This document shows positions 1 to 64,000 of a DNA stretch of 64,000 nt, one piece after another. Position numbers and translations under genes: made by a program. The stretch is taken from assembly GCF_016921195.1 (NCBI RefSeq), contig NZ_JAFGYF010000004.1, positions 124,001-188,000 on the forward strand, written 5' to 3'. The number at the start of each line of letters is the position of its first letter. Positions within the stretch are counted from its first letter, which is position 1. Source of the DNA: Cellulosimicrobium cellulans. Its GTDB lineage: Bacteria > Actinomycetota > Actinomycetes > Actinomycetales > Cellulomonadaceae. The notes under the pieces are model-generated. The model did not search any database, was not told the origin of the DNA, and saw only the letters and a list, made by a program, of their open reading frames with translations.

Positions 1-1008
1 GTAGACCCGCCCGTTGGTGCTCGACGTGATGGTCGAGCTCGCGACCGGGGCGAGGATCGACCCGATGAACTGGCCGCTCCCGGTGATGTCCACCTGCTCG
101 GCGTCGACGAAGTTCCACAGGATGCGCGACGAGGCCTCGCCGAGCGCGGCGCTGCCCAGGTCGTCCACGCGGACACCGTTGTAGTCGACGTAGTTCGCCG
201 ACACGGCGACCGGACCGCCGACGACGTTGATCACGACCGGTGCGTCCGCCGGGATACCGCTGAAGAAGAACTCCGAGGCGCCGTCGAGGTCCGCCGCGTC
301 GATCGTGAACGCCTGGAGCGTGGAGTTCGACGGGTCGGTGCTCGTGAACGTCACGCGCCCGCCGGACCGCTCGACCTCCCCGGTGGCGGTCGTCGTGCCG
401 AGCGAGGCCGACGTCGCCGTGATGACGTCCTGGAAGTCGGCGAACGGCGACATCGCAGCCGCCTGGCCCATGCCGTCGGTCACGGGGGCGCCGTTCGTCT
501 CGGGCTGGGCCGCGGGCGCGGTGACGGTCCCGCCCACCTGGACCGCACCGCCGGGCGCGAGGCCGGCCCCGACCTCGACCCGGTTCTCCCCCACGATGGT
601 GAGGTCGCCACCGACGGCGAGCATGAGCGCACCCGGGTCCGGGGCGATCTGCGACCCGACGCCGACGGTGCCCACGTTGAACAGCCCGTCGGGGTTCTTG
701 TCGAAGGTCGCGTCGCCGCGCACGAGGAGCAGGCCCTCGGACTCGGCCGCCGCGCCCGTCGCGAGGTAGTTGCCCCCCGCGTACACGGCCACGTTGTTGT
801 CGGTGAACGCCGGCGGCAGGTTGCCGATGCCCGGCATCTCGCCGGGAGCGGGGCACTGCCCGGGGGCCGCCGCGGCGGGTGCGGCACTCGGTCCGGCGAC
901 GACGACGAGCGCTCCGGACAGCGCGAGCGCTCCGGCCGTGGCTGCGGCGAGCAGCCGGCGCGGGATACCGGCCCGCGGGGCCGTGAGGGGGGACGGTCTC
1001 CAGGTCAT
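1..1008 (-). CDS. Choice-of-anchor A family secreted protein, 3' end missing
   Basis: The gene runs off the left edge; 336 codons are visible. The ATG at 1008 is followed by an Arg/Pro-rich n-region and a hydrophobic Ala/Leu/Val stretch ending near Ala-Ala-Pro-Ala, a typical Sec signal peptide. The mature part begins CPAPGEMPGIGNLPPAFTDN and then shows the glycine- and valine-rich beta-strand pattern of choice-of-anchor A domains (NVAVYAGGNYLATGAAAE, GLFNVGTVGVGS, GGDLTIVGENRVEVGAGL), later VVINVVGGPVAVSANYVDYN and FIGSILAPVASSTITSS. Family members are surface proteins whose C-terminus carries one of several anchors; that end is outside the window, so the anchor type is unknown. The gene is divergent from the GH3 gene. 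Family recognition comes from sequence pattern, not a database search. Confidence 0.75.
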   Translation of the reverse strand, partial: MTWRPSPLTAPRAGIPRRLLAAATAGALALSGALVVVAGPSAAPAAAAPGQCPAPGEMPGIGNLPPAFTDNNVAVYAGGNYLATGAAAESEGLLLVRGDATFDKNPDGLFNVGTVGVGSQIAPDPGALMLAVGGDLTIVGENRVEVGAGLAPGGAVQVGGTVTAPAAQPETNGAPVTDGMGQAAAMSPFADFQDVITATSASLGTTTATGEVERSGGRVTFTSTDPSNSTLQAFTIDAADLDGASEFFFSGIPADAPVVINVVGGPVAVSANYVDYNGVRVDDLGSAALGEASSRILWNFVDAEQVDITGSGQFIGSILAPVASSTITSSTNGRVY

Positions 1009-1165
1009 GGCTTCTCCAGTCGACGAGCGCCGAGGTTCTCCCGGCCTGCGCTTCCTCTCGTAAGAGCGCTTTCCGACTGGGTCATGACGACGCCTCCGTC
1101 GTGACGTCCGTCACACGATGCCCGGAGGGGCGCGGGCTCGGTAGCGTAGGGCGCGGAGGTGTCAC
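1009..1165. promoter_or_regulatory. Divergent promoter region with AGCGCT-centred site
   Basis: This gap separates the divergent choice-of-anchor A and GH3 genes. At 1065-1070 lies AGCGCT within TAAGAGCGCTTTCC, the CG-centred core that LacI-family regulators favour, and a LacI-family gene lies 1.3 kb away. The outer bases are only weakly symmetrical, so operator status is a guess. A clear ribosome binding site, GGAGGT (1155-1160), stands 5 nt before the GTG of the GH3 gene. Confidence 0.3.
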
Positions 1166-2380
1166 GTGACCGCTCGCGCACGCACGGTGTGGATCGTCGC
1201 CGCCGTCGTCACCGCGGTCGCCGCCGTCGCGGCGGTCGCCTGGTACGTCACCCGCCCGGGCCCCGCTCCGGCGCCGTCACCCTCGGGCGCGCCGACCGCT
1301 TCCCCCGACCCGTCGCCGTCGGGCACTCCCCCGACTCCGTCCACCCCGCCCGAGGACCCGCTGGCCGGGTGGACACTCGAGCAGAAGGTCGGCCAGCTGT
1401 TCATGGTCGGCGTCGACGTGAGCGACCCGCAGCAGGTGAGCTACGACGCGGTGTCGCAGCTCCACGTCGGCAACGTGTTCCTCGCCGGGCGGTCGCAGGC
1501 GGGCACGGGCCCGACGGCGGACCTCGTCGCCGGCTTCACGGCGCTCGTCTCGCCCGAGACCACGAACGGCACCCCGCTGTTCGTCGCGACGGACCAGGAG
1601 GGCGGCTACGTGCAGGTGCTGCGCGGACCCGGGTTCTCGCAGATCCCCACGGCCACGGACCAGGCGACGCTCGACCCAGCGACGCTGCAGGCGGACGCGA
1701 CGACGTGGGGCGGCGAGCTCGCGGCGGCCGGCGTGAACCTCAACCTCGCGCCGGTGATGGACCTCGTGCCCGAGGGCACGGCTGCGCAGAACCCGCCGAT
1801 CGGGTACTTCCAGCGGAACTACGGGTTCACGCCGGACGCGGTGACGGCCCACGCGAACGCCTTCAGCGCCGGCATGGAGGCGTCCGGCGTGGACGTGGCG
1901 ATCAAGCACTTCCCCGGGCTGGGCCGCGTCACCGAGAACACCGACACCGACGCGGGCGTCACGGACGACGTGACGACCCGTGACGACCCGTCCGTCGCCG
2001 TCTTCGCCTCGGGGATCGAGGCGGGCGCCGCGTTCGTCATGACGTCCACCGCCGTCTACACGCAGATCGACGGGTCGCTGCCCGCCGCGTTCTCGCCCGT
2101 GGTCGTCGACGGGATGCTCCGCGGCGACCTGGGTTTCGACGGTGTCGTCATCACGGACGACGTGTCCGCGGCGCAGCAGGTGCAGGCGTGGTCGCCCGCC
2201 GAGCGCGCCGTCCTGACGATCGACGCGGGCGGAGACATGGTGCTCGCGTCCGCCGACCCGAGCGTCGTGCAGCCGATGGTCGCGGCCGTCGTCGAGCGCG
2301 CGACGACCGACCCGGCGTTCGCGGCCAAGGTGGACGCCGCGGTGCTCCGCGTGCTCGCCGCGAAGCAGCGGCTGGGCTGA
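1166..2380 (+). CDS. Glycoside hydrolase family 3 (NagZ-like) membrane-anchored enzyme
   Basis: This is a 404-residue GH3 enzyme of the beta-N-acetylhexosaminidase (NagZ) branch, expected to release GlcNAc from muropeptides or chitin-type sugars. Residues about 8-28 form an N-terminal membrane anchor, followed by a Pro/Ser linker (about 31-63) and a single TIM-barrel domain (EQKVGQLFMVG, DQEGGYVQ, LAPVMDL). KHFPGLG at 247-253 binds substrate and Asp331 in VITDD is the presumed nucleophile. The loop after KHFPGLG reads RVTENTDTDAG and lacks the Asp-Ser-His acid/base dyad of classical NagZ. GTG start chosen because GGAGGT lies 5 nt upstream. The enzyme should act outside the membrane. Exact substrate is inferred. 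Confidence 0.85.
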   Translation: MTARARTVWIVAAVVTAVAAVAAVAWYVTRPGPAPAPSPSGAPTASPDPSPSGTPPTPSTPPEDPLAGWTLEQKVGQLFMVGVDVSDPQQVSYDAVSQLHVGNVFLAGRSQAGTGPTADLVAGFTALVSPETTNGTPLFVATDQEGGYVQVLRGPGFSQIPTATDQATLDPATLQADATTWGGELAAAGVNLNLAPVMDLVPEGTAAQNPPIGYFQRNYGFTPDAVTAHANAFSAGMEASGVDVAIKHFPGLGRVTENTDTDAGVTDDVTTRDDPSVAVFASGIEAGAAFVMTSTAVYTQIDGSLPAAFSPVVVDGMLRGDLGFDGVVITDDVSAAQQVQAWSPAERAVLTIDAGGDMVLASADPSVVQPMVAAVVERATTDPAFAAKVDAAVLRVLAAKQRLG

Positions 2381-2390
2381 GCCCGGGCGG

Positions 2391-2396
2391 TATAAC
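2391..2396 (+). promoter_or_regulatory. -10 box TATAAC for a leaderless LacI-family transcript
   Basis: TATAAC ends 7 nt before the ATG at 2404, so transcription would begin at or next to the start codon. No Shine-Dalgarno sequence precedes the ATG, which agrees with a leaderless mRNA. No good -35 box is visible. Confidence 0.5.
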
Positions 2397-2403
2397 TGAC
2401 GCC

Positions 2404-3456
2404 ATGGCTGCCCGACGCCCCGCCCCCCGCCCGACGCTCGAGGCCGTCGCGGCCGTCGCGGGCGTCTCCCGCGCCACCGTGTCCCGCGTCATCAACGGCG
2501 TGCCGACGGTCGACCCGGCGATCGTCGAGGTCGTCGAGAAGGCGATCGACGAGACGGGCTACGTCCCCAACCTCGCGGCCCGCACGCTCGTCACCCGACG
2601 GACCGGGTCGGTCGCGCTCGTGGTCTCCGAGCCGACGGAGCGGCCGCACGCCAGCCCGTTCCTGGAGCGCCTGTTCACCGACCCCTACATCGGCCGGGTG
2701 ACGGCCGGGGCGCAGCAGGTGCTGCGCCCGCGCGACATCCACCTGGCGATCCTGCCCGCCGACCCGCCCGCGCACGACCAGGTGGTGCGGTACGTGCGGC
2801 AGGGCCACGTCGACGGCGTCCTGCTCATCACGTCGAGCTCCGGCGATCCTCTTCCGGCACGGTTCGCCGCGCTGTCCACGCCGGTCGTCCTGTCGACGCA
2901 CCTCGACGGGGCGGACGAGTCGGCCGGGGTGAGCTGGGTCGACCTCGACCAGGCGGCCGGCGGTCGGCTCGCGGCGGAGCACCTCGTGGCACGTGAGCGG
3001 ACGCGCCTGGCGACCGTCGCAGGGCCGTCCGACGTCCCCTTCGCGCGCGCCCGCCTCGACGGCTTCCTCGACGCGGTGCGGGCCACGGGCCTCCCGGAGC
3101 CGCTCGTCGTCGAGGGCGACTTCACGCGCGCGGGCGGCGAGGCGGCCGCGCGCGAGCTGCTCGCGGCGCGACCGGACGTCGACGGCGTCTTCGGGGCGAG
3201 CGACCTCATGGCCGACGGGGCGTCGACGGTCCTGCAGGAGTCCGGGCGCCGCGTCCCGGAGGACGTCGCCGTCGTCGGCTTCGACGACTCGACGGTCGCC
3301 CGCCAGGCGCACCCGCCGCTCACGACGGTGCGGCAGCCCGTCGAGGAGATGGCGGCCGAGATGGCGCGCCTCCTGCTCGCGGCCATCGACGACCCGGAGA
3401 CCGAGGCCCGCTCCGTCCTGTTCGACCCGAGCCTCGTGCTGCGCGACTCCGCCTGA
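2404..3456 (+). CDS. LacI family transcriptional regulator
   Basis: The 350-residue protein has the LacI layout. A helix-turn-helix at residues about 10-32 (TLEAVAAVAGVSRATVSRVI) is followed by the hinge helix (YVPNLAARTLVTRRT) and a periplasmic-binding-protein-like effector domain with PVVLSTHLDG, FTRAGGEAAARELL and the usual VAVVGFDDSTVARQAHPPLT near the C-terminus. It probably represses sugar-use genes; the effector is unknown. It sits 23 nt after the GH3 gene on the same strand but has its own -10 box. An in-frame upstream extension into the GH3 gene is ignored because homology starts just after this ATG. Confidence 0.92.
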   Translation: MAARRPAPRPTLEAVAAVAGVSRATVSRVINGVPTVDPAIVEVVEKAIDETGYVPNLAARTLVTRRTGSVALVVSEPTERPHASPFLERLFTDPYIGRVTAGAQQVLRPRDIHLAILPADPPAHDQVVRYVRQGHVDGVLLITSSSGDPLPARFAALSTPVVLSTHLDGADESAGVSWVDLDQAAGGRLAAEHLVARERTRLATVAGPSDVPFARARLDGFLDAVRATGLPEPLVVEGDFTRAGGEAAARELLAARPDVDGVFGASDLMADGASTVLQESGRRVPEDVAVVGFDDSTVARQAHPPLTTVRQPVEEMAAEMARLLLAAIDDPETEARSVLFDPSLVLRDSA

Positions 3457-3480
3457 CGCCGCCTCGCGTGCCGCGCCAGG

Positions 3481-3759
3481 TCAGTGGCCGCCGCCCGCGA
3501 CGAAGGCGATGCCGCCCGCGATCGCCAGGACGACGACGCCGAAGCACACCAGAGCGCCGACCTGGCGACCGCGCGTGGCGCGCTCGACGCGCACCGTGCG
3601 ACCGTCGGACGTGAAGCGACCGTCAGGGGTGCCGACCTCGACGGGGACGGCGCGACCGGCGGCGAGCCGGACCCCGAGCGCGAAGAGGGCGGGCAGGCCC
3701 GCGCCGACGACGAGGCCGGCGACGACGACCTTGAGCAGCGAGTCGATCTCGACGAACAC
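3481..3759 (-). CDS. Small two-helix membrane protein downstream of PiT
   Basis: A 92-residue protein of unknown function. It has a first membrane helix at about residues 8-32 (LLKVVVAGLVVGAGLPALFA), a basic soluble loop (VEVGTPDGRFTSDGRTVRVERATRGRQ in two pieces) and a second helix at about 68-88 (ALVCFGVVVLAIAGGIAFVA), ending GGGH. The GTG start has GGAGA upstream. It begins 25 nt after the phosphate transporter stop on the same strand, so the two are probably cotranscribed and it may be an accessory subunit. That role is inferred from position only. Confidence 0.7.
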   Translation of the reverse strand: MFVEIDSLLKVVVAGLVVGAGLPALFALGVRLAAGRAVPVEVGTPDGRFTSDGRTVRVERATRGRQVGALVCFGVVVLAIAGGIAFVAGGGH

Positions 3760-3784
3760 GGTTGTCTCCTCCGGGCTGCCGGGG

Positions 3785-5086
3785 TCAGACGCTCGCGCGC
3801 TGGCGCGCGGCGGGCGGGGTCACGGTGGGTGTGCCCGCGGCGGGCACGGGCGCCGCGGCGGCCTGCGGCTCGGCGTCGGTGAACGGGTCGGCCGCGTCGA
3901 GACGGCGCTCCAGCGCGACCTCGCGCGCCTCGACGACCTCGGTCTCGAGCCCGGCGTCCACCGCGCCCTCCTCCCAGGCGTCGTTGACGTTGTTGTGGTC
4001 CACGGGCTTGCGGCGGGACGCGACCCAGATGGCGACCGAGGTGGCGACGAGGATCGCGAACACGACGACCGTCCCGGCCACGCCCCCGATCCCGTGCTGG
4101 ATGCCGTAGCACGCCGCCCCGACGAGGCCGGCGGCCGGGAGGGTGAGCCCCCACGCGGCGAGCATGCGGCCCGCGACGCCCCAGCGGACCTTGGCGCCCG
4201 GCATGCCCACGCCCGAGCCGAGGATCGAGCCGGTGGCGACGTGCGTCGTCGAGAGCGAGTAGCCGAACAGGCCGGACATGAGGATGACGGCCGCGGACGA
4301 CGTCTCGGCGGCCATCCCCTGGCGCGTGTCGATCTCGACGAGGCCCTTGCCGAGCGTGCGGATGATGCGCCAGCCGCCCAGATAGGTGCCGAGCGCCATG
4401 AAGAACGCGCAGGACAGGATGACCCAGAACGGCACGCTCGAGTCCGCCGGGACCGCGCCCGCCGCGATGAGCGCGAGCAGGATGATGCCCATCGACTTCT
4501 GCGCGTCGTTGGTGCCGTGCGCGAGCGAGACCAACGACGCGGAGCCGACCTGGCCCCAGCGGAACGCGCGCGTCGAGACGTCCTCGGGGACGTCGCGCGT
4601 GAGGCGCGCGACGGCCCACGTGCCGACGCTCGCGACGCCGACCGCGATGAGCGGGGCGAGCAGCGCCGGGATGAGCACCTTGGCGGCGACGCCGCTCCAG
4701 ATGACGCCCTGCGTCCCGACCGCCGCGAGGACCGAGCCCACGACGCCGCCGACGAGCGCGTGCGACGAGCTCGACGGGATACCGAACAACCAGGTCAGCA
4801 GGTTCCAGGTGATGCCACCCACGAGCCCCGCGAGGACGACCTCGAGGGTGATGACGTTCGCGTCGACCAGCCCCTTCGCGATGGTCGCCGCGACGGCCAG
4901 GGAGAGGAACGCCCCGACCATGTTGAGGACCGCGGAGAGGGCGACGGCGGTCTTGGGCTTGAGGGCCTTGGTGGCGATGGACGTGGCCATCGCGTTGCCC
5001 GTGTCGTGGAAGCCGTTGGTGAAGTCGAAGGCCAGTGCGGTCACGACGACGAGCACCAGCAGGAGCGTCTCGGTCACGTCGTCCAT
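3785..5086 (-). CDS. PiT family inorganic phosphate transporter
   Basis: A 433-residue polytopic membrane protein (about ten helices) of the PiT family, which takes up metal-phosphate using proton or sodium symport. Both halves of the internal duplication carry the family signature: DFTNGFHDTGNAMATSIATK near residues 20-39 and SLAHGTNDAQKSMGI in the second half. The C-terminal tail (about 365-433) is soluble, acidic then Ala/Pro-rich. ATG start at 5086. Three 11-nt GTTCA-type repeats at 5140-5172 suggest control by phosphate limitation through PhoP. Confidence 0.93.
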   Translation of the reverse strand: MDDVTETLLLVLVVVTALAFDFTNGFHDTGNAMATSIATKALKPKTAVALSAVLNMVGAFLSLAVAATIAKGLVDANVITLEVVLAGLVGGITWNLLTWLFGIPSSSSHALVGGVVGSVLAAVGTQGVIWSGVAAKVLIPALLAPLIAVGVASVGTWAVARLTRDVPEDVSTRAFRWGQVGSASLVSLAHGTNDAQKSMGIILLALIAAGAVPADSSVPFWVILSCAFFMALGTYLGGWRIIRTLGKGLVEIDTRQGMAAETSSAAVILMSGLFGYSLSTTHVATGSILGSGVGMPGAKVRWGVAGRMLAAWGLTLPAAGLVGAACYGIQHGIGGVAGTVVVFAILVATSVAIWVASRRKPVDHNNVNDAWEEGAVDAGLETEVVEAREVALERRLDAADPFTDAEPQAAAAPVPAAGTPTVTPPAARQRASV

Positions 5087-5139
5087 GGTGGGGTCATCGC
5101 CGGAGCGCGCTCGACCATCCTGTGGATTCTTCCGCCACT

Positions 5140-5172
5140 GTTCACCGACAGTTCATCCGGCGTTCGAAGCCG
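5140..5172 (+). promoter_or_regulatory. PHO-box-like 11-nt direct repeats upstream of PiT
   Basis: Three adjacent 11-mers each begin GTTC: GTTCACCGACA (5140-5150), GTTCATCCGGC (5151-5161) and GTTCGAAGCCG (5162-5172). Streptomyces PhoP boxes are built from 11-nt direct repeats with a GTTCACC-type core, so spacing and core both fit, best in the first two units. The array ends 54 nt before the PiT start. It reads on the strand opposite to the gene. Confidence 0.55.
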
Positions 5173-5188
5173 CTGTTCGAACGCCGGA
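5156..5188. terminator. 13-bp perfect stem-loop after the coiled-coil membrane gene
   Basis: TCCGGCGTTCGAA (5156-5168) pairs perfectly with TTCGAACGCCGGA (5176-5188) around a 7-nt loop. It follows the stop of the gene ending at 5262 and overlaps the PHO-like repeats. It may end that transcript, or the symmetry may be part of the regulator site. No T-run follows. Confidence 0.5.
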
Positions 5189-5261
5189 CGAGGCCTGGCC
5201 GAGCAAGGTCGGACGCCCCGCGAGCACGGGCGGTCCGACCGTGACGCGGCACGGCGCGAGG

Positions 5262-7004
5262 TCAGGCGGAGGTCGGTGCACCGAGCGCGGCGAGGGCGTC
5301 GTCGAGGTCGTCGACGACGGTCGCGACGGCCTCGCGCTGCGTCCGCGCACGGTCCGCCTCCGCGGCGACGGCGGCACGCGCCGCGCTCAGATCGGCGTCG
5401 AACTGCTCGGCGCGCGCCTGCGCGTCCGCCCGCTGGCCGCGGGCGCGCCGCTCGCCCGAGAACCACTGCCACGCCGCGACCACGCCCGCGACGACGGTCA
5501 CCGCGAACCAGGCCGGCGCGACCGCGATCCCCAGCACGAGCGTCGCGACGGCGATCGCCCCGACGCCGCCGACGACGCCCCACGACACCCCGTCGACGGG
5601 TCGCGCCAGGAGCTCGGCGCGCGCGGTCGCGGCGAGCGTCGCGCCGTCCTCGGTCGGCGAGACCGTGACGGTGCGGCCCGCGAGGCGCAGCACGCGCGAC
5701 GGCGCCGGGGTCGCAGCCAGCTCGGACGCGCGCGCGTGGCTCGCGACGCGCAGGTCGTCGACGAGCAGCGGGGCGGCGAGAGCCGCGAGCCCGGGCTCGG
5801 AGCCGCGCGCGTCGTCGACGAGCAGGTCGACGAGGGTCCCCGCGGGCGCGTCCCACCCGGGGCCGTCGTCCTCGGGCGCGCGGCCCACGCGATCGGCCAG
5901 CAGCTCCGCCCGCTCGAGGAGGTCGCGCTCCACGGGCGCGCCCTCGTCCACGAGCGACCCGACGACCTGGAGCAGCGCAGCGCCCGGGGCCGGTGGGCCG
6001 CTCGGCGTCGCGGCGGTGCCGGGCGCGGCGGGCGCACCGCCCGTGCTGCCCGACGACGCCCCGGGCGCGAGCGGGCCGGGCGCCGCCATGGGCAGGGCGA
6101 TCTCCCCGGCGACGACGGCCCGCGACCATGCGGCCCAGGACCGCAGCAGCGGCAGGGCGTCGGGCGCCGCGGCCCGGCGACGCGCCCCGGACGCGTCGGC
6201 CTCGGGCGAGCCCCAGTCGTCCCCGCTCCCGGGGAGCGCCGGCGCGGCCTCGAGGAGCCGGGCGCGCCAGCGTGCGTGCGCGTCGTCGTCGAGCAGGGCC
6301 ACGCGCTCGGCGAGTGCCGCGCGGACGACCGCGACGCCGTCGTCCCCGAGGTGCCCTGCGGCCGCCGCGCGCCACAGCGCTCGCTCGGAGGTCGTCACGA
6401 GGACCTCGTCCGGTGCCTCGCCGGGACGTTCCGGCGCCGCCTCCGGCGCGTCGTCGGCGCTGCCCCAGCCGGCCGCCGGCAGGACGGGGGCGTCGAGCAC
6501 CCAAGGCGTCCACTCGCGCGCGAGGGCGGGCTGCCCGACGAGCGCGCACACCGCGACGAGGTACGTCGCGGCCCGACGGCGGTCGCGCAGCAGCGCCTCC
6601 TGCGCCGCCTCGGGGTCGAGGCGGCCCGCGGGCAGCTCGGCGACGGCGAGCGCCGCCGGCACGAGCCAGTACGCGGGCACGTCGACGAGGTCGGGCGACC
6701 GGCGCAGGTGCGACACGTCGCCCTCACCCGTCACGACCGCGCGCGTCAGGGCGCGCGCCGCGTCCCGGGCGCGCCGGGCGGGGGCGAACAGCGCGAGCTC
6801 CTCGCGCACCTCGCCCAGCTCGATGAGCGCGTTGACGAGGCGCGTGAGCACCTCCACGCGGCTCGACAGGTCGCCCTCGAGCGAGCGCAGCCGCCGGTTG
6901 AGCGACGCCTCCCGCGACCGCGCCATCGCGGCCTGCGCGGCGAGCTCGTCCGAGAGGGCCTGCATGTTGCCCTGGTCGCTGCGCCAGTAGCTGTACGTCG
7001 ACAT
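5262..7004 (-). CDS. Coiled-coil membrane protein of unknown function
   Basis: A 580-residue protein I do not recognise. Residues about 15-70 form a charged coiled coil (SDELAAQAAMARSREASLNR, then RRLRSLEGDLSSRVEVLTRL). A long Ala/Arg-rich helical region follows, then a Gly/Ala/Pro low-complexity stretch. Near residues 475-520 two hydrophobic helices occur (GGVGAIAVATLVLGIAVAPA and WFAVTVVAGVVAAWQWF). The last ~60 residues are a second coiled coil (ERRARGQRADAQARAEQFDA). The layout resembles a membrane-tethered scaffold. The ATG at 7004 was chosen because the protein begins MSTYSYWRSDQGN; an upstream in-frame extension would translate the palindromic repeat at 7057-7102 and is unlikely. Confidence 0.75.
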   Translation of the reverse strand: MSTYSYWRSDQGNMQALSDELAAQAAMARSREASLNRRLRSLEGDLSSRVEVLTRLVNALIELGEVREELALFAPARRARDAARALTRAVVTGEGDVSHLRRSPDLVDVPAYWLVPAALAVAELPAGRLDPEAAQEALLRDRRRAATYLVAVCALVGQPALAREWTPWVLDAPVLPAAGWGSADDAPEAAPERPGEAPDEVLVTTSERALWRAAAAGHLGDDGVAVVRAALAERVALLDDDAHARWRARLLEAAPALPGSGDDWGSPEADASGARRRAAAPDALPLLRSWAAWSRAVVAGEIALPMAAPGPLAPGASSGSTGGAPAAPGTAATPSGPPAPGAALLQVVGSLVDEGAPVERDLLERAELLADRVGRAPEDDGPGWDAPAGTLVDLLVDDARGSEPGLAALAAPLLVDDLRVASHARASELAATPAPSRVLRLAGRTVTVSPTEDGATLAATARAELLARPVDGVSWGVVGGVGAIAVATLVLGIAVAPAWFAVTVVAGVVAAWQWFSGERRARGQRADAQARAEQFDADLSAARAAVAAEADRARTQREAVATVVDDLDDALAALGAPTSA

Positions 7005-7056
7005 GCGCGCGAGCGTACTCAGCGCAGCGCCGCTGTCGAGGGGGAGTTCTCCCCGG

Positions 7057-7102
7057 GGTCCGCTGCCGAACCCGGCGCTATCGCCGGGTTCGGCAGCGGA
7101 CC
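7057..7102. repeat. 21-bp perfect inverted repeat (palindromic repeat, copy 1)
   Basis: The left arm 7057-7077 (starting GGTCCGCTGCCGAACCCGG) and right arm 7082-7102 pair perfectly over 21 bp with a CTAT loop. It lies between the Nudix regulator stop and the coiled-coil gene. The first 19 nt recur exactly at 7215-7233. It could act as a terminator, but its repetition marks it as a REP-like dispersed element. Confidence 0.85.
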
Positions 7103-7105
7103 GGC

Positions 7106-7124
7106 CCACAACCCCGGGTTCGGC
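7106..7124. repeat. Half-copy of the palindromic repeat, inverted with respect to 7223-7241
   Basis: CCACAACCCCGGGTTCGGC at 7106-7124 is the exact reverse complement of 7223-7241. With the copy at 7057 and the one inside the Nudix gene it makes a cluster of related palindromes across about 230 bp. Confidence 0.8.
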
Positions 7125-7149
7125 GGGTCGGTGGCGGGCGTCGCGGCGG

Positions 7150-7995
7150 TCAGCGACGCGGGCGCATGAGCGGCGGGTCGAGGACGGCGGGCACGCTCGC
7201 GGGCGCGAGGTCAGGGTCCGCTGCCGAACCCGGGGTTGTGGTCACGCCGAGCGCCGAGCCCGGCGACAGCGCCGGGTTCGGCGCGGCGCGGTAGAGGGTC
7301 GCGGGGCGGCCCGTGCCGCCCGACGTCGTCCGGCCCGTGTCCTCGAGGAAGCCCGGGGTCGTCGTGGCCTTGCGCGAGAAGTTGCGCGGGTCGAGCCGCA
7401 CGCCCCAGACCGCCTCGTAGACACGCCGCAGGTCGGCGACGGTGAACTCGGGCGGACAGAACGCGGTCGCGAGCGCCGAGTACTCGAGCTTGGCGCGGGC
7501 ACGCTCGACGCCGTCGGCGAGGATCCGCGCATGGTCGAACGCGAGGCCCGACGGCGCCCGGTCGCCTGGCTCCGTCGCCCCGCCCGGCGCCGCCGCGAGC
7601 AGCGGCTCGACGCGGTGCCAGGCCGCTCCCCCGGCGTCGGACCCGGCGCGCACGACGCCGAACTCGGGCGCGAGCAGGAGGTAGGCGACGGAGAGGACCG
7701 GCCCGCGCGGGTCGCGGTCGAGCGGGCCGTACGTGCGGAGCTGCTCGAGGTGGCCGGGCGGACGGACGCCGGTCTCCTCCGTGAGCTCTCGCCGTGCCGC
7801 CCCGGCGAGCCCCTCTCCCGGCAGGACGAAGCCGCCGGGCAGGGCGAGCGCGCCACGGAACGGCTCGATGCCGCGCTCGACGAGCAGCACGTGCAGGGCG
7901 TCCTCGCGCACCGTGAGCGCGACGACGTCGACGGTGACGGGCAGCGTCGCGGCGGTCGGCGGGATGTCGGGGTTCGGGCTCGCGGGCGGCGTCAT
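7150..7995 (-). CDS. NrtR-like Nudix regulator (Nudix domain plus winged helix)
   Basis: A 281-residue protein with an N-terminal Nudix domain whose catalytic box is complete at residues 55-77 (G, five residues, E61, seven residues, then RELTEETGV). The C-terminal winged-helix domain (FTVADLRRVYEAVWGVRLD, NFSRKATTTPGFLEDTG, GRPATLYRA) is that of NrtR-type repressors, which sense ADP-ribose-type ligands and control NAD genes. The intact box allows real hydrolase activity too. The last ~45 residues (from PNPALSPGSALG) are encoded by the palindromic repeats and look added on. Start at ATG 7995, where homology begins; an in-frame upstream extension would cross the shared promoter. Divergent from the SPFH gene. 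Confidence 0.87.
   Translation of the reverse strand: MTPPASPNPDIPPTAATLPVTVDVVALTVREDALHVLLVERGIEPFRGALALPGGFVLPGEGLAGAARRELTEETGVRPPGHLEQLRTYGPLDRDPRGPVLSVAYLLLAPEFGVVRAGSDAGGAAWHRVEPLLAAAPGGATEPGDRAPSGLAFDHARILADGVERARAKLEYSALATAFCPPEFTVADLRRVYEAVWGVRLDPRNFSRKATTTPGFLEDTGRTTSGGTGRPATLYRAAPNPALSPGSALGVTTTPGSAADPDLAPASVPAVLDPPLMRPRR
7215..7282. repeat. Palindromic repeat copies inside the 3' end of the Nudix regulator gene
   Basis: 7215-7233 repeats the first 19 nt of the 7057 element. 7253-7265 (GCCGAGCCCGGCG) and 7270-7282 (CGCCGGGTTCGGC) form a further hairpin with one mismatch and an ACAG loop. All three share the GCCGAACCCGG core. They encode the low-complexity tail after the winged-helix domain. 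Confidence 0.8.
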
Positions 7996-8016
7996 GCGGC
8001 CATCGTCGCACGTTCG

Positions 8017-8029
8017 CGTCAGGTTGACG
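8017..8029. promoter_or_regulatory. Candidate operator 1 (CGTCA-GGT-TGACG) over the -35 box
   Basis: Perfect 5-bp arms CGTCA and TGACG separated by GGT. The right arm overlaps the TTGACG -35 box at 8024-8029 of the SPFH promoter. It shares the CGTCAG...ACGA pattern with the palindrome at 8055-8075, so both may bind the divergent Nudix regulator. Confidence 0.5.
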
Positions 8030-8052
8030 AGAACGGCGGACAGGACTAGCGT
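8024..8052 (+). promoter_or_regulatory. Sigma-70-type promoter of the SPFH/NAD-kinase-like operon
   Basis: TTGACG (8024-8029) and TAGCGT (8047-8052) are separated by 17 nt, the best-looking housekeeping promoter in the window. The predicted start lies at about 8058-8060, inside the palindrome at 8055-8075, so a bound repressor there would block initiation. Confidence 0.65.
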
Positions 8053-8054
8053 CA

Positions 8055-8075
8055 TTTTCGTCAGAACGACGAAAA
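8055..8075. promoter_or_regulatory. Candidate operator 2 (TTTTCGTC-N5-GACGAAAA)
   Basis: Perfect 8-bp inverted arms, TTTTCGTC at 8055-8062 and GACGAAAA at 8068-8075, spacer AGAAC. It is notably AT-rich for this genome and sits over the expected transcription start. The natural candidate ligand is the NrtR-like protein encoded divergently. Confidence 0.6.
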
Positions 8076-8089
8076 AGATCGGAGCGACC

Positions 8090-9160
8090 ATGGCCACCAT
8101 CCGCACCTACCCGTGGACCCGGCACTTCCTCGGCAGCCCCACCGGGCACGTCGTGCACCTGCGCCGCGGGCGCGTCGCGCACGAGGGCGTCGGGCAGGCG
8201 TTCTGGTTCCGCCCGACGACGTCCGTCCTCTCGGAGGTCCCCGTCGACGACCAGGAGCTCCCCGTCTTCTTCCACGCCGTGACCGCCGACCACCAGGACG
8301 TCACCGTCCAGGCCGGGGTCACCTACCGGTTCGCCGACCCGGTGACCGTCTCGCAGCGCCTCGACTTCGCCGTCGACCCCGGCAGCGGCGAGACGAGCAC
8401 CGCGGGACGCGACCAGGTGACGAGCATCGTCGGACGGCTCGCGCAGAGCCGCGCCACCGACGCGATCGCCACGATGCCCCTCGCCGACGCGCTCACGGCC
8501 GGCGTGCCGCGCGTGCGCGAGGTGCTCACCGAGGCGCTGACCACGGACCCCCGGCTCACCGCGACCGGGATCGTCGTCATCGGCGTCCAGGTGCTCGCCG
8601 TCCGGCCCGAGAAGGACGTGGAGCGCGCGCTCCAGACGCCGGCCCGCGAGCAGGTCCAGGCCGAGGCGGACCGCGCGACGTACGAGCGCCGTGCCCTCGC
8701 GGTCGAGCGCGAGCGCGCGATCGCCGAGAACGAGCTCGCGAGCAAGATCGAGCTCGCGACGCGACGCGAGCGCCTCGTCGCCCAGGAGGGCGCGAACGCC
8801 CGGCGAGAGGCGGAGGAGAAGGCGGCCGCCGCGCTCGTCGACGCCCGCGCGACCGCCGAACGTGCGCAGCTCGCGACGGACGCGCAGGCCGAGCAGGTGC
8901 GAGTCGTCGGCGCGGCCGAGGCCGCCGCCGAGCAGGCCCGCATGGACGTGTACGCGAGCGCCGGCCAGGGCACGCTGCTCGCGCTCGCGCTGCGCGAGGC
9001 CGCCGGGTCGCTGCCCGCCGTGCAGAACCTCACCATCACGCCCGACCTGCTCACCGGCGTCCTGTCGACGCTCGTGCGCGGCCTCGGGCCCGACGGCGGC
9101 CCGGCCGGCCCGCTGGACGGCGCCGGCGCTCCGGTGGGGACCACCGGGAAGGCGGCGTGA
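8090..9160 (+). CDS. SPFH/Band-7 domain protein
   Basis: A 356-residue prohibitin/flotillin-type (SPFH) protein. The N-terminal half is the SPFH beta-sandwich (VPVDDQELPVFFHAVTADHQ, VTVQAGVTYRFADPV, GIVVIGVQVLAVRP). Residues about 190-300 form the usual Ala/Glu/Arg-rich coiled coil (AVERERAIAENELASKIELA, AQEGANARREAEEKAAAALV) that drives oligomerisation. A Gly/Pro-rich tail ends the protein. No transmembrane helix is evident, so membrane contact would be peripheral. ATG 8090 with GGAG 6 nt upstream. The next gene starts 2 nt after the stop, so translation is probably coupled. In an NAD-themed locus it may scaffold or membrane-localise an NAD enzyme; this is inference. Confidence 0.88.
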   Translation: MATIRTYPWTRHFLGSPTGHVVHLRRGRVAHEGVGQAFWFRPTTSVLSEVPVDDQELPVFFHAVTADHQDVTVQAGVTYRFADPVTVSQRLDFAVDPGSGETSTAGRDQVTSIVGRLAQSRATDAIATMPLADALTAGVPRVREVLTEALTTDPRLTATGIVVIGVQVLAVRPEKDVERALQTPAREQVQAEADRATYERRALAVERERAIAENELASKIELATRRERLVAQEGANARREAEEKAAAALVDARATAERAQLATDAQAEQVRVVGAAEAAAEQARMDVYASAGQGTLLALALREAAGSLPAVQNLTITPDLLTGVLSTLVRGLGPDGGPAGPLDGAGAPVGTTGKAA

Positions 9161-9162
9161 CG

Positions 9163-10086
9163 ATGCTGCGACGGCGCGCCGTCGTCGTGCACCGGCGGAC
9201 CGAGCTCGACGACCTGCTCGACCGGCACGGGACCCGCGGCCAGGCGGAGTTCTTCCTCCGCTCGCGCGGCCGGTCGCTCGGCGAGGTCCAGGCGCGGCAC
9301 GACGCGCTCGCGGCGGCGCGCGACGCCGTCGTCGCCGCCCTGCCCACCGGCTGGGCGCGCGCGGACGTCGAGCGCGCGGACCTGTCGCGCTTCCTCGTCG
9401 CACCCGAGGACGTCGTGGTCGTCGTGGGGCAGGACGGCCTCGTCGCGAACGTCGCGAAGTACCTGCGCGGCCAGCCGGTCCTCGGCGTCGACCCGGAGCC
9501 CGGCGTGAACGCCGGCGTGCTCGTGCGGCACACGGTGGCGGCGGCGACGGCCCTCCTCCGTGGGCTCGGGGCCGAGACCGAGGCAACCGGCGGCGCGCCC
9601 GACCGGGTGGCGGTCCTGCCGGTGGACGCGCTGACCATGGTCCGCGCCGACCTCGACGACGGGCAGCACCTCACCGCGCTCAACGAGGTGTTCGTCGGGC
9701 ACCCGAGCCACCAGAGCGCGCGCTACACGCTGCGGTGCGCGGCGGGCGAGGAGCGGCAGTCGTCGTCGGGCGTGCTCGTCGCGACGGGCACGGGCGCGAC
9801 CGGCTGGTGGGCGTCGCTCGCGCACGACCGCGGAGGGCGGCGGGCCCCGGGGCGCACCGAGCACCGGCTCGGCTGGTTCGTCCGCGAGGCGTGGCCCTCG
9901 CCCGCGACGGGCGCCACGCTCACGGAGGGTGTCGTGGAGGAGGGCGCCGACGTCGCGCTCACCGTCGCGTCGGACCGCCTCGTCGTGTTCGGCGACGGCG
10001 TGGAGGACGACCGCCTCGTCGCCTCGTGGGGCCAGACCGTCACGGTGCGCACCGCCGACGCCCCGCTCCGGCTCGTCCGCCCCTGA
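9163..10086 (+). CDS. NAD kinase-fold protein
   Basis: A 307-residue protein with the landmarks of ATP-NAD kinases, which make NADP. GQDG at 89-92 replaces the canonical GGDG but keeps the catalytic Asp91. LNEVFVGHPSHQSARY is the NE-motif region contacting NAD, and SSGVLVATGTGATGW corresponds to the family's Thr/Gly-rich TPTGSTAY segment. The first ~75 residues differ from typical NadK, and the spacing before GQDG includes an extra basic helical stretch (FFLRSRGRSLGEVQARHDAL). It may be a divergent NAD kinase or an NAD(P)-binding sensor. It is 2 nt downstream of the SPFH gene and divergent from the NrtR-like regulator, so context also says NAD. Confidence 0.78.
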   Translation: MLRRRAVVVHRRTELDDLLDRHGTRGQAEFFLRSRGRSLGEVQARHDALAAARDAVVAALPTGWARADVERADLSRFLVAPEDVVVVVGQDGLVANVAKYLRGQPVLGVDPEPGVNAGVLVRHTVAAATALLRGLGAETEATGGAPDRVAVLPVDALTMVRADLDDGQHLTALNEVFVGHPSHQSARYTLRCAAGEERQSSSGVLVATGTGATGWWASLAHDRGGRRAPGRTEHRLGWFVREAWPSPATGATLTEGVVEEGADVALTVASDRLVVFGDGVEDDRLVASWGQTVTVRTADAPLRLVRP

Positions 10087-10094
10087 CCGCCCGG

Positions 10095-10135
10095 GACGGG
10101 CGACAACCACATGATCGACGGGCGACAGCCGCATG
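10095..10135. repeat. Two imperfect 19-nt direct repeats after the NAD kinase-like gene
   Basis: GACGGGCGACAACCACATG (10095-10113) and GACGGGCGACAGCCGCATG (10117-10135) differ at two positions. A related GGCGACCGCCGCATG occurs at 17277-17291, also intergenic. Confidence 0.6.
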
Positions 10136-10138
10136 CCC

Positions 10139-10160
10139 GCCGACTCCGGGGTCAGTCGGC
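10139..10160. terminator. Stem-loop between convergent genes
   Basis: GCCGACT (10139-10145) pairs with AGTCGGC (10154-10160) over an 8-nt loop. It spans the stop codon of the minus-strand gene at 10152, so it could end transcription from the plus strand. Confidence 0.35.
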
Positions 10161-11147
10161 GCCCGACGCCGTCCCGTCCGGCCGGCCCCGCCGCGCCCGC
10201 TCGCGGGCCTCGCGCGCCTCACGCTCCCGGCGCGCGCGGAGCACCGCCTCGCGCCGCTCGCCGATCTCGTCGCTCGTGAGGCCCGACAGCCGGTCCTGCG
10301 TGCCGCGTGACGCCGCCCGCTCGGCCTCGACGCGCGCTCGGTGCTCGGCCGACTGCGGGCGCGTGCGCACGACGCGTGGACCGTCGCGCAGGTCCCGACC
10401 GTCTCCGTGCTGCGCGATCCACCGCTCGCGGCGCGTCTCGCGCACGCGCTCCCGGTGGAATCGCCACCGCCACGCCCGGCGCAGCGCGACCACGGACCCC
10501 AGCGCGAACGGGACGGCGGCCACGACGAGCCCGACCCGCCAGCCCGACGGCAGCGCCGTCGACGCCGCGGTGCTCGCGAGCGCCCAGGCGATCCCCGCCG
10601 GGACCGCGGGCCAGAACTCGCGGAGGTCCAGGTTCCAGCCGCACACGGAGAAGCGCACGAGCGTGTCCGTGAGCCGCGAGCGCCGCTGCGGCTGGAGCGA
10701 CATCGCCACCGGTCCCGGTACGGGCGGGCCGAGCGTCGTGCCGGGCGCGACGCGGCTCGTGAAGGACAGCCGGTCGCCGCGGTACGACGGCCGCAGCGCG
10801 CGCCCGGCGTACACGAAGGACAGCGCCGCGAGCGGCCAGATCGCGCACGACAGGTACCACGCGACCGGCCCCGCGAGCACCACGACGATCGGTGCGACCA
10901 CGGCGAGCCGGCCCAGCACGGCCCCGGGCGAGGCGACGAGCTCCGACCAGAGCTCCTGGTCCGCGGGCGGCTCGAACAGCCCGTAGGCGGCGACCGCGAG
11001 GTACAGCCCGACGACGAACAGCCCGATCGTCGTCCACACGAGCCCGATCGCGAGGTACCCGAACGGACGCAGCAGCAGCGCGGCCGTCCCGGGCGGCGTG
11101 GCGTCGCGCGCGACCCGTGGGTCGGGCGTCGCGCTCCGGTCGGTCAT
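10152..11147 (-). CDS. Four-helix membrane protein with basic coiled tail, unknown function
   Basis: A 331-residue protein I do not recognise. Hydrophobic segments fall at about residues 28-58 (PFGYLAIGLVWTTIGLFVVG), 80-100 (LAVVAPIVVVLAGPVAWYLS), 105-120 and about 205-235 (VGLVVAAVPFALGSVVALRR). The last 90 residues are highly charged, Arg/Glu-rich and probably helical and cytosolic (RRERWIAQHGDGRDL, RVEAERAASRGTQD). The ATG start has a strong AGGAGGGGG ribosome site. It lies 39 nt upstream of nothing on its own strand except the preceding oligopeptidase gene, with which it may be cotranscribed. Confidence 0.72.
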   Translation of the reverse strand: MTDRSATPDPRVARDATPPGTAALLLRPFGYLAIGLVWTTIGLFVVGLYLAVAAYGLFEPPADQELWSELVASPGAVLGRLAVVAPIVVVLAGPVAWYLSCAIWPLAALSFVYAGRALRPSYRGDRLSFTSRVAPGTTLGPPVPGPVAMSLQPQRRSRLTDTLVRFSVCGWNLDLREFWPAVPAGIAWALASTAASTALPSGWRVGLVVAAVPFALGSVVALRRAWRWRFHRERVRETRRERWIAQHGDGRDLRDGPRVVRTRPQSAEHRARVEAERAASRGTQDRLSGLTSDEIGERREAVLRARREREAREARERARRGRPDGTASGAD

Positions 11148-11186
11148 CGCTCCCCCTCCTCCCGCGGCCTCATGCCCGCGCGCGCG

Positions 11187-13565
11187 TCACCGGTCGGCCA
11201 GCCCGAGCACGTCGAGCACCCACGCGTCCTCGTACGCGACCTCGCGCCAACCCTCGTACCGGCCCGAGACGCCGCCGTGCCCCGCGTGCATCTCGATCTT
11301 GAGCAGGGCGGGCGCCCCGGCGGCGCGCAGGCGCGCGACCCACTTGGCCGGCTCGACGTAGAGCACGCGCGTGTCGTGGAGCGAGGTCACGGCGAGGATC
11401 CGCGGGTAGTGCGACGCGTCGTCGGGCACGTTCTCGTACGGCGTGTACGTGCGCATGTACCGGTAGACCTCGGGGTCGTGCAGGGGGTCGCCCCACTCGT
11501 CCCACTCGACGACGGTCAGCGGCAGGGACGGGTCGAGGATCGAGGTGAGCGCGTCGACGAACGGCACCTGCGCGAGCACGCCCGCGAACAGCTCGGGCGC
11601 GAGGTTGGTCACCGCGCCCATGAGCAGGCCGCCCGCGGAGCCGCCCTGCGCCACGAGGCGCTCGGGGCTCGTCCAGCCCGCGTCGACGAGGTGCCGCGCG
11701 ACGGCGACGAAGTCGGTGAACGTGTTGCGCTTGGCGAGCGTCTTGCCGTCGTCGTACCAGCGCCGCCCCATCTCCCCGCCGCCGCGCACGTGCGCGACCG
11801 CGAACACGACGCCGCGGTCGAGCAGCGACAGGCGCGAGATCGAGAACCCCGGGTCGATGCTGATCTCGTACGACCCGTACCCGTAGAGCAGCAGCGGCGC
11901 GGGCTCCGCGCCCGTGCCCGTCGCGTCGAGCCCGACGGCGTCGCGCCGCCACACGAGCGAGACCGGCACCCGGGTCCCGTCCTCGGCCGTGGCCCACTCG
12001 CGGCGCTGCACGTAGTCCGCGGCGTCGTACCCGCCGAGCACGGGCTGCTGCTTGAGCAGCGTGAGCTCACCGGTCTCGACGCGCAGGTCGTACACGGTCG
12101 ACGGCGTGACGAAGCTCGCGTAGGACAGGCGGACGTTCGGCTGGTCCCACTCCGGGTTCCCGGCGAGCGCCGCGGTGTACAGGGGCTCGTCGAACGCGAC
12201 CTCGTGCACGTGCCAGCGGTCGGCCGGGGGCGCCGGCGTGTCGCCCGTGCGGATCGGCGTCGGCAGGCCCGCGGGGCGCGGCCGCTCGGCCGCCGCGAGG
12301 TCGATCACCCCGACCCGCGACAGCGCGTCACGCCGGTAGGAGAGGACGAGGTGCGAGGCGAAGGCGTCGACCCCTTCCAGCCGGGTCTCGGGGTCGTGCG
12401 GCACGACGACGGTCGCCTCCCCCGGGCCGGCCGGACCGCCCGCGGAGGCACCGCCGTCGGGCAGGTCGGTCACGACGAGCTCGAAGTTCTCCGCGCCGTC
12501 GTTGTGCAGCACGAGCAGCACGTCGCGACCATGCGCCTGCTCCCCGCCGACCATGCGGTCATCGCCCGTCCCGGCCTCAGGACGGGCCACATCCGCATGG
12601 TCGGCGGGGAGCCAGGCCGCCGGGACGACCGCGTGCTCGACCGTGTACTCGACGCCCTCGCGCCGCGGCCACACGACGCGCGGCTCGCCCGTGGGGTCGT
12701 CGGCGTCGATCAGCCACGTCTCCGACGTGATCTTCGAGCCCACGTCGATCTGCACGAACCGCTGCGAGCGCGAGACGCCCACGCCGACCCAGTAGCGCTC
12801 GTCGGGCTCCTCGAAGACGACGACGTCCTGCGTGGCCGCAGTGCCCACCTCGTGGCGCCACACGCGCCAGGGCCGCCACGCGTCGTCGACCGTGGGGTAG
12901 AAGACGTACCGCCCGTCCGGGGAGAAGACGGCGCCCGGGAACGTCCCGGGGACCTCGTCGACGAGGTCGGTGCCCGTGTCGAGGTCGCGGATCCGCAGGG
13001 TGTACCGCTCGTCGCCGACGACGTCGACCGCGTACGCGAGGCGGGTCCCGTCCACGGACACGTCGAACGACCCGAGCGAGAAGAAGTCGTGGCCCTCGGC
13101 CTCGACGTTGTCGTCGAGCAGCACCTGCTCGCCCGGCACGGGCACGCCCGGCTCCAGCACGGGCGGCACCCAGGCCGACGGCGCGTCGCTGCCGAGGCTC
13201 GCGTCGATCGGGGCGCGGGCCCGGATCGGGTACTGCGACCCCTCGACCGTGCGCGCGTAGTACCAGTGCGCGCCCTGGCGCACGGGCACGGAGAGGTCCG
13301 TCTCGAGCGTGCGCGCCTTGATCTCCTCGAAGATCCGCTCGCGCAGCGGTGCGAGGTGCGCGAGCCGCGCCTCGGTGTACGCGTTCTCGGCCTCGAGGTG
13401 CGCGACGACCTCGGGCGACTCCTTGTCCCGCAGCCACTCGTAGTCGTCGTCCACGGTCTCCCCGTGGTGCGTGCGCGGCACCGGGCGGCGCGGCGCGACG
13501 GGCGCCTGCGGCTCCTTCCGCTCCGCGGGGGTCGGCGTGGCGGTCTGCGTGAGGTCGTCAGGCAT
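11187..13565 (-). CDS. S9 family peptidase, oligopeptidase B type
   Basis: A 792-residue serine peptidase of the prolyl oligopeptidase family, closest in motifs to oligopeptidase B, which cleaves short peptides after Arg/Lys in the cytosol. An N-terminal seven-bladed propeller domain (about residues 20-500) is followed by the alpha/beta hydrolase domain. The nucleophile Ser sits in GGSAGGLLMGAV at about residue 640, the Asp in TSLHDTRVLYVEPAKWVA near 730, and the His in MHAGHGGVSGR near 761; GYGSYEISIDPGF is the usual oxyanion-region segment. No signal peptide. Length matches the family (about 700) with an extended, Gly/Ala-rich loop in the propeller. ATG 13565. Confidence 0.93.
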   Translation of the reverse strand: MPDDLTQTATPTPAERKEPQAPVAPRRPVPRTHHGETVDDDYEWLRDKESPEVVAHLEAENAYTEARLAHLAPLRERIFEEIKARTLETDLSVPVRQGAHWYYARTVEGSQYPIRARAPIDASLGSDAPSAWVPPVLEPGVPVPGEQVLLDDNVEAEGHDFFSLGSFDVSVDGTRLAYAVDVVGDERYTLRIRDLDTGTDLVDEVPGTFPGAVFSPDGRYVFYPTVDDAWRPWRVWRHEVGTAATQDVVVFEEPDERYWVGVGVSRSQRFVQIDVGSKITSETWLIDADDPTGEPRVVWPRREGVEYTVEHAVVPAAWLPADHADVARPEAGTGDDRMVGGEQAHGRDVLLVLHNDGAENFELVVTDLPDGGASAGGPAGPGEATVVVPHDPETRLEGVDAFASHLVLSYRRDALSRVGVIDLAAAERPRPAGLPTPIRTGDTPAPPADRWHVHEVAFDEPLYTAALAGNPEWDQPNVRLSYASFVTPSTVYDLRVETGELTLLKQQPVLGGYDAADYVQRREWATAEDGTRVPVSLVWRRDAVGLDATGTGAEPAPLLLYGYGSYEISIDPGFSISRLSLLDRGVVFAVAHVRGGGEMGRRWYDDGKTLAKRNTFTDFVAVARHLVDAGWTSPERLVAQGGSAGGLLMGAVTNLAPELFAGVLAQVPFVDALTSILDPSLPLTVVEWDEWGDPLHDPEVYRYMRTYTPYENVPDDASHYPRILAVTSLHDTRVLYVEPAKWVARLRAAGAPALLKIEMHAGHGGVSGRYEGWREVAYEDAWVLDVLGLADR

Positions 13566-13643
13566 CTGGCCAGGGTAGTGCCGCCCGACGGCGGCCGGTC
13601 GCCGGCGGCGCCACGTGAGGGGTCGTCTCGCTGGACCCGGGGC

Positions 13644-15359
13644 TCAGGCGAGCAGGGCGACCGACTCCCCGTCCCAGCGCAGGAGCCGGCCCTGGGCCGG
13701 GACGAACGACGCCCACTCGCCCTCGAGGTCGTCCTCCCAGACGAGCGAGCCCGACGACAGCTCGAGCGCGACCGCGCGCGGGTGGGTGCCCGTGGCCGGG
13801 TCGACCAGCACGAGGATCGCGCACCGCCCGTCCGTGAACGCCTGCGTCACCATGGCGGACCGCCCCTCGTCGCCCCGGAGGTCGTCGAGGAAGCGCGACC
13901 ACGTCTGCTTCCCCGACAGCGCGTCGAGCCCGAGGAGCGTGTTCGCCGTCCCGACGACGGCCGTCCCCTCCGCGAGCACGTAGACGGACTCGGGCACCCG
14001 GGCGCCGTCGTAGGTCCACAGGCGCGCGCCCTCGTCGTCGTACGCGCGCAGGTCGATCCCGTCGCGCACGAGGAGCACGCCGGGCGCCGGGTCGTCGGTC
14101 GCCCGCGGGTCGAGCACCTCGCCGGGGACGTCGAGCACGGGCACGCCCTCGGCGTCGAGCACGCGGTCGGCACGCAGCGCCCCGGTCGAGCCCTGGCGGT
14201 CCGCGTCGACGAGGAACCGGCCGCCCGCGAGCGGCACCGCACCGTCGGTCGGCACGTCGGGGTCGTCCAGCCGCACACCGTCCGGGAGGAACGACGCCGC
14301 GACGCCGCACCCACCGACGTCGACCATCGTCTCCGTGGCGACGAGCGTGAGCCGGTCCGGGTCGATCTCCTCCCCGCCCGTCTCGGCGTCCCACGTCGTG
14401 CACGACCACGGCACGTCCTGGAACGGGAGCTCGCTCCGCCACCGCACGGCGCCGGTCACGGCGTCCTCGACCGTGACGACCACGTCGCGCCCCGCGACGC
14501 CGTCGACCGTCTCGCCGGCACCCGGGTCGACCAGCACGGGCGGACCGCTCGGTGGCCCCGGCTCTCCGACACGCTCGGCCCGGACCAGACCGCCGTCAGG
14601 GCCGGGCGCGAGCACCGCGCCGTCGATCTCGACCTCGCGCTCCCCCACGACCCGCCCCGCGGAGTCGAGCACGATCGCCGTCGCGGTCCCCTGGCCGGGA
14701 GGCGGCTGCGCCGCCGGGTCGTACCAGTACGGGGCGACGCCGGCGCCGGCGACGCACACCACCGTGCTCGACGGTGCGCCCGACAGCTCCCACGGGCTCC
14801 ACGACCCGCACACCGCCTCGTCCCCGCCGAGCGGGGCGCGCCACGCCTCGGCACCGGTGTCCAGGTCGAGCGCGACCGCCTCGTCGCCCTCGACCGTCAC
14901 GAGCAGACCGGGCAGGAAGCCCACCCCGCGGTCCGCCGCGGCCGGCGCCGTCCACTGCTCGGTCGGGGCGCCGTCGAGCGCGTGCACCGCCCCGCGCGCG
15001 GTCTCGAGCCGCTCCTGCGCGTCGCGGCTCGTCACGTGGTCGACGACGAGCATCCCGCCGACGAGCAGGACCACCACGCCGACCACGACCGTGCCGGCGA
15101 CGAGCCGTCTCCGACGACGGTCCGGCCCCGGAGCGTGGGCCCCTGCCCCTGGGACACCGGCCTCCGGCCCGTCCGGGTCGTCGTCCGCGGACCGCGCCAG
15201 GTCGTGCGTCTCGAGGCCGGGCGGGGCCTCGCGCGGGAGCGCGCCGAGCAGCACGGGGTGCAGCGCGTCGAGGAGGTCGGGGTCCACGTCGACCCCGGCC
15301 GTCTCGACGAGCTCGAACGTGCGGCGGTCGTCGCCGCCGTCTCGTCGTCGGAGCGGCAC
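13644..15359 (-). CDS. Membrane-anchored PQQ-like beta-propeller protein (copy 2)
   Basis: A 571-residue protein with a short cytosolic N-terminus (MPLRRRDGGDDRRTFELVE), one membrane helix at about 85-110 (LVAGTVVVGVVVLLVGGMLV) and an extracytoplasmic propeller. Propeller blades carry repeated Trp/Gly/Asp motifs such as VALDLDTGAEAWRAPLGG, LDALSGKQTWSRFLDD and VALELSSGSLVWEDDLEG, typical of PQQ-binding-like repeats that usually do not bind PQQ. It begins with GTG 21 nt after the stop of a paralogue with the same N-terminal motif and architecture, so the pair is a tandem duplication. Function unknown. Confidence 0.8.
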   Translation of the reverse strand: MPLRRRDGGDDRRTFELVETAGVDVDPDLLDALHPVLLGALPREAPPGLETHDLARSADDDPDGPEAGVPGAGAHAPGPDRRRRRLVAGTVVVGVVVLLVGGMLVVDHVTSRDAQERLETARGAVHALDGAPTEQWTAPAAADRGVGFLPGLLVTVEGDEAVALDLDTGAEAWRAPLGGDEAVCGSWSPWELSGAPSSTVVCVAGAGVAPYWYDPAAQPPPGQGTATAIVLDSAGRVVGEREVEIDGAVLAPGPDGGLVRAERVGEPGPPSGPPVLVDPGAGETVDGVAGRDVVVTVEDAVTGAVRWRSELPFQDVPWSCTTWDAETGGEEIDPDRLTLVATETMVDVGGCGVAASFLPDGVRLDDPDVPTDGAVPLAGGRFLVDADRQGSTGALRADRVLDAEGVPVLDVPGEVLDPRATDDPAPGVLLVRDGIDLRAYDDEGARLWTYDGARVPESVYVLAEGTAVVGTANTLLGLDALSGKQTWSRFLDDLRGDEGRSAMVTQAFTDGRCAILVLVDPATGTHPRAVALELSSGSLVWEDDLEGEWASFVPAQGRLLRWDGESVALLA

Positions 15360-15380
15360 GAGCCCAGCGTAGGACGACCG

Positions 15381-17210
15381 TCAACCGAGCCGGGTGAGGG
15401 CGTCCTCCGCGATCTGCAGGAGCCGCCCCTGGAACGGGGCGACCCAGGCGCGGGCGTTCGCCCTGCCCTGCGTCGCCCAGGCGACGCGACCGTCGGCGAG
15501 GTCGATCGCGAGGAGCGACGTCTCCTCCGCTTCCCAGTCGGAGACGACGACGATCGCCCGCGTGCCATCCGTGTACGCGGTGTCGGCGTTCCAGGCCGGC
15601 CCCAGGTCGGTCGCGGCCTCGGCACCCTCACGGTCGAGCGTCCAGCGCTCACGTCCCGTCGCCGCGTCGAGCGCGGTCAGGAACCCCTCGCCGTACCCGT
15701 CCGAGACGACCACCGTGTCGCTCGTGGCCACGAGCACGGTGTCCGGCGTCCCGACCTCGTCCGTGCGCCAGAGCTCCCGACCCGTCTCGTCGAACGCGAC
15801 GAGCTCCAACCCCTCGCTCACGAGAGAGGGCGTCGGCCCGCCGTCGGTCGACCGCGGCACGACGACCGGACCCGGCGCCTCCCAGCGCACCGAGCCGTCG
15901 GGGTCGAGGATCGCCGGTGCGGCCACGTCCTCCAGGTCCGGTGGGTAGCCCCAGCTGAAGTCGTTGCTCGTCGGGTCGCGGTAGTAGGTGCCGTCGCCGA
16001 GCGCCACGACGCCGTCGCCCGGGACGCCGACGTCGTCCAGGCGGGTCCCGTCGGGCGTGAACCAGGCGCTCACGCCGCAGCCCTCGACACGCACGAGGCG
16101 TGACTCCGCCGCGACCCACAGGTTCTCGAGCTCGGCACGGGTCGTCTGCTCGCCGTCGGTCTCGCCCCACTCGACGCACTGCCCCGATCGCGCGACGAAC
16201 GGCAGCTCGGTCTCCCACCGTGCCTCGCCCGTCAGGGCGTCCTCGACCCGGACGACGGCGGGACGACCCTCCGGGAGGTCGCTCACCTCGCCCGTCGTCG
16301 CATCCGGCTCGACCACGGCTCCGTCGCCCGCCGGTGCCTCGCCCACCCGCTGGGCGCGGACGATCGTCCCGCCGAGCCCGGGCGTCGGGAAGCCACCCTC
16401 CGAGGTCGTGCCGCGGCTCCCGAGCACCTCGCCGTCCTCGTCGACGACGGTCACCGTCCACGCCGAGGCCTCGACGCGCCCGGTCGTGGGGTCGATCGTG
16501 AGCTGCGACTCGTCGAGGGGGGTGCCGTCCGCGTCCTCCAGGACGGGGGCGACGCACACGAGCGTCGGGTCCGGCCTCCCGGACGGCAGCGACCAGATGA
16601 TCGGGTTCCCGCACTGGGCGTTCGCGCCGACCTCGACGCGCCAGCGCTCCTCCCCGCTGTCGAGGGAGTACGCGACGGCCTCCTGCTCCTCGAGGGCCAC
16701 GACCGTGTCCGGCAGGAACGCGAGGCCGGTCATGACGCCGACGTCGGCCGTCCACAGCTCCCGCGGAGCGTCGGGGAGCGGCTCGACCCCGCCGGGCGCG
16801 GCGCGCAGGCGGTCGAGGTCGGCCCGGCCGTGCCACGCGTCGACGGCGAGCATCCCGCCGAGCACGAGCGCGACCCCGGCGGCGACCGCCCCGACGACGG
16901 CGGCGCGTCGACCAGGACGGGCCGCCCGGGCCCGGTCCGGGTCGTCCTCCGCCGCCGGGGGCTCCTCCCCGTCGGCGGCGTCCTCGGGCTCCCGACCCTC
17001 GGTGTCCGGCCCGGGACCGCGCATGTCGAGGCCGACCGCTCGCGTCGTGCCCGACCAGGTGGATCCTGCGGCGCTTCCGCCCGCCGCGGGAGCGAGGCCG
17101 GGCGCGGAGCCCCAGGCGGGCGCGTCGTCCTCGACGTCCGCGTCCCCGTCCGCCGACTCGACCAGCTCGAAGGTCAGTCGGTCCCGGGCGTCACGGCGTC
17201 GGAGCGGCAC
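15381..17210 (-). CDS. Membrane-anchored PQQ-like beta-propeller protein (copy 1)
   Basis: A 609-residue paralogue of the downstream gene. It starts at GTG 17210 with MPLRRRDARDRLTFELVE, followed by an acidic, Pro-rich cytosolic segment, a membrane helix near residues 112-135 (AAVVGAVAAGVALVLGGMLA) and a propeller with blades such as VAYSLDSGEERWRVEVG, LTALDAATGRERWTLDRE and LAIDLADGRVAWATQG. The start was set by matching the paralogue's N-terminus; longer upstream frames are antisense to the GGDEF gene. The conserved N-terminal motif in both copies may contact a cytosolic partner. Function unknown. Confidence 0.8.
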   Translation of the reverse strand: MPLRRRDARDRLTFELVESADGDADVEDDAPAWGSAPGLAPAAGGSAAGSTWSGTTRAVGLDMRGPGPDTEGREPEDAADGEEPPAAEDDPDRARAARPGRRAAVVGAVAAGVALVLGGMLAVDAWHGRADLDRLRAAPGGVEPLPDAPRELWTADVGVMTGLAFLPDTVVALEEQEAVAYSLDSGEERWRVEVGANAQCGNPIIWSLPSGRPDPTLVCVAPVLEDADGTPLDESQLTIDPTTGRVEASAWTVTVVDEDGEVLGSRGTTSEGGFPTPGLGGTIVRAQRVGEAPAGDGAVVEPDATTGEVSDLPEGRPAVVRVEDALTGEARWETELPFVARSGQCVEWGETDGEQTTRAELENLWVAAESRLVRVEGCGVSAWFTPDGTRLDDVGVPGDGVVALGDGTYYRDPTSNDFSWGYPPDLEDVAAPAILDPDGSVRWEAPGPVVVPRSTDGGPTPSLVSEGLELVAFDETGRELWRTDEVGTPDTVLVATSDTVVVSDGYGEGFLTALDAATGRERWTLDREGAEAATDLGPAWNADTAYTDGTRAIVVVSDWEAEETSLLAIDLADGRVAWATQGRANARAWVAPFQGRLLQIAEDALTRLG

Positions 17211-17366
17211 GCCGTCCAGCCTAGGGGACCGCCCGGTCCGCTCCCTGCCCACGCGCCGCGGCCCCCGGTGACGCCCGGCGACCGCCGCATGACGCGGTCG
17301 TGAACTCTCGACGAACGCTCGTGCTCGTCCCGGCCACGACCGTCGCGGCGCCGCCACACTGCCCCT

Positions 17367-18353
17367 GTGCACGACGAACTCACCGAGCTGGCACAGCACA
17401 CGGCGATGCGACCGCCCGCCCGCGCGAGCGGCACCGTCGCCGACCTCGCGCGACCCGTGCTGTCGGTCGGCTCGTCCATGCCCGTGGGCCAGCTCGAGGT
17501 CGTGTTCCGCAACCCCGACGTCTCGTGCGTCGTCGTGCTCGACGACGAGGTTCCCCCACCGGGCGCTCGGGCCGCACGCACCGGCGTCGTCGTGCGCACG
17601 AGCCTCGTCGCCGCGCTGACAGGGCGGCTCGGCTACGGCCGCGCGGTCCTGGAGCGTCGACCCGTCGCGAGCGTCACCGACTGGTCGCCGCTCGTCGTCG
17701 CGCCGACGGCGGCCGTCACCGAGGTCGCGACCCTCGCCATGTCGCGGCCCGCCGACCGCCGGTACGACGACGTCCTCGTCCGCGGCGGCCACTGGGCGAG
17801 CGTCGGCGCGGCGGAGCTGGTGCGCTCGCTCGTCGGGACGCTCGCGGAGCGCTCCACGCACGACGCGCTCACGGGCCTGCTCTCGCGCCGCAGCACGTGG
17901 CACTCGCTCACCCGTCGCTGCCGGCTGGTCGCGCGCAGCGGCACGCGCGTCGCGCTGCTCCTGCTCGACGTCGAGGACATGTCCGGGGTCAACGCGCTCC
18001 ACGGGCAGGACGCCGGGGACGCGCTGCTGGCCGGCGTCGGCCACCGGCTGCGGTCGTGGCTCCCCGGAGGATGCGAGGCGGGCCGCGTCGACGGCGACCG
18101 GTTCGCGGTGCTCGCGACGCTGCCCGCGATGGGTGACGTCGAGGCCGCTGCGAGCGCCGAGGCCCTGCGCCAGGAGGTCCTGGCCCGGCTCGGCGCCCCC
18201 GACGGCCCCGTGCGGCCGGTCTTCCGCACGTCGCTCACGTGGTCCGTCGCCGGTGCGGCGGACGCCGAGGAGCTCGTGCGCGAGGGTGAGGCCCGTCTCG
18301 CGGCGGCGCGCCCCTCGCCGAGCGCGGCACGGGCGCCGCTGTCCGTCGGATAG
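17367..18353 (+). CDS. CBS-like/GGDEF protein with degenerate active site
   Basis: A 328-residue protein. Residues about 20-150 resemble a CBS-type sensory region (ARPVLSVGSSMPVGQLEVVF, TGRLGYGRAVLERRPVASV). Residues about 165-320 are a GGDEF domain (STHDALTGLLSRRSTWHSL, VALLLLDVEDMSGVNALHG, AGDALLAGVGHRL). The signature loop reads RVDGDRFAVLA, so GGDEF has become DGDRF and the catalytic Glu is Arg. It is therefore probably a c-di-GMP/GTP receptor or regulatory protein rather than an active diguanylate cyclase. GTG start at 17367. Divergent from the propeller pair and convergent with liv. Confidence 0.82.
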   Translation: MHDELTELAQHTAMRPPARASGTVADLARPVLSVGSSMPVGQLEVVFRNPDVSCVVVLDDEVPPPGARAARTGVVVRTSLVAALTGRLGYGRAVLERRPVASVTDWSPLVVAPTAAVTEVATLAMSRPADRRYDDVLVRGGHWASVGAAELVRSLVGTLAERSTHDALTGLLSRRSTWHSLTRRCRLVARSGTRVALLLLDVEDMSGVNALHGQDAGDALLAGVGHRLRSWLPGGCEAGRVDGDRFAVLATLPAMGDVEAAASAEALRQEVLARLGAPDGPVRPVFRTSLTWSVAGAADAEELVREGEARLAAARPSPSAARAPLSVG

Positions 18354-18402
18354 CGGCACCCGTGTCGTCCGCGGCAGCCCGCGGCGGCGTGCTCGACGCG
18401 CG

Positions 18403-19122
18403 TCAGGCCACGCCCAGGTATGCCTCCTTGATGCTCGAGTCGGCCAGCAGCTCCTTGCCGCCACCGCTTCGCACGACCTCCCCCGTCTCCAGCACGTAGG
18501 CGCGGTCGGAGCGCGAGAGCGCCTGCTGGGCGTTCTGCTCGACGAGGAGGACCGTCGTCCCCTGCGCGTTGATCTCCGAGACGATGCGGAAGATCTGCTG
18601 GATGACCATGGGCGCGAGTCCCATCGACGGCTCGTCGAGCAGGAGGAGCCGCGGGCGAGCCATGAGCGCGCGCCCGATCGCGAGCATCTGCTGCTCGCCG
18701 CCGGACATCGTGCCGCCCACCTGCTCCTTGCGCTCGGCGAGGCGCGGGAAGAGGTCGAACACCCGGTCGACGGTCTCGTCGTGCTCGGCCTTCGACGCGA
18801 ACGTGCGCGCGTACGAGCCCATCTCGAGGTTCTCGATCACGGTCATGCCGGGGAAGATCCCGCGGCCCTCGGGCGCCTGCACGATGCCCTCGAGCACGCG
18901 CAGGTGGGCCTTCATCTTCGTGATGTCCTTGCCGTCGAAGAGGACCTTGCCGCGCGCGACCGGGCGGATGCCCGAGATGGCGCGCATCGTCGTCGTCTTC
19001 CCGGCGCCGTTCGCCCCGATGAGGGTGACGAGCTCGCCCTCCTCGACGGTGATCGAGATGCCCCGCACCGCCTCGATGCGCCCGTAGGCGACCGTCATGT
19101 CCTGGAGCTCAAGCAGGGGCAT
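18403..19122 (-). CDS. livF: Branched-chain amino-acid ABC transporter ATP-binding protein LivF
   Basis: A 239-residue ABC ATPase of the LivF type, energising uptake of Leu/Ile/Val or related amides. Walker A GANGAGKTT, signature MSGGEQQMLAIGRAL, Walker B LLLLDEPSMGLAP and the LivF-typical APEGRGIFPGMTVIENLEMG are all present. Start ATG 19122 has GGAGG about 9 nt upstream, and overlaps the end of livG by 14 nt, indicating translational coupling. Last gene of the livKHMGF operon. Confidence 0.95.
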   Translation of the reverse strand: MPLLELQDMTVAYGRIEAVRGISITVEEGELVTLIGANGAGKTTTMRAISGIRPVARGKVLFDGKDITKMKAHLRVLEGIVQAPEGRGIFPGMTVIENLEMGSYARTFASKAEHDETVDRVFDLFPRLAERKEQVGGTMSGGEQQMLAIGRALMARPRLLLLDEPSMGLAPMVIQQIFRIVSEINAQGTTVLLVEQNAQQALSRSDRAYVLETGEVVRSGGGKELLADSSIKEAYLGVA

Positions 19123-20185
19123 CGCCGCTGCCTCCTTCGGTCGTCGGCCCGGCGGCACGGTCAGCGCCCGTGCCCCCCTCGTCGGCGGTCAGCTCGGAGT
19201 CCGGCACGCCCAGGTAGGCCGCGACGACCTTGGGGTCGCTCGTGACCTCGTCGGGCGTGCCGTCCGCGATCACGCGCCCGAACTCGAGCACGACGATGCG
19301 GTCGGTCACCCCCCGCACGAGGCGCATGTCGTGCTCGATGAGCAGGACCGTGTAGCCGTCGTCGCGGATGTGACGGATGAGGTCCATGAGGGCCTCCTTC
19401 TCCGCCGGGTTGAAGCCCGCCGCGGGCTCGTCGAGGCACAGGAGCTTGGGCTCCGTGGCCAGGGCCCGCGCGATCTCCAGACGGCGCTGGTCGCCGTAGG
19501 AGAGGTTGCGCGCCTTCTCCGTCGCCCGCCCGCCCACGCCCACGAACTCGAGCAGCGCGAGCGCCCGGTCGATGGCGTCGCGCTCCTCGCGCCGGTGGCG
19601 CGGGGTGCGCAGCAGCGCGCCCGGGACGGACGTGCGGTGCCGCGCGTCCGAGCCGACGACGACGTTCTCGAGCGCCGTCATCTCGTTGAACAGACGGATG
19701 TTCTGGAACGTGCGGGCGATGCCGCGCTGCGTGATCCGGTAGCGCTTGAGCTTGCCGACCGGGGAGCCGTCGAACACGACCTGCCCCTTGGACGGCCGGT
19801 AGACGCCGGTCATCGCGTTGAACGCCGTGGTCTTGCCCGCGCCGTTCGGCCCGATGAGGCCGAGGATCTCGCCGCGCCGGATGTCGAACGTCACGTCGTC
19901 CAGCGCGACGAGGCCGCCGAACTGGACGGTGACGTTCTGCATCTGGAGCAACGGCTCGCCGACCTTCGCGTGGACCGTGCGGTCCGGCGCGACCATCGCG
20001 TCGACGAGGTCGGGGTTCGCGAGCTCGGGCCGCACGTCCGCGACGTCGACGATCGCGGGCTCCTCCAGGACGGCGCCCGGCATGTAGAGGTCGGCGCGCG
20101 ACGAGTCGGCGCGGCCCGACGACGCGAGGTGCTCGTCCCCGTGCTCGCCGCCCGCCCCGATGCCGCCGGGGTCGTGGGTGCTCAT
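19109..20185 (-). CDS. livG: Branched-chain amino-acid ABC transporter ATP-binding protein LivG
   Basis: A 358-residue LivG ATPase, about 100 residues longer than usual. The extra length is an N-terminal extension (residues 1-75, Gly/Asp/Ser-rich, ending near HAKVGEPLLQMQNVTVQ) and an acidic Gly-rich tail. Core motifs: Walker A GPNGAGKTTAFN, GIARTFQNIRLFNEMTALEN, signature LSYGDQRRLEIARAL and Walker B LLCLDEPAAGFNPAEK. The ATG at 20185 overlaps the livM stop by ATGA. A later start would remove the extension, but the coupling overlap favours this one. Confidence 0.94.
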   Translation of the reverse strand: MSTHDPGGIGAGGEHGDEHLASSGRADSSRADLYMPGAVLEEPAIVDVADVRPELANPDLVDAMVAPDRTVHAKVGEPLLQMQNVTVQFGGLVALDDVTFDIRRGEILGLIGPNGAGKTTAFNAMTGVYRPSKGQVVFDGSPVGKLKRYRITQRGIARTFQNIRLFNEMTALENVVVGSDARHRTSVPGALLRTPRHRREERDAIDRALALLEFVGVGGRATEKARNLSYGDQRRLEIARALATEPKLLCLDEPAAGFNPAEKEALMDLIRHIRDDGYTVLLIEHDMRLVRGVTDRIVVLEFGRVIADGTPDEVTSDPKVVAAYLGVPDSELTADEGGTGADRAAGPTTEGGSGDAPA

Positions 20186-21519
20186 CGGGTCTCCTTCCCG
20201 TCCGTCGTGCTCTCTCCCGTGGCGACGGCCGGGGTCGCCGGCCGGGCGCCGTCGTCGGACCCGGACCGCGTGGTGGCCTGTGCCGCACGGCGCGCCGCCA
20301 CGTAGAGCTCGCGCCCGTAGGTGAGCAGCTTCTGCCGGACGGGGATCAGACCCTGTGGACGGAAGATCATGAGCACGACCAGCGCGATCCCGAAGAACAG
20401 GTACCGGTAGCTCGCGATCTCGTTGCCGTCGATCGGGATGCCGAACAGCTCGGTGCGGCCGAGGAAGAAGTTCGGCAGGTACACGATGATGAACGCTCCG
20501 AGGATCACCCCGAGCTTGTTCCCCTGGCCGCCGAGCACGACCGCGCAGAGGAAGAGCACCGAGTTGATGACGTTGAAGTTCGTCGGGATGACGAACTGGA
20601 CCTGGCCCGCGTAGAGCGCGCCCGCGACGCCGCCGATCGACGCTCCGATGACGAACGCCCACAGCTTGAAGCGGAAGGTCGGGACGCCCATGATCTCCGC
20701 CGCGTCCTCGTCCTCGCGGATCGCGACCCACGCCCGCCCGACGCGCGAGCGCTCCAGGTTCCCCACGAGAAGCAGCGAGATGACGATGAAGACGAGGCTG
20801 AGCCAGTACCACCACACGCCCGAGTTGAGCGTGCCCGCGGCGTTGCCCGCGGAGAAGACGCCGTTGGGCAGCTCCTCCGTGACCCCGACGCGGGGGTAGG
20901 CCACGCCGCGCAGGCCCTGGCCGCCGCCCGTGAGCTCGTCGAGGTTGTCGGCGAGGAGGCGGACGATCTCGCCGAAGCCGAGCGTGACGATGGCGAGGTA
21001 GTCCCCGCGCAGTCGCAACGTCGGCGAGCCGAGGATCAGCCCGGACAAGGACGTGATCGCGACCGCGATCGGCAGCGCCGCCAGCCACGCCCAGTCCTTC
21101 GAGAGCCACTCGTCGGTCTGGTTCCACGGGCTGTCGGGGCTCGTGAGGATCGCGACCGTGTACGCGCCGATGGCGTAGAAGCCGACGTACCCGAGGTCGA
21201 GCAGGCCGGCCTGGCCGACCACGACGTTCAGGCCGATGGCGATGAGCGCGATCATGCCGAACTGCGCCATGACGCCGCCGAAGTTGGTGCCCACCGTGGT
21301 GAGCACCGGGATGTTGAGGATCGGCACGAGCGCCATGAAGACGAGGAACGGCACGCCGATCAGCCACTGGGTGGGTCGCGCCTGGGCGTCCCACCACAGG
21401 CGCAACCAGTCGCCGACGCCGCCGTGCGGGCGGTCCTTCGTCGCGACCCGGCCCACGGGGGGCATGGAGGTCGGGCGCCCCTCGGGCGCCGGCCGGGGTG
21501 CAGGGGTCGAGGTGCTCAT
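20182..21519 (-). CDS. livM: Branched-chain amino-acid ABC transporter permease LivM
   Basis: A 445-residue permease with about ten helices. The family core is present: MIALIAIGLNVVVGQAGLLD, LGYVGFYAIGAYTVAILT, TLRLRGDYLAIVTLGFGEIV (the cytosolic EAA-like coupling loop) and GRAWVAIREDEDAAEIMGV. The N-terminal ~40 residues and the last ~35 are soluble and Pro/Thr-rich. ATG 21519 overlaps the livH stop by ATGA. Pairs with LivH to form the channel. Confidence 0.95.
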   Translation of the reverse strand: MSTSTPAPRPAPEGRPTSMPPVGRVATKDRPHGGVGDWLRLWWDAQARPTQWLIGVPFLVFMALVPILNIPVLTTVGTNFGGVMAQFGMIALIAIGLNVVVGQAGLLDLGYVGFYAIGAYTVAILTSPDSPWNQTDEWLSKDWAWLAALPIAVAITSLSGLILGSPTLRLRGDYLAIVTLGFGEIVRLLADNLDELTGGGQGLRGVAYPRVGVTEELPNGVFSAGNAAGTLNSGVWWYWLSLVFIVISLLLVGNLERSRVGRAWVAIREDEDAAEIMGVPTFRFKLWAFVIGASIGGVAGALYAGQVQFVIPTNFNVINSVLFLCAVVLGGQGNKLGVILGAFIIVYLPNFFLGRTELFGIPIDGNEIASYRYLFFGIALVVLMIFRPQGLIPVRQKLLTYGRELYVAARRAAQATTRSGSDDGARPATPAVATGESTTDGKETR

Positions 21520-22574
21520 GCGCGCGCCCTCCCCAGCGACTCGCCGAGGATGCCGGTCGGGCGGAACATCAGGACGACGATGAGGAGCACGAACGCGACG
21601 ACGTCGCGCCACTCCGTCCCGAACACGACCTGGCCGTAGTTCTCCATGACGCCGAGCAGCAGGCCGCCGAGCAGCGCGCCGCGCAGGTTGCCGATCCCGC
21701 CGAGCACCGCGGCGCAGAACGCCTTGATGCCGAGGATGAAGCCGCCGGAGTAGATGATCCCGTTCGGCACGCGCAGCGTGTAGAGCAGCGCGGCCGCGCC
21801 GGCAAGGATGCCGCCGATGAGGAACGTCAGCATGATGACGCGCTCGCGCGAGACGCCCATGAGGGTCGCGGTCACCGGGTCCTGCGCGACCGCGCGGATG
21901 CCGCGGCCGAACTTGGTCCGGTTGATGAACATGTCCGTCGCGAGCGCGAGGACCAGCGCGGACAGGATGATGACGAGCGTGATGTTCGTGACCGGCGCGC
22001 CGCCGATCGTGAACTGCACCTCAGGCTGCACGAGCCGGATCGGCTGCTGCGCGTTCACGCCGCCCAGGGTGCCCCCCGTGAGCTTCGGCAGCACGAAGTG
22101 CACGAACTCCTGGATGATGAACGACATCCCGATCGCGGTGATGAGGAACACGAGCGCCGGTGCGCCGCGCCGTCGCAGCGGTCTGTAGGCCACGCGTTCC
22201 AGCCCCACGGCGGCGCCGCCCGCGACGAGCATGCCGCCGAGCATCGCGATGCCGAGGTAGAGGACGGTGAGGGCGACGCCCTTGTCGTACACGTTCCCGC
22301 TCGGGTAGAAGCCGAGGAGCATGAGCGTCGCGTACTGCCCGAACATGCCGAGCATGAAGACCTCGGAGTGGGCGAAGTTGATGAGCCGCAGCACGCCGTA
22401 GACGAGCGTGTAGCCGACGGCCACGAGCGCGTAGATCGCGCCGTAGGTGAGGCCCTCGATGGTGAGGCCCCAGAAGTTCCGGGCGAGGCCCGCGATGTTG
22501 AAGTCGATGAGTGACTGGTGGACGAGGGGGCCGGCGGTCGCGCTGTGCATCAGCGCGTCGGCAAGAGCGGGCAT
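21516..22574 (-). CDS. livH: Branched-chain amino-acid ABC transporter permease LivH
   Basis: A 352-residue permease with about eight helices and LivH hallmarks: TYGAIYALVAVGYTLVYGVL, RLINFAHSEVFMLGMFGQY, GRGIRAVAQDPVTATLMGVS and IKAFCAAVLGGIGNLRGALL. Slightly long because of a soluble loop around residues 185-215 (KLTGGTLGGVNAQQPIRLV). ATG 22574. It is separated from livK by 114 nt containing a strong stem-loop, so it is probably expressed at a lower level than the binding protein. Confidence 0.95.
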   Translation of the reverse strand: MPALADALMHSATAGPLVHQSLIDFNIAGLARNFWGLTIEGLTYGAIYALVAVGYTLVYGVLRLINFAHSEVFMLGMFGQYATLMLLGFYPSGNVYDKGVALTVLYLGIAMLGGMLVAGGAAVGLERVAYRPLRRRGAPALVFLITAIGMSFIIQEFVHFVLPKLTGGTLGGVNAQQPIRLVQPEVQFTIGGAPVTNITLVIILSALVLALATDMFINRTKFGRGIRAVAQDPVTATLMGVSRERVIMLTFLIGGILAGAAALLYTLRVPNGIIYSGGFILGIKAFCAAVLGGIGNLRGALLGGLLLGVMENYGQVVFGTEWRDVVAFVLLIVVLMFRPTGILGESLGRARA

Positions 22575-22616
22575 GACGCTCCCTGGTTCTTTCTCCGGTG
22601 TACGAGGTCGTGGTCC

Positions 22617-22681
22617 ACGACGGGCGCCCCGCCCGCCCGCCTCCGCGCGGTGCGGGGGCGTCGGGGCAGGGCGCCCGTCGT
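22617..22681. terminator. Intercistronic stem-loop between livK and livH
   Basis: ACGACGGGCGCCC (22617-22629) pairs perfectly with GGGCGCCCGTCGT (22669-22681) around a GC-rich 39-nt loop. It sits between the livK stop and the livH start, so it can either stop most transcripts or protect the livK mRNA 3' end. Confidence 0.65.
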
Positions 22682-22688
22682 CGTCGGA

Positions 22689-23942
22689 CTACTGGACCTC
22701 GTAGATCCAGATGAGCGCCGAGGCCAGCTCGCCCGTGTCGTCCCACTCGTAGGCGCGGGCGAGGCCCTCACCGGAGTAGTTCGCCACGTAGTCGATGAGG
22801 CCGGCACGGTCGGTCACGCCGGACGCGATGCCCGTGAGCATGATCGTCGCGAGGTCGTAGCCCTCGACCGAGTACACGCCCGGGGCCTGGCCGTTCGTCT
22901 CCTCGTACGTGGCCGCGAAGTCTTCCGGGGCCGGGCCGCACGGGCAGGAGAGGATCGCACCCTCGGACGCGGCGCCCGCCTGCGAGACGAACTGCGGGTC
23001 GTTCGTGCCGTCGGCCGAGACGAACGGGATGTCGACACCGCCGTCGCGCAGGCCCTGCACGAACGGCGCGGCCTCCGCGTAGTAGCCGGCGTAGAAGATC
23101 GCGTCGGCGTCGGCACCGGAGATGATCTGGACGGCGGCCGAGAAGTCCTTGTCGCCGGTCTTCACCTCGGCGGCGCAGTCCTCGTTCGCGGCGTCGCCCA
23201 GGCCCTCGGTGATCTGCTGGGCGAGACCGATGCCGTAGTCCGAGTTGTCGGAGACGACGCAGACGCTGGAGAAGTTCTTCGTGTTCACGAGGTACTTGGC
23301 GACCGACGGGCCCTGGACGGCGTCGTTGGCGAGACCGCGGAAGAAGTTCGTCCAGCCGTTCTTCGTCAGGTCGGGGTTCGTGGCCGACGCGGTGAGCGAC
23401 AGGAGCCCCGCCTGGTTGAACACGTCGCCGGTGGCCGCCGTCTCGCCCGAGAACGCCGGGCCGAGCAGGCCGAGCACGGACGAGTCCCCGACGATCTGCG
23501 GCGCCACCTGGGTGGCCTTCTGCGGGTCGCCCTCGGTGTCGAACGGCTTGAGCGTCACCTGGCAGCCGGGGTTCGCCTCGTTGAACGCGTCCACCGCGAC
23601 CTGCGCGCCGTACTGGATGTTGAGGCCGAGCGCGGCGTTCGGGCCCGTGAGGGCCCCCGCCACCGCGATCGAGGTGCCCTCGGCGCACTCGGCGCTGCCG
23701 TCGCCCGCCGGGTCCGCCGGGTTGCCGGCCTCGGTCGCCTCGACCTCGGCGCCGTCGATGTCGATCTGGACCGACGGGACGATGCTCAGCTCGGCCGAGC
23801 CGCCGCCGTCCTCGGTCTCGGTCGACGTCCCGGTCGTCTCGTCGCCGCCGCCCTGGGACTGGGGACCGCAGGCGGTGAGGACGAGAGTGGCCGCGAGGAG
23901 CAGGGCAGCACCCCCGCTCGCCCGTCGTGCTGTGCGATGCAT
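22689..23942 (-). CDS. livK: Branched-chain amino-acid binding lipoprotein LivK
   Basis: A 417-residue solute-binding lipoprotein. The signal peptide ends in the lipobox LVLTAC (Cys about residue 25), then an acidic Ser/Thr/Gly linker, then a type I periplasmic-binding fold: GTSIAVAGALTGPNAALGLN, GAQVAVDAFNEANPGCQVTL, GLLGPAFSGETAATGDVFNQ, VCVVSDNSDYGIGLAQQITE and PGVYSVEGYDLATIMLTGI. It captures the amino acid outside the membrane for LivHMGF. GGAGG stands 6 nt before the ATG. First gene of the operon; candidate Crp/GlxR site upstream. Confidence 0.94.
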   Translation of the reverse strand: MHRTARRASGGAALLLAATLVLTACGPQSQGGGDETTGTSTETEDGGGSAELSIVPSVQIDIDGAEVEATEAGNPADPAGDGSAECAEGTSIAVAGALTGPNAALGLNIQYGAQVAVDAFNEANPGCQVTLKPFDTEGDPQKATQVAPQIVGDSSVLGLLGPAFSGETAATGDVFNQAGLLSLTASATNPDLTKNGWTNFFRGLANDAVQGPSVAKYLVNTKNFSSVCVVSDNSDYGIGLAQQITEGLGDAANEDCAAEVKTGDKDFSAAVQIISGADADAIFYAGYYAEAAPFVQGLRDGGVDIPFVSADGTNDPQFVSQAGAASEGAILSCPCGPAPEDFAATYEETNGQAPGVYSVEGYDLATIMLTGIASGVTDRAGLIDYVANYSGEGLARAYEWDDTGELASALIWIYEVQ

Positions 23943-24005
23943 GCCAACCTCCGTGGTCCTGATCCCCGCGGAGGGCCGCCAAGCCGCTTCTCCCGCGGTC
24001 GATCG

Positions 24006-24036
24006 CTGAATTCAACACTGAATTGCGTGCTGAATA
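24006..24036. repeat. Three CTGAAT repeats with exact 12-nt period
   Basis: CTGAATT (24006-24012), CTGAATT (24018-24024) and CTGAATA (24030-24036) are spaced exactly 12 nt, an AT-rich block in a GC-rich region. The period is close to one helical turn, as for a regulator binding side by side. It adjoins the GTGA-N6-TCAC site and lies about 65-95 nt before livK. Confidence 0.6.
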
Positions 24037-24050
24037 GTGACACAGGTCAC
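24037..24050. promoter_or_regulatory. Candidate Crp/GlxR site GTGA-N6-TCAC upstream of livK
   Basis: GTGACACAGGTCAC has perfect 5-bp arms (GTGAC/GTCAC) and fits the GTGA-N6-TCAC core bound by cAMP receptor proteins such as actinobacterial GlxR/Crp. It lies about 100 nt before livK. Binding protein identity is inferred from the core alone. Confidence 0.5.
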
Positions 24051-24082
24051 CCGGTGACGAAACCTGCCCGCGGACGTGTCGC

Positions 24083-24116
24083 CCGGAGCCCTCCGCGGCA
24101 TCTCGGAGGGCTCCGG
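24083..24116. repeat. 13-bp perfect stem-loop in the divergent region
   Basis: CCGGAGCCCTCCG (24083-24095) pairs with CGGAGGGCTCCGG (24104-24116) over an 8-nt loop. It looks terminator-like but has no convergent gene to serve; it could insulate the two divergent units. Confidence 0.5.
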
Positions 24117-24202
24117 ACCCACGGATCCGCGGGAGGTGGCGCCTCCGCGTTCCTGGGTGACGCGAACGTAGGCGGATCGGATTTCGTGGGACGCAGGGAG
24201 TT

Positions 24203-24218
24203 GTTACCGACTCGTAAC
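24203..24218. promoter_or_regulatory. Inverted repeat GTTAC-N6-GTAAC upstream of oxidoreductase
   Basis: Perfect 5-bp arms separated by CGACTC, about 60 nt before the -10 box at 24276. Possible operator; nothing in the window identifies the regulator. Confidence 0.35.
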
Positions 24219-24275
24219 GTGAGGGTCTCGTTTCGTTCCGCGGACGGTACGGATGTGCCGTTTCCGGCGTCGCCC

Positions 24276-24281
24276 TACGGT
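24276..24281 (+). promoter_or_regulatory. -10 box TACGGT of a leaderless oxidoreductase gene
   Basis: TACGGT ends 6 nt before the ATG at 24288 and there is no ribosome site. The surrounding CCTACGGTGGGT is repeated exactly at 44997-45008 in front of another small gene. Confidence 0.5.
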
Positions 24282-24287
24282 GGGTCG

Positions 24288-24764
24288 ATGACCCTCGCGT
24301 CCCGCCTCCTGCACACCCGCTGGTTCGTCCGGGCCCCGATCGTCCTCTTCCGCTCCGGCCTCGGCTTCCTCGCGGGCGGGCGGCTCCTGCTGCTCGGCCA
24401 CCGCGGCCGGACGACGGGCGAGGCACGGTACGTCGTTCTCGAGGTGACCGACCGACCCGCACCGGGCTCGTGGGTCGTCGTCGCCGGGCTGGGACCCCGT
24501 TCGCAGTGGTACCGCAACGTCGTCGCGGACCCGCGCGTGCTCGTGTGGGCGGGGCGCCGTCGGCACGTGCGGAGCACCGCCCGCACGCTCCCGCCCGACG
24601 ACGGCGCCCCGCTCCTGCGCACGTACGCCTCCCGGTACGCGCGCGGCTGGGCCGTTCTGGAGCCCGTGCTCCGCGAGTGGGCGGAGCCCCTCGCCGCCGA
24701 GCGCGGGGAGGCCGACTGGCGACGGGTCGTGCCGGTGGTCGAGCTGACCGCGCTCGCGCGGTGA
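24288..24764 (+). CDS. Nitroreductase-family deazaflavin (F420)-dependent oxidoreductase
   Basis: A 158-residue protein of the Ddn/F420-dependent nitroreductase family (split beta-barrel). Typical segments are LLLLGHRGRTTGEARYVVL, SWVVVAGLGPRSQWYRNVVA, DPRVLVWAGRRRHVRS and a C-terminal RRVVPVVELTALA. The family reduces diverse substrates with F420H2; the physiological substrate here is unknown. Start ATG 24288 fits the family N-terminus and the leaderless promoter. An F420 enzyme also occurs at 41271, supporting F420 production by this organism. Confidence 0.85.
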   Translation: MTLASRLLHTRWFVRAPIVLFRSGLGFLAGGRLLLLGHRGRTTGEARYVVLEVTDRPAPGSWVVVAGLGPRSQWYRNVVADPRVLVWAGRRRHVRSTARTLPPDDGAPLLRTYASRYARGWAVLEPVLREWAEPLAAERGEADWRRVVPVVELTALAR

Positions 24765-25004
24765 CCTGCGGCGTCGCGTCGCCGTGGGGTCGCCACGACA
24801 CTCTCGGGGCAAGCCATGGCCAAGAAGGGGCATACCCTGTACGGTTGACCCCGAGATTGCAGTGCCTCGCTTGTCCTCGCGTCGACGTGACCGCCACCCG
24901 GCGGGTGCCCGGCGGACCTTGTTACCCAAGAGTTGACGACGAACACCGTGATGTACTCCCCTGCAACCCGCGGGGGGTGTTTCCACACTCTTGAAGGAGT
25001 AACA

Positions 25005-25208
25005 ATGGCTACCGGAACCGTGAAGTGGTTCAACAGCGAGAAGGGCTACGGCTTCATCGCCCCCGAGGACGGCTCGGCCGACGTTTTCGCGCACTACTCC
25101 GCGATCCAGTCGCAGGGCTTCCGCACGCTGGAGGAGAACCAGCGCGTCGAGTTCGACGTGACGCAGGGCCCCAAGGGCCCGCAGGCGGAGAACATCCGCG
25201 CGATCTGA
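25005..25208 (+). CDS. cspA: CspA-family cold-shock protein
   Basis: A 67-residue single cold-shock domain. The RNA-binding motifs are intact: [11 protein letters not shown] (RNP1) and DVFAHYSAI (RNP2). It starts [18 protein letters not shown] and ends [10 protein letters not shown], normal length. It binds single-stranded nucleic acid and melts mRNA structure. AGGAG stands about 5 nt before the ATG. The 240-nt upstream gap likely holds a long structured leader, as is usual for these genes. Confidence 0.96.
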
Positions 25209-25514
25209 TCCGATCTCCCCGGTGACGACCCTCGCGGGTCTCGCCGACCGATCGTTCACCGAGCGCCCCCGACCCTCCGGTCGGGGGCGCTCGTGCGTCC
25301 GGGACCGGTCGTGCCCCGGGTGCGATCGTCCCTCGAGGCGGTGCCGCACCCGGGAGGGCTCCGCACCGGGCGGTGCGGTGAGGAACGACACCGGCCGGTC
25401 GACGCGGACGGAACCGGGACCCGGGGCTCGGCGTTGATCCGAGAGTGCGCCGTACCCGGCCACGACCCGTGCGCGAGCGACCGACGCCGCGCCACCGAAC
25501 TCGGAGGACGACCC
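25209..25514. other. 306-bp gap after cspA
   Basis: It contains the cspA terminator hairpin at 25260-25293; the remaining ~220 bp lead into the gene at 25515. I see no convincing ORF or named regulatory motif there. Confidence 0.5.
25260..25293 (+). terminator. Terminator hairpin of cspA
   Basis: CGAGCGCCCCCGACC (25260-25274) pairs perfectly with GGTCGGGGGCGCTCG (25279-25293) over a CTCC loop, 15 bp of nearly all GC pairs. No T-run follows, as is common in high-GC actinobacteria. Confidence 0.85.
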
Positions 25515-26231
25515 ATGGGATTCCTGGACCGGCTCCTCGGCCGCGAGCCGCGCGACCCGCACGGCGCCCCGCAGGCGGGCCCCTACGGCTCGCAGGCACA
25601 GCACCCGACGCAGTACCCGACCCAGCCCGCCTACGGGAGCGCTCCGCAGGACGCGCGCACCGGGACGGCCGCGCCCCGCACGCCCGACCAGGTCGCCATC
25701 GACCGCTACCGGTACCTGCTGCGCACCGCCCCACCGGACCAGGTCGAGCAGGCGCACGCCGAGGCGTTCGCCCGCCTGACGCCCGAGCAGCGACGCCAGG
25801 TGCTCGCCGAGCTCGGCGAGCAGGTCCCGGCGTCGGAGCGCGCGACGTCCGACGCACCGCAGGACCTCGCCCGGATGGCGACGCGCGCCGAGATGCGCCA
25901 GCCCGGCACGCTCGAGCGTACGTTCGCCGGCCGTGGCCAGGGCGCGCCCGGCTTCGGCGCCATGGTCGGCTCGAGCCTGCTCGGCACGATCGCGGGAATC
26001 GTCATCGGCTCGGCGGTCGCGAACGCGCTGTTCGGGCCGGCGTTCGCCGACCCGACGCAGCCCGTCGCGGAGGACGCGGCGGCCGAGCAGGGCGGCGAGG
26101 ACCCCGGCGCGGCCGAGGGCGGCGACGGCGGAGCGGTCGAGGCGGCGGCCGAGGACCCCTCCGGCGGTGGTGACCTCGGCGGCGACTTCGGCGGAGGGTT
26201 CGACGACTTCGGCGGCTTCGGGGAGTTCTGA
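25515..26231 (+). CDS. Small membrane-associated protein with Phe/Asp/Gly tail
   Basis: A 238-residue protein of unknown function. It begins MGFLDRLLGREPRDP, a possible amphipathic membrane-docking helix, continues with a Gln/Pro/Tyr-rich segment, then a helical domain (about residues 55-125: PDQVAIDRYRYLLRTAPPDQ, LTPEQRRQVLAELGEQV). A glycine-rich hydrophobic segment follows (GAMVGSSLLGTIAGIVIGSA), then a very acidic stretch and the tail GGDFGGGFDDFGGFGEF. ATG 25515. The tail type recurs, with Trp in place of Phe, in the gene at 30352. Confidence 0.75.
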   Translation: MGFLDRLLGREPRDPHGAPQAGPYGSQAQHPTQYPTQPAYGSAPQDARTGTAAPRTPDQVAIDRYRYLLRTAPPDQVEQAHAEAFARLTPEQRRQVLAELGEQVPASERATSDAPQDLARMATRAEMRQPGTLERTFAGRGQGAPGFGAMVGSSLLGTIAGIVIGSAVANALFGPAFADPTQPVAEDAAAEQGGEDPGAAEGGDGGAVEAAAEDPSGGGDLGGDFGGGFDDFGGFGEF

Positions 26232-26249
26232 CCCGGCGCCGCCGGCGCA

Positions 26250-26265
26250 CCGCCCGGCCGGGCGG
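26250..26265. terminator. 16-bp perfect palindrome between convergent genes
   Basis: CCGCCCGGCCGGGCGG can fold as six GC pairs with a GGCC loop. It lies between the stops of the convergent genes ending at 26231 and 26304 and may serve both strands. Confidence 0.45.
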
Positions 26266-26303
26266 ATGCTCGGCCGGACGGGACGTCCTCGACCGGACGA
26301 CGC

Positions 26304-29300
26304 TCAGCCGACGGGCGCGGAGCCCGTCAGCCCGAGGAACGCGCCGAGCTCCTCGACACCCCGCGGGGAGTGCGGCAGGAGGTCGGTGAGACCGGGCGAG
26401 CGCACGACGACCGCGCTCCACTGCGCGCGCGACACCGCGACGTTGACCCGGTGCCGCGAGAGCAGGAACCCGAGCCCGCGCGACGCCTCGCGACCCGACG
26501 AGGCTGCGAGCGTCACGACGACGACCGGCGCCTCCTTGCCCTGGAACCGGTCGACCGTGCCCACCTGGACGTCCGGGTACCCCGCCTCCTCGAGAGCGCC
26601 GCGCACGGCCCACACCTGCGCGTTGTACGCCGCGACGACCAGGACGTCCCCCTGCCCGAGCGGACGCCGCTCCTCGATCCCGTCGACCGTCGTCGTCCAC
26701 GTCCGCCCGAGGACCCGTTCGACCTGGCGGACGACCTCGGCCGCCTCCTCCGGCGACCGCACCGAGTTCCCCGCGTGCTCGACCAGCACCTGCTCGACCC
26801 CGGGCGGCACGCCGTCGAGCTCGCGCTCCGCCGTGCACGGGTGCGCGTGGAGACGGTCCTCGTACGCGAGCGTCGAGACGGCCTGCGCGAGGCGCGGGTG
26901 CATGCGCCAGGTCGTCGGCAGGAAGTAGCCGCGGCCCGGTGGCAGCACGCCGTGGCCGTCCGCGAGCCACCCGAGCGCGGACCGGTCGACGGGCTCCGGG
27001 TGGCGGCCCTGGCTCACCTGCGGAAGCTGCTGCGGGTCGCCGAGCAGGAGGAGCCGACGAGCGGCGCGTGCCACCGCGACCGTGCTCGCGAGGGAGAACT
27101 GCCCGGCCTCGTCGACGACCAGCAGGTCGAGCGTGCCCGCCGGGAGCCGGTCGGCCGCGAAGTCCCAGGCGGTCCCTCCGACGACGCGCGGTCCCGGCTG
27201 CGACGCGAACGCCGCGAGGTGGGTGCCGTCGAGCTCGTCGTACACGGCGCGCGACGACGGGCCGTCCGCGGCGACCTTCTTCGCCACGACCTCGCGCGGG
27301 ACCCCCGCCCCGAGCACGACCGCCCGCAGCATGTTCTCGACGACCGCGTGCGACTGCGCGACGACGCCGACCCGCCAGCCCTGCGCGACGAGCCGCGCGA
27401 CGACGCGCGACCCGACGTACGTCTTGCCCGTCCCGGGCGGGCCCTGGACCGCGAGGTAGGAGTCGTCGAGGCGCGCGACGGCGGCAGCGACCGCCGCGAC
27501 GACGTCGCCGTCCACGACGGGCGGGAGCCCGGGCCCGCCCGCTCCGTCGGCGGCCTCCGGCGGGCGCGCGCCGTCCGAGCGTGCGGCGGCCGCCGGCACG
27601 AGCCGTGGAGGTCGCCGCAGGAGCACGTCGGTCACGGCGTCGCGCGGCAGCGCGCCGGTGGCCCGCCACGTGTCGAGCGCGCGTCGGGCCGCGGCCTCCG
27701 CCGCCGCCTCGAGCGGCTTCGCGCTCGGCCCCGGCGACGGCGTGAGCGCCACGGGGGTCGCGTCGAACGTCTCGGCACCCGTCGGGAGCTGCTCGCGCAC
27801 GATCAGCACGTCCCGCTCGCCCGCGGGCGTGACGCGACGGCCCGCGTCGACGATCGATGCCCCCGTGAGCCAGCCGCGCACGCCGTCGACGGCGGTCTTG
27901 GCGCACGGCGGCAGGGGCGGGTCGTAGAGGACGTACGGCGCGACGCCGACGCGCAGGTCGCTGCCCTCCGGGAGCCGGCCCACGAGCTCGAGCCGGCGCG
28001 ACCACGTCCGCCGACCCGGCTCGACCTCCCAGTCCGACACGACCTCGGCGCCCTCGACGAGGAACGCGTTGCGCCGCCCCAGCCACTCGTCGGTCGGGAG
28101 CGAGAGCCGCGAGTAGTGCTCGTGCCAGAACGGCTTCGCCTCGCGCCGGAAGTACCCCGCCGCCGCACCGTACAGCGCGAGCGCCCGCTCCTCGGCCCCG
28201 CGCCGCGCCCGGTCCTCCCCCACGACCTGCCGGATCTCCTCCTCCAGCACCACCGCGGACGCCCGCTCCCGCCGCTCGGCCTCCGCCGGATCCTCGCCAC
28301 GCCCGTCGGGCGCGACCTCGCCCCCGGGAGAGGTGACGGACATGGCGGGGTCGGGGGAGGCGACCCCCTCGGAGGCGAGAACGGCATGACGCAACCACTC
28401 CCCCAGCCGCAGCGTCGACACGCAGTCGTACCGGTTGTAGTCCGCGATCCCGCGGAGCAGCTCGTCCGCCTCGTCGTCGCGCCCGGCCTCGCGCAGCGCG
28501 GTGTACTCCGCGTACGCGACGACGGACGCGGCGGCGGTGGTCACGTCGCCGGTGCGCAGCTCGTCCCCCATGTAGAGCGGCTCGAGCTTCTTGATCGACC
28601 GCGACTTGTCGGAGACGTGCAGCGCCTGGCGCACGACGGCGTAGAGGTCGACGAGGACGCCGTCGCGCAGGAGGTCGTCCACCTCCTCCTCGTACACGCC
28701 GTGCCGCGCGGCGATGGCGAGCAGGTGCGCGCGCTCGTAGTCGGCGTAGTGGTACACGTGCAGGTCGGGGTACGTGCGGCGCCGCGCGTTGACGTGGTCG
28801 ACGAACGCGACGAGGGCGTCGCGCTCCGCCGCGAGGTCGTGCGCCCACAGCGCGTGGAACGGTGGCCGGTCGTCGGGCGTGACGGGACGCTCGACCCAGC
28901 CGAACAGGTAGTCGAGGCCCCAGCTCGTGCCGCCCGCGTCCGTCCACAGCGGGTCGCCCTCGAAGTCGAAGAAGAGGTCGCCGGGGCTCGGCGCGGGCAG
29001 AGCCAGCACGGGGCCCGGGTCGTCGATGCGCCACGAGAGCTCGTGCGGTCCCGACGCGTCGGCCCACACGACCGTGCCGTCGGAGGGGCCCGTGCCGAGC
29101 TGGAGCGCGGCCTGGCGCCGGACCTTGGCGAACGTGGACCGGCTCATGCCGTCGGGGACCGGCGTCTCGTCGGTCGCGGTCGCGAGCTCGTCGATCGTGC
29201 GGATCCCCGCCGCGTGCAGCCGTGCGCGCTGCTGCTCGTACACGCCGCCGACGAGCAGCACGTCGCGGTGCGCCTCGATCTGCGCCCGGCAGTCGGCGCA

Positions 29301-30065
29301 ACGCCCGCACGCCCGGACGCCCGGGTCGTCCCAGGGTGCACGGCCGTCGCGCGCGACGTGCTCGGCCGTGAGCCGGACGAGACGGTCGCGGCGGTCCCGG
29401 AACACGGGCAGGAGGTCGGCGAGGCGGTGCGACGTGCGCTCGCGCGTGCCGAGGACGAGCGAGACGTCGGGGTCGACGGGCACGCCCGCGGCCTGGAGCT
29501 GGTCGCCGTACGCGGCGAGCTGGAGGAGCGCGGGGACCTTGGCGCGCCGTGCGAGCTTGGTGTCCACGACGGCGTACCGGGCCGTCCCGGCGTCGTCCGT
29601 CCCGGTGCGCACGAGGAAGTCGGCCCGCCCGTGGAACGAGCCGTCGAAGAAGGCCGCCTGGTGCACGACGTCCGCCCCGGCCTCGAGCGCGGCGAGCGTG
29701 CGCGCCTGGGCTGCCACGAGCTCGTCCCAGGAGACCCCCCGCGGTGGTTCGAGGCGCACGACGCCGCGGCCCGTCGTCGGGTCGAACGCACCGTGCTCGG
29801 CCTCGTACCCCGCGAGGACCTCGCGCTCGTGCCGCGCGCCGAGCGCGGCGGTGCGCGCGAGCATGGCGTCCTCCCCGGCGTCGGGACGCGGGGCTCGGCC
29901 GAGCTGCTCGTCGAGCCGGCACAGGAGCCGGTACTCGCATTCCGCGGCGACGACGAGGTCGCTCGCCGAGTGCACGAGGACGCGTTCGCGCGCGGGCGCG
30001 CCCGTGGCGGTCCGGCCGGGGCCGGCCGCGGCGGTCCGCACCGCCGGCTCGTCGACGAGGAACAC
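26304..30065 (-). CDS. TM0106-family RecB-like nuclease fused to Dna2-type helicase
   Basis: A 1253-residue two-part protein. The N-terminal half carries the TM0106-type RecB-like nuclease region (HSASDLVVAAECEYRLLCRL, QAAFFDGSFHGRADFLV, YAVVDTKLARRAKVPALLQL, GRCADCRAQ Cys cluster) and an RNase H-like segment (DLFFDFEGDPLW). The C-terminal half is an SF1 helicase: Walker A GPPGTGKTYVGSRV, Walker B DLLVVDEAGQFSLAS, LLLLGDPQQLPQV, VGTVDRFQGKEAPVVVV and FLLSRHRVNVAVSRAQ. Such proteins are thought to process DNA or RNA ends. GTG 30065 was chosen because GGAGG lies 5 nt upstream; GTG 30071 overlaps that site. Possible role in repair or defence is inferred. Confidence 0.88.
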   Translation of the reverse strand: MFLVDEPAVRTAAAGPGRTATGAPARERVLVHSASDLVVAAECEYRLLCRLDEQLGRAPRPDAGEDAMLARTAALGARHEREVLAGYEAEHGAFDPTTGRGVVRLEPPRGVSWDELVAAQARTLAALEAGADVVHQAAFFDGSFHGRADFLVRTGTDDAGTARYAVVDTKLARRAKVPALLQLAAYGDQLQAAGVPVDPDVSLVLGTRERTSHRLADLLPVFRDRRDRLVRLTAEHVARDGRAPWDDPGVRACGRCADCRAQIEAHRDVLLVGGVYEQQRARLHAAGIRTIDELATATDETPVPDGMSRSTFAKVRRQAALQLGTGPSDGTVVWADASGPHELSWRIDDPGPVLALPAPSPGDLFFDFEGDPLWTDAGGTSWGLDYLFGWVERPVTPDDRPPFHALWAHDLAAERDALVAFVDHVNARRRTYPDLHVYHYADYERAHLLAIAARHGVYEEEVDDLLRDGVLVDLYAVVRQALHVSDKSRSIKKLEPLYMGDELRTGDVTTAAASVVAYAEYTALREAGRDDEADELLRGIADYNRYDCVSTLRLGEWLRHAVLASEGVASPDPAMSVTSPGGEVAPDGRGEDPAEAERRERASAVVLEEEIRQVVGEDRARRGAEERALALYGAAAGYFRREAKPFWHEHYSRLSLPTDEWLGRRNAFLVEGAEVVSDWEVEPGRRTWSRRLELVGRLPEGSDLRVGVAPYVLYDPPLPPCAKTAVDGVRGWLTGASIVDAGRRVTPAGERDVLIVREQLPTGAETFDATPVALTPSPGPSAKPLEAAAEAAARRALDTWRATGALPRDAVTDVLLRRPPRLVPAAAARSDGARPPEAADGAGGPGLPPVVDGDVVAAVAAAVARLDDSYLAVQGPPGTGKTYVGSRVVARLVAQGWRVGVVAQSHAVVENMLRAVVLGAGVPREVVAKKVAADGPSSRAVYDELDGTHLAAFASQPGPRVVGGTAWDFAADRLPAGTLDLLVVDEAGQFSLASTVAVARAARRLLLLGDPQQLPQVSQGRHPEPVDRSALGWLADGHGVLPPGRGYFLPTTWRMHPRLAQAVSTLAYEDRLHAHPCTAERELDGVPPGVEQVLVEHAGNSVRSPEEAAEVVRQVERVLGRTWTTTVDGIEERRPLGQGDVLVVAAYNAQVWAVRGALEEAGYPDVQVGTVDRFQGKEAPVVVVTLAASSGREASRGLGFLLSRHRVNVAVSRAQWSAVVVRSPGLTDLLPHSPRGVEELGAFLGLTGSAPVG

Positions 30066-30351
30066 GCACACCTCCGGGTCAGGGGACGGCCGCCGCCGGG
30101 GCGGGAGCGGGGCCGCTCGTCCGTCTGCGTCCGTTCTACCAGCGACCACCCACGTCGCCGGGCGGACGGCGACCACGCCCCCACGCGCACCCGGGGCACG
30201 GCCGGCTCGCGGCGGATCGAGCGCGGGTCCACGGCCGGTGCGATTCGTGCCGGGGGCCACGGCTCCCCTACTGTTCCCGTCGAACCCGGAGCCCCGTCGA
30301 GACCCCGCGTCCCGGTCGAGCGCGCACCGGGCGCTACCGAAGGAGGACCCC

Positions 30352-31365
30352 ATGGCCGTGCGGTTCGTACCGCCCCCGGGGTGGCCCGTCCCCGAGGGCT
30401 TCACCCCGACGACCGACTGGCACCCGGACCCGTCCTGGCCCTCCCCGCCCCCGGGCTGGGTGTTCTGGGAGGACGCCTCGACCCCGCCACCCGCTCCCGT
30501 GCCGCTCCCGGACGCACCGGTCGTCCGCTCGACCGAGCCGCTGCCCACCGGGACGCCCACCCGGCGCTCGCTCCGTGCGCGTCCGTCCGGCCCGACCCCC
30601 GCCGTCGGCGCGCCCGCCCCGGGGGGCGATGCGACGCACGTCGCGACGCTCCCCCCGGTCGCCGCGCCCGCCGTCGACGACCACCCGGTGGCCGGCTCGA
30701 CGATGATCCTCCCGGCGCTCGGCGCGGTGCTCGACGACCCGGCCCCGCGCCCGACCGTCGCGCCGCGGCCGACGGTCTCGGCCGGGGCCGCCCGTTCGGG
30801 CGTCGTGCCCGTGGGCCCGGCACCGGAGCGCCTCGCACCCGCCACCCCGACGCGGGGCACCACGGGGGTGGGCCCGCTCGCCCTCCCGGTGGCGGACGAC
30901 GACGGCGACGACGCGCCCGACCGGGGACGGCGCTGGCTCGTCCCGACCGCCGTCGGGCTCGCGGGCGTCGCCCTGGGCCTGCTCGTCGGGATCGGCCTGA
31001 CGCTCTCCGCGCAGGGCGAGGCGCAGCGCGAGAAGGCGGAGGCGCAGCGCGTGCAGAGCGAGGTCGCGGCCGAGCGCGAGCAGCTCGAGTCCGAGCGGGC
31101 CGACCTGGAGGCCCAGCGCGCCGAGCTCGACGCCGCGACGACGCAGCTCACCGAGCGCGAGGAGGCCGTCGCGAAGGCGGAGGAGGACGCGGCGAAGCGG
31201 TCGCAGGAGCTCGACGACCGGCAGAAGCAGCAGGACGAACGCGAGAAGCAGCAGGACCAGCCGGGTCCCGGGGGCGACGGGAACCAGAACGGGAACGGCA
31301 ACGGCAACGGCAACGACGACAGCGGGGACGACGGCGGCTGGGACTGGGGCGACTGGGGCTGGTGA
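30352..31365 (+). CDS. Membrane protein with Pro-rich head, coiled coil and Trp/Asp tail
   Basis: A 337-residue protein of unknown function. The head has a Trp/Pro motif (FTPTTDWHPDPSWPSPPPGW) resembling the short Trp-containing domains found at the N-termini of actinobacterial membrane proteins. A Pro/Ala/Thr-rich disordered region follows, then one membrane helix at about 200-222 (LVPTAVGLAGVALGLLVGIG), a long coiled coil (AQREKAEAQRVQSEVAAERE) and the tail NGNGNGNDDSGDDGGWDWGD ending WGW. GGAGG precedes ATG 30352. Divergent from the TM0106 nuclease-helicase gene. Confidence 0.75.
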   Translation: MAVRFVPPPGWPVPEGFTPTTDWHPDPSWPSPPPGWVFWEDASTPPPAPVPLPDAPVVRSTEPLPTGTPTRRSLRARPSGPTPAVGAPAPGGDATHVATLPPVAAPAVDDHPVAGSTMILPALGAVLDDPAPRPTVAPRPTVSAGAARSGVVPVGPAPERLAPATPTRGTTGVGPLALPVADDDGDDAPDRGRRWLVPTAVGLAGVALGLLVGIGLTLSAQGEAQREKAEAQRVQSEVAAEREQLESERADLEAQRAELDAATTQLTEREEAVAKAEEDAAKRSQELDDRQKQQDEREKQQDQPGPGGDGNQNGNGNGNGNDDSGDDGGWDWGDWGW

Positions 31366-31503
31366 GAGCACGTGCCCCGGGGCTCGCTTCTCCGGCTCGG
31401 GGGTGCTTCGCGGGACGCGGGTCGCCCGTTCTCCACGAACGTCTCACGGACACGTCACCGCTTCCGGTCGCGGAACGCACGACTCTCACCGACAGTGGGA
31501 GGC

Positions 31504-31716
31504 GTGCTGACGCGATCCCCCTCCCCTGCCCCGGACAGTGAGACCCCGATCTACGACGCTCTCGTGGTCGAGCACGAGAACATGCTGCCGCTCGTGCACC
31601 TCGGCCGGGCGCTCAGCGGGGAGATGGTCACCGTCGCACGCCCCACCGGGCTCTCACCCCGCCTCGCTCCCTCGCACGGCGCGACCGCGCTCCCGCGCCG
31701 CCGCCGCGCGGGCTGA
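31504..31716 (+). CDS. Small hypothetical protein with IYDALVVEHE motif
   Basis: A 70-residue ORF. The centre, ETPIYDALVVEHENMLPLVH, resembles the PIYD-x-LV-xE motif of small actinobacterial proteins of unknown role; the last 25 residues are basic. GTG 31504 has GGGAGG only 1-2 nt upstream, too close to be ideal, so the true start could differ. Supported by codon pattern and motif only. Confidence 0.45.
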   Translation: MLTRSPSPAPDSETPIYDALVVEHENMLPLVHLGRALSGEMVTVARPTGLSPRLAPSHGATALPRRRRAG

Positions 31717-31822
31717 GGCGCAGGGCCCGAGATCGACCCCGCGTCACCGGGTCGGCCCGTCGAGGGCCGGGCTCGGACGCTCCGGCGATCCCGCGGCCCC
31801 TCTGCCTCCTCGACGACGCCCC

Positions 31823-32659
31823 CTACAGCACGTGCGCGAGGAACGACCGCGTGCGCTCGTGCTGCGGGTCCCCGAGCACCTGCTCGGGCGTGCCCTGCTC
31901 GACGATGACGCCCTCGTCCATGAAGACCACGGTGTCCGCGACCTCGCGCGCGAACCCGATCTCGTGCGTCACGACCATCATCGTCATGCCGGACCGCGCG
32001 AGGTCGCGCATGACGGCGAGCACCTCGCCCACGAGCTCGGGGTCGAGCGCCGACGTCGGCTCGTCGAACAGCATGAGGTCGGGCTCCATCGCGAGCGCCC
32101 GCGCGATGGCGACGCGCTGCTGCTGCCCGCCCGAGAGCTGCGCCGGGTAGTGGTCCGCGCGGTCGGCGAGCCCGACGCGCTCCAGGAGCTCGGCCGCCCG
32201 GGCCCGGGCCTGCGCCTTGCTCAGCCCGCGCACCTGGACCGGCGCCTCCGCGACGTTCTCGAGCGCGGTCATGTGCGGGAACAGGTTGAAGCGCTGGAAC
32301 ACCATGCCGATGCGTGAGCGCTGGCGCGCGACGACCTTGGGGTGCAGGCGGTGCAGGCGCGTGCGCCCGTCCTTGGTCACCTCGCGGTAGCCCATGAGCT
32401 CGCCGTCGACGCGGATCCGCCCGCCGGTGATCTCCTCGAGCTCGTTGACGCAGCGCAGCAGCGTCGACTTGCCCGAGCCCGACGGGCCGAGCACCACGCA
32501 CACCGAGCCGCGCGGGACCTCGAGGTCCACGCCCTTGAGCACGTGCAGGTCGCCGAACATCTTGTGCAGGCCCTCGACCTGCACCATCGGCGTGGCGTCG
32601 ACGGCCCGGTCGGCGGTGCGGCCGACCGCCGAGGTTGCCGCGTCGTGCGTCCCGCTCAC
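31823..32659 (-). CDS. Polar amino-acid ABC transporter ATP-binding protein
   Basis: A 278-residue HisP/GlnQ-type ATPase. Walker [17 protein letters not shown]-loop [19 protein letters not shown], signature [15 protein letters not shown] and Walker [17 protein letters not shown] are complete. The first ~25 residues are a soluble extension. GTG 32659 overlaps the permease stop by GTGA, so translation is coupled; a start at the later Met (MVQVEGLHK) is possible. Third gene of a binding protein-permease-ATPase operon. Confidence 0.93.
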
Positions 32660-33672
32660 GGGGTCACCTCCAGGAAGGGGTCGTCCTTGGTCGTGCCGGA
32701 CGCGGCGATGAGGTCCTGCCTGCTGGGCTTCTTGCGACCGCCGCCCGTGCCTCCCGGCCCGCGCCCGCGGCGCCGGGCCGCCGTCTGCGTGCCGAACCCG
32801 CGGCCGTAGTACCGCTCGATGTAGTGCTGGCCGACCATGAGCACGCTCGTGATGAGCAGGTACCAGATCGCGGCGACCATGAGCAGCGGGATCGGCAGGA
32901 AGAGCCGGTTGCCGATGGCGTTGGTCGAGTACTGGAGGTCGAGCGTGAACGGCACGGCGAGGACGAGCGACGTCGTCTTGAGCAGGGAGATCGTCTCGTT
33001 GCCCGTCGGCGGCACGATGACACGCATCGCCTGCGGCAGCACGATGCGCCGGAGGATCTTGCCGTCCTTCATGCCGAGCGCCTTGGCGGCCTCGGTCTGG
33101 CCCGGGTCGACGGACCCCAGGCCCGCGCGCACGATCTCCGCGAGGTACGCCGCCTCGTTGAGCGAGAGCCCGATGAGCGCGCACACGAACGCCGTGAACA
33201 GGTCCGCCGTGCGGAACTCGAAGAACTCGGGGCCGAACGGGATGCCGAGGCTCAGGCGCGGGTAGAGCACCGACACGAGCCCCCAGAACACGAGCTGGGT
33301 GTAGATCGGCGTGCCGCGGAAGAACCAGATGTAGCCCCAGCTCACCGACTTCATCACGGGGTTGTCCGACCGTCGCATGATCGCGAGCAGCACGGCGAGC
33401 ACGATCGCGATCGCCATCGAGCAGAACGTCAGCACGAGCGTCCAGCCCACGCCGCGCACGACCGTCACGTCACGGAAGTAGAGCCAGACGACGTCCCACC
33501 GGAACTTCTCGTTCGTCAGCAGGGCGTTGGCGGCCATCGCGGCGAGGACCAGCAGCACGACGGCGGAGATCCACCTGCCGGGCCGCGGGACGGGTCGGGC
33601 GTGGATGCGGTCGGGGACCGGGTCGTCTCCCGGTGCGCCGGCGGCGTCGCCGCCGGGTGTCCTACCGGTCAT
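32656..33672 (-). CDS. Polar amino-acid ABC transporter permease
   Basis: A 338-residue permease of the His/Glu/Gln family with about five or six helices. It has [35 protein letters not shown], the EAA coupling loop ([45 protein letters not shown] in part) and [19 protein letters not shown] ~45-residue soluble N-terminus and basic C-terminal tail ([20 protein letters not shown]) are additions to the usual ~220-270 residues. Only one permease gene is present, so it should act as a homodimer. Confidence 0.93.
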
Positions 33673-33714
33673 GGTGCACCTCGGGGTGTCGGGGCTCGGA
33701 GCACGAGCCGGGCC

Positions 33715-33777
33715 GCGCGGACGGCGTCGTCCGCGCAGGCCTCCAGTGTGCCGGTCGCGGGCGCCGGGAGGGCGCCC
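33715..33777. terminator. Two stem-loops between binding-protein and permease genes
   Basis: GCGCGGACG/CGTCCGCGC (33715-33723 and 33728-33736, GCGT loop) and GGGCGCC/GGCGCCC (33759-33765 and 33771-33777) follow the binding-protein stop at 33829. As in the liv operon, they probably make more binding protein than permease. Confidence 0.6.
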
Positions 33778-33828
33778 GTGACACGACGGCACTGGGGTGA
33801 GGGATGAGCTGAGGGCGGTGCGAAGGCG

Positions 33829-34773
33829 TCAGCCGACGGACGGGTTGAGCTCCGCGGTGTCGAGCGCGGCGTCGCCGCTGCCCCACGCGCCAAGGATCTC
33901 CTCGAGCTGGCCGCTGTCCATGAGCGACTGGAGCGCCGCCTGGATCGCGGCGGCGAGCTCGGTGTCGTCCTTCGCGACGACGACGCCCTGGGGCGCGCTG
34001 TCGAACACGTCGCCGAGCTGCTCGAGCTGGCCGCCGGTCTGCTCGACGGCGTAGCCGATCACCGGCGAGTCCGCGTAGAGAACCTGCGCCTTGCCGCCCG
34101 CGACGTTCGTCGTGGCGTCGGACTGCGAGTCGTACTGGAGGATGTCGATCTTCTCCTCGCCCGCGTCGGTGCACGCCTGGCTCTGCACGGCGATGTCCTC
34201 GTCCTGGATGGTGCCCGTCTGGACGGCGACGGTCAGCCCGCACAGGCTCGCGGGGTCGACGTCGTCCGGGTTGCCCGACGCGACCGCGTAGGCGGAGCCC
34301 GCGTTGAGGAAGGAGATCATGTTGGCCTCCTGCATGCGCTCCTCCGTGATCGTGAAGGAGGAGATGCCGGCGTCGTACTTGGTGCCGAGGGCCGGGATGA
34401 TCGCCGGGAAGTCGGCCGACTGGACCTCGACCTCGAGGCCGAGCGTCGCGCCGACCGCCTTGATGACGTCGATGTCGAAGCCGATCGGGGTCGTGCCGTC
34501 CGCGTCGATGAACTCTGCGGGCGCGTACTCCGTGTTCGAGCCGACGACGAGCGTGCCGGCGGACGCGACGTCCTCCGGCAGCAGGGCGGCGGCCGCCTCG
34601 TCCACCTCGATCGTCGAGGGGTCGAACGACGGCGCGGCCGACGTCTCGTCGGAGCCCCCGGTGCTGTCGTCCGTCCCGGTCTGGGACGCGTCGGTGCACG
34701 CGGTGAGCAGGAGGGCGCTCGTCGCGGTGAGCGCGACGAGGCCGAGGGGAAGCTTGCGTAGGGTCGTACGCAC
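33829..34773 (-). CDS. Polar amino-acid ABC transporter substrate-binding lipoprotein
   Basis: A 314-residue type II periplasmic-binding protein. Signal peptide with lipobox ALLLTAC near residue 26, a Ser/Thr/Gly linker, then family motifs GTLVVGSNTEYAPAEFIDAD, TTPIGFDIDVIKAVGATLGL, ISSFTITEERMQEANMISFL and LCGLTVAVQTGTIQDEDIA. The ligand is likely a polar or acidic amino acid but cannot be named. GTG 34773 with GGAGA upstream. First gene of the operon. Confidence 0.92.
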   Translation of the reverse strand: MRTTLRKLPLGLVALTATSALLLTACTDASQTGTDDSTGGSDETSAAPSFDPSTIEVDEAAAALLPEDVASAGTLVVGSNTEYAPAEFIDADGTTPIGFDIDVIKAVGATLGLEVEVQSADFPAIIPALGTKYDAGISSFTITEERMQEANMISFLNAGSAYAVASGNPDDVDPASLCGLTVAVQTGTIQDEDIAVQSQACTDAGEEKIDILQYDSQSDATTNVAGGKAQVLYADSPVIGYAVEQTGGQLEQLGDVFDSAPQGVVVAKDDTELAAAIQAALQSLMDSGQLEEILGAWGSGDAALDTAELNPSVG

Positions 34774-34895
34774 GATGTTCTCCGATCGGGTGGGGGCCGG
34801 GCAGGGGCAGCGTAGACACCGATCGTCTCCGTCGTGTTACGTCAGCACCCGGCCCGGGAGGGCCGAGGAACGTACGGGGAACAGAGGACCCGGCG

Positions 34896-34914
34896 GTGCG
34901 CAGCACCTGCGCAC
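34896..34914. repeat. 7-bp inverted repeat between MetS and binding-protein genes
   Basis: GTGCGCA and TGCGCAC flank GCACC. It may end the metPS transcript, whose last stop is at 34997, or act in the promoter of the binding-protein gene. Confidence 0.35.
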
Positions 34915-34996
34915 GAGTGTGAGGCCGCACCGTCCCACTCACCAAACCGGCGGGGACATCGACGCCGAACCGTGACGAACGACCCTGCCGCACGGA

Positions 34997-35164
34997 CTAC
35001 GTGTCGCGCTCGACGGGCGCCTCGTCCTCGCGGTGGTCGTCCTCGTCCCCCGGCGGGTAGTCCGTGCGCTCGGGCCGGGCGCGCAGCCGCAGGATCGCGG
35101 CCAGCAGCCCGCCCCACACGACGACGATCGCGAGCACGAGCAGGGTCAGGGCGGAGGTGGTCAT
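34997..35164 (-). CDS. metS: MetS-type small subunit of methionine/alanine importer
   Basis: A 55-residue protein: one membrane helix (LTLLVLAIVVVWGGLLAAIL), then a basic turn (RLRARPERTDY) and an acidic tail (PPGDEDDHREDEAPVERDT). Length, topology and ATGA overlap with the upstream sodium-dependent transporter gene match MetS of the corynebacterial MetPS methionine/alanine importer, where the small subunit is needed for activity. ATG at 35164. Confidence 0.8.
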   Translation of the reverse strand: MTTSALTLLVLAIVVVWGGLLAAILRLRARPERTDYPPGDEDDHREDEAPVERDT

Positions 35165-36801
35165 CGGGCTTCCTCCCCGTCGGGGCCGGTCGCCTCGCCC
35201 GTGCCGGCCGCGCGGCCCGACGGCGCACGGCGCGGACCCGGGGCGGGGTCATCCGGCGGGTACGGCGGCCAAGGCACGAAGTCGTCCGGGCTGCGGCGCC
35301 AGCGCATCGCGGTGAGCACGAGCGCACCGAGAACGATGAACGCGATCGCGCCCCACCCGACGAGGAGGAGGTACCACGAGGGGTACCCCTCGTAGCCGTC
35401 GACGATCAGCGTGACGATGCGCGACACGAGCATGTACCCGAGCACGAGCGGCGCCAGGACGGCGACGAGCACCTGCCACCAGGCGCCGAGCCGGAACGTC
35501 GAGACGGCGTTGAGGTGGTACCGCAGCTCCGGCCCGCGGCGCAGCACCCACAGCACGAGGACGGACATGAGCACGGCGGACCCCACGATGCCGACGTTGT
35601 TGGCCCACTGGTCGGCGGTGTCCAGGGCGATGAGGCCGGTCGTGGTCGAGAAGAGCAGGACCGAGACGATCGCGCTCACGACGCCGAGACGCACGGACGC
35701 CTGTCGCGGCGTCCAGCCGAACTTCTCCTGGAAACCCGCGGACACGACCTGGAGGATCGACAGCAGCGACGTGAACCCCGCCATCGCCAGGGACCCGAAG
35801 AACAGCGCGCCGAAGATCGGCCCGCCCGGCATCTGCGACACGATCGCGGGGAACGTGACGAACGAGAGGATCGGCCCGCTGATCCCCTCGAGCTCGCCCA
35901 CGCCGATCCCTTGCTCGTGCGCGAGGAAACCGAGCGTCGCGAAGACGCCGATGCCGGCGAGGATCTCGAACGAGGAGTTGGAGAACGCGACGACGAGGCC
36001 CGGGGTCGTGAGGTTGGACCGGCGTCGGCGGTAGGACGCGTACGTGACCATGATCCCGAACGCGATCGACAGCGAGAAGAAGATCTGGCTGTAGGCGGCG
36101 ATCCACACGTTGGCGTCGCCGAGCGCCGACCAGTCGGGGGTGAACAGCGCGTTGAGCCCGTCCGCCGCGCCCTCGAGGAACAGCGAGCGCACCACGAGCA
36201 CCGCGAACGCCACGACGAGCAGCGGCAGGAACACGGTGTTCGCGCGCTGCACGCCCTTCGCCACGCCGAGCGCGAGGACGACGATCGTCACGACCCAGAC
36301 CCCGACGAGCGGGACCAGCACCGACGGCACGAAGTCGAGGCTGACGCCCGGGTCGGCGAGCTGCAGGTAGTCGCCCGTGAAGAACGCGGCCGGGTCGTCT
36401 CCCCAGCGCAGGTCGAACGAGAAGACGAAGAAGCTCACCGCCCACGCGATGACCGCGGTGTAGTAGAGCGCGATGACGAAGCAGATCATCACCTGGAACC
36501 AGCCCAGGCCCTCGAGCCACCTCGCGATCCGACGGAACGCCGTGGGCGCGGAGCCGCGGAAGCGGTGCCCGATCGCGTAGTCGAGGAACAGGATGGGGAT
36601 GCCCGCCGTGAGCAGGGCGACGAGGTACGGCACGAGGAACGCCCCGCCCCCGTTCTCGTACGCCACCCCCGGGAACCGCCAGATGTTGCCCAGCCCGACC
36701 GCCGAGCCGATGGCGGCGATGATGAAGCCGACCTGTCCGGTCCACTCCTCGCGGGGCTTCTGCGTCGCGGGCCCGCCGCGGGCCGTCTCGGTCGCTGCCA
36801 C
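35161..36801 (-). CDS. metP: Sodium-dependent (SNF family) methionine/alanine importer, MetP type
   Basis: A 546-residue neurotransmitter:sodium symporter family protein with about twelve helices. TM1 carries the sodium/substrate signature GFIIAAIGSAVGLGNIWRFP, followed by YENGGGAFLVPYLVALLTAG and later FFSLSIAFGIMVTYASY and FSNSSFEILAGIGVFATLGF. The C-terminus is Pro-rich. GTG 36801 with AGGAGG just upstream. Together with the overlapping 55-aa MetS-type gene, methionine/alanine uptake is the likely role; other amino-acid substrates cannot be excluded. Confidence 0.87.
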   Translation of the reverse strand: MAATETARGGPATQKPREEWTGQVGFIIAAIGSAVGLGNIWRFPGVAYENGGGAFLVPYLVALLTAGIPILFLDYAIGHRFRGSAPTAFRRIARWLEGLGWFQVMICFVIALYYTAVIAWAVSFFVFSFDLRWGDDPAAFFTGDYLQLADPGVSLDFVPSVLVPLVGVWVVTIVVLALGVAKGVQRANTVFLPLLVVAFAVLVVRSLFLEGAADGLNALFTPDWSALGDANVWIAAYSQIFFSLSIAFGIMVTYASYRRRRSNLTTPGLVVAFSNSSFEILAGIGVFATLGFLAHEQGIGVGELEGISGPILSFVTFPAIVSQMPGGPIFGALFFGSLAMAGFTSLLSILQVVSAGFQEKFGWTPRQASVRLGVVSAIVSVLLFSTTTGLIALDTADQWANNVGIVGSAVLMSVLVLWVLRRGPELRYHLNAVSTFRLGAWWQVLVAVLAPLVLGYMLVSRIVTLIVDGYEGYPSWYLLLVGWGAIAFIVLGALVLTAMRWRRSPDDFVPWPPYPPDDPAPGPRRAPSGRAAGTGEATGPDGEEAR

Positions 36802-36962
36802 AGTCCTCCTCGGTGCCGTGCCCGCGCACGTGCCGCGGGTCGGCGCGTCGGCGAGCCTGTCGGTGCTCGTCCGACGGTAGCGACCGTGCGGGTCGCGTGC
36901 GACCTCAGCGGCCCTCGCGCACCACGTCCGAGGAGCCGCACCGCTCGTGCCCGGGGAGGCGG

Positions 36963-38258
36963 TCAGCCCGCCAGGAGGCGCTCGACGTACCCGCCGAGGA
37001 AGCGGCCCTGCGGGTCGTACCGCTGCACGAGCTCACCGAAGTCGTCGAAGCGCGGGTAGAGCGTCGCGACGGAGCCCGGGTCGTGCACGAGAGCGTGCGA
37101 GAGCTTGCCCCAGTGCGGGCGCGCGCCGAGCGGGAGGAGCGCGGCCTCGACGTCGGGCAGGACGCGCGCGACGTCGTCGGGCAGGGGCCTCCACGTGAGG
37201 TGCACGCCGACGGCCGGGCCGTCGAACGGGCTGAGCCACAGCGGCTCGGCGTCGGCCGCGACGGTGCGGATCTCCCCGACTTGGAGCAGCGGGGTCACGC
37301 GCGGTCCGAGGTCCCGCATCGCCGCGAACGCCTCCTGCGCGCGGGCGCGCGGCACGAGGTACTCCGACTGGAGCTCGGCACCGTTGCTCGGCGTGAAGTC
37401 GAGCCGGAAGTGCGGCAGCCGCTCGTTCCACGGGCCCGGCTCGCCGAGCTGGGGCGTGCAGTGCACGGGGTCGATGCCCGGCAGTGGGTGCAGCATCGAC
37501 CGGGCGGGCGTCGCGCCGTAGAGCTCTGCCCGCGCCGCGCCGGACTCCCCCGGCGCGAGACGTGACTTGCGCCAGACCTGCTGCACGCCGTCCGGCCCCC
37601 AGTCCGTGAAGAGGCTCACCGAGTACGCCGACGCCGCGATCTCGTCGTAGTGCGCCGTCACCGCCTCCCACGGGAGCCCCACGTGCACGTCCTGGCGCAC
37701 GTCGAACGTCGGGACGGTCTCGAGCTCCACGCGCGTGACGACGCCCAGCGCCCCGAGCGCGACGACCGCGCCCGCGAAGTCCGCGTCGCCGCGCCGCAGC
37801 GTCCGGCGCTCGCCGTCGCCCGTGACCAGCTCCAGCCCGACGACAGCGCTCGCGAGCGAGCCGACCTCGTCGCCCGAGCCGTGCGTCGCCGTCGCGACGG
37901 ATCCTGCGACGGAGATGTGCGGGAGCGACGCGAGGTTCGCGAGCGCGCGGCCCGCCGCCTGCACGTGCCGCGTCACGTCGCCGTACCGCAGCCCGGCCGC
38001 GACCGACGCCACGCCCGAGGCCGGGTCGACCTCCACGGGGGCGCGACCGTCGTCGTACCGGTCGAGCACCAGGTGCGTCCCGGTCGTGTCCGCGACGTCC
38101 CCGAACGAGTGCCGCGACCCGAGCGCCTTGACGCGCCGCGAGCGCCGCACGACGTCGGCCAGCGCGTCGGGCGTCGCGGGGCGCGCGACCTCCGTCGAGG
38201 AGTAGGTGAGGTTACCCGCCCAGTTGGCGGGGCGCGGGGCGTCGGGCGTCGTCGTCAC
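36963..38258 (-). CDS. Alditol (xylitol/sorbitol) oxidase, VAO family flavoprotein
   Basis: A 431-residue FAD enzyme closest in motif to Streptomyces alditol oxidase (about 418 residues), which oxidises terminal OH groups of sugar alcohols with O2, giving H2O2. KALGSRHSFGDVADTTG contains His50, equivalent to the covalent FAD-linking His. SLPHISVAGSVATATHGSGD is the PP-loop region of the FAD domain, and the substrate domain includes LPHFRLDFTPSNGAELQSE and RPHWGKLSH near the C-terminus. No signal peptide. ATG 38258. D-arabinono-lactone oxidases are the nearest alternative. Confidence 0.85.
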   Translation of the reverse strand: MTTTPDAPRPANWAGNLTYSSTEVARPATPDALADVVRRSRRVKALGSRHSFGDVADTTGTHLVLDRYDDGRAPVEVDPASGVASVAAGLRYGDVTRHVQAAGRALANLASLPHISVAGSVATATHGSGDEVGSLASAVVGLELVTGDGERRTLRRGDADFAGAVVALGALGVVTRVELETVPTFDVRQDVHVGLPWEAVTAHYDEIAASAYSVSLFTDWGPDGVQQVWRKSRLAPGESGAARAELYGATPARSMLHPLPGIDPVHCTPQLGEPGPWNERLPHFRLDFTPSNGAELQSEYLVPRARAQEAFAAMRDLGPRVTPLLQVGEIRTVAADAEPLWLSPFDGPAVGVHLTWRPLPDDVARVLPDVEAALLPLGARPHWGKLSHALVHDPGSVATLYPRFDDFGELVQRYDPQGRFLGGYVERLLAG

Positions 38259-38561
38259 GCCCCCACCCTGCCACCTCCCCGAGTCAACGCGTCCGCAGGG
38301 TTGTCACCACCCCGGGTCGGGGCCCCGGCTCCCCGGGACGGGACGACGCGGTGAGATCGACGCATGACGACCAGCGCCCCGCCCTCTGCTCGTCGCGACG
38401 CGGTCCCGGCGCGCCGCTCCCACCCTGCTCTCCGGACGGCCCCGAGCATCCCCTCCGCGGTCGGCTCGCCGCGTTCTGGACGCTCGCGTCCGGGCTGTTT
38501 TGGGCGTCGTGGGGCGCCGCGTGGCTGCTCGGCGGCGACCTCGCCCCTGAGCCGGGCACGG
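38259..38561. other. 303-bp gap with a possible frameshifted membrane-protein remnant
   Basis: No intact gene is visible. On the plus strand an ATG at 38364 gives MTTSAPPSARRDAVPARRSH, and two frames over, from about 38458, a coding-like segment reads RGRLAAFWTLASGLFWASWG then AAWLLGGDLAPEP. Together they could be a small membrane protein broken by a frameshift and cut short by the neighbour. Evidence is only codon bias and the hydrophobic stretch. Confidence 0.3.
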
Positions 38562-39197
38562 TCAGGACGTCACGAGCTCCACAGGGTGCTCAGCCAGGAC
38601 CTCGCCCGTCTCGGCGTCGAGCACCACGACGGTCGACGGCGGGAGCTCGGACAGCTCCGGCGCCGTCCAGCCCTCGACGCCCGTGCACGTGCGGCGGTCG
38701 AACGACTCCAGGACGGTGCCGGTCGTCGTCTCGACGGTGACCGTGGCCGGGTGGTCGAGCACCTGACGGGGCCATTCCTCGACGTCGAGCCACCCACCGG
38801 CGTCGCTCGCCGGGGTGCTGTTCCACCAACCCTCGAGCCCGCCGAGCTCATCCGGCTCGCCGTCGTCGCCCCGGACCTGGATCGGCGTCCCCGCGGAGCC
38901 CGCGAAGCCGCTGCACGGCTGCACCCCGTTCGTCTCGACGGGTGGCGGCGCCGAGGTCTCGGCGGCGAGCGCCGGGTCGTCGCCGGGTGCCTGCGCGGCC
39001 GGCGCACCGCCGACGGCGTCGCTCGGCTCGGTCCCTGCCGCGCGGCCGGTCAGCGCCGCGGCGATCCCGACCCCGAGGACGGCGACGGCGAGCACTCCCC
39101 CCACGACCAGGGCCCGCGCCCGCGGGCCACGCCCTGGCCCGCCGTCGTCCACCGACCTCTCGACGGGAGTCCCGTCCCTGGGCGTGGCGTCGTGCAT
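38562..39197 (-). CDS. Membrane-anchored protein of unknown function
   Basis: A 211-residue protein with a short basic cytosolic N-terminus, a membrane helix at about residues 30-50 (ALVVGGVLAVAVLGVGIAAA), an Ala/Pro-rich linker and a small extracytoplasmic domain with two Cys (VQPCSGFAGS and DRRTCTGVEGW) that could pair. The domain ends PPSTVVVLDAETGEVLAEHP. ATG 39197. Not recognised. Confidence 0.68.
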   Translation of the reverse strand: MHDATPRDGTPVERSVDDGGPGRGPRARALVVGGVLAVAVLGVGIAAALTGRAAGTEPSDAVGGAPAAQAPGDDPALAAETSAPPPVETNGVQPCSGFAGSAGTPIQVRGDDGEPDELGGLEGWWNSTPASDAGGWLDVEEWPRQVLDHPATVTVETTTGTVLESFDRRTCTGVEGWTAPELSELPPSTVVVLDAETGEVLAEHPVELVTS

Positions 39198-39247
39198 CGT
39201 CGTCCCCCTGTCCCGGCGTGGCCCGCCTCGCTGCGGGTGTCCGCACC

Positions 39248-40417
39248 CTACCCGCGCGGCGCGGCGGTGTCAGCGGCCCGCGCCCAGTGCGCGGAGACGG
39301 CGGCGACCTGCTCGTCGAACGCCGCCGTCTCCGCGGGCGTCGGCGCGCGGCGCCACTGCGGCTCGACGACGACGTCGCGCGTCCCGACGACCCAGCGCCA
39401 CCGTCCGACGACGACCCCGTCGACCGCGAGGGCGTGGATGAACGACCCCAGCCGGTCGCCGAGGTCGACACCGTCGGCCACGACGACCGCGCGCGTCTCC
39501 CCGTAGGACGCGAAGAGCTCGTCGTAGCTCTGGAGCAGGTCGACGACCGGTCGGGCCGGTTCGCCGTCGGGCGCGAGGGCGCCGACGAACGTTCCGGGTT
39601 CGAGCACCCGTTCGCCGGGGTCCGCGAGCCGCCAGAGGGTCAGGCCCTCGAGCAGTCCCGCGCCGGGCACCGCCACGACCTCCTCGCCGAGCAGGTCCAG
39701 CGCGTGCCGCACGTCCGTGAGCGTGAAGCCCGACCACTGCGCGACGTCCTTGACGGTCGCGTACGCACGGCCCGCGAGGTAGCGGCGCAGCAGCTCGACG
39801 AGCGCGGCGTCCCGGTCGAACCGCTCGCCGAGCGGGCCGTACCCCGCGGGCACGCGATCGTCGAACGCGGCGTACGTCTGCTGCTTGCCGTCGAGCGGCC
39901 CGCTGACCAGGAGCAGGTCGAGCTCGGCGCGCATGAGGACGTACCCGAGCGCGATGCCCTCGAGCGGGCGGCCGTGGGCGGCGAGCAGGCCCGCGAGCTC
40001 GCGGCGCGTGCGGGGCCGCTCCTGCACGGCCGCGAGGACGAGGTCGGTCTCCGCGCCGTGCCCGTCCGTCCCCACCTGCCGGTACATCGTGCCGTTGGCC
40101 TGGTGCACGCGGGGCGCGCTGAGCTCGACGAGCCACCGCGCGTCGTCGGGCCGGACGAGGTGCCACGTGGGGCGCAGCACGTGCGTGCGCAGCACCTCCC
40201 CGCGGTCGCAGGCGGCGACCGCGCCGGCCGCGCCGGGCCGCGCGTGCGGCCGCAGCCGCCGCGTGAGGCCCCACAGCGCGGGGTGGAACTCCTGGCCCTG
40301 CACCGCGACGAGGTGTCCGACGGCGGTCGGCACGTCGGGCAGGTCGGGCGAGCGCAGGCGGTGCGCGGCGAGGCGCGCCGCGAGCACCTGGCGCTCGTCC
40401 ACGGCCGCCTCGCTCAC
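39248..40417 (-). CDS. Winged-helix (HTH_42/AlkZ-like) DNA-binding protein
   Basis: A 389-residue member of the HTH_42 superfamily, which includes DNA glycosylases such as AlkZ and YcaQ/AlkX that remove alkylated or crosslinked bases. Diagnostic parts are VGHLVAVQGQEFHPALWGL (residues about 32-50, with a Q-x-Q pair VQGQ where the catalytic motif lies), LRTHVLRPTWHLVRPDD, tandem winged helices (ARPGAAGAVAACDRGEV, YLAGRAYATVKDVAQWSGF) and LLQSYDELFASYGETR. Whether it is a true glycosylase or a non-catalytic relative is unresolved. GTG 40417. Confidence 0.82.
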   Translation of the reverse strand: MSEAAVDERQVLAARLAAHRLRSPDLPDVPTAVGHLVAVQGQEFHPALWGLTRRLRPHARPGAAGAVAACDRGEVLRTHVLRPTWHLVRPDDARWLVELSAPRVHQANGTMYRQVGTDGHGAETDLVLAAVQERPRTRRELAGLLAAHGRPLEGIALGYVLMRAELDLLLVSGPLDGKQQTYAAFDDRVPAGYGPLGERFDRDAALVELLRRYLAGRAYATVKDVAQWSGFTLTDVRHALDLLGEEVVAVPGAGLLEGLTLWRLADPGERVLEPGTFVGALAPDGEPARPVVDLLQSYDELFASYGETRAVVVADGVDLGDRLGSFIHALAVDGVVVGRWRWVVGTRDVVVEPQWRRAPTPAETAAFDEQVAAVSAHWARAADTAAPRG

Positions 40418-40463
40418 CGCACCGCCCCCGGCCCTGCCCCTGCTCCGGCCCCGGCTGCGACGG

Positions 40464-41153
40464 TCACGACGCCACCAGGTCCTCGGCGACGACGTCGGTC
40501 CCCGTGACCGCGACCCGCACCCCGTCCTCGGCGACGGACACGGAGTCGAGCGCGATGCCGTCGGGCAGGTCGAGCGGGACCCGCAGGTCGGACAGCGCGC
40601 CCGCGATCCCGGACGGGAGGTCGTCGACGGAGACCGTGCCGAGGCCCGTGCGCACCGCGACCACGTCGACGCCGAGCTCGGCCGGGCCGGAGACGCGCGG
40701 CGTCACGTCGACCGTGATCGTCGCGCCGAGCAGGTCGAACGCGAGCGACAGGACGTCGCCCGAGGCGGTGAGGCCTAGGTCGAGGCCGGTCTGCTCGGCG
40801 ACGATCTGCTGCAGCGACTCGGCCGCGATGACCCCCGACGCCGTCCCGGACGCGATGCGGTACGGCTCCGACGTGCTCACGCCGTCGGCCTCGACCTGGA
40901 GGTCGGAGATCGCGTAGCCGCCGAACGACGCGGAGTCCGCCGAGCCGGTGACGTGCGTGAGCTCGCCGCGCGCGAGCTGCGTGAGGAACGGGAACCCCGT
41001 GATGTCGAGCTGCGCGCCGCTGACGTCGTCGGCCTGCTGCTCGAACGCCGTGACGGCACCGCGCTCGGCGGCACCGACCGCGACCCGGTCCGCGACCACG
41101 GCGACCGCCACGAGCACCACGAGCGTCACGAGCAGGCCCACCAGTCGCTTCAT
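40464..41153 (-). CDS. LmeA-like (DUF2993) phospholipid-binding protein
   Basis: A 229-residue secreted or membrane-anchored protein. The N-terminal helix (LLVTLVVLVAVAVVADRVAV) is followed by the DUF2993 pattern: QLDITGFPFLTQLARGELTH, YAISDLQVEADGVSTS, GLGTVSVDDLPSGIAGAL and a C-terminal VAVTGTDVVAED. In mycobacteria the LmeA family binds phospholipid in the envelope and supports lipomannan synthesis. Role here is by family analogy. ATG 41153. Confidence 0.82.
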   Translation of the reverse strand: MKRLVGLLVTLVVLVAVAVVADRVAVGAAERGAVTAFEQQADDVSGAQLDITGFPFLTQLARGELTHVTGSADSASFGGYAISDLQVEADGVSTSEPYRIASGTASGVIAAESLQQIVAEQTGLDLGLTASGDVLSLAFDLLGATITVDVTPRVSGPAELGVDVVAVRTGLGTVSVDDLPSGIAGALSDLRVPLDLPDGIALDSVSVAEDGVRVAVTGTDVVAEDLVAS

Positions 41154-41176
41154 GCGCCCACCCTAGGTCCGCCGAC

Positions 41177-41233
41177 CATGACCTCGCCGTCGTTCCGACG
41201 CTCGTGGCGGCGGCAACCTCGTGCTCGACACGG
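41177..41233. repeat. Intergenic repeat R1 upstream of LLM oxidoreductase
   Basis: The first ~51 nt align without gaps to the hairpin at 42069-42117 at about 75% identity (shared core CTCGTGGCG), and its right half (about 41204-41233, ending GTGCTCGACACGG) matches 43682-43711. It forms an imperfect hairpin. All copies are intergenic. Confidence 0.6.
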
Positions 41234-41257
41234 GGTGTCGTCGTCTCGACCCGGACG

Positions 41258-41263
41258 TAGATT
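41258..41263 (+). promoter_or_regulatory. -10 box TAGATT of a leaderless LLM oxidoreductase gene
   Basis: TAGATT ends 7 nt before the ATG at 41271, with no ribosome site between, consistent with leaderless transcription. Confidence 0.5.
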
Positions 41264-41270
41264 GCCCCGC

Positions 41271-42056
41271 ATGACCTCATCCCGGCACCCCTACCGCATC
41301 GGCGTCCAGCTCCAGCCGCAGCACGCCGAGTACGCCCAGATCCGCGACGCCGTGCTGCGCGCGGAGGACCTCGGCGTCGACGTGATCTTCAACTGGGACC
41401 ACTTCTTCCCGCTCACGGGTGACCCCGACGGCAAGCACTTCGAGTGCTGGACCATGCTCGGCGCGTGGGCCGAGCAGACGGAGCGCGTCGAGATCGGCGC
41501 CCTCGTCACGTGCAACAGCTACCGCAACCCGGACCTCCTGGCCGACATGGCGCGCACGGTCGACCACATCAGCGGCGGGCGACTCGTCCTCGGGATCGGG
41601 GCGGGCTGGTTCGAGAAGGACTACGACCGGTTCGGCTACGAGTTCGGGACCGCGGGCGGGCGCATCGCGGACCTCGCCGAGGCGCTGCCGCGCATCAAGG
41701 CCCGCTGGGCGGCGTCCAACCCGGTGCCGACGCGCGACATCCCCGTGCTCGTCGGTGGCGGCGGCGAGCGCAAGACCCTGCGCGTCGTCGCGGAGCACGC
41801 GGACGTGTGGCACTCCTTCGGCGACGCGGAGACGCTCGCGCGCAAGAGCGCGATCCTCGACGAGCACGGCGAGACCGTCGGTCGCGACACCGCGGCGCTC
41901 GTCGAGCGCTCGGTCGGCGTCTCGCGGCCGCCGTCGGAGTCCGCGGACGCGCTCGTCGCCGCGGGTGCGACGCTGTTCACGGTCGGCACGAGCGGGCCGG
42001 ACTACGACCTGTCGCTCGTGCGCGAGTGGGTCGCCTGGCGCGACGCCCAGGGCTGA
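41271..42056 (+). CDS. LLM class F420-dependent oxidoreductase
   Basis: A 261-residue luciferase-like (bacterial luciferase-fold) oxidoreductase. Motifs include GVDVIFNWDHFFPLTGD, IGALVTCNSYRNPDLLADMA, TVDHISGGRLVLGIGAGWFE and VLVGGGGERKTLRVVAEHAD, typical of the F420-using branch. Slightly shorter than the usual ~290-330. The substrate is unknown. ATG 41271 agrees with the TAGATT -10 box. Confidence 0.88.
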   Translation: MTSSRHPYRIGVQLQPQHAEYAQIRDAVLRAEDLGVDVIFNWDHFFPLTGDPDGKHFECWTMLGAWAEQTERVEIGALVTCNSYRNPDLLADMARTVDHISGGRLVLGIGAGWFEKDYDRFGYEFGTAGGRIADLAEALPRIKARWAASNPVPTRDIPVLVGGGGERKTLRVVAEHADVWHSFGDAETLARKSAILDEHGETVGRDTAALVERSVGVSRPPSESADALVAAGATLFTVGTSGPDYDLSLVREWVAWRDAQG

Positions 42057-42068
42057 CCACCGCGGCGA

Positions 42069-42117
42069 GCACGACCTTGCTGTCGTTCTGCCGCTCGTGG
42101 CGACAGCGAGGTCGTGC
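42069..42117. repeat. Intergenic hairpin repeat R2 after LLM oxidoreductase
   Basis: GCACGACCTTGCTGTCG (42069-42085) pairs with CGACAGCGAGGTCGTGC (42101-42117) with one mismatch over a 15-nt loop. It probably ends the oxidoreductase transcript and belongs to the R1/R3 repeat family. Confidence 0.7.
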
Positions 42118-42263
42118 AGCCGGCGGGATCCTCTGCGGGCCGCGGGCGGCCTCGACCGCGCCGCTCGCCGCGGGCTCCGTCCTGAGGCCGCTCAGCCGTC
42201 TCAGCATCCGATCACGTACGCCGTGCGGGAACACGCGGCGCACCGGCGGTGGTTGCCGCTGTC

Positions 42264-43664
42264 ATGGCCTCCACACCCCCCGAGACCCCGGCGTCGACCG
42301 CGCCCGTCGCCGCCCCGTCGGGCACCGGCTCCACGACACCCGCCGCTCCTGCCCAAGCCGGGCGCATCAGCGCCGGTCTCGTCCTGCTGCTCTCCGCGCT
42401 CACCGCGATCGGGCCGCTGACGATCGACCTCTACCTCTCCGCGTTCCCGCGCATCGTCGACGAGCTCGGCACGACCGAGTCCCGCGTGCAGCTCACGCTC
42501 ACCGCGACCCTCGCCGGGCTCGCGATCGGCCAGCTCCTCATCGGCTCCGTCTCCGACGCGATCGGCCGCCGCGCTCCCCTGCTCGTCTCCCTCGCGGTGT
42601 ACGTCGCCGCGTCCGTGGGGATCGTCTTCGCCGGGTCGGTCGCGGCGCTCACCGGTCTGCGGTTCGTCCAGGGCCTGTCCGCGGCCGCCGGGATGGTGCT
42701 CTCCATGGCGATCGTGCGCGACTCGTTCGAGGGCTACCAGATCGGCAAGGTCATCGCCCGCCTCATGCTCGTCGTGGGCGTCGCGCCGATCCTCGCCCCG
42801 ACCATCGGCGCCCAGTTCCTGCGGCTCGGGTCGTGGCGCGGCATGTTCGTCGCGCTCGCCGTCGTCGGCGCGGTGCTGTTCGTGCTCGTGCTGCTCCGCC
42901 TGCGCGAGACGCTGCCGGCCGAGCGCCGGCGTTCCGGCGGGACCGTCGCCGCCCTGCGCTCCTACGGCTCGCTCCTGGGCGACTGGTCGTTCATCGGCCT
43001 CGCGCTCATCGCCGGCTTCTACATGGCCGCGATGTTCACGTACATCTCGGCGTCGACGTTCGTGTTCCAGGACTACTTCGGCATGTCCGCCCAGCAGTAC
43101 GCGATCGTGTTCGGCGTCGGCGCGGTGTCCGTGACGGCGGGCAGCCAGATCAACGGCGCGCTCGTGGGCCGCGTCGCGCCCGAGCGCATCCTCCAGGGCG
43201 CGGTCGCCGCCGGGTTCGTGCTCTCGGGCGGGCTTCTCGTCGCAGCGATCGCCGGCGGTGGGCTCGCGTGGCTCGTCCCGCTCATCGTCCTCACGCTCGG
43301 CACCGCGGGCTTCGTCATGCCCTCGGTCCCGGCCATCGCGCTCGAGCGCAACGCGCACCGCGCCGGGAGCGCCGCCGCGCTCATCGGGGCCTTCCAGTTC
43401 GGCGTCGGCGCGATCGTCGCACCGGTGACCGGCCTGCTCGGCGGCTCGCCGCCCGTGACGATGGCCGCCGTGATGTTCGGCGTCGTCGTGATCGCCGGCG
43501 CGGTCCTCCTGGGCCTGCGCCACACGTTCGGAGCGCCCGTCCCGGACGACGCCGTCGACGCGCTCACCGCGCACGACCAGCCCCGCCACGAGGCGGACGT
43601 CGACGTCCCCGACGACGCCGCGACGCTCGCCGAGGCCGCGGTGCTCGCCGACCGCCCCACCTGA
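42264..43664 (+). CDS. Bcr/CflA-type MFS drug efflux transporter
   Basis: A 466-residue major facilitator with twelve helices of the Bcr/CflA (DHA1) type: TAIGPLTIDLYLSAFPRIV, RVQLTLTATLAGLAIGQLL, GSVSDAIGRRAPLLVSL (motif A) and GLSAAAGMVLSMAIVRDSF. It should export drugs or sulfonamide-like compounds using the proton gradient. Both ends are soluble; the tail (HDQPRHEADVDVPDDAAT) is acidic. ATG 42264 is preferred; an in-frame GTG 15 nt upstream is an alternative. No strong ribosome site. Confidence 0.9.
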   Translation: MASTPPETPASTAPVAAPSGTGSTTPAAPAQAGRISAGLVLLLSALTAIGPLTIDLYLSAFPRIVDELGTTESRVQLTLTATLAGLAIGQLLIGSVSDAIGRRAPLLVSLAVYVAASVGIVFAGSVAALTGLRFVQGLSAAAGMVLSMAIVRDSFEGYQIGKVIARLMLVVGVAPILAPTIGAQFLRLGSWRGMFVALAVVGAVLFVLVLLRLRETLPAERRRSGGTVAALRSYGSLLGDWSFIGLALIAGFYMAAMFTYISASTFVFQDYFGMSAQQYAIVFGVGAVSVTAGSQINGALVGRVAPERILQGAVAAGFVLSGGLLVAAIAGGGLAWLVPLIVLTLGTAGFVMPSVPAIALERNAHRAGSAAALIGAFQFGVGAIVAPVTGLLGGSPPVTMAAVMFGVVVIAGAVLLGLRHTFGAPVPDDAVDALTAHDQPRHEADVDVPDDAATLAEAAVLADRPT

Positions 43665-43681
43665 CCCGGTCGGGTCCCGCG

Positions 43682-43711
43682 CGGAGACGACGGCAACGTC
43701 GTGCTCGACAC
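43682..43711. repeat. Intergenic repeat R3, right half of R1
   Basis: This 30-nt segment matches R1's right half with about four differences and ends in the same GTGCTCGACACGG. It overlaps an alternative GTG start of the glycosylase gene. Confidence 0.5.
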
Positions 43712-43724
43712 GGAGAATGGGTGG

Positions 43725-44543
43725 GTGACGCCCGACGACCCCGACTACCCGCTCGCGGCCCGCACCGCGCCGTCGCTCGCGGCGCTCGACGCGCGCCTCG
43801 TCGAGTGCCGTGCCTGCCCGCGGCTCGTCGCGTGGCGTGAGCACGTCGCCCACGTCAAGCGCGCGTCGTTCCGCGACGACGACTACTGCGCCCGGCCCGT
43901 GCCCGGGTTCGGCGACGAGCACGCGGGGATCCTCGTCGTCGGGCTGGCCCCCGCCGCGCACGGCGCGAACCGGACCGGCCGCATGTTCACGGGCGACCGC
44001 AGCGGCGACTTCCTCTTCGCGTCCATGCACCGCACGGGCCTGGCCAACCAGGCGACCTCGGTGTCGGCGGACGACGGCCTGCGCCTCACCGGGATCCGCG
44101 TCACCGCCCCGGTGCGGTGCGCCCCGCCGGACAACAAGCCCACCCCTGACGAGCGGCACCGCTGCGGGCCGTACCTCGCGCGGGAGGTCGAGCTGCTCGG
44201 GGAGACCGTGCGCGTCGCCGTCGTGCTCGGCGGCTTCGGGTGGCAGGCGCTCCTGTCCACGCTCGCCGAGCAGGGGTGGGACGTGCCGCGCCCCCGCCCA
44301 CGGTTCGCGCACGGCGCGGAGGTGACGCTGCGTCGTCGGGCACCGGCGCCGGGCGCCGCGGTGGCTCGCCCCGAGGGCCAGGTGCCCGACGGCGGGCAGA
44401 CGCCCTCCGAGCAGAGCCTCACGCTCCTGGGGTGCTTCCACGTGAGCCAGCAGAACACCTTCACCGGGCGTCTCACGCCCCGGATGCTCGACGACGTGCT
44501 GCTCCGCGCCCGCCACCTCGCCGGCCTCGGTGCCCCGGGCTGA
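43725..44543 (+). CDS. Family 5 uracil-DNA glycosylase (UdgB type)
   Basis: A 272-residue uracil-DNA glycosylase of family 5. The active-site segment GLAPAAHGANRTGRMFTGDR is the UdgB motif; LVECRACPRLVAWRE with CPPDNKPTPDERHRC-like cysteines (VRCAPPDNKPTPDERHRCGP) suggests the Fe-S cluster of this family. GCFHVSQQNTFTGRLT near the end is the second catalytic region. It removes uracil, and often hypoxanthine, from deaminated DNA. GTG 43725 chosen because GGAGA is 8 nt upstream; GTG 43701 lies inside repeat R3. A basic, Gln/Pro-rich insert (about 205-232) is unusual. Confidence 0.88.
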   Translation: MTPDDPDYPLAARTAPSLAALDARLVECRACPRLVAWREHVAHVKRASFRDDDYCARPVPGFGDEHAGILVVGLAPAAHGANRTGRMFTGDRSGDFLFASMHRTGLANQATSVSADDGLRLTGIRVTAPVRCAPPDNKPTPDERHRCGPYLAREVELLGETVRVAVVLGGFGWQALLSTLAEQGWDVPRPRPRFAHGAEVTLRRRAPAPGAAVARPEGQVPDGGQTPSEQSLTLLGCFHVSQQNTFTGRLTPRMLDDVLLRARHLAGLGAPG

Positions 44544-44648
44544 GCCGGCGACGCTCCGAGACGCACCCGAGCGAGGACCCGCGCGGGGGCGGCTCACCGT
44601 CCGGCGCGTCGAGCGGTGACGAGCCGACTGTGCGGGCCCCGCGGGCGG

Positions 44649-44813
44649 CTACCGCGTCGCGGTCGTCGGGGACTGGCGCCGCGGGGCGTCCGCCCAGCGG
44701 AGACGCTCGGCGACGCGTGGCAGGGCGCGGCCCACGAGCCGGAGCTGCTCACGACGCGCGATGACCTCCATGCGCCGCAGCTCGCGCTCGAGCGGGGACG
44801 ATGCTGCTGACAT
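44649..44813 (-). CDS. 54-residue basic helical protein with strong ribosome site
   Basis: A small ORF too short for usual gene callers: MSAASSPLERELRRMEVIAR, then REQLRLVGRALPRVAERLRW and a short tail. It is Arg/Leu-rich with a heptad-like helical pattern. The ATG at 44813 has AGGAG about 8 nt upstream, and codon third positions are strongly GC-biased. Function unknown. Confidence 0.6.
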   Translation of the reverse strand: MSAASSPLERELRRMEVIARREQLRLVGRALPRVAERLRWADAPRRQSPTTATR

Positions 44814-44998
44814 TGCTGCTCTCCTTCGACGGCGCCGGGACGCCCCGGCCGGACCGGGCGCCCACCCGGCGATGACGCTCGACGACCGCGAACCTCGGTC
44901 GCCGCTCCTGCCCCCGTACGAGAGAGACGGAGGAGGGACCGTCTTGTGACATCGTGACCCGGTCAGGACCGCGACGATCGCACGACGGCCGCCTCCCC

Positions 44999-45004
44999 TA
45001 CGGT
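44999..45004 (+). promoter_or_regulatory. -10 box TACGGT upstream of small membrane protein
   Basis: TACGGT lies 8 nt before an ATG at 45013 and 23 nt before the preferred start at 45028. The flanking CCTACGGTGGGT is identical to 24274-24285. Confidence 0.45.
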
Positions 45005-45027
45005 GGGTGCCGATGACGGGAGGATCC

Positions 45028-45357
45028 ATGGCGGAGGGCGGTGAGACCCGGCCCCGGGCGCGGACGGCGGTGCTGGTCGCCGTCCTCGGGATCGCGCTCC
45101 TCGCGTGGGCCGCGTCGTTCCCCGTCGTGTGCCCGCTCGCCGGCGCCGTCCAGTGCGGCACGTCGGCGGACCGCTGGCGCACCGCGGCCGTGTGCGCCGT
45201 GGTAGTCGTCGTCGCGCTCGCGCTGTATCTCGTCGCGCGTCCGCGCGTGCGTCCAGGACCGCCGAGCACGACGCTCCTCGCCGCGTTCGTCGCGGTCGTG
45301 CTCGTCGCCGGTGTGGTCACGACCGGCTCGACGGGGTTCCTCCCGCCGACGTTCTGA
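45028..45357 (+). CDS. Small three-helix membrane protein
   Basis: A 109-residue protein with three hydrophobic segments (TAVLVAVLGIALLAWAASFP, TAAVCAVVVVVALALYLVA and TTLLAAFVAVVLVAGVV) and two Cys in the first loop (VVCPLAGAVQCG). ATG 45028 has GGGAGG 4 nt upstream; the leaderless ATG 45013 is an alternative adding five residues. Not recognised. Confidence 0.65.
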   Translation: MAEGGETRPRARTAVLVAVLGIALLAWAASFPVVCPLAGAVQCGTSADRWRTAAVCAVVVVVALALYLVARPRVRPGPPSTTLLAAFVAVVLVAGVVTTGSTGFLPPTF

Positions 45358-45371
45358 GGGGACGCCCCGCG

Positions 45372-45800
45372 TCAGCCGGCAGGAAGAGCCGACTCCTCGT
45401 ACTGCTCGACGAACTCGCCCGTCGGGGCGATGGGCGTGATGACGTCGATCAGGACACCGTTCGGGTCGGCGGTGATGAAGTGCCGCTGGCCGAACGCCTC
45501 GTCGCGCAGCGAGCGCAGGATCGGCAGGCCCGCCGCGACGAGGCGGTCGTGGACGGCGTCGACGTCCTCGACCTCGAGGTTGAGCAGCAGCCCGCTCGCC
45601 CTTCCCCGCCCGCGCTCGGGGATCGTCTCGTGGTCGCCGTCCAGGACCGCGAGGTTCACGGACTCGTCGTCCGTCGACTGCAGGTGGACGTACCAGTCGC
45701 TCGTGAAGAGCGGCCGGAAGTCGAGGTGCTCGACGTAGAACGCCGCCGTCGCGGCGACGTCGCCGGTCATGATCACCGGGTACCAGCTCGTGATGCGCAC
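45372..45800 (-). CDS. VOC (glyoxalase/bleomycin resistance) superfamily protein
   Basis: A 142-residue vicinal-oxygen-chelate protein: [79 protein letters not shown]. Such proteins bind or modify small molecules via a metal. GTG 45800 with AAGGAGAAGG upstream. Divergent from a TetR gene across an AT-rich 74-bp region, so it is probably the TetR target. Confidence 0.85.
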
Positions 45801-45822
45801 GGTCCTTCTCCTTCTGATCGAC

Positions 45823-45869
45823 CTAAGAAACAAACAGGCTGCATGTATCTAAGAATGACCTACAGTCTG
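45823..45869. promoter_or_regulatory. Duplicated CTAAGAA...ACAG-N-CTG module between VOC and TetR genes
   Basis: CTAAGAA (45823-45829) followed by ACAGGCTG (45834-45841) is repeated as CTAAGAA (45849-45855) and ACAGTCTG (45862-45869). The second module covers a TACAGT -10 box (45861-45866) 8 nt before the TetR ATG. This AT-rich block is the likely TetR operator and autoregulatory site. Confidence 0.5.
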
Positions 45870-45874
45870 TCGGT

Positions 45875-46525
45875 ATGCAAGAGACCCGCCGCACCAACGC
45901 CGAGCGCACCCTCGCTACCCGGACCGCTCTCGTCGCCGCGGCGCGCGAGCTGTTCGTCGACCCCGGGTACGCGGCCGCCTCGACGCCGCAGATCGCCACG
46001 GCCGCGCACGTCACGCGCGGCGCGCTGTACCACCACTTCGCGGACAAGCGCGAGCTGTTCCGGGCGGTCGTCGAGGCCGAGGCGGAAGCCGTCGCGCGGC
46101 AGATCGAGGAGCGGACCGACGCACCCGACGCTCCCGACGCACCCAGCAAGCTCGTCGAGGGCGCACGCGCCTACCTCGACGCGATGGCGGTCCCCGGCCG
46201 GACGCGCCTGCTGCTCGTCGACGCCCCGGCCGTGCTCGGCCCCACCGAGTCCGACTCGCTCGATGCGCGCCACGCCCGCCGGACGCTCCGCGCGGGCCTC
46301 GCCGCCGCGCTCGAGGCCTCGCCCGACGGCGGACGCGCCGCCGACGCAGCCCGCGTCGGGGACGACGTCGCGCAGGACGACCGCCTCGATGCGATGACCC
46401 TCTTGCTCTCCGCAGCCTTCGACCGCGCCGCGCTCGCGCTCGACGGCGGCGCCCCGCCGCACGCGGTGCGCGCGGCGGTCACCGAGCTCGTGGAGCGGGT
46501 GTGCGCGCCGCGACCCGCTCGATGA
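45875..46525 (+). CDS. TetR family transcriptional regulator
   Basis: A 216-residue TetR regulator. The helix-turn-helix lies at about residues 12-58 (RTALVAAARELFVDPGYAAA, STPQIATAAHVTRGALYHHF ADKRELF in part); the rest is a helical ligand-binding domain (LLLVDAPAVLGPTESDSLDA). ATG 45875 with a -10 box 8 nt upstream, so probably leaderless. The ligand is unknown; the divergent VOC gene is the likely target. Its 3' end overlaps, on the other strand, the tail of a decayed methyltransferase. Confidence 0.9.
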   Translation: MQETRRTNAERTLATRTALVAAARELFVDPGYAAASTPQIATAAHVTRGALYHHFADKRELFRAVVEAEAEAVARQIEERTDAPDAPDAPSKLVEGARAYLDAMAVPGRTRLLLVDAPAVLGPTESDSLDARHARRTLRAGLAAALEASPDGGRAADAARVGDDVAQDDRLDAMTLLLSAAFDRAALALDGGAPPHAVRAAVTELVERVCAPRPAR

Positions 46526-46692
46526 CACCTGTGTCGCCCAGGCGCAGGTCGACGTCGATCCCGAGCTCCGCGGTCCGGCGCCGCGCGACCTGGAGCATCC
46601 CGGGGCTCCGCTCGACGCCCGTCAGGTGGCCGTCGAGCACCGCCGTCGGGTAGTGCGCGAGGTTGAGCCCCCGCACCCAGCTCTCGTCCGCC
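46526..46692 (-). pseudogene. Class I SAM-dependent methyltransferase remnant
   Basis: Minus-strand translation gives GLNLAHYPTAVLDGHLTGVE and SPGMLQVARRRTAELGIDVD LRLGD-type sequence, matching the SAM-binding motif I/II region of UbiE/COQ5-like methyltransferases (GTGLNLPHYP...GVDLSPGML). The preceding ELGAG, expected to be continuous, is in another frame at 46669-46683, implying a deletion of about 4 nt. The N-terminus and everything after LRLGD are missing, replaced by sbcC upstream and the TetR 3' end downstream. Confidence 0.65.
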
Positions 46693-46706
46693 CGGCACCG
46701 CCCTGC

Positions 46707-49700
46707 TCACGCTCGCACGGTCAGCGTGCTCCCACCTCCGGGCACGCGGCGGACCTCGATGCGCTCGGCGATGGACTGCTTGAGCGCCTCCACGTGAGAC
46801 ACGACGCCCACGACGCGCCCACCCGCCCGGAGCCGCCCGAGTGCCGCGAGGACGGCCTCGAGCGTCTCGGGGTCCAGGCTGCCGAAGCCCTCGTCGACGA
46901 AGAGCGTCCCCAGCTCGACGCCTCCCGCCTCCGCGGTGACGACGTCGGCGAGACCGAGCGCCAGGCACAAGGACACGTAGAACGTCTCGCCGCCCGACAG
47001 CGTGCGGGGGTCGCGCTCGCGTTCGGTCACGTGGTCGAGGACCTTCATGGCGAGCCCGCGCTTGTGCGCGCGGACGTCTTCGCGCGTCGCGCTGCGCACG
47101 AGCTCGTACCGGCCCGACGACATCTCGGCGAGGCGCTCGTTCGCCGCCGCGACGACGTCCTCGAACCGCTGGACGAGGACGAACGTGGCGAGCGTGAGCG
47201 CGTGCTCGTTGTCGCCGGAGCCCGCCGTGAGCGCGGCCATGCGCGCGACCGGGCCGGCCGCGTCCCGGGCTCGCACCCAGTCGTCGACGGCCGCGCCGAC
47301 CCCCTCGGCGGCGGCGTCCGCCGCCTGCGCCTGCCGCGCGACGAGCTCGTGCCGTCGCGCGGCGGCACGCGCGGCCGCCTCCGCCTCGGCGACCACGGCC
47401 CGCGCCGCCGTGACGTCCGGGCGCGCGTCCTCAGGCAGGTCCGCGAGGGCGGGTTCGGCGAGCCCCGCCGCGGTGGCGGCCCGCGCCGCCTCGTGCTCGG
47501 CGACGCGCTGCGCGAGCGCGCGACGGTCCTGCTCGCCGAGGACGGCGTCCAGCGCCTCGGACGCGTCCGCGAACCCGGACCTGTCGACGAGCGCGCCGAG
47601 CTCGGCCGCACGCTCGTCGACCGCCTTCCGGGCGCCGTCGACCGCCGCCCCGGCGTCCGCGAGCGCGTCGATCGTCCGGACCCGCTCCTCGAGCGCCGCG
47701 GCGAGCACCGCGACGGGGTTGCGCGGGCCGCCCTCGTCAGCGAGCACGTCCGGCAGGTCGACGTGCGCCACTAGCGGTCCCGCCGCAGCGAGCTCCGCGC
47801 GGATCTCGGCCCGGTCGGCGTCGAGCGCCGCCTCCAGCTCCTCGAGGCGGGCCGTCGTCCCGGCGATGACCTCCGCGAGCGCGGCGGCGCGCTCCTGGAG
47901 ATCGGCGGTCGCGCGGTCGAGGGCATCGAGCTCGCGCTCGGCGTCCGCGCGCTCGCGCGCCGCCCTCCGCGCGTCCGCGACCAGCGCGTCCACCTCGGCG
48001 ACGCGTCCCGCGGCCTCGTCAGGCGTGAGGCCCTCCGCGTCCCGACGGCGCGCGGTCAGGCGCTCCGCCAGCACCTCGGCGCCCGCGGAGGCGTCGTGCA
48101 GCGCCCGCTCCGCCTCGACCCGGTCACGCTCCGCGTCGTCGACGTCCTGCGCCGACGGGTGGCCGTCCGCGAGCGGTGCCGGGTCGGGGTGGTCCGTGCC
48201 GCCGCACACCGGGCAGGGGCACGCCTCGGTGAGACCCGCCGCGAGCTCGCCCGCGAGCCCGGCGATACGGGCAGCCCGGACGCGCGCCTCGTGCTCGACG
48301 GCCGCCGTCGCGACCACGGCGGCCTGCGCCCGCTCGGTGCGTGCCACCTCCTCGTCGCGCGCGAGCGCCGCCGCCTCGCGCGCGGCGCGCTCGACCGCAC
48401 GAGCGCGCAACGCCCTCTCCTGGAGCGCCCCGAGCGACCCCGCGGTCTCGGCGAGCCCCGCGAGCCGCACACGGAGCTCCTCGCGGCGAGCGGGCCGCGC
48501 GGCGAGCTCGTGGAGGACGCGCGCCCGTTCCTCGGTCGCGTGCGCGACGTCCTTGCGGCCGTCGGCGAGCTCACGGTCGCGGGCCGGGAGCGACGCGCCG
48601 ACGGCGAGCAGGCGCGTCGCGCGCACGGCGGCCGTCGCGACGTCGGCACGCAGCGCCTCGAGCGTCGTGGCGTCGGCATCGGCGAGGTCCACGGGCACGC
48701 CCGTCCGGGCGAGCGCGAGCCGGTCCCGCGCAGCGGCGAGGAGCTGCTCCGCGCGCGCGAGACCTTGCGCCGCGGGAGCGACGACGGCGGCACGCGCCGC
48801 GGCGTCCAGGCGGCGTCGGTCCGCGGCGACCCGCGGTTCCTCGTCCGCGAGGCGGGCGGCCTCGGCGCGCAGCCGCGCGCGTCTCGCGACGGCGTCCGCG
48901 AGCGCGCGCTCGGCGTCGAGGCGGTCCCGCGCCGCGACGAGAGTCGCGTTCGCCGCGACCTCGTGCGCGGCCAGCGCGTCCGCCTCGGCGGCGAGCCGCC
49001 GGGCGTGCGCGACGGCGAGCGCGTGGACCCCGGCAGCCCGCGCCGCCGTGCCCTCGTCCGCCTCAGGGCGGGTGTCGCAGGGGTCGGTCACGACCACCGG
49101 CACGTCCTGCCCGGCCTCGGGAACGGGCACTCCGTCCGGAGCCGGCGACTCGTCCGGGCCGGCCGCGTCGCCCGCCGGCCGGATCTCGGCCACGGCCCGC
49201 GCGACGTCGTCCTCGTCGGCCCGCCGCAGCCGCGCGTCGTCCTGCGCGGCCTCGCGCAGCCGCCGGGCGACGTCGGGCACGAGCCCCGCCGCCCCGGTGA
49301 ACCGCTCGACCGCGCCGCGCACACCCTGCCGCGCGCCGTCCGACCGTGCGCGCGCCGCGCGCGCGAGCTCCGCGAGCCGCACCGCGGCGCGGTGGTAGAG
49401 CTCGGTGCCGAAGACCTTCTGCAGCAGCACGGCCCTGTCCTCGGGCTTCGCGCGCAGGAACGTCGCGAACTCGCCCTGCGGCAGCACCACGGTCTGCACG
49501 AGCTGGCGCCGGTCGAGGCCGACGATCCCGCGGATCTCCTCCCCCGCCTCGTCGAGCCTCGCGGACAGCAGCTCGCCCGGCGGGTCCGGGGCGTCCGGGT
49601 CGGCGTCGGACGACGGCACTCCGGCGAGCCGCCAGAGCCGCACCGACGCCTGCTGGACGGTCGTGCCGGTGCCGCGCTTCTTGGGCCGGCGGTACTCGGG

Positions 49701-49985
49701 CGTCCGGCGTACGCGGTACACGCCCGACGGGACCTCCAGCACGAGGTCCACGAAGGACTCGACCTCAGGTGCCGCGAACGCCGAGCGGAGGCGGTCGTCG
49801 CTCGCCGCGTCGGACGCGACCTTGCCGTACAGCGCGAAGACGATCGCGTCGATGACCGTCGACTTGCCCGCGCCCGTGGGCCCGTCGAGCAGGAAGATCC
49901 CGGACGCGCCGAGGGACGCCAGGTCGATGCGATGGCGGCCGGCGAACGGTCCGATCGCCTGGAAGGTCAGCGAGTGCAGGTGCAT
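46707..49985 (-). CDS. sbcC: Exonuclease SbcCD subunit C
   Basis: A 1092-residue SMC-like ATPase. Walker A GPTGAGKSTVIDAIVFALYG is at about residues 36-55, two long Ala/Arg/Glu coiled coils flank the zinc hook CPVCGG (about residue 588), and the C-terminal head has signature TLSGGETFYVSLCLALGL and Walker B GTLFVDEGFGSLD. With SbcD it cleaves hairpins and blocked DNA ends. ATG 49985 overlaps the sbcD stop by 1 nt (TGATG), so the two are coupled. Confidence 0.95.
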   Translation of the reverse strand: MHLHSLTFQAIGPFAGRHRIDLASLGASGIFLLDGPTGAGKSTVIDAIVFALYGKVASDAASDDRLRSAFAAPEVESFVDLVLEVPSGVYRVRRTPEYRRPKKRGTGTTVQQASVRLWRLAGVPSSDADPDAPDPPGELLSARLDEAGEEIRGIVGLDRRQLVQTVVLPQGEFATFLRAKPEDRAVLLQKVFGTELYHRAAVRLAELARAARARSDGARQGVRGAVERFTGAAGLVPDVARRLREAAQDDARLRRADEDDVARAVAEIRPAGDAAGPDESPAPDGVPVPEAGQDVPVVVTDPCDTRPEADEGTAARAAGVHALAVAHARRLAAEADALAAHEVAANATLVAARDRLDAERALADAVARRARLRAEAARLADEEPRVAADRRRLDAAARAAVVAPAAQGLARAEQLLAAARDRLALARTGVPVDLADADATTLEALRADVATAAVRATRLLAVGASLPARDRELADGRKDVAHATEERARVLHELAARPARREELRVRLAGLAETAGSLGALQERALRARAVERAAREAAALARDEEVARTERAQAAVVATAAVEHEARVRAARIAGLAGELAAGLTEACPCPVCGGTDHPDPAPLADGHPSAQDVDDAERDRVEAERALHDASAGAEVLAERLTARRRDAEGLTPDEAAGRVAEVDALVADARRAARERADAERELDALDRATADLQERAAALAEVIAGTTARLEELEAALDADRAEIRAELAAAGPLVAHVDLPDVLADEGGPRNPVAVLAAALEERVRTIDALADAGAAVDGARKAVDERAAELGALVDRSGFADASEALDAVLGEQDRRALAQRVAEHEAARAATAAGLAEPALADLPEDARPDVTAARAVVAEAEAAARAAARRHELVARQAQAADAAAEGVGAAVDDWVRARDAAGPVARMAALTAGSGDNEHALTLATFVLVQRFEDVVAAANERLAEMSSGRYELVRSATREDVRAHKRGLAMKVLDHVTERERDPRTLSGGETFYVSLCLALGLADVVTAEAGGVELGTLFVDEGFGSLDPETLEAVLAALGRLRAGGRVVGVVSHVEALKQSIAERIEVRRVPGGGSTLTVRA

Positions 49986-51283
49986 CAGGCGCTCCGCTCC
50001 TCCGCCAGCGCGAGCTCGAACGCCTCGCGCAGCACGGCGACCTCCGCGTCGCTCGGCGCGTGGCCCGCCACGTGCTCGACGAAGTCCCGCGCGACGTCGA
50101 GCGGGTCGCGTCCTGGCCCGACGGCGGTCACGACCTCCCGCTCGGCGACGCGCGGTGGGCGGTGGGTCACCTGGAGCGCGTGCGGGAAGCGTGCCCGGAC
50201 GCGCGCATAGAGCTCCGCGGGTCGCACCGCGTCCGTCACGACGACCCGCAGCCAGTCGTCGACGTGCGGCTCGCCCGCGGCCCCGAGGAGGTCGTCGAGC
50301 GTCCCCGTGACCTCGGCGAGCCGCCGCGGGACGGGCGCGGGGACGAGCTCGACCGCCGCGTCCCGGTCACCGCCGGCGCGACCCCCCAGGGCGTCCAGGT
50401 CGACGAGCGTCGTGGACTTGCGCTGGTGCAGCTCGGAGAACGAGAAGGCGAGCGGAGAGCCGGAGTACCGCGCGACCGGCGCCCGCCCGTGGTCGTGACC
50501 TGGGGTTCCACGTGAAACGTCGGGCACGGTGACGCGCTGCGGCCCGTGCAGGTGCCCGAGCGCGACGTAGTCGACCCCCCAGCCCCCGAACGTGGCGGCG
50601 GGCACGGCGTCGACGCCGCCCACGCGGATGTCCCGCTCGGACTCCGACGCGAGGCCGCCGACCACGAACGCGTGGCCGACGACGACGGCCCGCGCGGCCG
50701 GGTCCTGCGCGCGGCGACGCGCGAGGTCGACCCCGACGCGCCGCATCGCCGCGCCCATGACGGCCTCGTGCGACCGGGCGAGCGGTGCCCGCGCACCGCG
50801 GGCGGGCACGTCCGGGCCCGGCTCCGCGCCCACGGGCCCGGCGTCGTCGGCCAGCGCGTGGCGCGCCGTGTCCGGGTCGAGGTACGGCAGGGCGTAGACG
50901 AGCACGGGCGCGCCGCCCCGGCTGCCCGCGCGTGGTGTGAGGGTCACGGGCGTCCCGACGTCGACGAGCCGCGCGCGCAGGTGCACGCCGGGGCGCATCA
51001 CCCGGTCCCCGAACCCGAGCCGGATCGCGGAGTCGTGGTTGCCCGGCGTGACGACGACGTGCGCGTGCTCCGCGAGGCGCGCCACCGTGTCGGAGAGGAG
51101 CGACACCGCGTCGACGGGTGGGATCGCGCGGTCGTACACGTCGCCCGCGACGACGACGGCGTCGACGCCCTCCGTGCGGGTCAGCTCGACGAGGTGGTCG
51201 AGGTGCGCAGCCTGGTGCTCCAGCAGGTCGACCCCGTGCAGCGTGCGCCCGAGGTGCCAGTCGGACGTGTGCAGGATGCGCAT
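49985..51283 (-). CDS. sbcD: Exonuclease SbcCD subunit D
   Basis: A 432-residue Mre11-type nuclease. Metal-binding motifs are complete: MRILHTSDWHLG, VVVAGDVYDRAIPP, VVVTPGNHDSAIRL, ARAVVVGHAFVVGG and VDYVALGHLHGPQ. It partners SbcC in DNA end processing. ATG 51283 is fixed by the conserved MRILHTSDWHLG start. The segment encoding DVSRGTPGHDHG (about 250-262) contains a parS site, so part of its codon choice is dictated by DNA function. Confidence 0.95.
   Translation of the reverse strand: MRILHTSDWHLGRTLHGVDLLEHQAAHLDHLVELTRTEGVDAVVVAGDVYDRAIPPVDAVSLLSDTVARLAEHAHVVVTPGNHDSAIRLGFGDRVMRPGVHLRARLVDVGTPVTLTPRAGSRGGAPVLVYALPYLDPDTARHALADDAGPVGAEPGPDVPARGARAPLARSHEAVMGAAMRRVGVDLARRRAQDPAARAVVVGHAFVVGGLASESERDIRVGGVDAVPAATFGGWGVDYVALGHLHGPQRVTVPDVSRGTPGHDHGRAPVARYSGSPLAFSFSELHQRKSTTLVDLDALGGRAGGDRDAAVELVPAPVPRRLAEVTGTLDDLLGAAGEPHVDDWLRVVVTDAVRPAELYARVRARFPHALQVTHRPPRVAEREVVTAVGPGRDPLDVARDFVEHVAGHAPSDAEVAVLREAFELALAEERSA
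50505..50518. other. parS centromere-like site inside sbcD
   Basis: GTTCCACGTGAAAC is identical to the reverse complement of the Streptomyces parS consensus GTTTCACGTGGAAC and fits the core of the wider bacterial ParB site. Chance occurrence of an exact 14-mer in 64 kb is very low. ParB would load here to organise the origin region. Confidence 0.8.
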
Positions 51284-51347
51284 GTCCGCACCGTACCGGC
51301 CAGGTCCCACAGCCTCCGGGACCCGGGCGGTCGGGCGCGGGACGCCG

Positions 51348-51722
51348 TCAGACCGCGCCGACGACCTCGATGGGGCCCGTCGACGCGCCGCTGCGCTCGA
51401 CGGGGATGCGACCGCCCATGCCGATCATCTCGAGCAGCTCGACGATGCTCGTCGACGGGTCGCGGAGCACCACGTCCCGGCCGTCCTCCTCGCCCAGCAT
51501 GTAGAGCTGGATGATGAACGCGATGCCCGACGAGTCGATGAAGGTCACGTCGGCGACGTCGACCACCACGCGGCCGCGCGTGTCCAGCACGTAGGACATC
51601 GCCTCGCTCGCGCGGTCGCGCAGCGCCGCGTCGATCTCTCCCCACATCGTCACGACCACGCCGCCGTCCGCCGGGGCGTAGACGATCCCGCTCGTCCGGT
51701 CGATCGCGCTGCCTGTGTCCAC
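51348..51722 (-). CDS. STAS-domain anti-sigma factor antagonist
   Basis: A 124-residue STAS protein of the SpoIIAA/RsbV type. The domain (about 15-110) includes GIVYAPADGGVVVTMWGEID, the phosphorylatable-Ser region VADVTFIDSSGIAFIIQLYM (Ser about 65-66), and VVLRDPSTSIVELLEMIGMG. Such proteins release sigma factors from anti-sigma kinases when unphosphorylated. No partner kinase or sigma gene is adjacent. GTG 51722. Confidence 0.88.
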   Translation of the reverse strand: MDTGSAIDRTSGIVYAPADGGVVVTMWGEIDAALRDRASEAMSYVLDTRGRVVVDVADVTFIDSSGIAFIIQLYMLGEEDGRDVVLRDPSTSIVELLEMIGMGGRIPVERSGASTGPIEVVGAV

Positions 51723-51994
51723 GGTTCCCGCTCACCGTCTCTCTCGAGTCGTCCTGCGTGCTGTCGGCCGCCCCTCCGGACAACGCCCGGTGGTGACGAC
51801 CTGTTCCCCGCGCGCCCCCGCGAGGCTCCGTACCGTCGCGCGCGCCGCCGTCGGGCGACGGTCGCGCCGGGCGACCGTGACCGGAGCAGAACGAGTCTGC
51901 ACCCGACCCGCGGCGCACACCAGCCCTCGAGCGGGTGGTCCTCGACCTTTCTCCGAACCCACACAACCGCCGCGCGCCCGACCGGCGGCACGCG

Positions 51995-52534
51995 CTACAG
52001 CGGCTCCGTGACGTCCGCGACCTGCGCGCCCAGCGCACCGACGAGCGCCTGCCCGTCCACCGTCGCGGCGACGCCGTGCGCGCCGCCGCCGATCGAGACG
52101 AGGCGCGCCGCGGCGTCGGGCTCCGCGCCTGGCTCACGCGTGTCTCCCGCGACGTCGACCTCGTCGCCCGCCCCCGTTCCGGCCACGACCCGCACGTCCG
52201 CGACGACCGGCCAGGCGTGCGTCGAGCCGAACGGCGTGATCGTCCCGCGCTCGTACCCCGTGACGTCGCGAGCGACCTCCTTGTCCGGCATCGACAGACG
52301 CGAGACGCCGAGGAGCGCACGCAGCTTGGGCCAGGAGATCTGCCGGTCTCCCGGGACGAGCACGAACAGGTAGTCGTCCTCCGCGCGCCGCACCACGATC
52401 GTCTTGAGGACGCGCGACGGGTGCACGCCCCGGGCCGCGGCGGCCTCCTCGAGCGACCCCACCCGGCCGTGCCGCGTGACGGTGTAGTCGATGCCCGACG
52501 CCTCCAGCGCCGCGAGGGCGCGCTCGCTGCTCAT
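51995..52534 (-). CDS. ybaK: YbaK-type aminoacyl-tRNA (Cys-tRNA-Pro) deacylase
   Basis: A 179-residue YbaK/ProX-like editing enzyme that hydrolyses misacylated Cys-tRNAPro or related species. Key segments: HPSRVLKTIVVRRAEDDYLF (catalytic Lys about 46), LVPGDRQISWPKLRALLGV, YERGTITPFGS and a C-terminal LVSIGGGAHGVAATVD. A Gly/Asp-rich insert (about 118-140) lengthens it a little. ATG 52534. Confidence 0.87.
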   Translation of the reverse strand: MSSERALAALEASGIDYTVTRHGRVGSLEEAAAARGVHPSRVLKTIVVRRAEDDYLFVLVPGDRQISWPKLRALLGVSRLSMPDKEVARDVTGYERGTITPFGSTHAWPVVADVRVVAGTGAGDEVDVAGDTREPGAEPDAAARLVSIGGGAHGVAATVDGQALVGALGAQVADVTEPL

Positions 52535-52595
52535 GGCCCGACCCTAGCCGCCGCGTCCGACGCCCACCCCGCCGCGCGACGCCCGGCGGCCGGGC

Positions 52596-53129
52596 TCAGA
52601 CGTCGTCGAACTCCGTCACGACCGTGCGCCAGTACTCGGCGCCGTCGCGGGTCCGGTGGACGAGGCCGGCGTCGACCATCGCGCGGCGCAGCGACACCGG
52701 GTCCGCCGCGCGGGCCGCGAGCCGCTTGGTCAGGGTGAGCTCGGTGACGGGCTCCTCCAGGGGCAGCACCTGCGCCGCGAGGAACCGCACCACGAGCTCC
52801 CGGTCGCGCAGGCGCTTGGGCGAGCGCACCAGGCGCCCGTCGACGAGGAACCGCTCGGGACCTGTCTGCCGGGGCGTGGGCGTCGTCGCGAGGAGCGCCG
52901 CGAACCGCTCGGGCGCGGCACGCAGGAATCCGCCGGCGTCGCGCACGACGACCCCCGCGGCGAGGAGCGGCGCGAGCCTCCGTCGTTCGTCGGTCGACAG
53001 CACGGCCTCTGCGGGGCGCTCCGTCACGACGCGCGCGAGCACCTCCAGCCGACCCGCGTCCGCGAGCGACGCGACGACCTGTCTCCACGCGTTGCCCGAC
53101 GCCGGGGCGCCGGTCTGTTCCTCGTCCAC
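52596..53129 (-). CDS. DUF2087 domain protein
   Basis: A 177-residue protein with an N-terminal helical region containing a possible winged helix (VVASLADAGRLEVLARVV, TDERRRLAPLLAAGVVVRDA) and a C-terminal DUF2087 domain (FLVDGRLVRSPKRLRDRELV, VSLRRAMVDAGLVHRTRDGA EYWR). The family occurs in transcriptional regulators and acetyltransferase fusions; the role is unknown. GTG 53129. Confidence 0.78.
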   Translation of the reverse strand: MDEEQTGAPASGNAWRQVVASLADAGRLEVLARVVTERPAEAVLSTDERRRLAPLLAAGVVVRDAGGFLRAAPERFAALLATTPTPRQTGPERFLVDGRLVRSPKRLRDRELVVRFLAAQVLPLEEPVTELTLTKRLAARAADPVSLRRAMVDAGLVHRTRDGAEYWRTVVTEFDDV

Positions 53130-53179
53130 CCACCGACCCTAGGCACCCGGCGGCGCCCGGGGCCAGCGAGCTGCGCCGG

Positions 53180-54925
53180 TCAGGACAGGTGCACGACGTC
53201 GCCCGTCCAGCGCTGTCGCAGCCACCGGTCGTGCGACGCGACGACGACGGCCCCCGGCCACTCGTCGACGGCCTCCATGAGCTCGCCCGCGAGCGTGAGC
53301 GACACGTGGTTCGTGGGCTCGTCGAGGAGCAGCACGTCCGGGGCCTGCGTCACGAGCATCGCGAGCACGACGCGCCGCCGCTGGCCCACGGACAGCTCCG
53401 CGAGCGGACGCCCCAGGTCGCGCGGCGCGAGGAGCCCGTGCGCCTCCACGGCCGCCTCGCGCGCGCCCGCACGGTCGGCCGGGTCCCAGCCCTGGGCGAG
53501 GGCGAGGAGCTCGCGTGGGGTGCGGTCGTCGTCGTGCAGGTGGACGTCCTGCTCCAGCAGACCCACCCGCACGCCGCGCGCCCGGCCCACCGTTCCCGCG
53601 TCGGGGACCAGGTCTCCCGCGAGGACGTGCAGGAGCGTCGACTTCCCCGCGCCGTTGGCGCCCGTGACGAGCAGCCGCGTGCCGCGCGCGACCTCGATGG
53701 AGGGCACGCCCGACGCCACCATGTCGAGGCGGTCCGCGCGCTCGCCGGGCGCGCCTGCCTCCGCCGCGCCGGCGGGCCGGTGCACGACGACACCCCGCGC
53801 CCAGGCGACGACGTCGCCCCCGCCGGGGGTGACGTCGCCGCCGCTCGGCGCCGCGAAGCGCAGCGGCGGCGGGGGCTTGCGGACCTGGTCGCGCTCGAGG
53901 GTGTCGAGGCGCAGCTGGGCGTTGCGCACGCGCCGCGACACCTGGCTCTGGACGCGCTCGCCCTTGAAGTCGTAGAGGATCTTCGCCTGGTTGCCGCGCT
54001 CCCGGTTCTTCGAGACGTCGCGCGCGGTGACCGCGACGGACCGGCGCAGCTCGGCGAGCTCCGCCTGCTCGGCCTCGAACCGCTGCTCCCAGCGCGCGCG
54101 CTCGACGCGCTTCGCCTCCAGGTAGTCGCTGTACGTGCCGCCGTACAGGGTGGCCGTGCCCCCGGGGCGCGACGCGCCGTCCGCGGCGCCCCGCAGCGGC
54201 TCGGCCACCGGGTCGAGGTCGAGGATCTCGGTGCAGACCTCGTCGAGGAAGACACGGTCGTGGCTCGCGAGGACGACGGCGCCCGGGAGCGCGCGCAGCG
54301 CCGCCGCGAGGAACTCGGCCGCGTCGTCGTCGAGGTGGTTCGTCGGCTCGTCGAGCAGCATGGCGCCCGGCTGGCGCACGAGGAGCGCGGCGAGCCCGAG
54401 CCGCGTCCGCTGCCCGCCCGAGAGCGAGCCGACCGCGCGCCCGGCGACGCCGTCGACGTCGAGGCCCAGCCCGGCGAGCGTGCGCGCGGCGCGCGCGTCG
54501 GCGTCCCACACGTCCGCGAGCTCGGCCCGGTCGAGGGCGCGCGCGTACGCCGCGTCGGCACCACCCCCGCCGGGCCCCGCGCCGTCAGGGCCCGCGAGGG
54601 CGAGCGCCGCCTCCTCGAGCTCGCGCTCGATCGCCCGGACGCGGGCCAGCGCGTCGTCGACGACCGCGCGCACGGTCGTCGACGGCGGGTAGGGGAACTC
54701 CTGGTGCAGGTACCCGAGGTCGTCGGGCCGGGTCACGGCCCCGACGTCGGGCGCGAGCGTACCCGCGAGCACGCGCAGCAGGGTGGACTTGCCGACGCCG
54801 TTCTCGCCGACGAGGCCCGTGCGGTGGCCAGGGTCGACGGCGAGGTCGACGCCGCGCAGCACGGGACGGCCCCCGAAGGACACGCGGACGTCGGACGCAC
54901 GGAGGACAGGGGTGGAACGGGCCAT
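53180..54925 (-). CDS. ABC-F family ATPase (ribosome-associated)
   Basis: A 581-residue soluble protein with two ABC domains and no membrane segments. Domain 1 has Walker A GENGVGKSTLLRVLAG, signature LSGGQRTRLGLAALLV and Walker B AMLLDEPTNHLDDDAAEF. Domain 2 has Walker A GANGAGKSTLLHVLAG, variant signature LSVGQRRRVVLAMLV and Walker B VLLLDEPTNHVSLTLA. The linker (about 230-320) is Arg/Glu-rich, as in the P-site tRNA interaction motif. ABC-F proteins protect or adjust ribosomes; antibiotic protection is possible but the drug class cannot be read from sequence. ATG 54925. Confidence 0.9.
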   Translation of the reverse strand: MARSTPVLRASDVRVSFGGRPVLRGVDLAVDPGHRTGLVGENGVGKSTLLRVLAGTLAPDVGAVTRPDDLGYLHQEFPYPPSTTVRAVVDDALARVRAIERELEEAALALAGPDGAGPGGGGADAAYARALDRAELADVWDADARAARTLAGLGLDVDGVAGRAVGSLSGGQRTRLGLAALLVRQPGAMLLDEPTNHLDDDAAEFLAAALRALPGAVVLASHDRVFLDEVCTEILDLDPVAEPLRGAADGASRPGGTATLYGGTYSDYLEAKRVERARWEQRFEAEQAELAELRRSVAVTARDVSKNRERGNQAKILYDFKGERVQSQVSRRVRNAQLRLDTLERDQVRKPPPPLRFAAPSGGDVTPGGGDVVAWARGVVVHRPAGAAEAGAPGERADRLDMVASGVPSIEVARGTRLLVTGANGAGKSTLLHVLAGDLVPDAGTVGRARGVRVGLLEQDVHLHDDDRTPRELLALAQGWDPADRAGAREAAVEAHGLLAPRDLGRPLAELSVGQRRRVVLAMLVTQAPDVLLLDEPTNHVSLTLAGELMEAVDEWPGAVVVASHDRWLRQRWTGDVVHLS

Positions 54926-55092
54926 GGGGCGATCACCTACCAAGGTGCCCGGGCGGCACGCGCACGCGCCGGAACGGCGCGGGGGCCACGACGACGGGCT
55001 CGACGGGACGGAGCGGTCGGGGCAGGTGAGGATCACATCGCCGACGAGGCTACGCGGTCCCCGCGCGCGGCGCACGGGATTTGCGCGACCGC

Positions 55093-55115
55093 GCGGCACA
55101 GGTGCCGTGTGCCGC
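55093..55115. terminator. Stem-loop after the VanY-PASTA gene
   Basis: GCGGCACA (55093-55100) pairs with TGTGCCGC (55108-55115) over a 7-nt loop, 31-53 nt after the stop at 55146, and upstream of the ABC-F promoter on the same strand. Confidence 0.55.
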
Positions 55116-55145
55116 CTTCTCCGACGCCGCCGACGACGTCGCGCG

Positions 55146-57176
55146 TCAGGGCGTGGCCGTCTCCGTCGCCTCCGAGGTCGGCTCCTCGGGCGCCGCCGAC
55201 GTCGGTGCGGCGGTCGGCTCCTGCGTCGGCTCGGGGTTCGTCGGCTCGGGATCCGGCGTCGGCTCGGGCTCGGGCTCGACGACCGCGGGACCGGACGAGA
55301 CGACGATCGTCACCGTGCTGCCCGGCGCGACCTCGGTGCCGGAGCCCGGGTTCACCGCGATCACGGTGCCCGCCGCGGCGGCGTCCTCCTGCGTCGTGAC
55401 GCTGACCTTCAGCCCGGCCTTCGTGAGCGCGGCCTCGGCCTGGGCCCGCGCCGTGCCGACGAGGCCGGCCGGCACGGCGACCTTCGCGGGCTGCTCGGGC
55501 TCCGGCTTCGGGGTGGTCGGCGTGGTCGGCTTCGGGGGCGTCGTCGGCGTGGGCGTGGTCGGCTTCGGGGGCGCGGTCGGCGTGGGCTTGGGCGCCGGGG
55601 CCGGCGCCCCCGGGGTCGACGGCTTCTGCGGGGTCGTCGGGGTCGTGCTCTCCGACGGCGTGTAGCGCGTCGGCATCTTGCCCGCCGCGAAGAACTCGAA
55701 GTGCCACGGCTCCGGCTTGGACCCGTTCGGCCGCGCCCAGGCGGGGTTGTCCCAGCCGTAGTCCGGGCCGTGCATGCGGAGCCACACGTACTCGCGCGAG
55801 GTCCCCGACGGGACGTTGCCGCCGATGTCGATCGCCAGGCCCCAGCCGTGCTGGGACGTCCCGGGCACCGCGGCGAGGTGCGGCTTGATGGCCTTCAGCC
55901 GCACCTGGTCGTCGTAGGGGCGGTACGCGTCGGTGATCTTCAGCGCGTACCCGAACTCCTTCTGGAACTCGGCGGCGAGCGCCTCGAGCTGCTCGGCCGC
56001 GTCGCAGCGCAGCGTCTTGCCCGGCGCGAAGTCGAGCTCGCACAGCGCCTCGGGCGGAATCCGCCCGTTCTGGTACTGCGCCGTCGAGCCGGCGTACTTC
56101 TCGACCACCTCGGCGAGCCGCTCCGCGAGCGTCGTACCCGCGAGCGCCGTGGCCCCGGCCGCCGGGACGACGCCGACCGGGGAGTAGTCCGTGCCGAGCA
56201 GGTCCGCGAGGTGGGTCGCCGAGACCACGACGTCCTCGAGCGTCACGTCGCCGTGGGCGTGGTCGTCGTCGGCGTGCTCGCCGTCAACGCTGTCACTCGA
56301 CGGGTCGTCCAGGTCGCCGTGGGTGCCGCCGAGCTCTCCCGGGGCGACGCCGTCGGGAGCAGGCACGGCGTCCTCGGGGAGCGTGCGGTCTCCCGGGGTG
56401 CCTCCGATGCTGCCGGGCGCCGTCGGACCCGTCGGAGCGTCGGTCGAGGGCGACGGGCTCGGCGAGCCGCTCGGGCTCGGGGACGCGGCGGGGTCGGGGC
56501 TGCTCGTCGGGCTCGGGCTCGGCGCGGCACGGACCGCGGAGGTGCGCACGGCGTCCGCGTCACCTGCGGCGTCCACGGACGCGGGCTGCTGCGCGCGGCC
56601 CCCGGGGGCCGTCGTCCCGTCTTCGTCCGCGCCGGGGAGGTTGGGGTCGTCGGAGTCGGCGCCCGGACCGACCGGCTCCGGGAGGTCGGGGACCTCGGTG
56701 TCGTCGAGCGACTCGTCGAGGTCCAGCCCGCCGTCGGGGACGACCTGGACCGGCACCCGACGCGCCGCGTCCTGCTGGGCGAGGTACGTGGCGAGGAGCA
56801 TGCCGAGCTCGCTGCGCGCCTGCTCCACGGGCGCGGTGACCTGCCCGTCCTCGAGCGCGTTCGCGGTCGCGAGCACCTCGATCGCCCCGTCGAGCTGCTG
56901 GTCCTCGTCGAGGCCGGCGCCGAGCGTGCTCGACAGCGCCGAGACCTGCGTCGCCGTCGTGGTCTCGGCAGCGAAGAAGGACGCGCCGGGGCGGGGCTCG
57001 ACGCTCCCCGCGAGGGCCGCTGCCAGCGTGATCGCGAGCGCCGAGGAGATGAGGACGTGAGAGACGGTGCGCGCCCGGCGCGCGAAGGTCGGGTTCGGCG
57101 CCGGTGCGGGCACGGCGGGCTCGGACGTCTCGGGCACGTCGTCCGCCGCGCCCTCGTGCTCCGCCGTCGTGCTCAC
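55146..57176 (-). CDS. D-Ala-D-Ala carboxypeptidase (VanY type) with PASTA domain
   Basis: A 676-residue envelope protein. A membrane helix lies near residues 38-60 (VSHVLISSALAITLAAALAG), followed by ~240 residues of Ser/Pro/Asp-rich linker. The VanY metallopeptidase domain (about 385-510) has SQHGWGLAIDI (zinc ligands His and Asp) and KPEPWHFEFF (catalytic Glu/His). A Pro/Thr/Lys-rich hinge (repeats of PKPTTPT) leads to one PASTA domain (about 575-645: AGLVGTARAQAEAALTKAGL, AAGTVIAVNPGSGTEVAPGS, STVTIVVSSGP) and an acidic Pro/Thr tail. It trims peptidoglycan stem peptides; PASTA domains bind muropeptides. The GTG/ATG at 57176 was taken as given by the MSTTAEHEG start. Confidence 0.88.
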   Translation of the reverse strand: MSTTAEHEGAADDVPETSEPAVPAPAPNPTFARRARTVSHVLISSALAITLAAALAGSVEPRPGASFFAAETTTATQVSALSSTLGAGLDEDQQLDGAIEVLATANALEDGQVTAPVEQARSELGMLLATYLAQQDAARRVPVQVVPDGGLDLDESLDDTEVPDLPEPVGPGADSDDPNLPGADEDGTTAPGGRAQQPASVDAAGDADAVRTSAVRAAPSPSPTSSPDPAASPSPSGSPSPSPSTDAPTGPTAPGSIGGTPGDRTLPEDAVPAPDGVAPGELGGTHGDLDDPSSDSVDGEHADDDHAHGDVTLEDVVVSATHLADLLGTDYSPVGVVPAAGATALAGTTLAERLAEVVEKYAGSTAQYQNGRIPPEALCELDFAPGKTLRCDAAEQLEALAAEFQKEFGYALKITDAYRPYDDQVRLKAIKPHLAAVPGTSQHGWGLAIDIGGNVPSGTSREYVWLRMHGPDYGWDNPAWARPNGSKPEPWHFEFFAAGKMPTRYTPSESTTPTTPQKPSTPGAPAPAPKPTPTAPPKPTTPTPTTPPKPTTPTTPKPEPEQPAKVAVPAGLVGTARAQAEAALTKAGLKVSVTTQEDAAAAGTVIAVNPGSGTEVAPGSTVTIVVSSGPAVVEPEPEPTPDPEPTNPEPTQEPTAAPTSAAPEEPTSEATETATP

Positions 57177-57279
57177 TGCTCACTCCCGTGCTCGGTGCCG
57201 TGCCACGGACCTGCGGTCCCCGCGCGCCGGTTCTGCGCGTCGTCGCGCCCGACGTCACGGCTGTGCGCGCCCACCGGTC

Positions 57280-57294
57280 GGTGTGCTGCACACC
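57280..57294. promoter_or_regulatory. Palindrome GGTGTG-CTG-CACACC in divergent region
   Basis: Perfect 6-bp arms around CTG, between the divergent VanY and lipoprotein genes. It looks like an operator; the regulator is unknown. Confidence 0.45.
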
Positions 57295-57375
57295 ACAGTG
57301 CCCTCGTCCGCTTACCGTACACCGCCTCCACGAGGCTCTCACCTCGGTCTCATGGTCGCGGGGGAGAATTCCGCC

Positions 57376-57894
57376 ATGAGTTCATCCACGCGTCACCGCA
57401 GGTCAACGTCGCGCCGGCTCGCTCTCTGCGGGGCCGTCGTCGTGACGCTCGCGCTCTCCGGGTGCGCGGAGGACGGGTCCGTGAGCGTGCCGGAGTTCAC
57501 CCTCACCGGCGACCAGGTCCAGCAGTTCCTCGACGACGCGCGGTCCCAGGCCGAGACCATCGGCGAGGACGTCCGGTCCCTCACCGACGACCTCGGCTCG
57601 CTGTCCGGCGAGGCCCGCACGCGCGCCGAGGACGCCGTCACGGCAGCACAGGAGGCCGCGGACGAGGCCCGCGCGGCAGCGGACGAGGCGGCCGCCGCGA
57701 CCGACGACACCCGCGCCGAGGCCGAGCAGCGCCTCGCGGAGGCGGAGACCGCGCTCGACGACGCGTCCTCCCAGCTCGAGGCGGTCGCGGACTCCCTCTC
57801 CGGCGCCGACGCCGCCGTCCGGGACGGGATCGAGAGCCTGCGCACGCGCGTCGACGAGCTGCGCGCCGAGCTCGACGGCTCCACCGGCTCCTGA
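57376..57894 (+). CDS. Coiled-coil lipoprotein
   Basis: A 172-residue lipoprotein. Signal peptide with a basic start and lipobox ALSGC (Cys about residue 28), then a short linker (EDGSVSVPEFTLTGDQ) and a continuous Ala/Glu/Asp/Arg coiled coil (ARTRAEDAVTAAQEAADEAR, ADEAAAATDDTRAEAEQRLA) to the end. It resembles an envelope spacer or scaffold. ATG 57376. Function unknown. Confidence 0.75.
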   Translation: MSSSTRHRRSTSRRLALCGAVVVTLALSGCAEDGSVSVPEFTLTGDQVQQFLDDARSQAETIGEDVRSLTDDLGSLSGEARTRAEDAVTAAQEAADEARAAADEAAAATDDTRAEAEQRLAEAETALDDASSQLEAVADSLSGADAAVRDGIESLRTRVDELRAELDGSTGS

Positions 57895-57941
57895 GCGGCC
57901 CGGCCGCAGCCCCCGGCGAGCGCTGCACCCGCGCTCACCGA

Positions 57942-57953
57942 GGACCTAGGTCC
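57942..57953. promoter_or_regulatory. DosR/DevR-type box upstream of doxX-like gene
   Basis: GGACCTAGGTCC is a perfect 12-bp palindrome; in context AGGACCTAGGTCCC it matches the GGGAC-N4-GTCCC core of the mycobacterial DosR box at 9 of 10 core bases. It lies about 104-115 nt before the DoxX start and 5 kb from devR. Confidence 0.65.
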
Positions 57954-58056
57954 CCGGGGGCGGCGACCTTCGCCTGACGTCCACCCTTCCTTCACAGGGG
58001 TTTGCTTGGTCTCAGGAGCCCGACCGCACCGGCCGGGTCGATGAGAGGGGACAGTG

Positions 58057-58629
58057 ATGAAGGGGACGATCGAGCGGAACGCCAACGCGCCGCTCCCCAC
58101 GGTCGAAGGCAGCGAGCCGGAGACCCTCAGCCTCGCGGAGCGCGCCCCGCGACACACCCAGGTCGTCCTCGGCGTCCTGCGGATCGTGATCGGCTTCTAC
58201 TTCCTCTGGGCGTTCCTCGACAAGACGTTCGGGCTCGGGTTCGCGACCCCCGCCGAGCGGTCGTGGATCAACGGGAACAGCCCGACCACCGGCTTCCTGT
58301 CGAACCTCGAGGGCACGTTCTCAGGCTTCTTCGCCAGCCTCGCCGGCAACGCGTTCATCGACGTGCTGTTCATGGTCGGCCTGCTCGGCATCGGGCTCGC
58401 CCTCGTCCTGGGCATCGGGATGCGGGTCGCCTCGGTGAGCGGCACGCTCCTGCTCCTGCTCATGTACCTGGCCGAGCTCCCGCTCGTGACCAACCCGATC
58501 ATCGACGACCACATCACGATGGCCCTGACCATCATCGCCCTCACGCTCCTCGGGGCGGGCAGCGTGGTCGGCCTCGGCAAGGCGTGGCAGAAGCTCCCGC
58601 TCGTCCAGCGCAACGCCTGGCTGGTCTGA
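58057..58629 (+). CDS. DoxX family membrane protein
   Basis: A 190-residue membrane protein with four helices: VVLGVLRIVIGFYFLWAFLD, FIDVLFMVGLLGIGLALVLG, VSGTLLLLLMYLAELPLV and ITMALTIIALTLLGAGSVVG. It is a DoxX/SURF4-like protein; in mycobacteria DoxX acts in redox/oxidative-stress membrane complexes. ATG 58057 preferred over GTG 58054 because AGGGG lies 6 nt upstream. The DosR-type box in its promoter places it in the DevR regulon. Confidence 0.85.
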   Translation: MKGTIERNANAPLPTVEGSEPETLSLAERAPRHTQVVLGVLRIVIGFYFLWAFLDKTFGLGFATPAERSWINGNSPTTGFLSNLEGTFSGFFASLAGNAFIDVLFMVGLLGIGLALVLGIGMRVASVSGTLLLLLMYLAELPLVTNPIIDDHITMALTIIALTLLGAGSVVGLGKAWQKLPLVQRNAWLV

Positions 58630-58729
58630 CGGTTCCGACAGCCCGCCGTGTGCGGCGGGCCTACGGGGCGACCGGTACCGCGCGACGATTCTGAGGCCGT
58701 CGCTGCAGGGAGTCGCTCCCGGGGGAAGA

Positions 58730-58767
58730 GGGACGTGCGGGCGGTGGGGAGACCACCCGCACGTCCC
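58730..58767. terminator. Strong hairpin between convergent doxX-like and TPR genes
   Basis: GGGACGTGCGGGCGGT (58730-58745) pairs with ACCACCCGCACGTCCC (58752-58767) with one mismatch over a 6-nt loop. Being between convergent genes, it likely serves both. Confidence 0.8.
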
Positions 58768-58859
58768 GCCCTCCGCGCCCGGCAGGGCGACCGACGCTCG
58801 ACGGAGCGGGTCGCCCGCCGGGCGCCCTTCCGTCCGCACCCGAGCAGCCGCGCCCGTGC

Positions 58860-59642
58860 TCAGCCGAAGCGCGCGAGCAGCTCCGCGGCCTGGGGGTCGC
58901 CCTGGGCGGCGGCCTCGCCCCACAGCGTCATCGCCTCGGCGACCCGGCCGGCCCGCAGCCGCAGGACGCCGAGGCTCGTGCGCGCGGTCGGCTCGCCCAC
59001 GAGCGCCGCCTGCTCCAGCAGGTCCTCCGCGTCGAGGGCGCGGCCGGCCCGGACGTAGAGGTCCGCCAGCACCGCCGCGACGCGCGCCTCGCCCGCCTCC
59101 GCCCAGCCCTCGAGGAGCGCCACGGCGTCGTCTCCCGTGAGCGCGCCGCTGCGCGCCAGCTCGACGGCCGCCTCCCAGCTCTCGCCCGACGTCGCGAGGA
59201 GGAGGTCGTCCGCGGCGTCCCGCTCCCCCAGCTCGGCCAGCACCTGCGCGAGCCGGACGGAGGCGCCCTCGACCTCCTGCGCCTGCTCGTACCACCGCCG
59301 GGCGGCGTGCAGGTCGCCCCGCTCGGTCGCGACCTGTGCGGCCATGAACGCCCCGAGGACGTCGCCCGCGAGCCCCGCGAGCTCGAAGCAGCGGAACGCC
59401 TCGGCGGCGTCGCCCGCCTCGTGGTGCGCGACGCCCAACCGGTACAGGGCCCCAGAAACTCCGTGCTCGACGGCTGCCTCGTAGAACGGCACGGCCGCCG
59501 CGGGACTGCCCAGGGTGCGCAGGTCGTCGGCGATGGCGACGAGCTCGGCGGGGTCGTCGGGGTGCAGGTGCCCGACGGCGGCCCGCAGGTCGGCGAGCGC
59601 GGTGGTCGTGGCGAGGTCCGTGCTCCGGTCGGTGGTCGGCAT
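58860..59642 (-). CDS. Tetratricopeptide/Sel1-like repeat protein
   Basis: A 260-residue all-helical repeat protein. Sel1/TPR-like units recur, for example GVSGALYRLGVAHHEAGDAA, GDVLGAFMAAQVATERGDLH, GEARVAAVLADLYVRAGRAL and GEPTARTSLGVLRLRAGRVA, each with the Gly/Ala and Tyr/Leu positions of such repeats. It should be a cytosolic protein-protein adaptor. ATG 59642; a GTG 6 nt upstream has a better-placed ribosome site and may be the true start. Confidence 0.8.
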   Translation of the reverse strand: MPTTDRSTDLATTTALADLRAAVGHLHPDDPAELVAIADDLRTLGSPAAAVPFYEAAVEHGVSGALYRLGVAHHEAGDAAEAFRCFELAGLAGDVLGAFMAAQVATERGDLHAARRWYEQAQEVEGASVRLAQVLAELGERDAADDLLLATSGESWEAAVELARSGALTGDDAVALLEGWAEAGEARVAAVLADLYVRAGRALDAEDLLEQAALVGEPTARTSLGVLRLRAGRVAEAMTLWGEAAAQGDPQAAELLARFG

Positions 59643-59835
59643 GCGCACCGCGTCCCTTCGGCCCCCTGCGTCGACGGCCTCGGTCGGCTCGCGCCTGCCG
59701 GGCCGCGCGGGCGACCGCAGGACGGCGGCGGGCGTCCCGAGATGTGGACGCACGATAGCGCGGCTGTCGCCCACGTCACACCCCTGCGTCCGGCCGGGTG
59801 CTGTCGGCGGTCCGGCGTCTGGGAGACTGGCTCGG

Positions 59836-61023
59836 GTGAGCGGAACGACGGACCTGCCGGCCACCGCCGGGCAACGCGTGCTGGACGCCGTCGTGGCGGT
59901 GACGAGCGACCTCGACCTCCCGCAGGTGCTACGCCGCATCGTGGACGCGGCGATGGAGCTGACCGGCGCCCGGTACGGCGCGCTGGGCGTGCTCGACGCC
60001 TCGGGCCGCGAGCGCCTCGCGCAGTTCATCCCGCTGGGCCTCTCGGACGACGAGGTCGCCGCGATCGACCACTGGCCGCACGGCGAGGGCCTGCTCGGCG
60101 AGCTCATCGACCACCCGGAGCCCATCCGCGTCCCGGAGATCGCCGACGACGTCCGCTCCGCGGGGTTCCCCGAGGGCCACCCGCCGATGCACACGTTCCT
60201 CGGCGTCCCGGTGCGGGTGCGCGAGACGGTGTTCGGCAACCTCTACCTCACGGACAAGCGAACGCCCGGGGCGGGCGGCGACGGCTCCACGACGGAGTTC
60301 ACGGCGGAGGACGAGGCGGCCGTGATCGCGCTCGCGGCCGCGGCCGGCGTCGCGATCGAGAACGCGCGGCTCTACGGGCGCGCCAAGCAGGTGGGGGTGC
60401 TCGAGGACCGCGACCGCATCGCGCGCGACCTCCACGACGTGGTGATCCAGCGTCTGTTCGCGTCGGCGATGACGCTCATGAGCGTGCAGCCGCTCGTCGC
60501 CGACCCGAACGCGCGGACGCGCATCGAGGAGACCGTCTCCGACCTCGACGAGACGATCCGGCAGATCCGCTCGACGATCTTCGCGCTGCACACGGCGACC
60601 GACCCGGACGCGCCGTCGATCGAGGACCGGTTCCGGGCCCAGGCGGAGGCCGCGACGACGGTCCTGGGCTTCGCGCCGGAGGTGAGCGTCGAGGTCGCGG
60701 CCGAGGGGTCGGGCGCAGGCGTGTCCGACGGCGGCCCGAGCCTGCCGGCCGAGGTCGCCGACCAGCTCGTCGTCGTGCTCGGCGAGTCCCTGACCAACGT
60801 CGCCCGGCACGCGCAGGCGAGCCACGTCGTCGTGCACCTGTCCGTGACCGCGCACGAGGCGCGCCTCACGGTCACGGACGACGGCGTGGGCATCCAGCCC
60901 GGGGGGCGCCGCTCGGGCCTGCGGAACATGCAGGCGCGCGCGGCGGCGCTCGGCGGGTCGAGCACCGCGACCGCGCTGCCCGACGGCGGCACGCGCCTCG
61001 AGTGGTGGGTGCCGCTCGGCTGA
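59836..61023 (+). CDS. GAF-domain sensor histidine kinase, DevS/DosT-like
   Basis: A 395-residue NarL-type sensor kinase. One GAF domain (about 20-190) carries FPEGHPPMHTFLGVPVRVRE and VFGNLYLTDKR, shared with the gas-sensing GAF domains of mycobacterial DevS/DosT; His115 and His119 are candidate haem ligands. The HisKA_3 phosphoacceptor is in DRDRIARDLHDVVIQRLFAS, and the ATPase has ESLTNVARHAQASHVVVHLS and VTDDGVGI. Only one GAF is present, where DevS has two. Likely partner is DevR at 61706, encoded on the other strand 0.7 kb away. GTG 59836. Confidence 0.88.
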   Translation: MSGTTDLPATAGQRVLDAVVAVTSDLDLPQVLRRIVDAAMELTGARYGALGVLDASGRERLAQFIPLGLSDDEVAAIDHWPHGEGLLGELIDHPEPIRVPEIADDVRSAGFPEGHPPMHTFLGVPVRVRETVFGNLYLTDKRTPGAGGDGSTTEFTAEDEAAVIALAAAAGVAIENARLYGRAKQVGVLEDRDRIARDLHDVVIQRLFASAMTLMSVQPLVADPNARTRIEETVSDLDETIRQIRSTIFALHTATDPDAPSIEDRFRAQAEAATTVLGFAPEVSVEVAAEGSGAGVSDGGPSLPAEVADQLVVVLGESLTNVARHAQASHVVVHLSVTAHEARLTVTDDGVGIQPGGRRSGLRNMQARAAALGGSSTATALPDGGTRLEWWVPLG

Positions 61024-61050
61024 CGAGGCGTCCGGACCGGTCTCGGCGTC

Positions 61051-61095
61051 GGCTCAGCGGCCGGCTCGGCGGCCGGCTCAGCGGCCGTCTCAGCG
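61051..61095. repeat. Tandem 12-bp repeat at convergent gene ends
   Basis: GGCTCAGCGGCC, GGCTCGGCGGCC and GGCTCAGCGGCC (61051-61086) are followed by a partial GTCTCAGCG. The array reaches the stop codon of the PNPOx-like gene at 61090. Confidence 0.75.
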
Positions 61096-61563
61096 CAGGA
61101 TCCGTCGCCCGGTGACGATGCGCGGGACGACCTTGATGACGCGGTCGCGCACGCCCGGCACGAACGTCACGAGCGGGAGGGCGAGCAGCCGCGCCCGCTC
61201 CACCGGCTCGGTGACCTCGTACGTGCGGCCCACGAGCACGACGGACCAGCCGGAGCGCGCCTCGGCGTCGAACTGGTCCACCTCGAACGCGACGACCGCC
61301 CGGCTCGCGGCGACCGCGAGCTTGGAGCCCTCGGCGGTGCGGAACACGACGTCCGGCCCGTCGAGGACGAAGTTCACCGGCTGGATCGCCGGCAGCGCGT
61401 GGTCGGTGTAGACGATCCTGCCCACGGGGACGGTCGCGAGGAGCGCGTAGCTCTCCTCGGGCGTGAGCTCCGCGAGCCCTGCCGAGGCGCGCGGGCGCTC
61501 GGCCGTCGTGGCCCCCGCCCCCGCCACCGGTGCCCCTGTGCCGGTTCGCTCGACTGTGTCCAT
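61090..61563 (-). CDS. Pyridoxamine 5'-phosphate oxidase-like split-barrel protein
   Basis: A 157-residue flavin- or F420-binding split beta-barrel protein. Motifs are LTPEESYALLATVPVGRIVY, LPAIQPVNFVLDGPDVVFRT, AVVAFEVDQFDAEARSGWSV and VVLVGRTYEVTEPVERARLL. Members of this group are often in DosR regulons. It lies between the histidine kinase and devR, 142 nt after devR on the same strand. ATG 61563. Catalytic role unknown. Confidence 0.83.
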   Translation of the reverse strand: MDTVERTGTGAPVAGAGATTAERPRASAGLAELTPEESYALLATVPVGRIVYTDHALPAIQPVNFVLDGPDVVFRTAEGSKLAVAASRAVVAFEVDQFDAEARSGWSVVLVGRTYEVTEPVERARLLALPLVTFVPGVRDRVIKVVPRIVTGRRILR

Positions 61564-61705
61564 CTCCACATCGTCGCGCCGCGGTGTCAGATCGGCGAGA
61601 GCCGAAGGTCCTGACGCCGCCCGGTCGCCCGGACCCTCGCCGTCGACCCCCGGTCCGTGGGCGGACGAGCCCTCGGGCCCCCCGGGGCGCGCCCCGGCGT
61701 CGCCC

Positions 61706-62437
61706 TCAGGGACGGAAGGGCTGGCCACCGTGCTGCCGGTCCGCGGCCGACGCGCCCCCTCCCGGGGCGCCGCCCTGGCGCGTCGCCTCCTCCTGGCGCA
61801 TCTCGGTCGCGAGCACCGCGACCTGGGTGCGCCGTTGCAGGCCGAGCGTGGCGAGGACGTGCGAGACGTAGTTCTTGACCGTCTTCTCCGCGAGGTAGAG
61901 ACGCTTGCCGATCTCGCGGTTCGTCAGGCCCTCGCCGATGAGCGCGACGATCTGGCGCTCCTGCTGCGACAGGCCCTCGAGCCGGTCGGGCGTCTCGTCC
62001 GCGGCGTGGCGCAGGCGCTCGAGCACGCGCGCGGTGCTCGCGGGGTCGAGCAGCGAGCCGCCCGCCGCGACGGTGCGGACCGCGCCGACGAGGTCGGACC
62101 CGTGGATCTGCTTGAGCACGTACCCCGACGCGCCGGCGAGCACCGCCTGGAACAGCGCCTCGTCGTCGGCGAACGACGTGAGCATGAGACAGCCGACCTC
62201 GGGAAGCTCGGAGCGCACCTCGCGGCACACCTCGACCCCGGAGCCGTCGGGCAGGCGCACGTCGAGGATGGCGACGTCGGGACGCGTCGCCTTGATGCGC
62301 GCGAGCGCGGAGGCGGCGGTGCCGGCCTCGCCGACGACGGTGATGTCACCGGCCGCCTCGAGCAGCGCGGCCACGCCACGGCGGACCACCTCGTGGTCGT
62401 CGAGCAGGAACACACGGATCGGGTGGGGAGAGCCCAT
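61706..62437 (-). CDS. devR: DevR/DosR-type response regulator
   Basis: A 243-residue NarL/LuxR regulator. The receiver has Asp13-Asp14, phosphoacceptor Asp59 (VAILDVRLPDGSGVE) and Lys near 109 (GYVLKQIHG). The DNA-binding domain LSQQERQIVALIGEGLTNRE, YLAEKTVKNYVSHVLATLGL, RRTQVAVLATEMR is almost that of mycobacterial DevR, including the helix that contacts GGGAC-N4-GTCCC. Extra Gly/Gln tail of about 28 residues. ATG 62437. It should control the DosR-type boxes at 57942 and 62498, including its own promoter. Confidence 0.92.
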   Translation of the reverse strand: MGSPHPIRVFLLDDHEVVRRGVAALLEAAGDITVVGEAGTAASALARIKATRPDVAILDVRLPDGSGVEVCREVRSELPEVGCLMLTSFADDEALFQAVLAGASGYVLKQIHGSDLVGAVRTVAAGGSLLDPASTARVLERLRHAADETPDRLEGLSQQERQIVALIGEGLTNREIGKRLYLAEKTVKNYVSHVLATLGLQRRTQVAVLATEMRQEEATRQGGAPGGGASAADRQHGGQPFRP

Positions 62438-62497
62438 GTCCTCAACGTAGCCCGTCGAGGGCGGATTCTCGCGCGCGCGAGGGTGCGACGCCGCAGG

Positions 62498-62517
62498 TGC
62501 GGGACCTTCGTCCCGCG
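62498..62517. promoter_or_regulatory. DosR/DevR box between devR and universal stress protein gene
   Basis: TGCGGGACCTTCGTCCCGCG has perfect 7-bp arms GCGGGAC (62499-62505) and GTCCCGC (62510-62516) and the full GGGAC-N4-GTCCC core of the DosR box. It lies in the 214-bp divergent gap and can serve devR, usp or both. Confidence 0.75.
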
Positions 62518-62533
62518 ACCTGGAGCCGTGGGT

Positions 62534-62547
62534 CCCCGCATGCGGGG
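62534..62547. promoter_or_regulatory. 14-bp perfect palindrome next to the DosR box
   Basis: CCCCGCATGCGGGG lies 17 nt after the DosR box on the USP side. It does not fit the DosR consensus and may bind another regulator or be incidental. Confidence 0.4.
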
Positions 62548-62651
62548 GCGCTCGCAGGGTGCGCTCCCCCGGTCTCGGGGAGTATCCAGGAAGTATGCAG
62601 GCGGCGGGCTCGGCCCGGCCGCGAAGGGGACGAGGGACAGAGGTGGGAACC

Positions 62652-63551
62652 GTGAGCGGATCGACGCAGCAGGTCGTGCTGGTCGGTGTGGACGGCAGCG
62701 CGACGAGCGGCAAGGCCCTGGACTGGGCCGTGCGCGAGGCGGCTCGGCGCGGCGCCCAGCTCCGCGTGCTGCACGTCGCCTACGTGCCGGTGGTCGCGAC
62801 GCCGTTCGTCGGGGGCGCGTACTACCCGAGTGTCGAGGAGCTCGGGGAGATCGCCGGGCCCATCCTGTCGGCCGCCGCCAAGCGCGCCGCGCACGTCGAC
62901 CCCACCGTGCCCGTGCGCACCCTGCTGCGGTCCGGCCCGCCCGCCGAGGCGCTGCTCGACGAGGCCAAGGACGCCGACCTCGTCGTGGTCGGGTCGCGCG
63001 GCCTGGGCTCGGTCGGCTCCATGTTCTTCGGCTCGGTCGGGACGCGGCTCGCCGCGCGCTCCCCCGTGCCCGTGGTCGTCGTGCCGCCCGTCGTGGACCG
63101 GAGCGAGCGGACGACCGACGTCGTCGTCGGCGTCGACGGGTCCGTGCACGGCGACGCGGCGCTGCGGTTCGCTCTCGACGAGGCGGCCCGCACCCGGTCG
63201 CGCGTCGTCGCGGTGTGCGCGTGGCGCCTGCCCACGGGTCCGCTGTGGGAGGAGAACCCGTCGTTCTACACGTCGGCCGAGCGCGACGCGCGGGCCGAGG
63301 CGTCGCGCACCGTCGATGCGGCGCTCGCGCGCGTGCGGACCGCCGCGCACGACGACGTCCTCGTCGAGACGTTCGTCGTGGACCGCGAGCCGTCCGCCGC
63401 GATCCGGGAGGCCGCGGCGGGAGCCGCGCTGACCGTCGTCGGCTCGCGCGGCCGGGGCGACCTGCGCGGCATGGTCCTGGGTTCGGTGAGCCAGCAGGTG
63501 CTGCACCACGCGACGCACCCGGTCGCCGTCGTGCACGCCGAGAAGGCGTAG
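62652..63551 (+). CDS. Tandem universal stress protein
   Basis: A 299-residue protein with two UspA domains (about 8-148 and 155-295). Each has the ATP-binding G-x2-G-x9-G(S/T) motif: GSRGLGSVGSMFFGS and GSRGRGDLRGMVLGS, plus VGVDGSATSGKALDWAVREA and VGVDGSVHGDAALRFALDEA. Tandem Usps are typical DosR-regulon members in mycobacteria and help in dormancy. GTG 62652 preferred; GTG 62643 is possible. A DosR-type box lies 135 nt upstream. Confidence 0.92.
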   Translation: MSGSTQQVVLVGVDGSATSGKALDWAVREAARRGAQLRVLHVAYVPVVATPFVGGAYYPSVEELGEIAGPILSAAAKRAAHVDPTVPVRTLLRSGPPAEALLDEAKDADLVVVGSRGLGSVGSMFFGSVGTRLAARSPVPVVVVPPVVDRSERTTDVVVGVDGSVHGDAALRFALDEAARTRSRVVAVCAWRLPTGPLWEENPSFYTSAERDARAEASRTVDAALARVRTAAHDDVLVETFVVDREPSAAIREAAAGAALTVVGSRGRGDLRGMVLGSVSQQVLHHATHPVAVVHAEKA

Positions 63552-63568
63552 CCCGAGGTCACGCAGGT

Positions 63569-63602
63569 GGTGGTGCGCCCGCTGCCGGACGGGCACACCA
63601 CC
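63569..63602. terminator. Hairpin after universal stress protein gene
   Basis: GGTGGTGCGCCCG (63569-63581) pairs with CGGGCACACCACC (63590-63602) with one mismatch over an 8-nt loop, 18 nt after the usp stop. Confidence 0.7.
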
Positions 63603-63652
63603 CCTGAGAAGCGGGGCGGCATCGGCCGCCGCCCCACGTGGCGCCCCGGTGA

Positions 63653-63692
63653 CGCCGGGCGAGACGGTGTCGGACCCCCGTCTCACCCGGCG
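63653..63692. terminator. Hairpin serving the minus-strand gene at the right edge
   Basis: CGCCGGGCGAGACGG (63653-63667) pairs with CCGTCTCACCCGGCG (63678-63692) with one mismatch over a 10-nt loop, just after the stop of the minus-strand gene at 63704. Confidence 0.65.
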
Positions 63693-63703
63693 CTCGGGTC
63701 ACG

Positions 63704-64000
63704 TCAGCCGCACGAGCGCGCGGCGTACCCGGCCGTGACCGTGTCGGTGCCGCCGTCGGCGTCCGTCACGGTGACGGTCACCTCGCCGGCCTCGATCTCC
63801 GTGGCACGCGTGCTGAACGACTGGTAGGCGTTCTTGCCCGGGGCCACGTCCGTGAAGGTCTTGCTGCCGAACGGCGTCTCGATCGCGACGTTCAGCGCGG
63901 AGTCGTCCACGTTGAGCGCACGCACCGCGACGTAGACCTTGCCGGCCAGGCAGCGCGGCTCGACCGTCACGTCGGCGTCCGGAGTGTCCGCACCGGCGGG
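63704..64000 (-). CDS. C-terminal end of a secreted/modular protein (5' part outside window)
   Basis: Ninety-eight in-frame residues to the stop at 63704; the frame stays open to the window edge, so an apparent GTG at 63970 is not the real start. The visible part (VTVEPRCLAGKVYVAVRALN, VAIETPFGSKTFTDVAPGKN, AYQSFSTRATEIEAGEVTVT, ending YAARSCG) is a beta-rich domain with two Cys that probably pair. Such domains occur at the C-termini of secreted actinobacterial glycosidases and adhesins. The main function cannot be seen. Confidence 0.7.
   Translation of the reverse strand, partial: PAGADTPDADVTVEPRCLAGKVYVAVRALNVDDSALNVAIETPFGSKTFTDVAPGKNAYQSFSTRATEIEAGEVTVTVTDADGGTDTVTAGYAARSCG

Follow-up and report, generated by a model that had tools for sequence, protein, structure and literature searches.

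NADP supply in bacteria is usually drawn as the work of one constitutive NAD kinase per bacterium. Proteins of the SPFH/Band 7 family, which include stomatin, prohibitin, flotillin and HflKC, often regulate other proteins, for example in the HflKC-FtsH pair. The closest described regulators are the NrtR proteins (M. smegmatis NrtR, S. oneidensis NrtR and C. glutamicum NdnR), which like the regulator analysed here join a Nudix domain to an NrtR-type winged helix. The M. smegmatis protein is reported to repress its own gene and to be released by ADP-ribose (PMC6800001), and an impaired Nudix box is described for NrtR proteins that regulate NAD metabolism (PMC4666351). In the open-licence literature we found no paper that joins an SPFH protein with an NAD kinase, a Nudix protein or NrtR at such a locus, which may be mentioned elsewhere; in the excerpted text of one NrtR paper (PMC9503650) neither SPFH nor NAD kinase is mentioned.

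The locus and its distribution

In a 64,000-nt stretch of Cellulosimicrobium cellulans DNA (the window), a Nudix-winged-helix regulator gene is divergent from two tightly coupled genes for an SPFH protein and a diverged protein of the NAD kinase fold. The features are as follows.

7150..7995, minus strand: Nudix and winged-helix regulator (NrtR-type), 281 aa, ATG at 7995 (Pfam NUDIX and NrtR_WHD)
8013..8033, no strand: putative operator site 1, TTCGCGTCAGGTTGACGAGAA (PWM score 29.8)
8024..8052, plus strand: promoter TTGACG-17-TAGCGT (TTGAC[AGT]-17/18-TA...T kept in relatives)
8055..8075, no strand: putative operator site 2, TTTTCGTCAGAACGACGAAAA (PWM score 31.1)
8090..9160, plus strand: SPFH/Band 7 protein, 356 aa, no evident transmembrane segment (Pfam Band_7; hydropathy)
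9163..10086, plus strand: predicted NADK2-like kinase-fold protein (GQDGLVAN family), 307 aa, ATG at 9163 (profile and AlphaFold2 model)

The initial annotation had named the three genes, with an intact Nudix box and NrtR-type winged helix in the first, a divergent SPFH gene, and a kinase-fold gene 2 nt further on carrying GQDG, LNEV and ATGTGATGW; Pfam, ORF coordinates and motif positions bore out all of this. For the regulator, relatives favour ATG 7995 over the GTG at 8106 (318 aa) given in the mechanical ORF list. The ATG of the kinase-like gene stands 2 nt past the SPFH stop, and judged from the sequence the two genes are probably translationally coupled. A GTG at 9157, in frame with the kinase-like gene, overlaps the SPFH stop. 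For all three genes dN/dS is 0.07-0.26 (simple count, against four relatives).

All surveyed loci were found through the kinase. In the 80 actinobacterial loci among them, the SPFH gene is always just upstream of the kinase gene (80/80) and the divergent Nudix gene is present in 73, giving the full trio; at least two of the seven loci without it are cut by contig ends. The two-gene coupling of SPFH and kinase was seen in 79 of 81 loci, and all three genes in six of the nine plasmid-collection loci that were opened. The conservation of the neighbourhood in relatives, on which the initial annotation depended, was thus found. The trio also occurs in Rhizobium, Cupriavidus, Methylomonas, Moraxella, Proteus and Providencia; overall, the kinase stands beside SPFH in three phyla, with the NAD-type repressor alongside in two of them. 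Presence of the module is patchy (22 of the 149 genomes of the order), and it occurs on large plasmids. The window's four flanking genes are common to its closest relatives and each is present in only 9-15 of 89 loci; as none is shared beyond near kin, a fourth conserved gene among these was rejected.

The regulator and its putative operators

The regulator matches Pfam NUDIX (PF00293, 3.7e-16) and NrtR_WHD (PF21906, 1.3e-15), both above the curated cut-offs, and so has the N-terminal Nudix-like domain and C-terminal winged helix of NrtR proteins; for the NtrR equivalog NCBIfam NF050029 it reaches 98.3 bits, where at least 400 are required. Its Nudix box (G-x5-E-x7-REUxEExGU) is intact, as it is in 71/73 actinobacterial module regulators and 0/6 proteobacterial ones (row L054, its start misread, was left out of the count). 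A degenerate box, with hydrolase activity lost, is typical, if not strictly defining, of NAD-type NrtR; the actinobacterial module regulators, nearly all with an intact box, differ in this from the impaired box of NAD-regulating NrtR proteins described in PMC4666351. No other NrtR_WHD protein was found in the window's genome, and in two Kineosporia-type genomes the module regulator is likewise the sole NrtR protein. In the regulator tree, in which bootstrap was not settled, actinobacterial and proteobacterial module regulators do not group together, so that the regulator partnership may have more than one origin; a single one could not be shown by this tree.

On the SPFH promoter we recognized a new paired putative operator of 21 bp, TTATCGTCA-N3-TGACGATAA. 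Its two palindromic sites span the -35 and -10/start region of the pair's promoter, just upstream of the regulator start: site 1 contains the -35 and lies 17 nt from the regulator start codon, and site 2 begins 2 nt past the -10. The promoter form TTGAC[AGT]-17/18-TA...T is found at the same place in 71 of 72 two-site loci, and at least two operator sites are present in 76 of 80 regions (L100, with its SPFH start off the contig, was left out). The best non-module site within the window scores 0.3 with a PWM whose training sites include the window's own sites 1 and 2. Neither the operators nor the promoter figured in the initial annotation. The short core TCGTCANNNTGACGA, with two mismatches, was useless in this G+C-rich genome, where it gave 794 forward matches against 72 with the reversed control, and the 21-bp form was used for this reason. 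At up to two mismatches, sites 1 and 2 are the only operator sites in the window's genome; the regulator therefore looks like a local switch there and not like the general NAD-homeostasis regulator that had been envisaged. In the loci of proteobacteria and Treponema, a simple palindrome scan of the region before the SPFH gene revealed other repeats and not the actinobacterial operator.

In relatives, matches to the operator outside the module were examined in 31 stretches among the matches listed, one of which (L221) proved to be a module locus carrying an additional site. Two sites with a PWM score of at least 23 within 60 nt were counted as a pair, a line drawn after the scores had been seen; the second site of G538 scores 23.0. 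Seven of the nine non-module pairs examined precede the NAD-salvage genes pnuC-nadR or pncB-pncA, while the others lie before an RNase Z-like gene (L223) and at a contig end by a transposase-like frame (L264). The link to NAD metabolism, drawn earlier from the gene content, thereby gains independent support. In Arthrobacter-type genomes another NrtR paralogue, encoded beside the pnuC-nadR operator and 45-47% identical to P0001, may be the protein that reads this operator.

With its divergent locus, its palindromic putative operators at its own and its candidate target promoter, and the same operator before NAD genes, these in relatives only, the module regulator resembles the described NrtR regulators. 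It differs in facing the SPFH-kinase pair, where those face nadABC, and its putative operator differs from the mycobacterial NrtR operator, GTTTTCGA-N7-TCGAAAAC (PMC6800001).

The SPFH protein and the kinase-fold protein

The SPFH protein matches Band_7 at 3.3e-15 (57 bits against a cut-off of 23.6), the domain that it shares with stomatin, prohibitin, flotillin and HflKC, followed by an Ala/Glu/Arg-rich tail that is probably a coiled coil. Unlike the known family members it has no evident N-terminal transmembrane helix, and it is coupled to a kinase-fold gene, in loci that were all found via the kinase. A simple hydropathy scan of 86 copies gave no hydrophobic N-terminus (within the first 60 residues the highest mean over 19 residues is 1.37); the window's protein reaches at most 1.36, and values above 1.6 occur within the SPFH core of three copies. 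No sign of a membrane anchor was thus seen for the membrane-scaffolded enzyme that had been proposed, though peripheral or lipid attachment is conceivable.

The kinase-like protein carries GQDG at residues 89-92, LNEV at 173-176 and ATGTGATGW at 207-215. It scores 15.3 bits for Pfam NAD_kinase (PF01513), below the cut-off of 25.5, and is also below the NCBIfam NAD kinase cut-offs; the copies from Rhizobium and Treponema have no Pfam hit at 1e-3. However, a profile built from 40 relatives retrieves NAD kinases from the PDB (human NADK2, E 1.2e-13), and the AlphaFold2 model (mean pLDDT 93.4) matches NAD kinases too, so that the protein is confidently predicted to adopt the NAD kinase fold, with human mitochondrial NADK2 as the nearest. 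This predicted fold, with most of the substrate motifs, agrees with the NAD(P) binding expected of the third protein.

Human NADK2 (PDB 7r4j-7r4m, 7n29) and the module kinase are 21% identical and have the SSG and TGTG..W motifs in common. In place of GGDG, the module kinases have GxDGLVAN, with Gln, Pro or Ser as x: none of 90 members has GGDG at this position (GQDGLVAN in 84, GPDGLVAN in 5, GSDGLVAN in 1), whereas the Asp is kept in 90/90 and a C-terminal F.DG in 89/90. The replaced second Gly and the missed family cut-offs mean that the substrate may differ or activity may be lost. Further differences from human NADK2 are the length of 307 aa, the gene beside SPFH and the conserved stretches TRGQAEFF and REAWPSP, which to our knowledge are not among NAD kinase landmarks. 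The window's genome encodes a canonical NADK (G000:C12:633179) with GGDGT, ..CDG and TATGSTAH, so a second NAD kinase is not obviously needed. Several database records label the module kinase 'sugar kinase' or 'hypothetical'.

Readings of the locus

An NAD-sensing-type repressor appears to control an SPFH gene and, with it, the gene for a second, distantly related form of the NADP-making enzyme. On balance we favour, with modest confidence, a self-contained NAD-responsive switch of repressor, SPFH oligomer and inducible second NAD(H) kinase. The regulator would repress itself and the SPFH-kinase pair until released by NAD or, by analogy with other NrtR proteins, by an NAD breakdown product (ADP-ribose); the SPFH protein and the kinase would then be made and act together. 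The gene coupling suggests that the kinase may be held by the SPFH protein, which would assemble into a cytosolic or peripheral oligomer in the form of a ring or cage. The kinase, an inducible addition to the housekeeping NADK, would convert NAD(H) to NADP(H) or phosphorylate a nucleotide derived from NAD and closely related to it. Where the Nudix box is intact, as in actinobacteria, the regulator may in addition break down the signal to which it responds and thereby return the switch to its starting state. Of the earlier interpretation, conservation, kinase fold and NAD link are supported, while the membrane scaffold and, in the window's own genome, the general homeostasis role are not.

More tentatively, the module could be an undescribed NAD(P) homeostasis device of at least three phyla, in which a soluble SPFH oligomer would organise a second family of NAD(H) kinases akin to NADK2, and NAD breakdown would turn the device on by way of its own NrtR-type repressor, in actinobacteria perhaps also an active hydrolase of its signal. 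Cells may thus tune their NAD and NADP supply in a manner not studied so far: a second kinase-fold family stands beside SPFH in three phyla, with an NAD-type repressor in two, and the actinobacterial putative operator is mapped. The locus also offers a concrete enzyme as candidate partner of an SPFH protein and opens the kinase substrate and the regulator ligand to direct testing.

It is rather unlikely that the kinase-fold protein acts on another NAD-derived molecule (ADP-ribose, nicotinamide riboside or mononucleotide, or damaged NAD), the module then disposing of or recycling NAD breakdown products. The absence of GGDG in all 90 members, the conserved TRGQAEFF and REAWPSP, the canonical NADK in the genome and a regulator of the ADP-ribose-sensing type would fit; against this, NADK2 is closest in structure and sequence, and this NAD kinase shares the SSG and TGTG..W motifs. 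We regard as improbable a catalytically dead protein on the SPFH oligomer that would bind NAD(P) as a sensor or adaptor and relay nucleotide state to a partner, either a membrane or a protease. The altered glycine motif, the near-constant gene coupling and the regulation of other proteins by SPFH proteins, as with HflKC-FtsH, agree with it, but the retained Asp and F.DG would be unusual for a pseudoenzyme across three phyla.

An anti-phage or conflict system working through NAD metabolism is very improbable: patchy presence and large plasmids would suit it, yet PADLOC matches are weak only (E 0.002-0.004), the phage collection gave no match, no defence genes were recognized among annotated neighbours of the opened loci, and the operator also precedes NAD-salvage genes. 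A chance or clade-limited neighbourhood is hardly credible and already contradicted by the survey, since the four flanking genes, although shared among the closest relatives, do not reach beyond them, whereas the trio is kept in both Actinomycetota and Pseudomonadota and in actinobacteria is accompanied by a matched operator.

Module genes and their conservation

The initial annotation described a Nudix-winged-helix regulator divergent from an SPFH and NAD-kinase-fold gene pair, and all three genes are present in the window at 7150-10086:

Within 7150-10086, minus strand: Nudix-winged-helix gene, divergent from the SPFH gene
Within 7150-10086, opposite to the Nudix gene: SPFH gene, then the NAD-kinase-fold gene after 2 nt

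In the window's proteins NUDIX, NrtR_WHD and Band_7 all scored above the Pfam cut-offs; the kinase-fold protein (hereafter the kinase) reached 15.3 bits against Pfam NAD_kinase (cut-off 25.5). A separate canonical NAD kinase is also encoded in the window's genome, and an NrtR_WHD search of this genome found no second NrtR_WHD protein. Between the window's kinase and that of C. funkei JCM 14302 the identity is 96%. A REP-like palindrome, GAACCCGGCG-N4-CGCCGGGTTC, occurs in two copies at 7060-7099 and 7218-7281, the second within the 3' portion of the Nudix coding sequence; allowing up to 2 mismatches it was found at 23 places in the genome, and the reversed control gave 0.

Scanning public genomes gave 161 confirmed kinase relatives, the best 80 of which were kept. 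Among these 80 loci the SPFH gene lies immediately 5' of the kinase in every one (only partial in L100 and L102), and the divergent Nudix gene is present in 73. Seven loci were without it (L084, L092, L097, L098, L100, L101 and L102), and at least two of them (L092, L100) end close to the module. By record titles, 26 of the 80 come from Arthrobacter, Paenarthrobacter or Pseudarthrobacter, and the rows cannot be counted as independent; the set also includes Actinomyces, Kineosporia, Frankia, Jiangella, Klenkia and Actinoplanes. In a plasmid collection, 62 records matched the kinase at 1e-3. Nine of these loci were opened and compared directly for the three genes: every one carried SPFH and kinase, six also carried the Nudix regulator (Rhizobium etli, Cupriavidus, Methylomonas, Moraxella, Proteus, Providencia), and the regulator was not found in the Roseomonas, Treponema and Streptomyces loci. 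The kinases of Rhizobium and Methylomonas are annotated as 'sugar kinase'. The four genes flanking the module in the window were present in just 9-15 of 89 loci. With the trio in 73 of the 80 loci found through the kinase and in six of the nine opened plasmid loci, the proposed three-gene neighbourhood is real and conserved; as far as our literature searches can tell, it is undescribed.

Within the same order, one draw of 149 genomes gave a kinase match in 22, one of them very weak. Across 396 genomes of the phylum the family profile matched 61, with scores far above the rest only in the window's genome and 12 others (one split in two); the weak matches span just the region common to canonical NAD kinases.

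Several loci show further peculiarities. In Methylomonas an additional gene annotated as NUDIX hydrolase adjoins the module (L139:6133-7197), with no Pfam match at 1e-3. In Jonesia (L045/L221) the SPFH and Nudix genes lie about 800 bp apart (about 1710-2410 of L221), apparently with a small lipoprotein-like frame between them and own operator(s) on each gene side. Two observations concern L140, L141 and the records H78-H80 and H114-H120: the module adjoins tet(H) or tet(J) in Moraxella and Proteus records, and 3'-terminal kinase fragments were found on plasmids from Pasteurella, Actinobacillus, Psychrobacter and others. These fragments may have been left behind as passengers when neighbouring genes were mobilised.

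The kinase-fold and SPFH proteins

Profile search and fold comparison both gave human NADK2 as the top match of the kinase. Among 90 kinase sequences the first motif reads GQDGLVAN in 84, GPDGLVAN in five and GSDGLVAN in one, and GGDG was found in none; an NE/ND motif is present in 90, and SSG and F.DG in 89. The genome's own canonical NAD kinase, in contrast, carries GGDGT, CDG and TATGSTAH at the corresponding positions. This comparison indicates that the family forms a branch of its own in which most catalytic positions are preserved, including the Asp of the GxDG motif, which we take from NAD kinase work to be the catalytic residue. We infer a kinase reaction for the family. The Roseomonas kinase (L135) has an extra C-terminal tail (residues about 340-395) whose hydrophobic stretch may serve as a membrane anchor.

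The SPFH domain lies at the very start of its protein. A simple hydropathy scan of 86 SPFH copies found no hydrophobic N-terminus; three had a 19-residue mean >1.6, within the SPFH core. The membrane scaffold that the initial annotation proposed for this protein thus gains no support from sequence but may still apply, and the role of the protein in the module is presumed.

Operators, promoter and the Nudix box

A palindrome with the consensus TTATCGTCA-N3-TGACGATAA occurs in two copies between the divergent genes of the window:

8013-8033: operator site 1
8055-8075: operator site 2

Counted over 80 regions, among them that of the window but not L100, two copies were found in 72, three in four, one in two and none in two. 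A TTGAC[AGT]-17/18-TA...T promoter fits 71 of the 72 two-site loci, with the -35 within site 1 and the -10 just ahead of or within site 2; in 35 fitted loci the -10 belongs to the site 2 sequence and is therefore not independent evidence there. The TT ahead of GAC is kept in 99-100% of the 72 loci at site 1 and in 31% and 75% at site 2, as expected if site 1 doubles as the -35. Judged by sequence, this arrangement is a repressor layout. The Streptomyces plasmid locus (L143), in which no Nudix gene was found, has two operator-like stretches by eye. The actinobacterial operator was not seen in the proteobacterial and Treponema loci, which have other repeats.

Of 73 module regulators from actinobacteria, 71 have an intact Nudix box, and of the six from proteobacteria none has; the regulator tree does not settle how the two groups are related. 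An intact box was likewise seen in none of the 12 rows nearest the nadA-linked NrtR, some of which are one gene twice and five of which were verified to have nadA alongside. PMC4666351 describes NrtR regulators of NAD metabolism as having an impaired box. In M. smegmatis NrtR, according to PMC6800001, the box is degenerate, hydrolase activity is not detectable and ADP-ribose frees the protein from DNA. The intact box of the actinobacterial module regulators differs from this and therefore suggests that they may be bifunctional.

Operator sites beyond the module

In the window's genome only two operator sites were found with up to 2 mismatches, both at the module. Of the 149 genomes of the same order, 17 have sites that deviate by no more than one mismatch; 16 of these 17 have the kinase, compared with six of the 132 genomes lacking such sites (Fisher p about 1e-15, ignoring relatedness); the reversed pattern was found in 0 of the 149.

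We inspected 31 fetched stretches with operator places. Taking as a pair two sites scoring >=23 with the operator matrix (PWM) and <=60 nt apart, a line set afterwards, non-module pairs were found in nine genomes, seven of them preceding NAD-salvage genes (pnuC-nadR or pncB-pncA) and two elsewhere:

pnuC-nadR: G536, G560, G556, G085
pncB-pncA: G538 (coordinates same as G121), G569, G135
RNase Z-like frame, two operator-like sites ahead (L223, 1957-2001): G563 (Luteimicrobium)
Contig end (L264): G015

One strong single site also lies ahead of pnuC-nadR (G079, L263). The identification of pnuC and nadR in G536 and of pncB in G538 was confirmed with Pfam; for the other salvage genes it comes from tblastn against reference sequences for such genes. 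None of these salvage genes was found in the remaining stretches, which hold single, mostly weaker sites; on five of these stretches (L228-L232) there is a different NrtR gene and, after it, nadA.

In G538 and G135 the module's own regulator is the only NrtR_WHD protein found (G569 has two), and control of pncB-pncA in trans by this regulator is therefore likely there. The four genomes of Arthrobacter type have an additional NrtR paralogue next to pnuC-nadR, so it is uncertain which regulator reads that operator there. Taken comparatively, the evidence supports well a place for the module regulator in NAD metabolism.

The Arthrobacter-type second NrtR with nadA (L228-L232) has a related single operator upstream, e.g., TTATAGTCANNNTGACTAGAA. 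The third paralogue, beside pnuC-nadR (L292-L296, L298, L299), is 45-47% identical to P0001.
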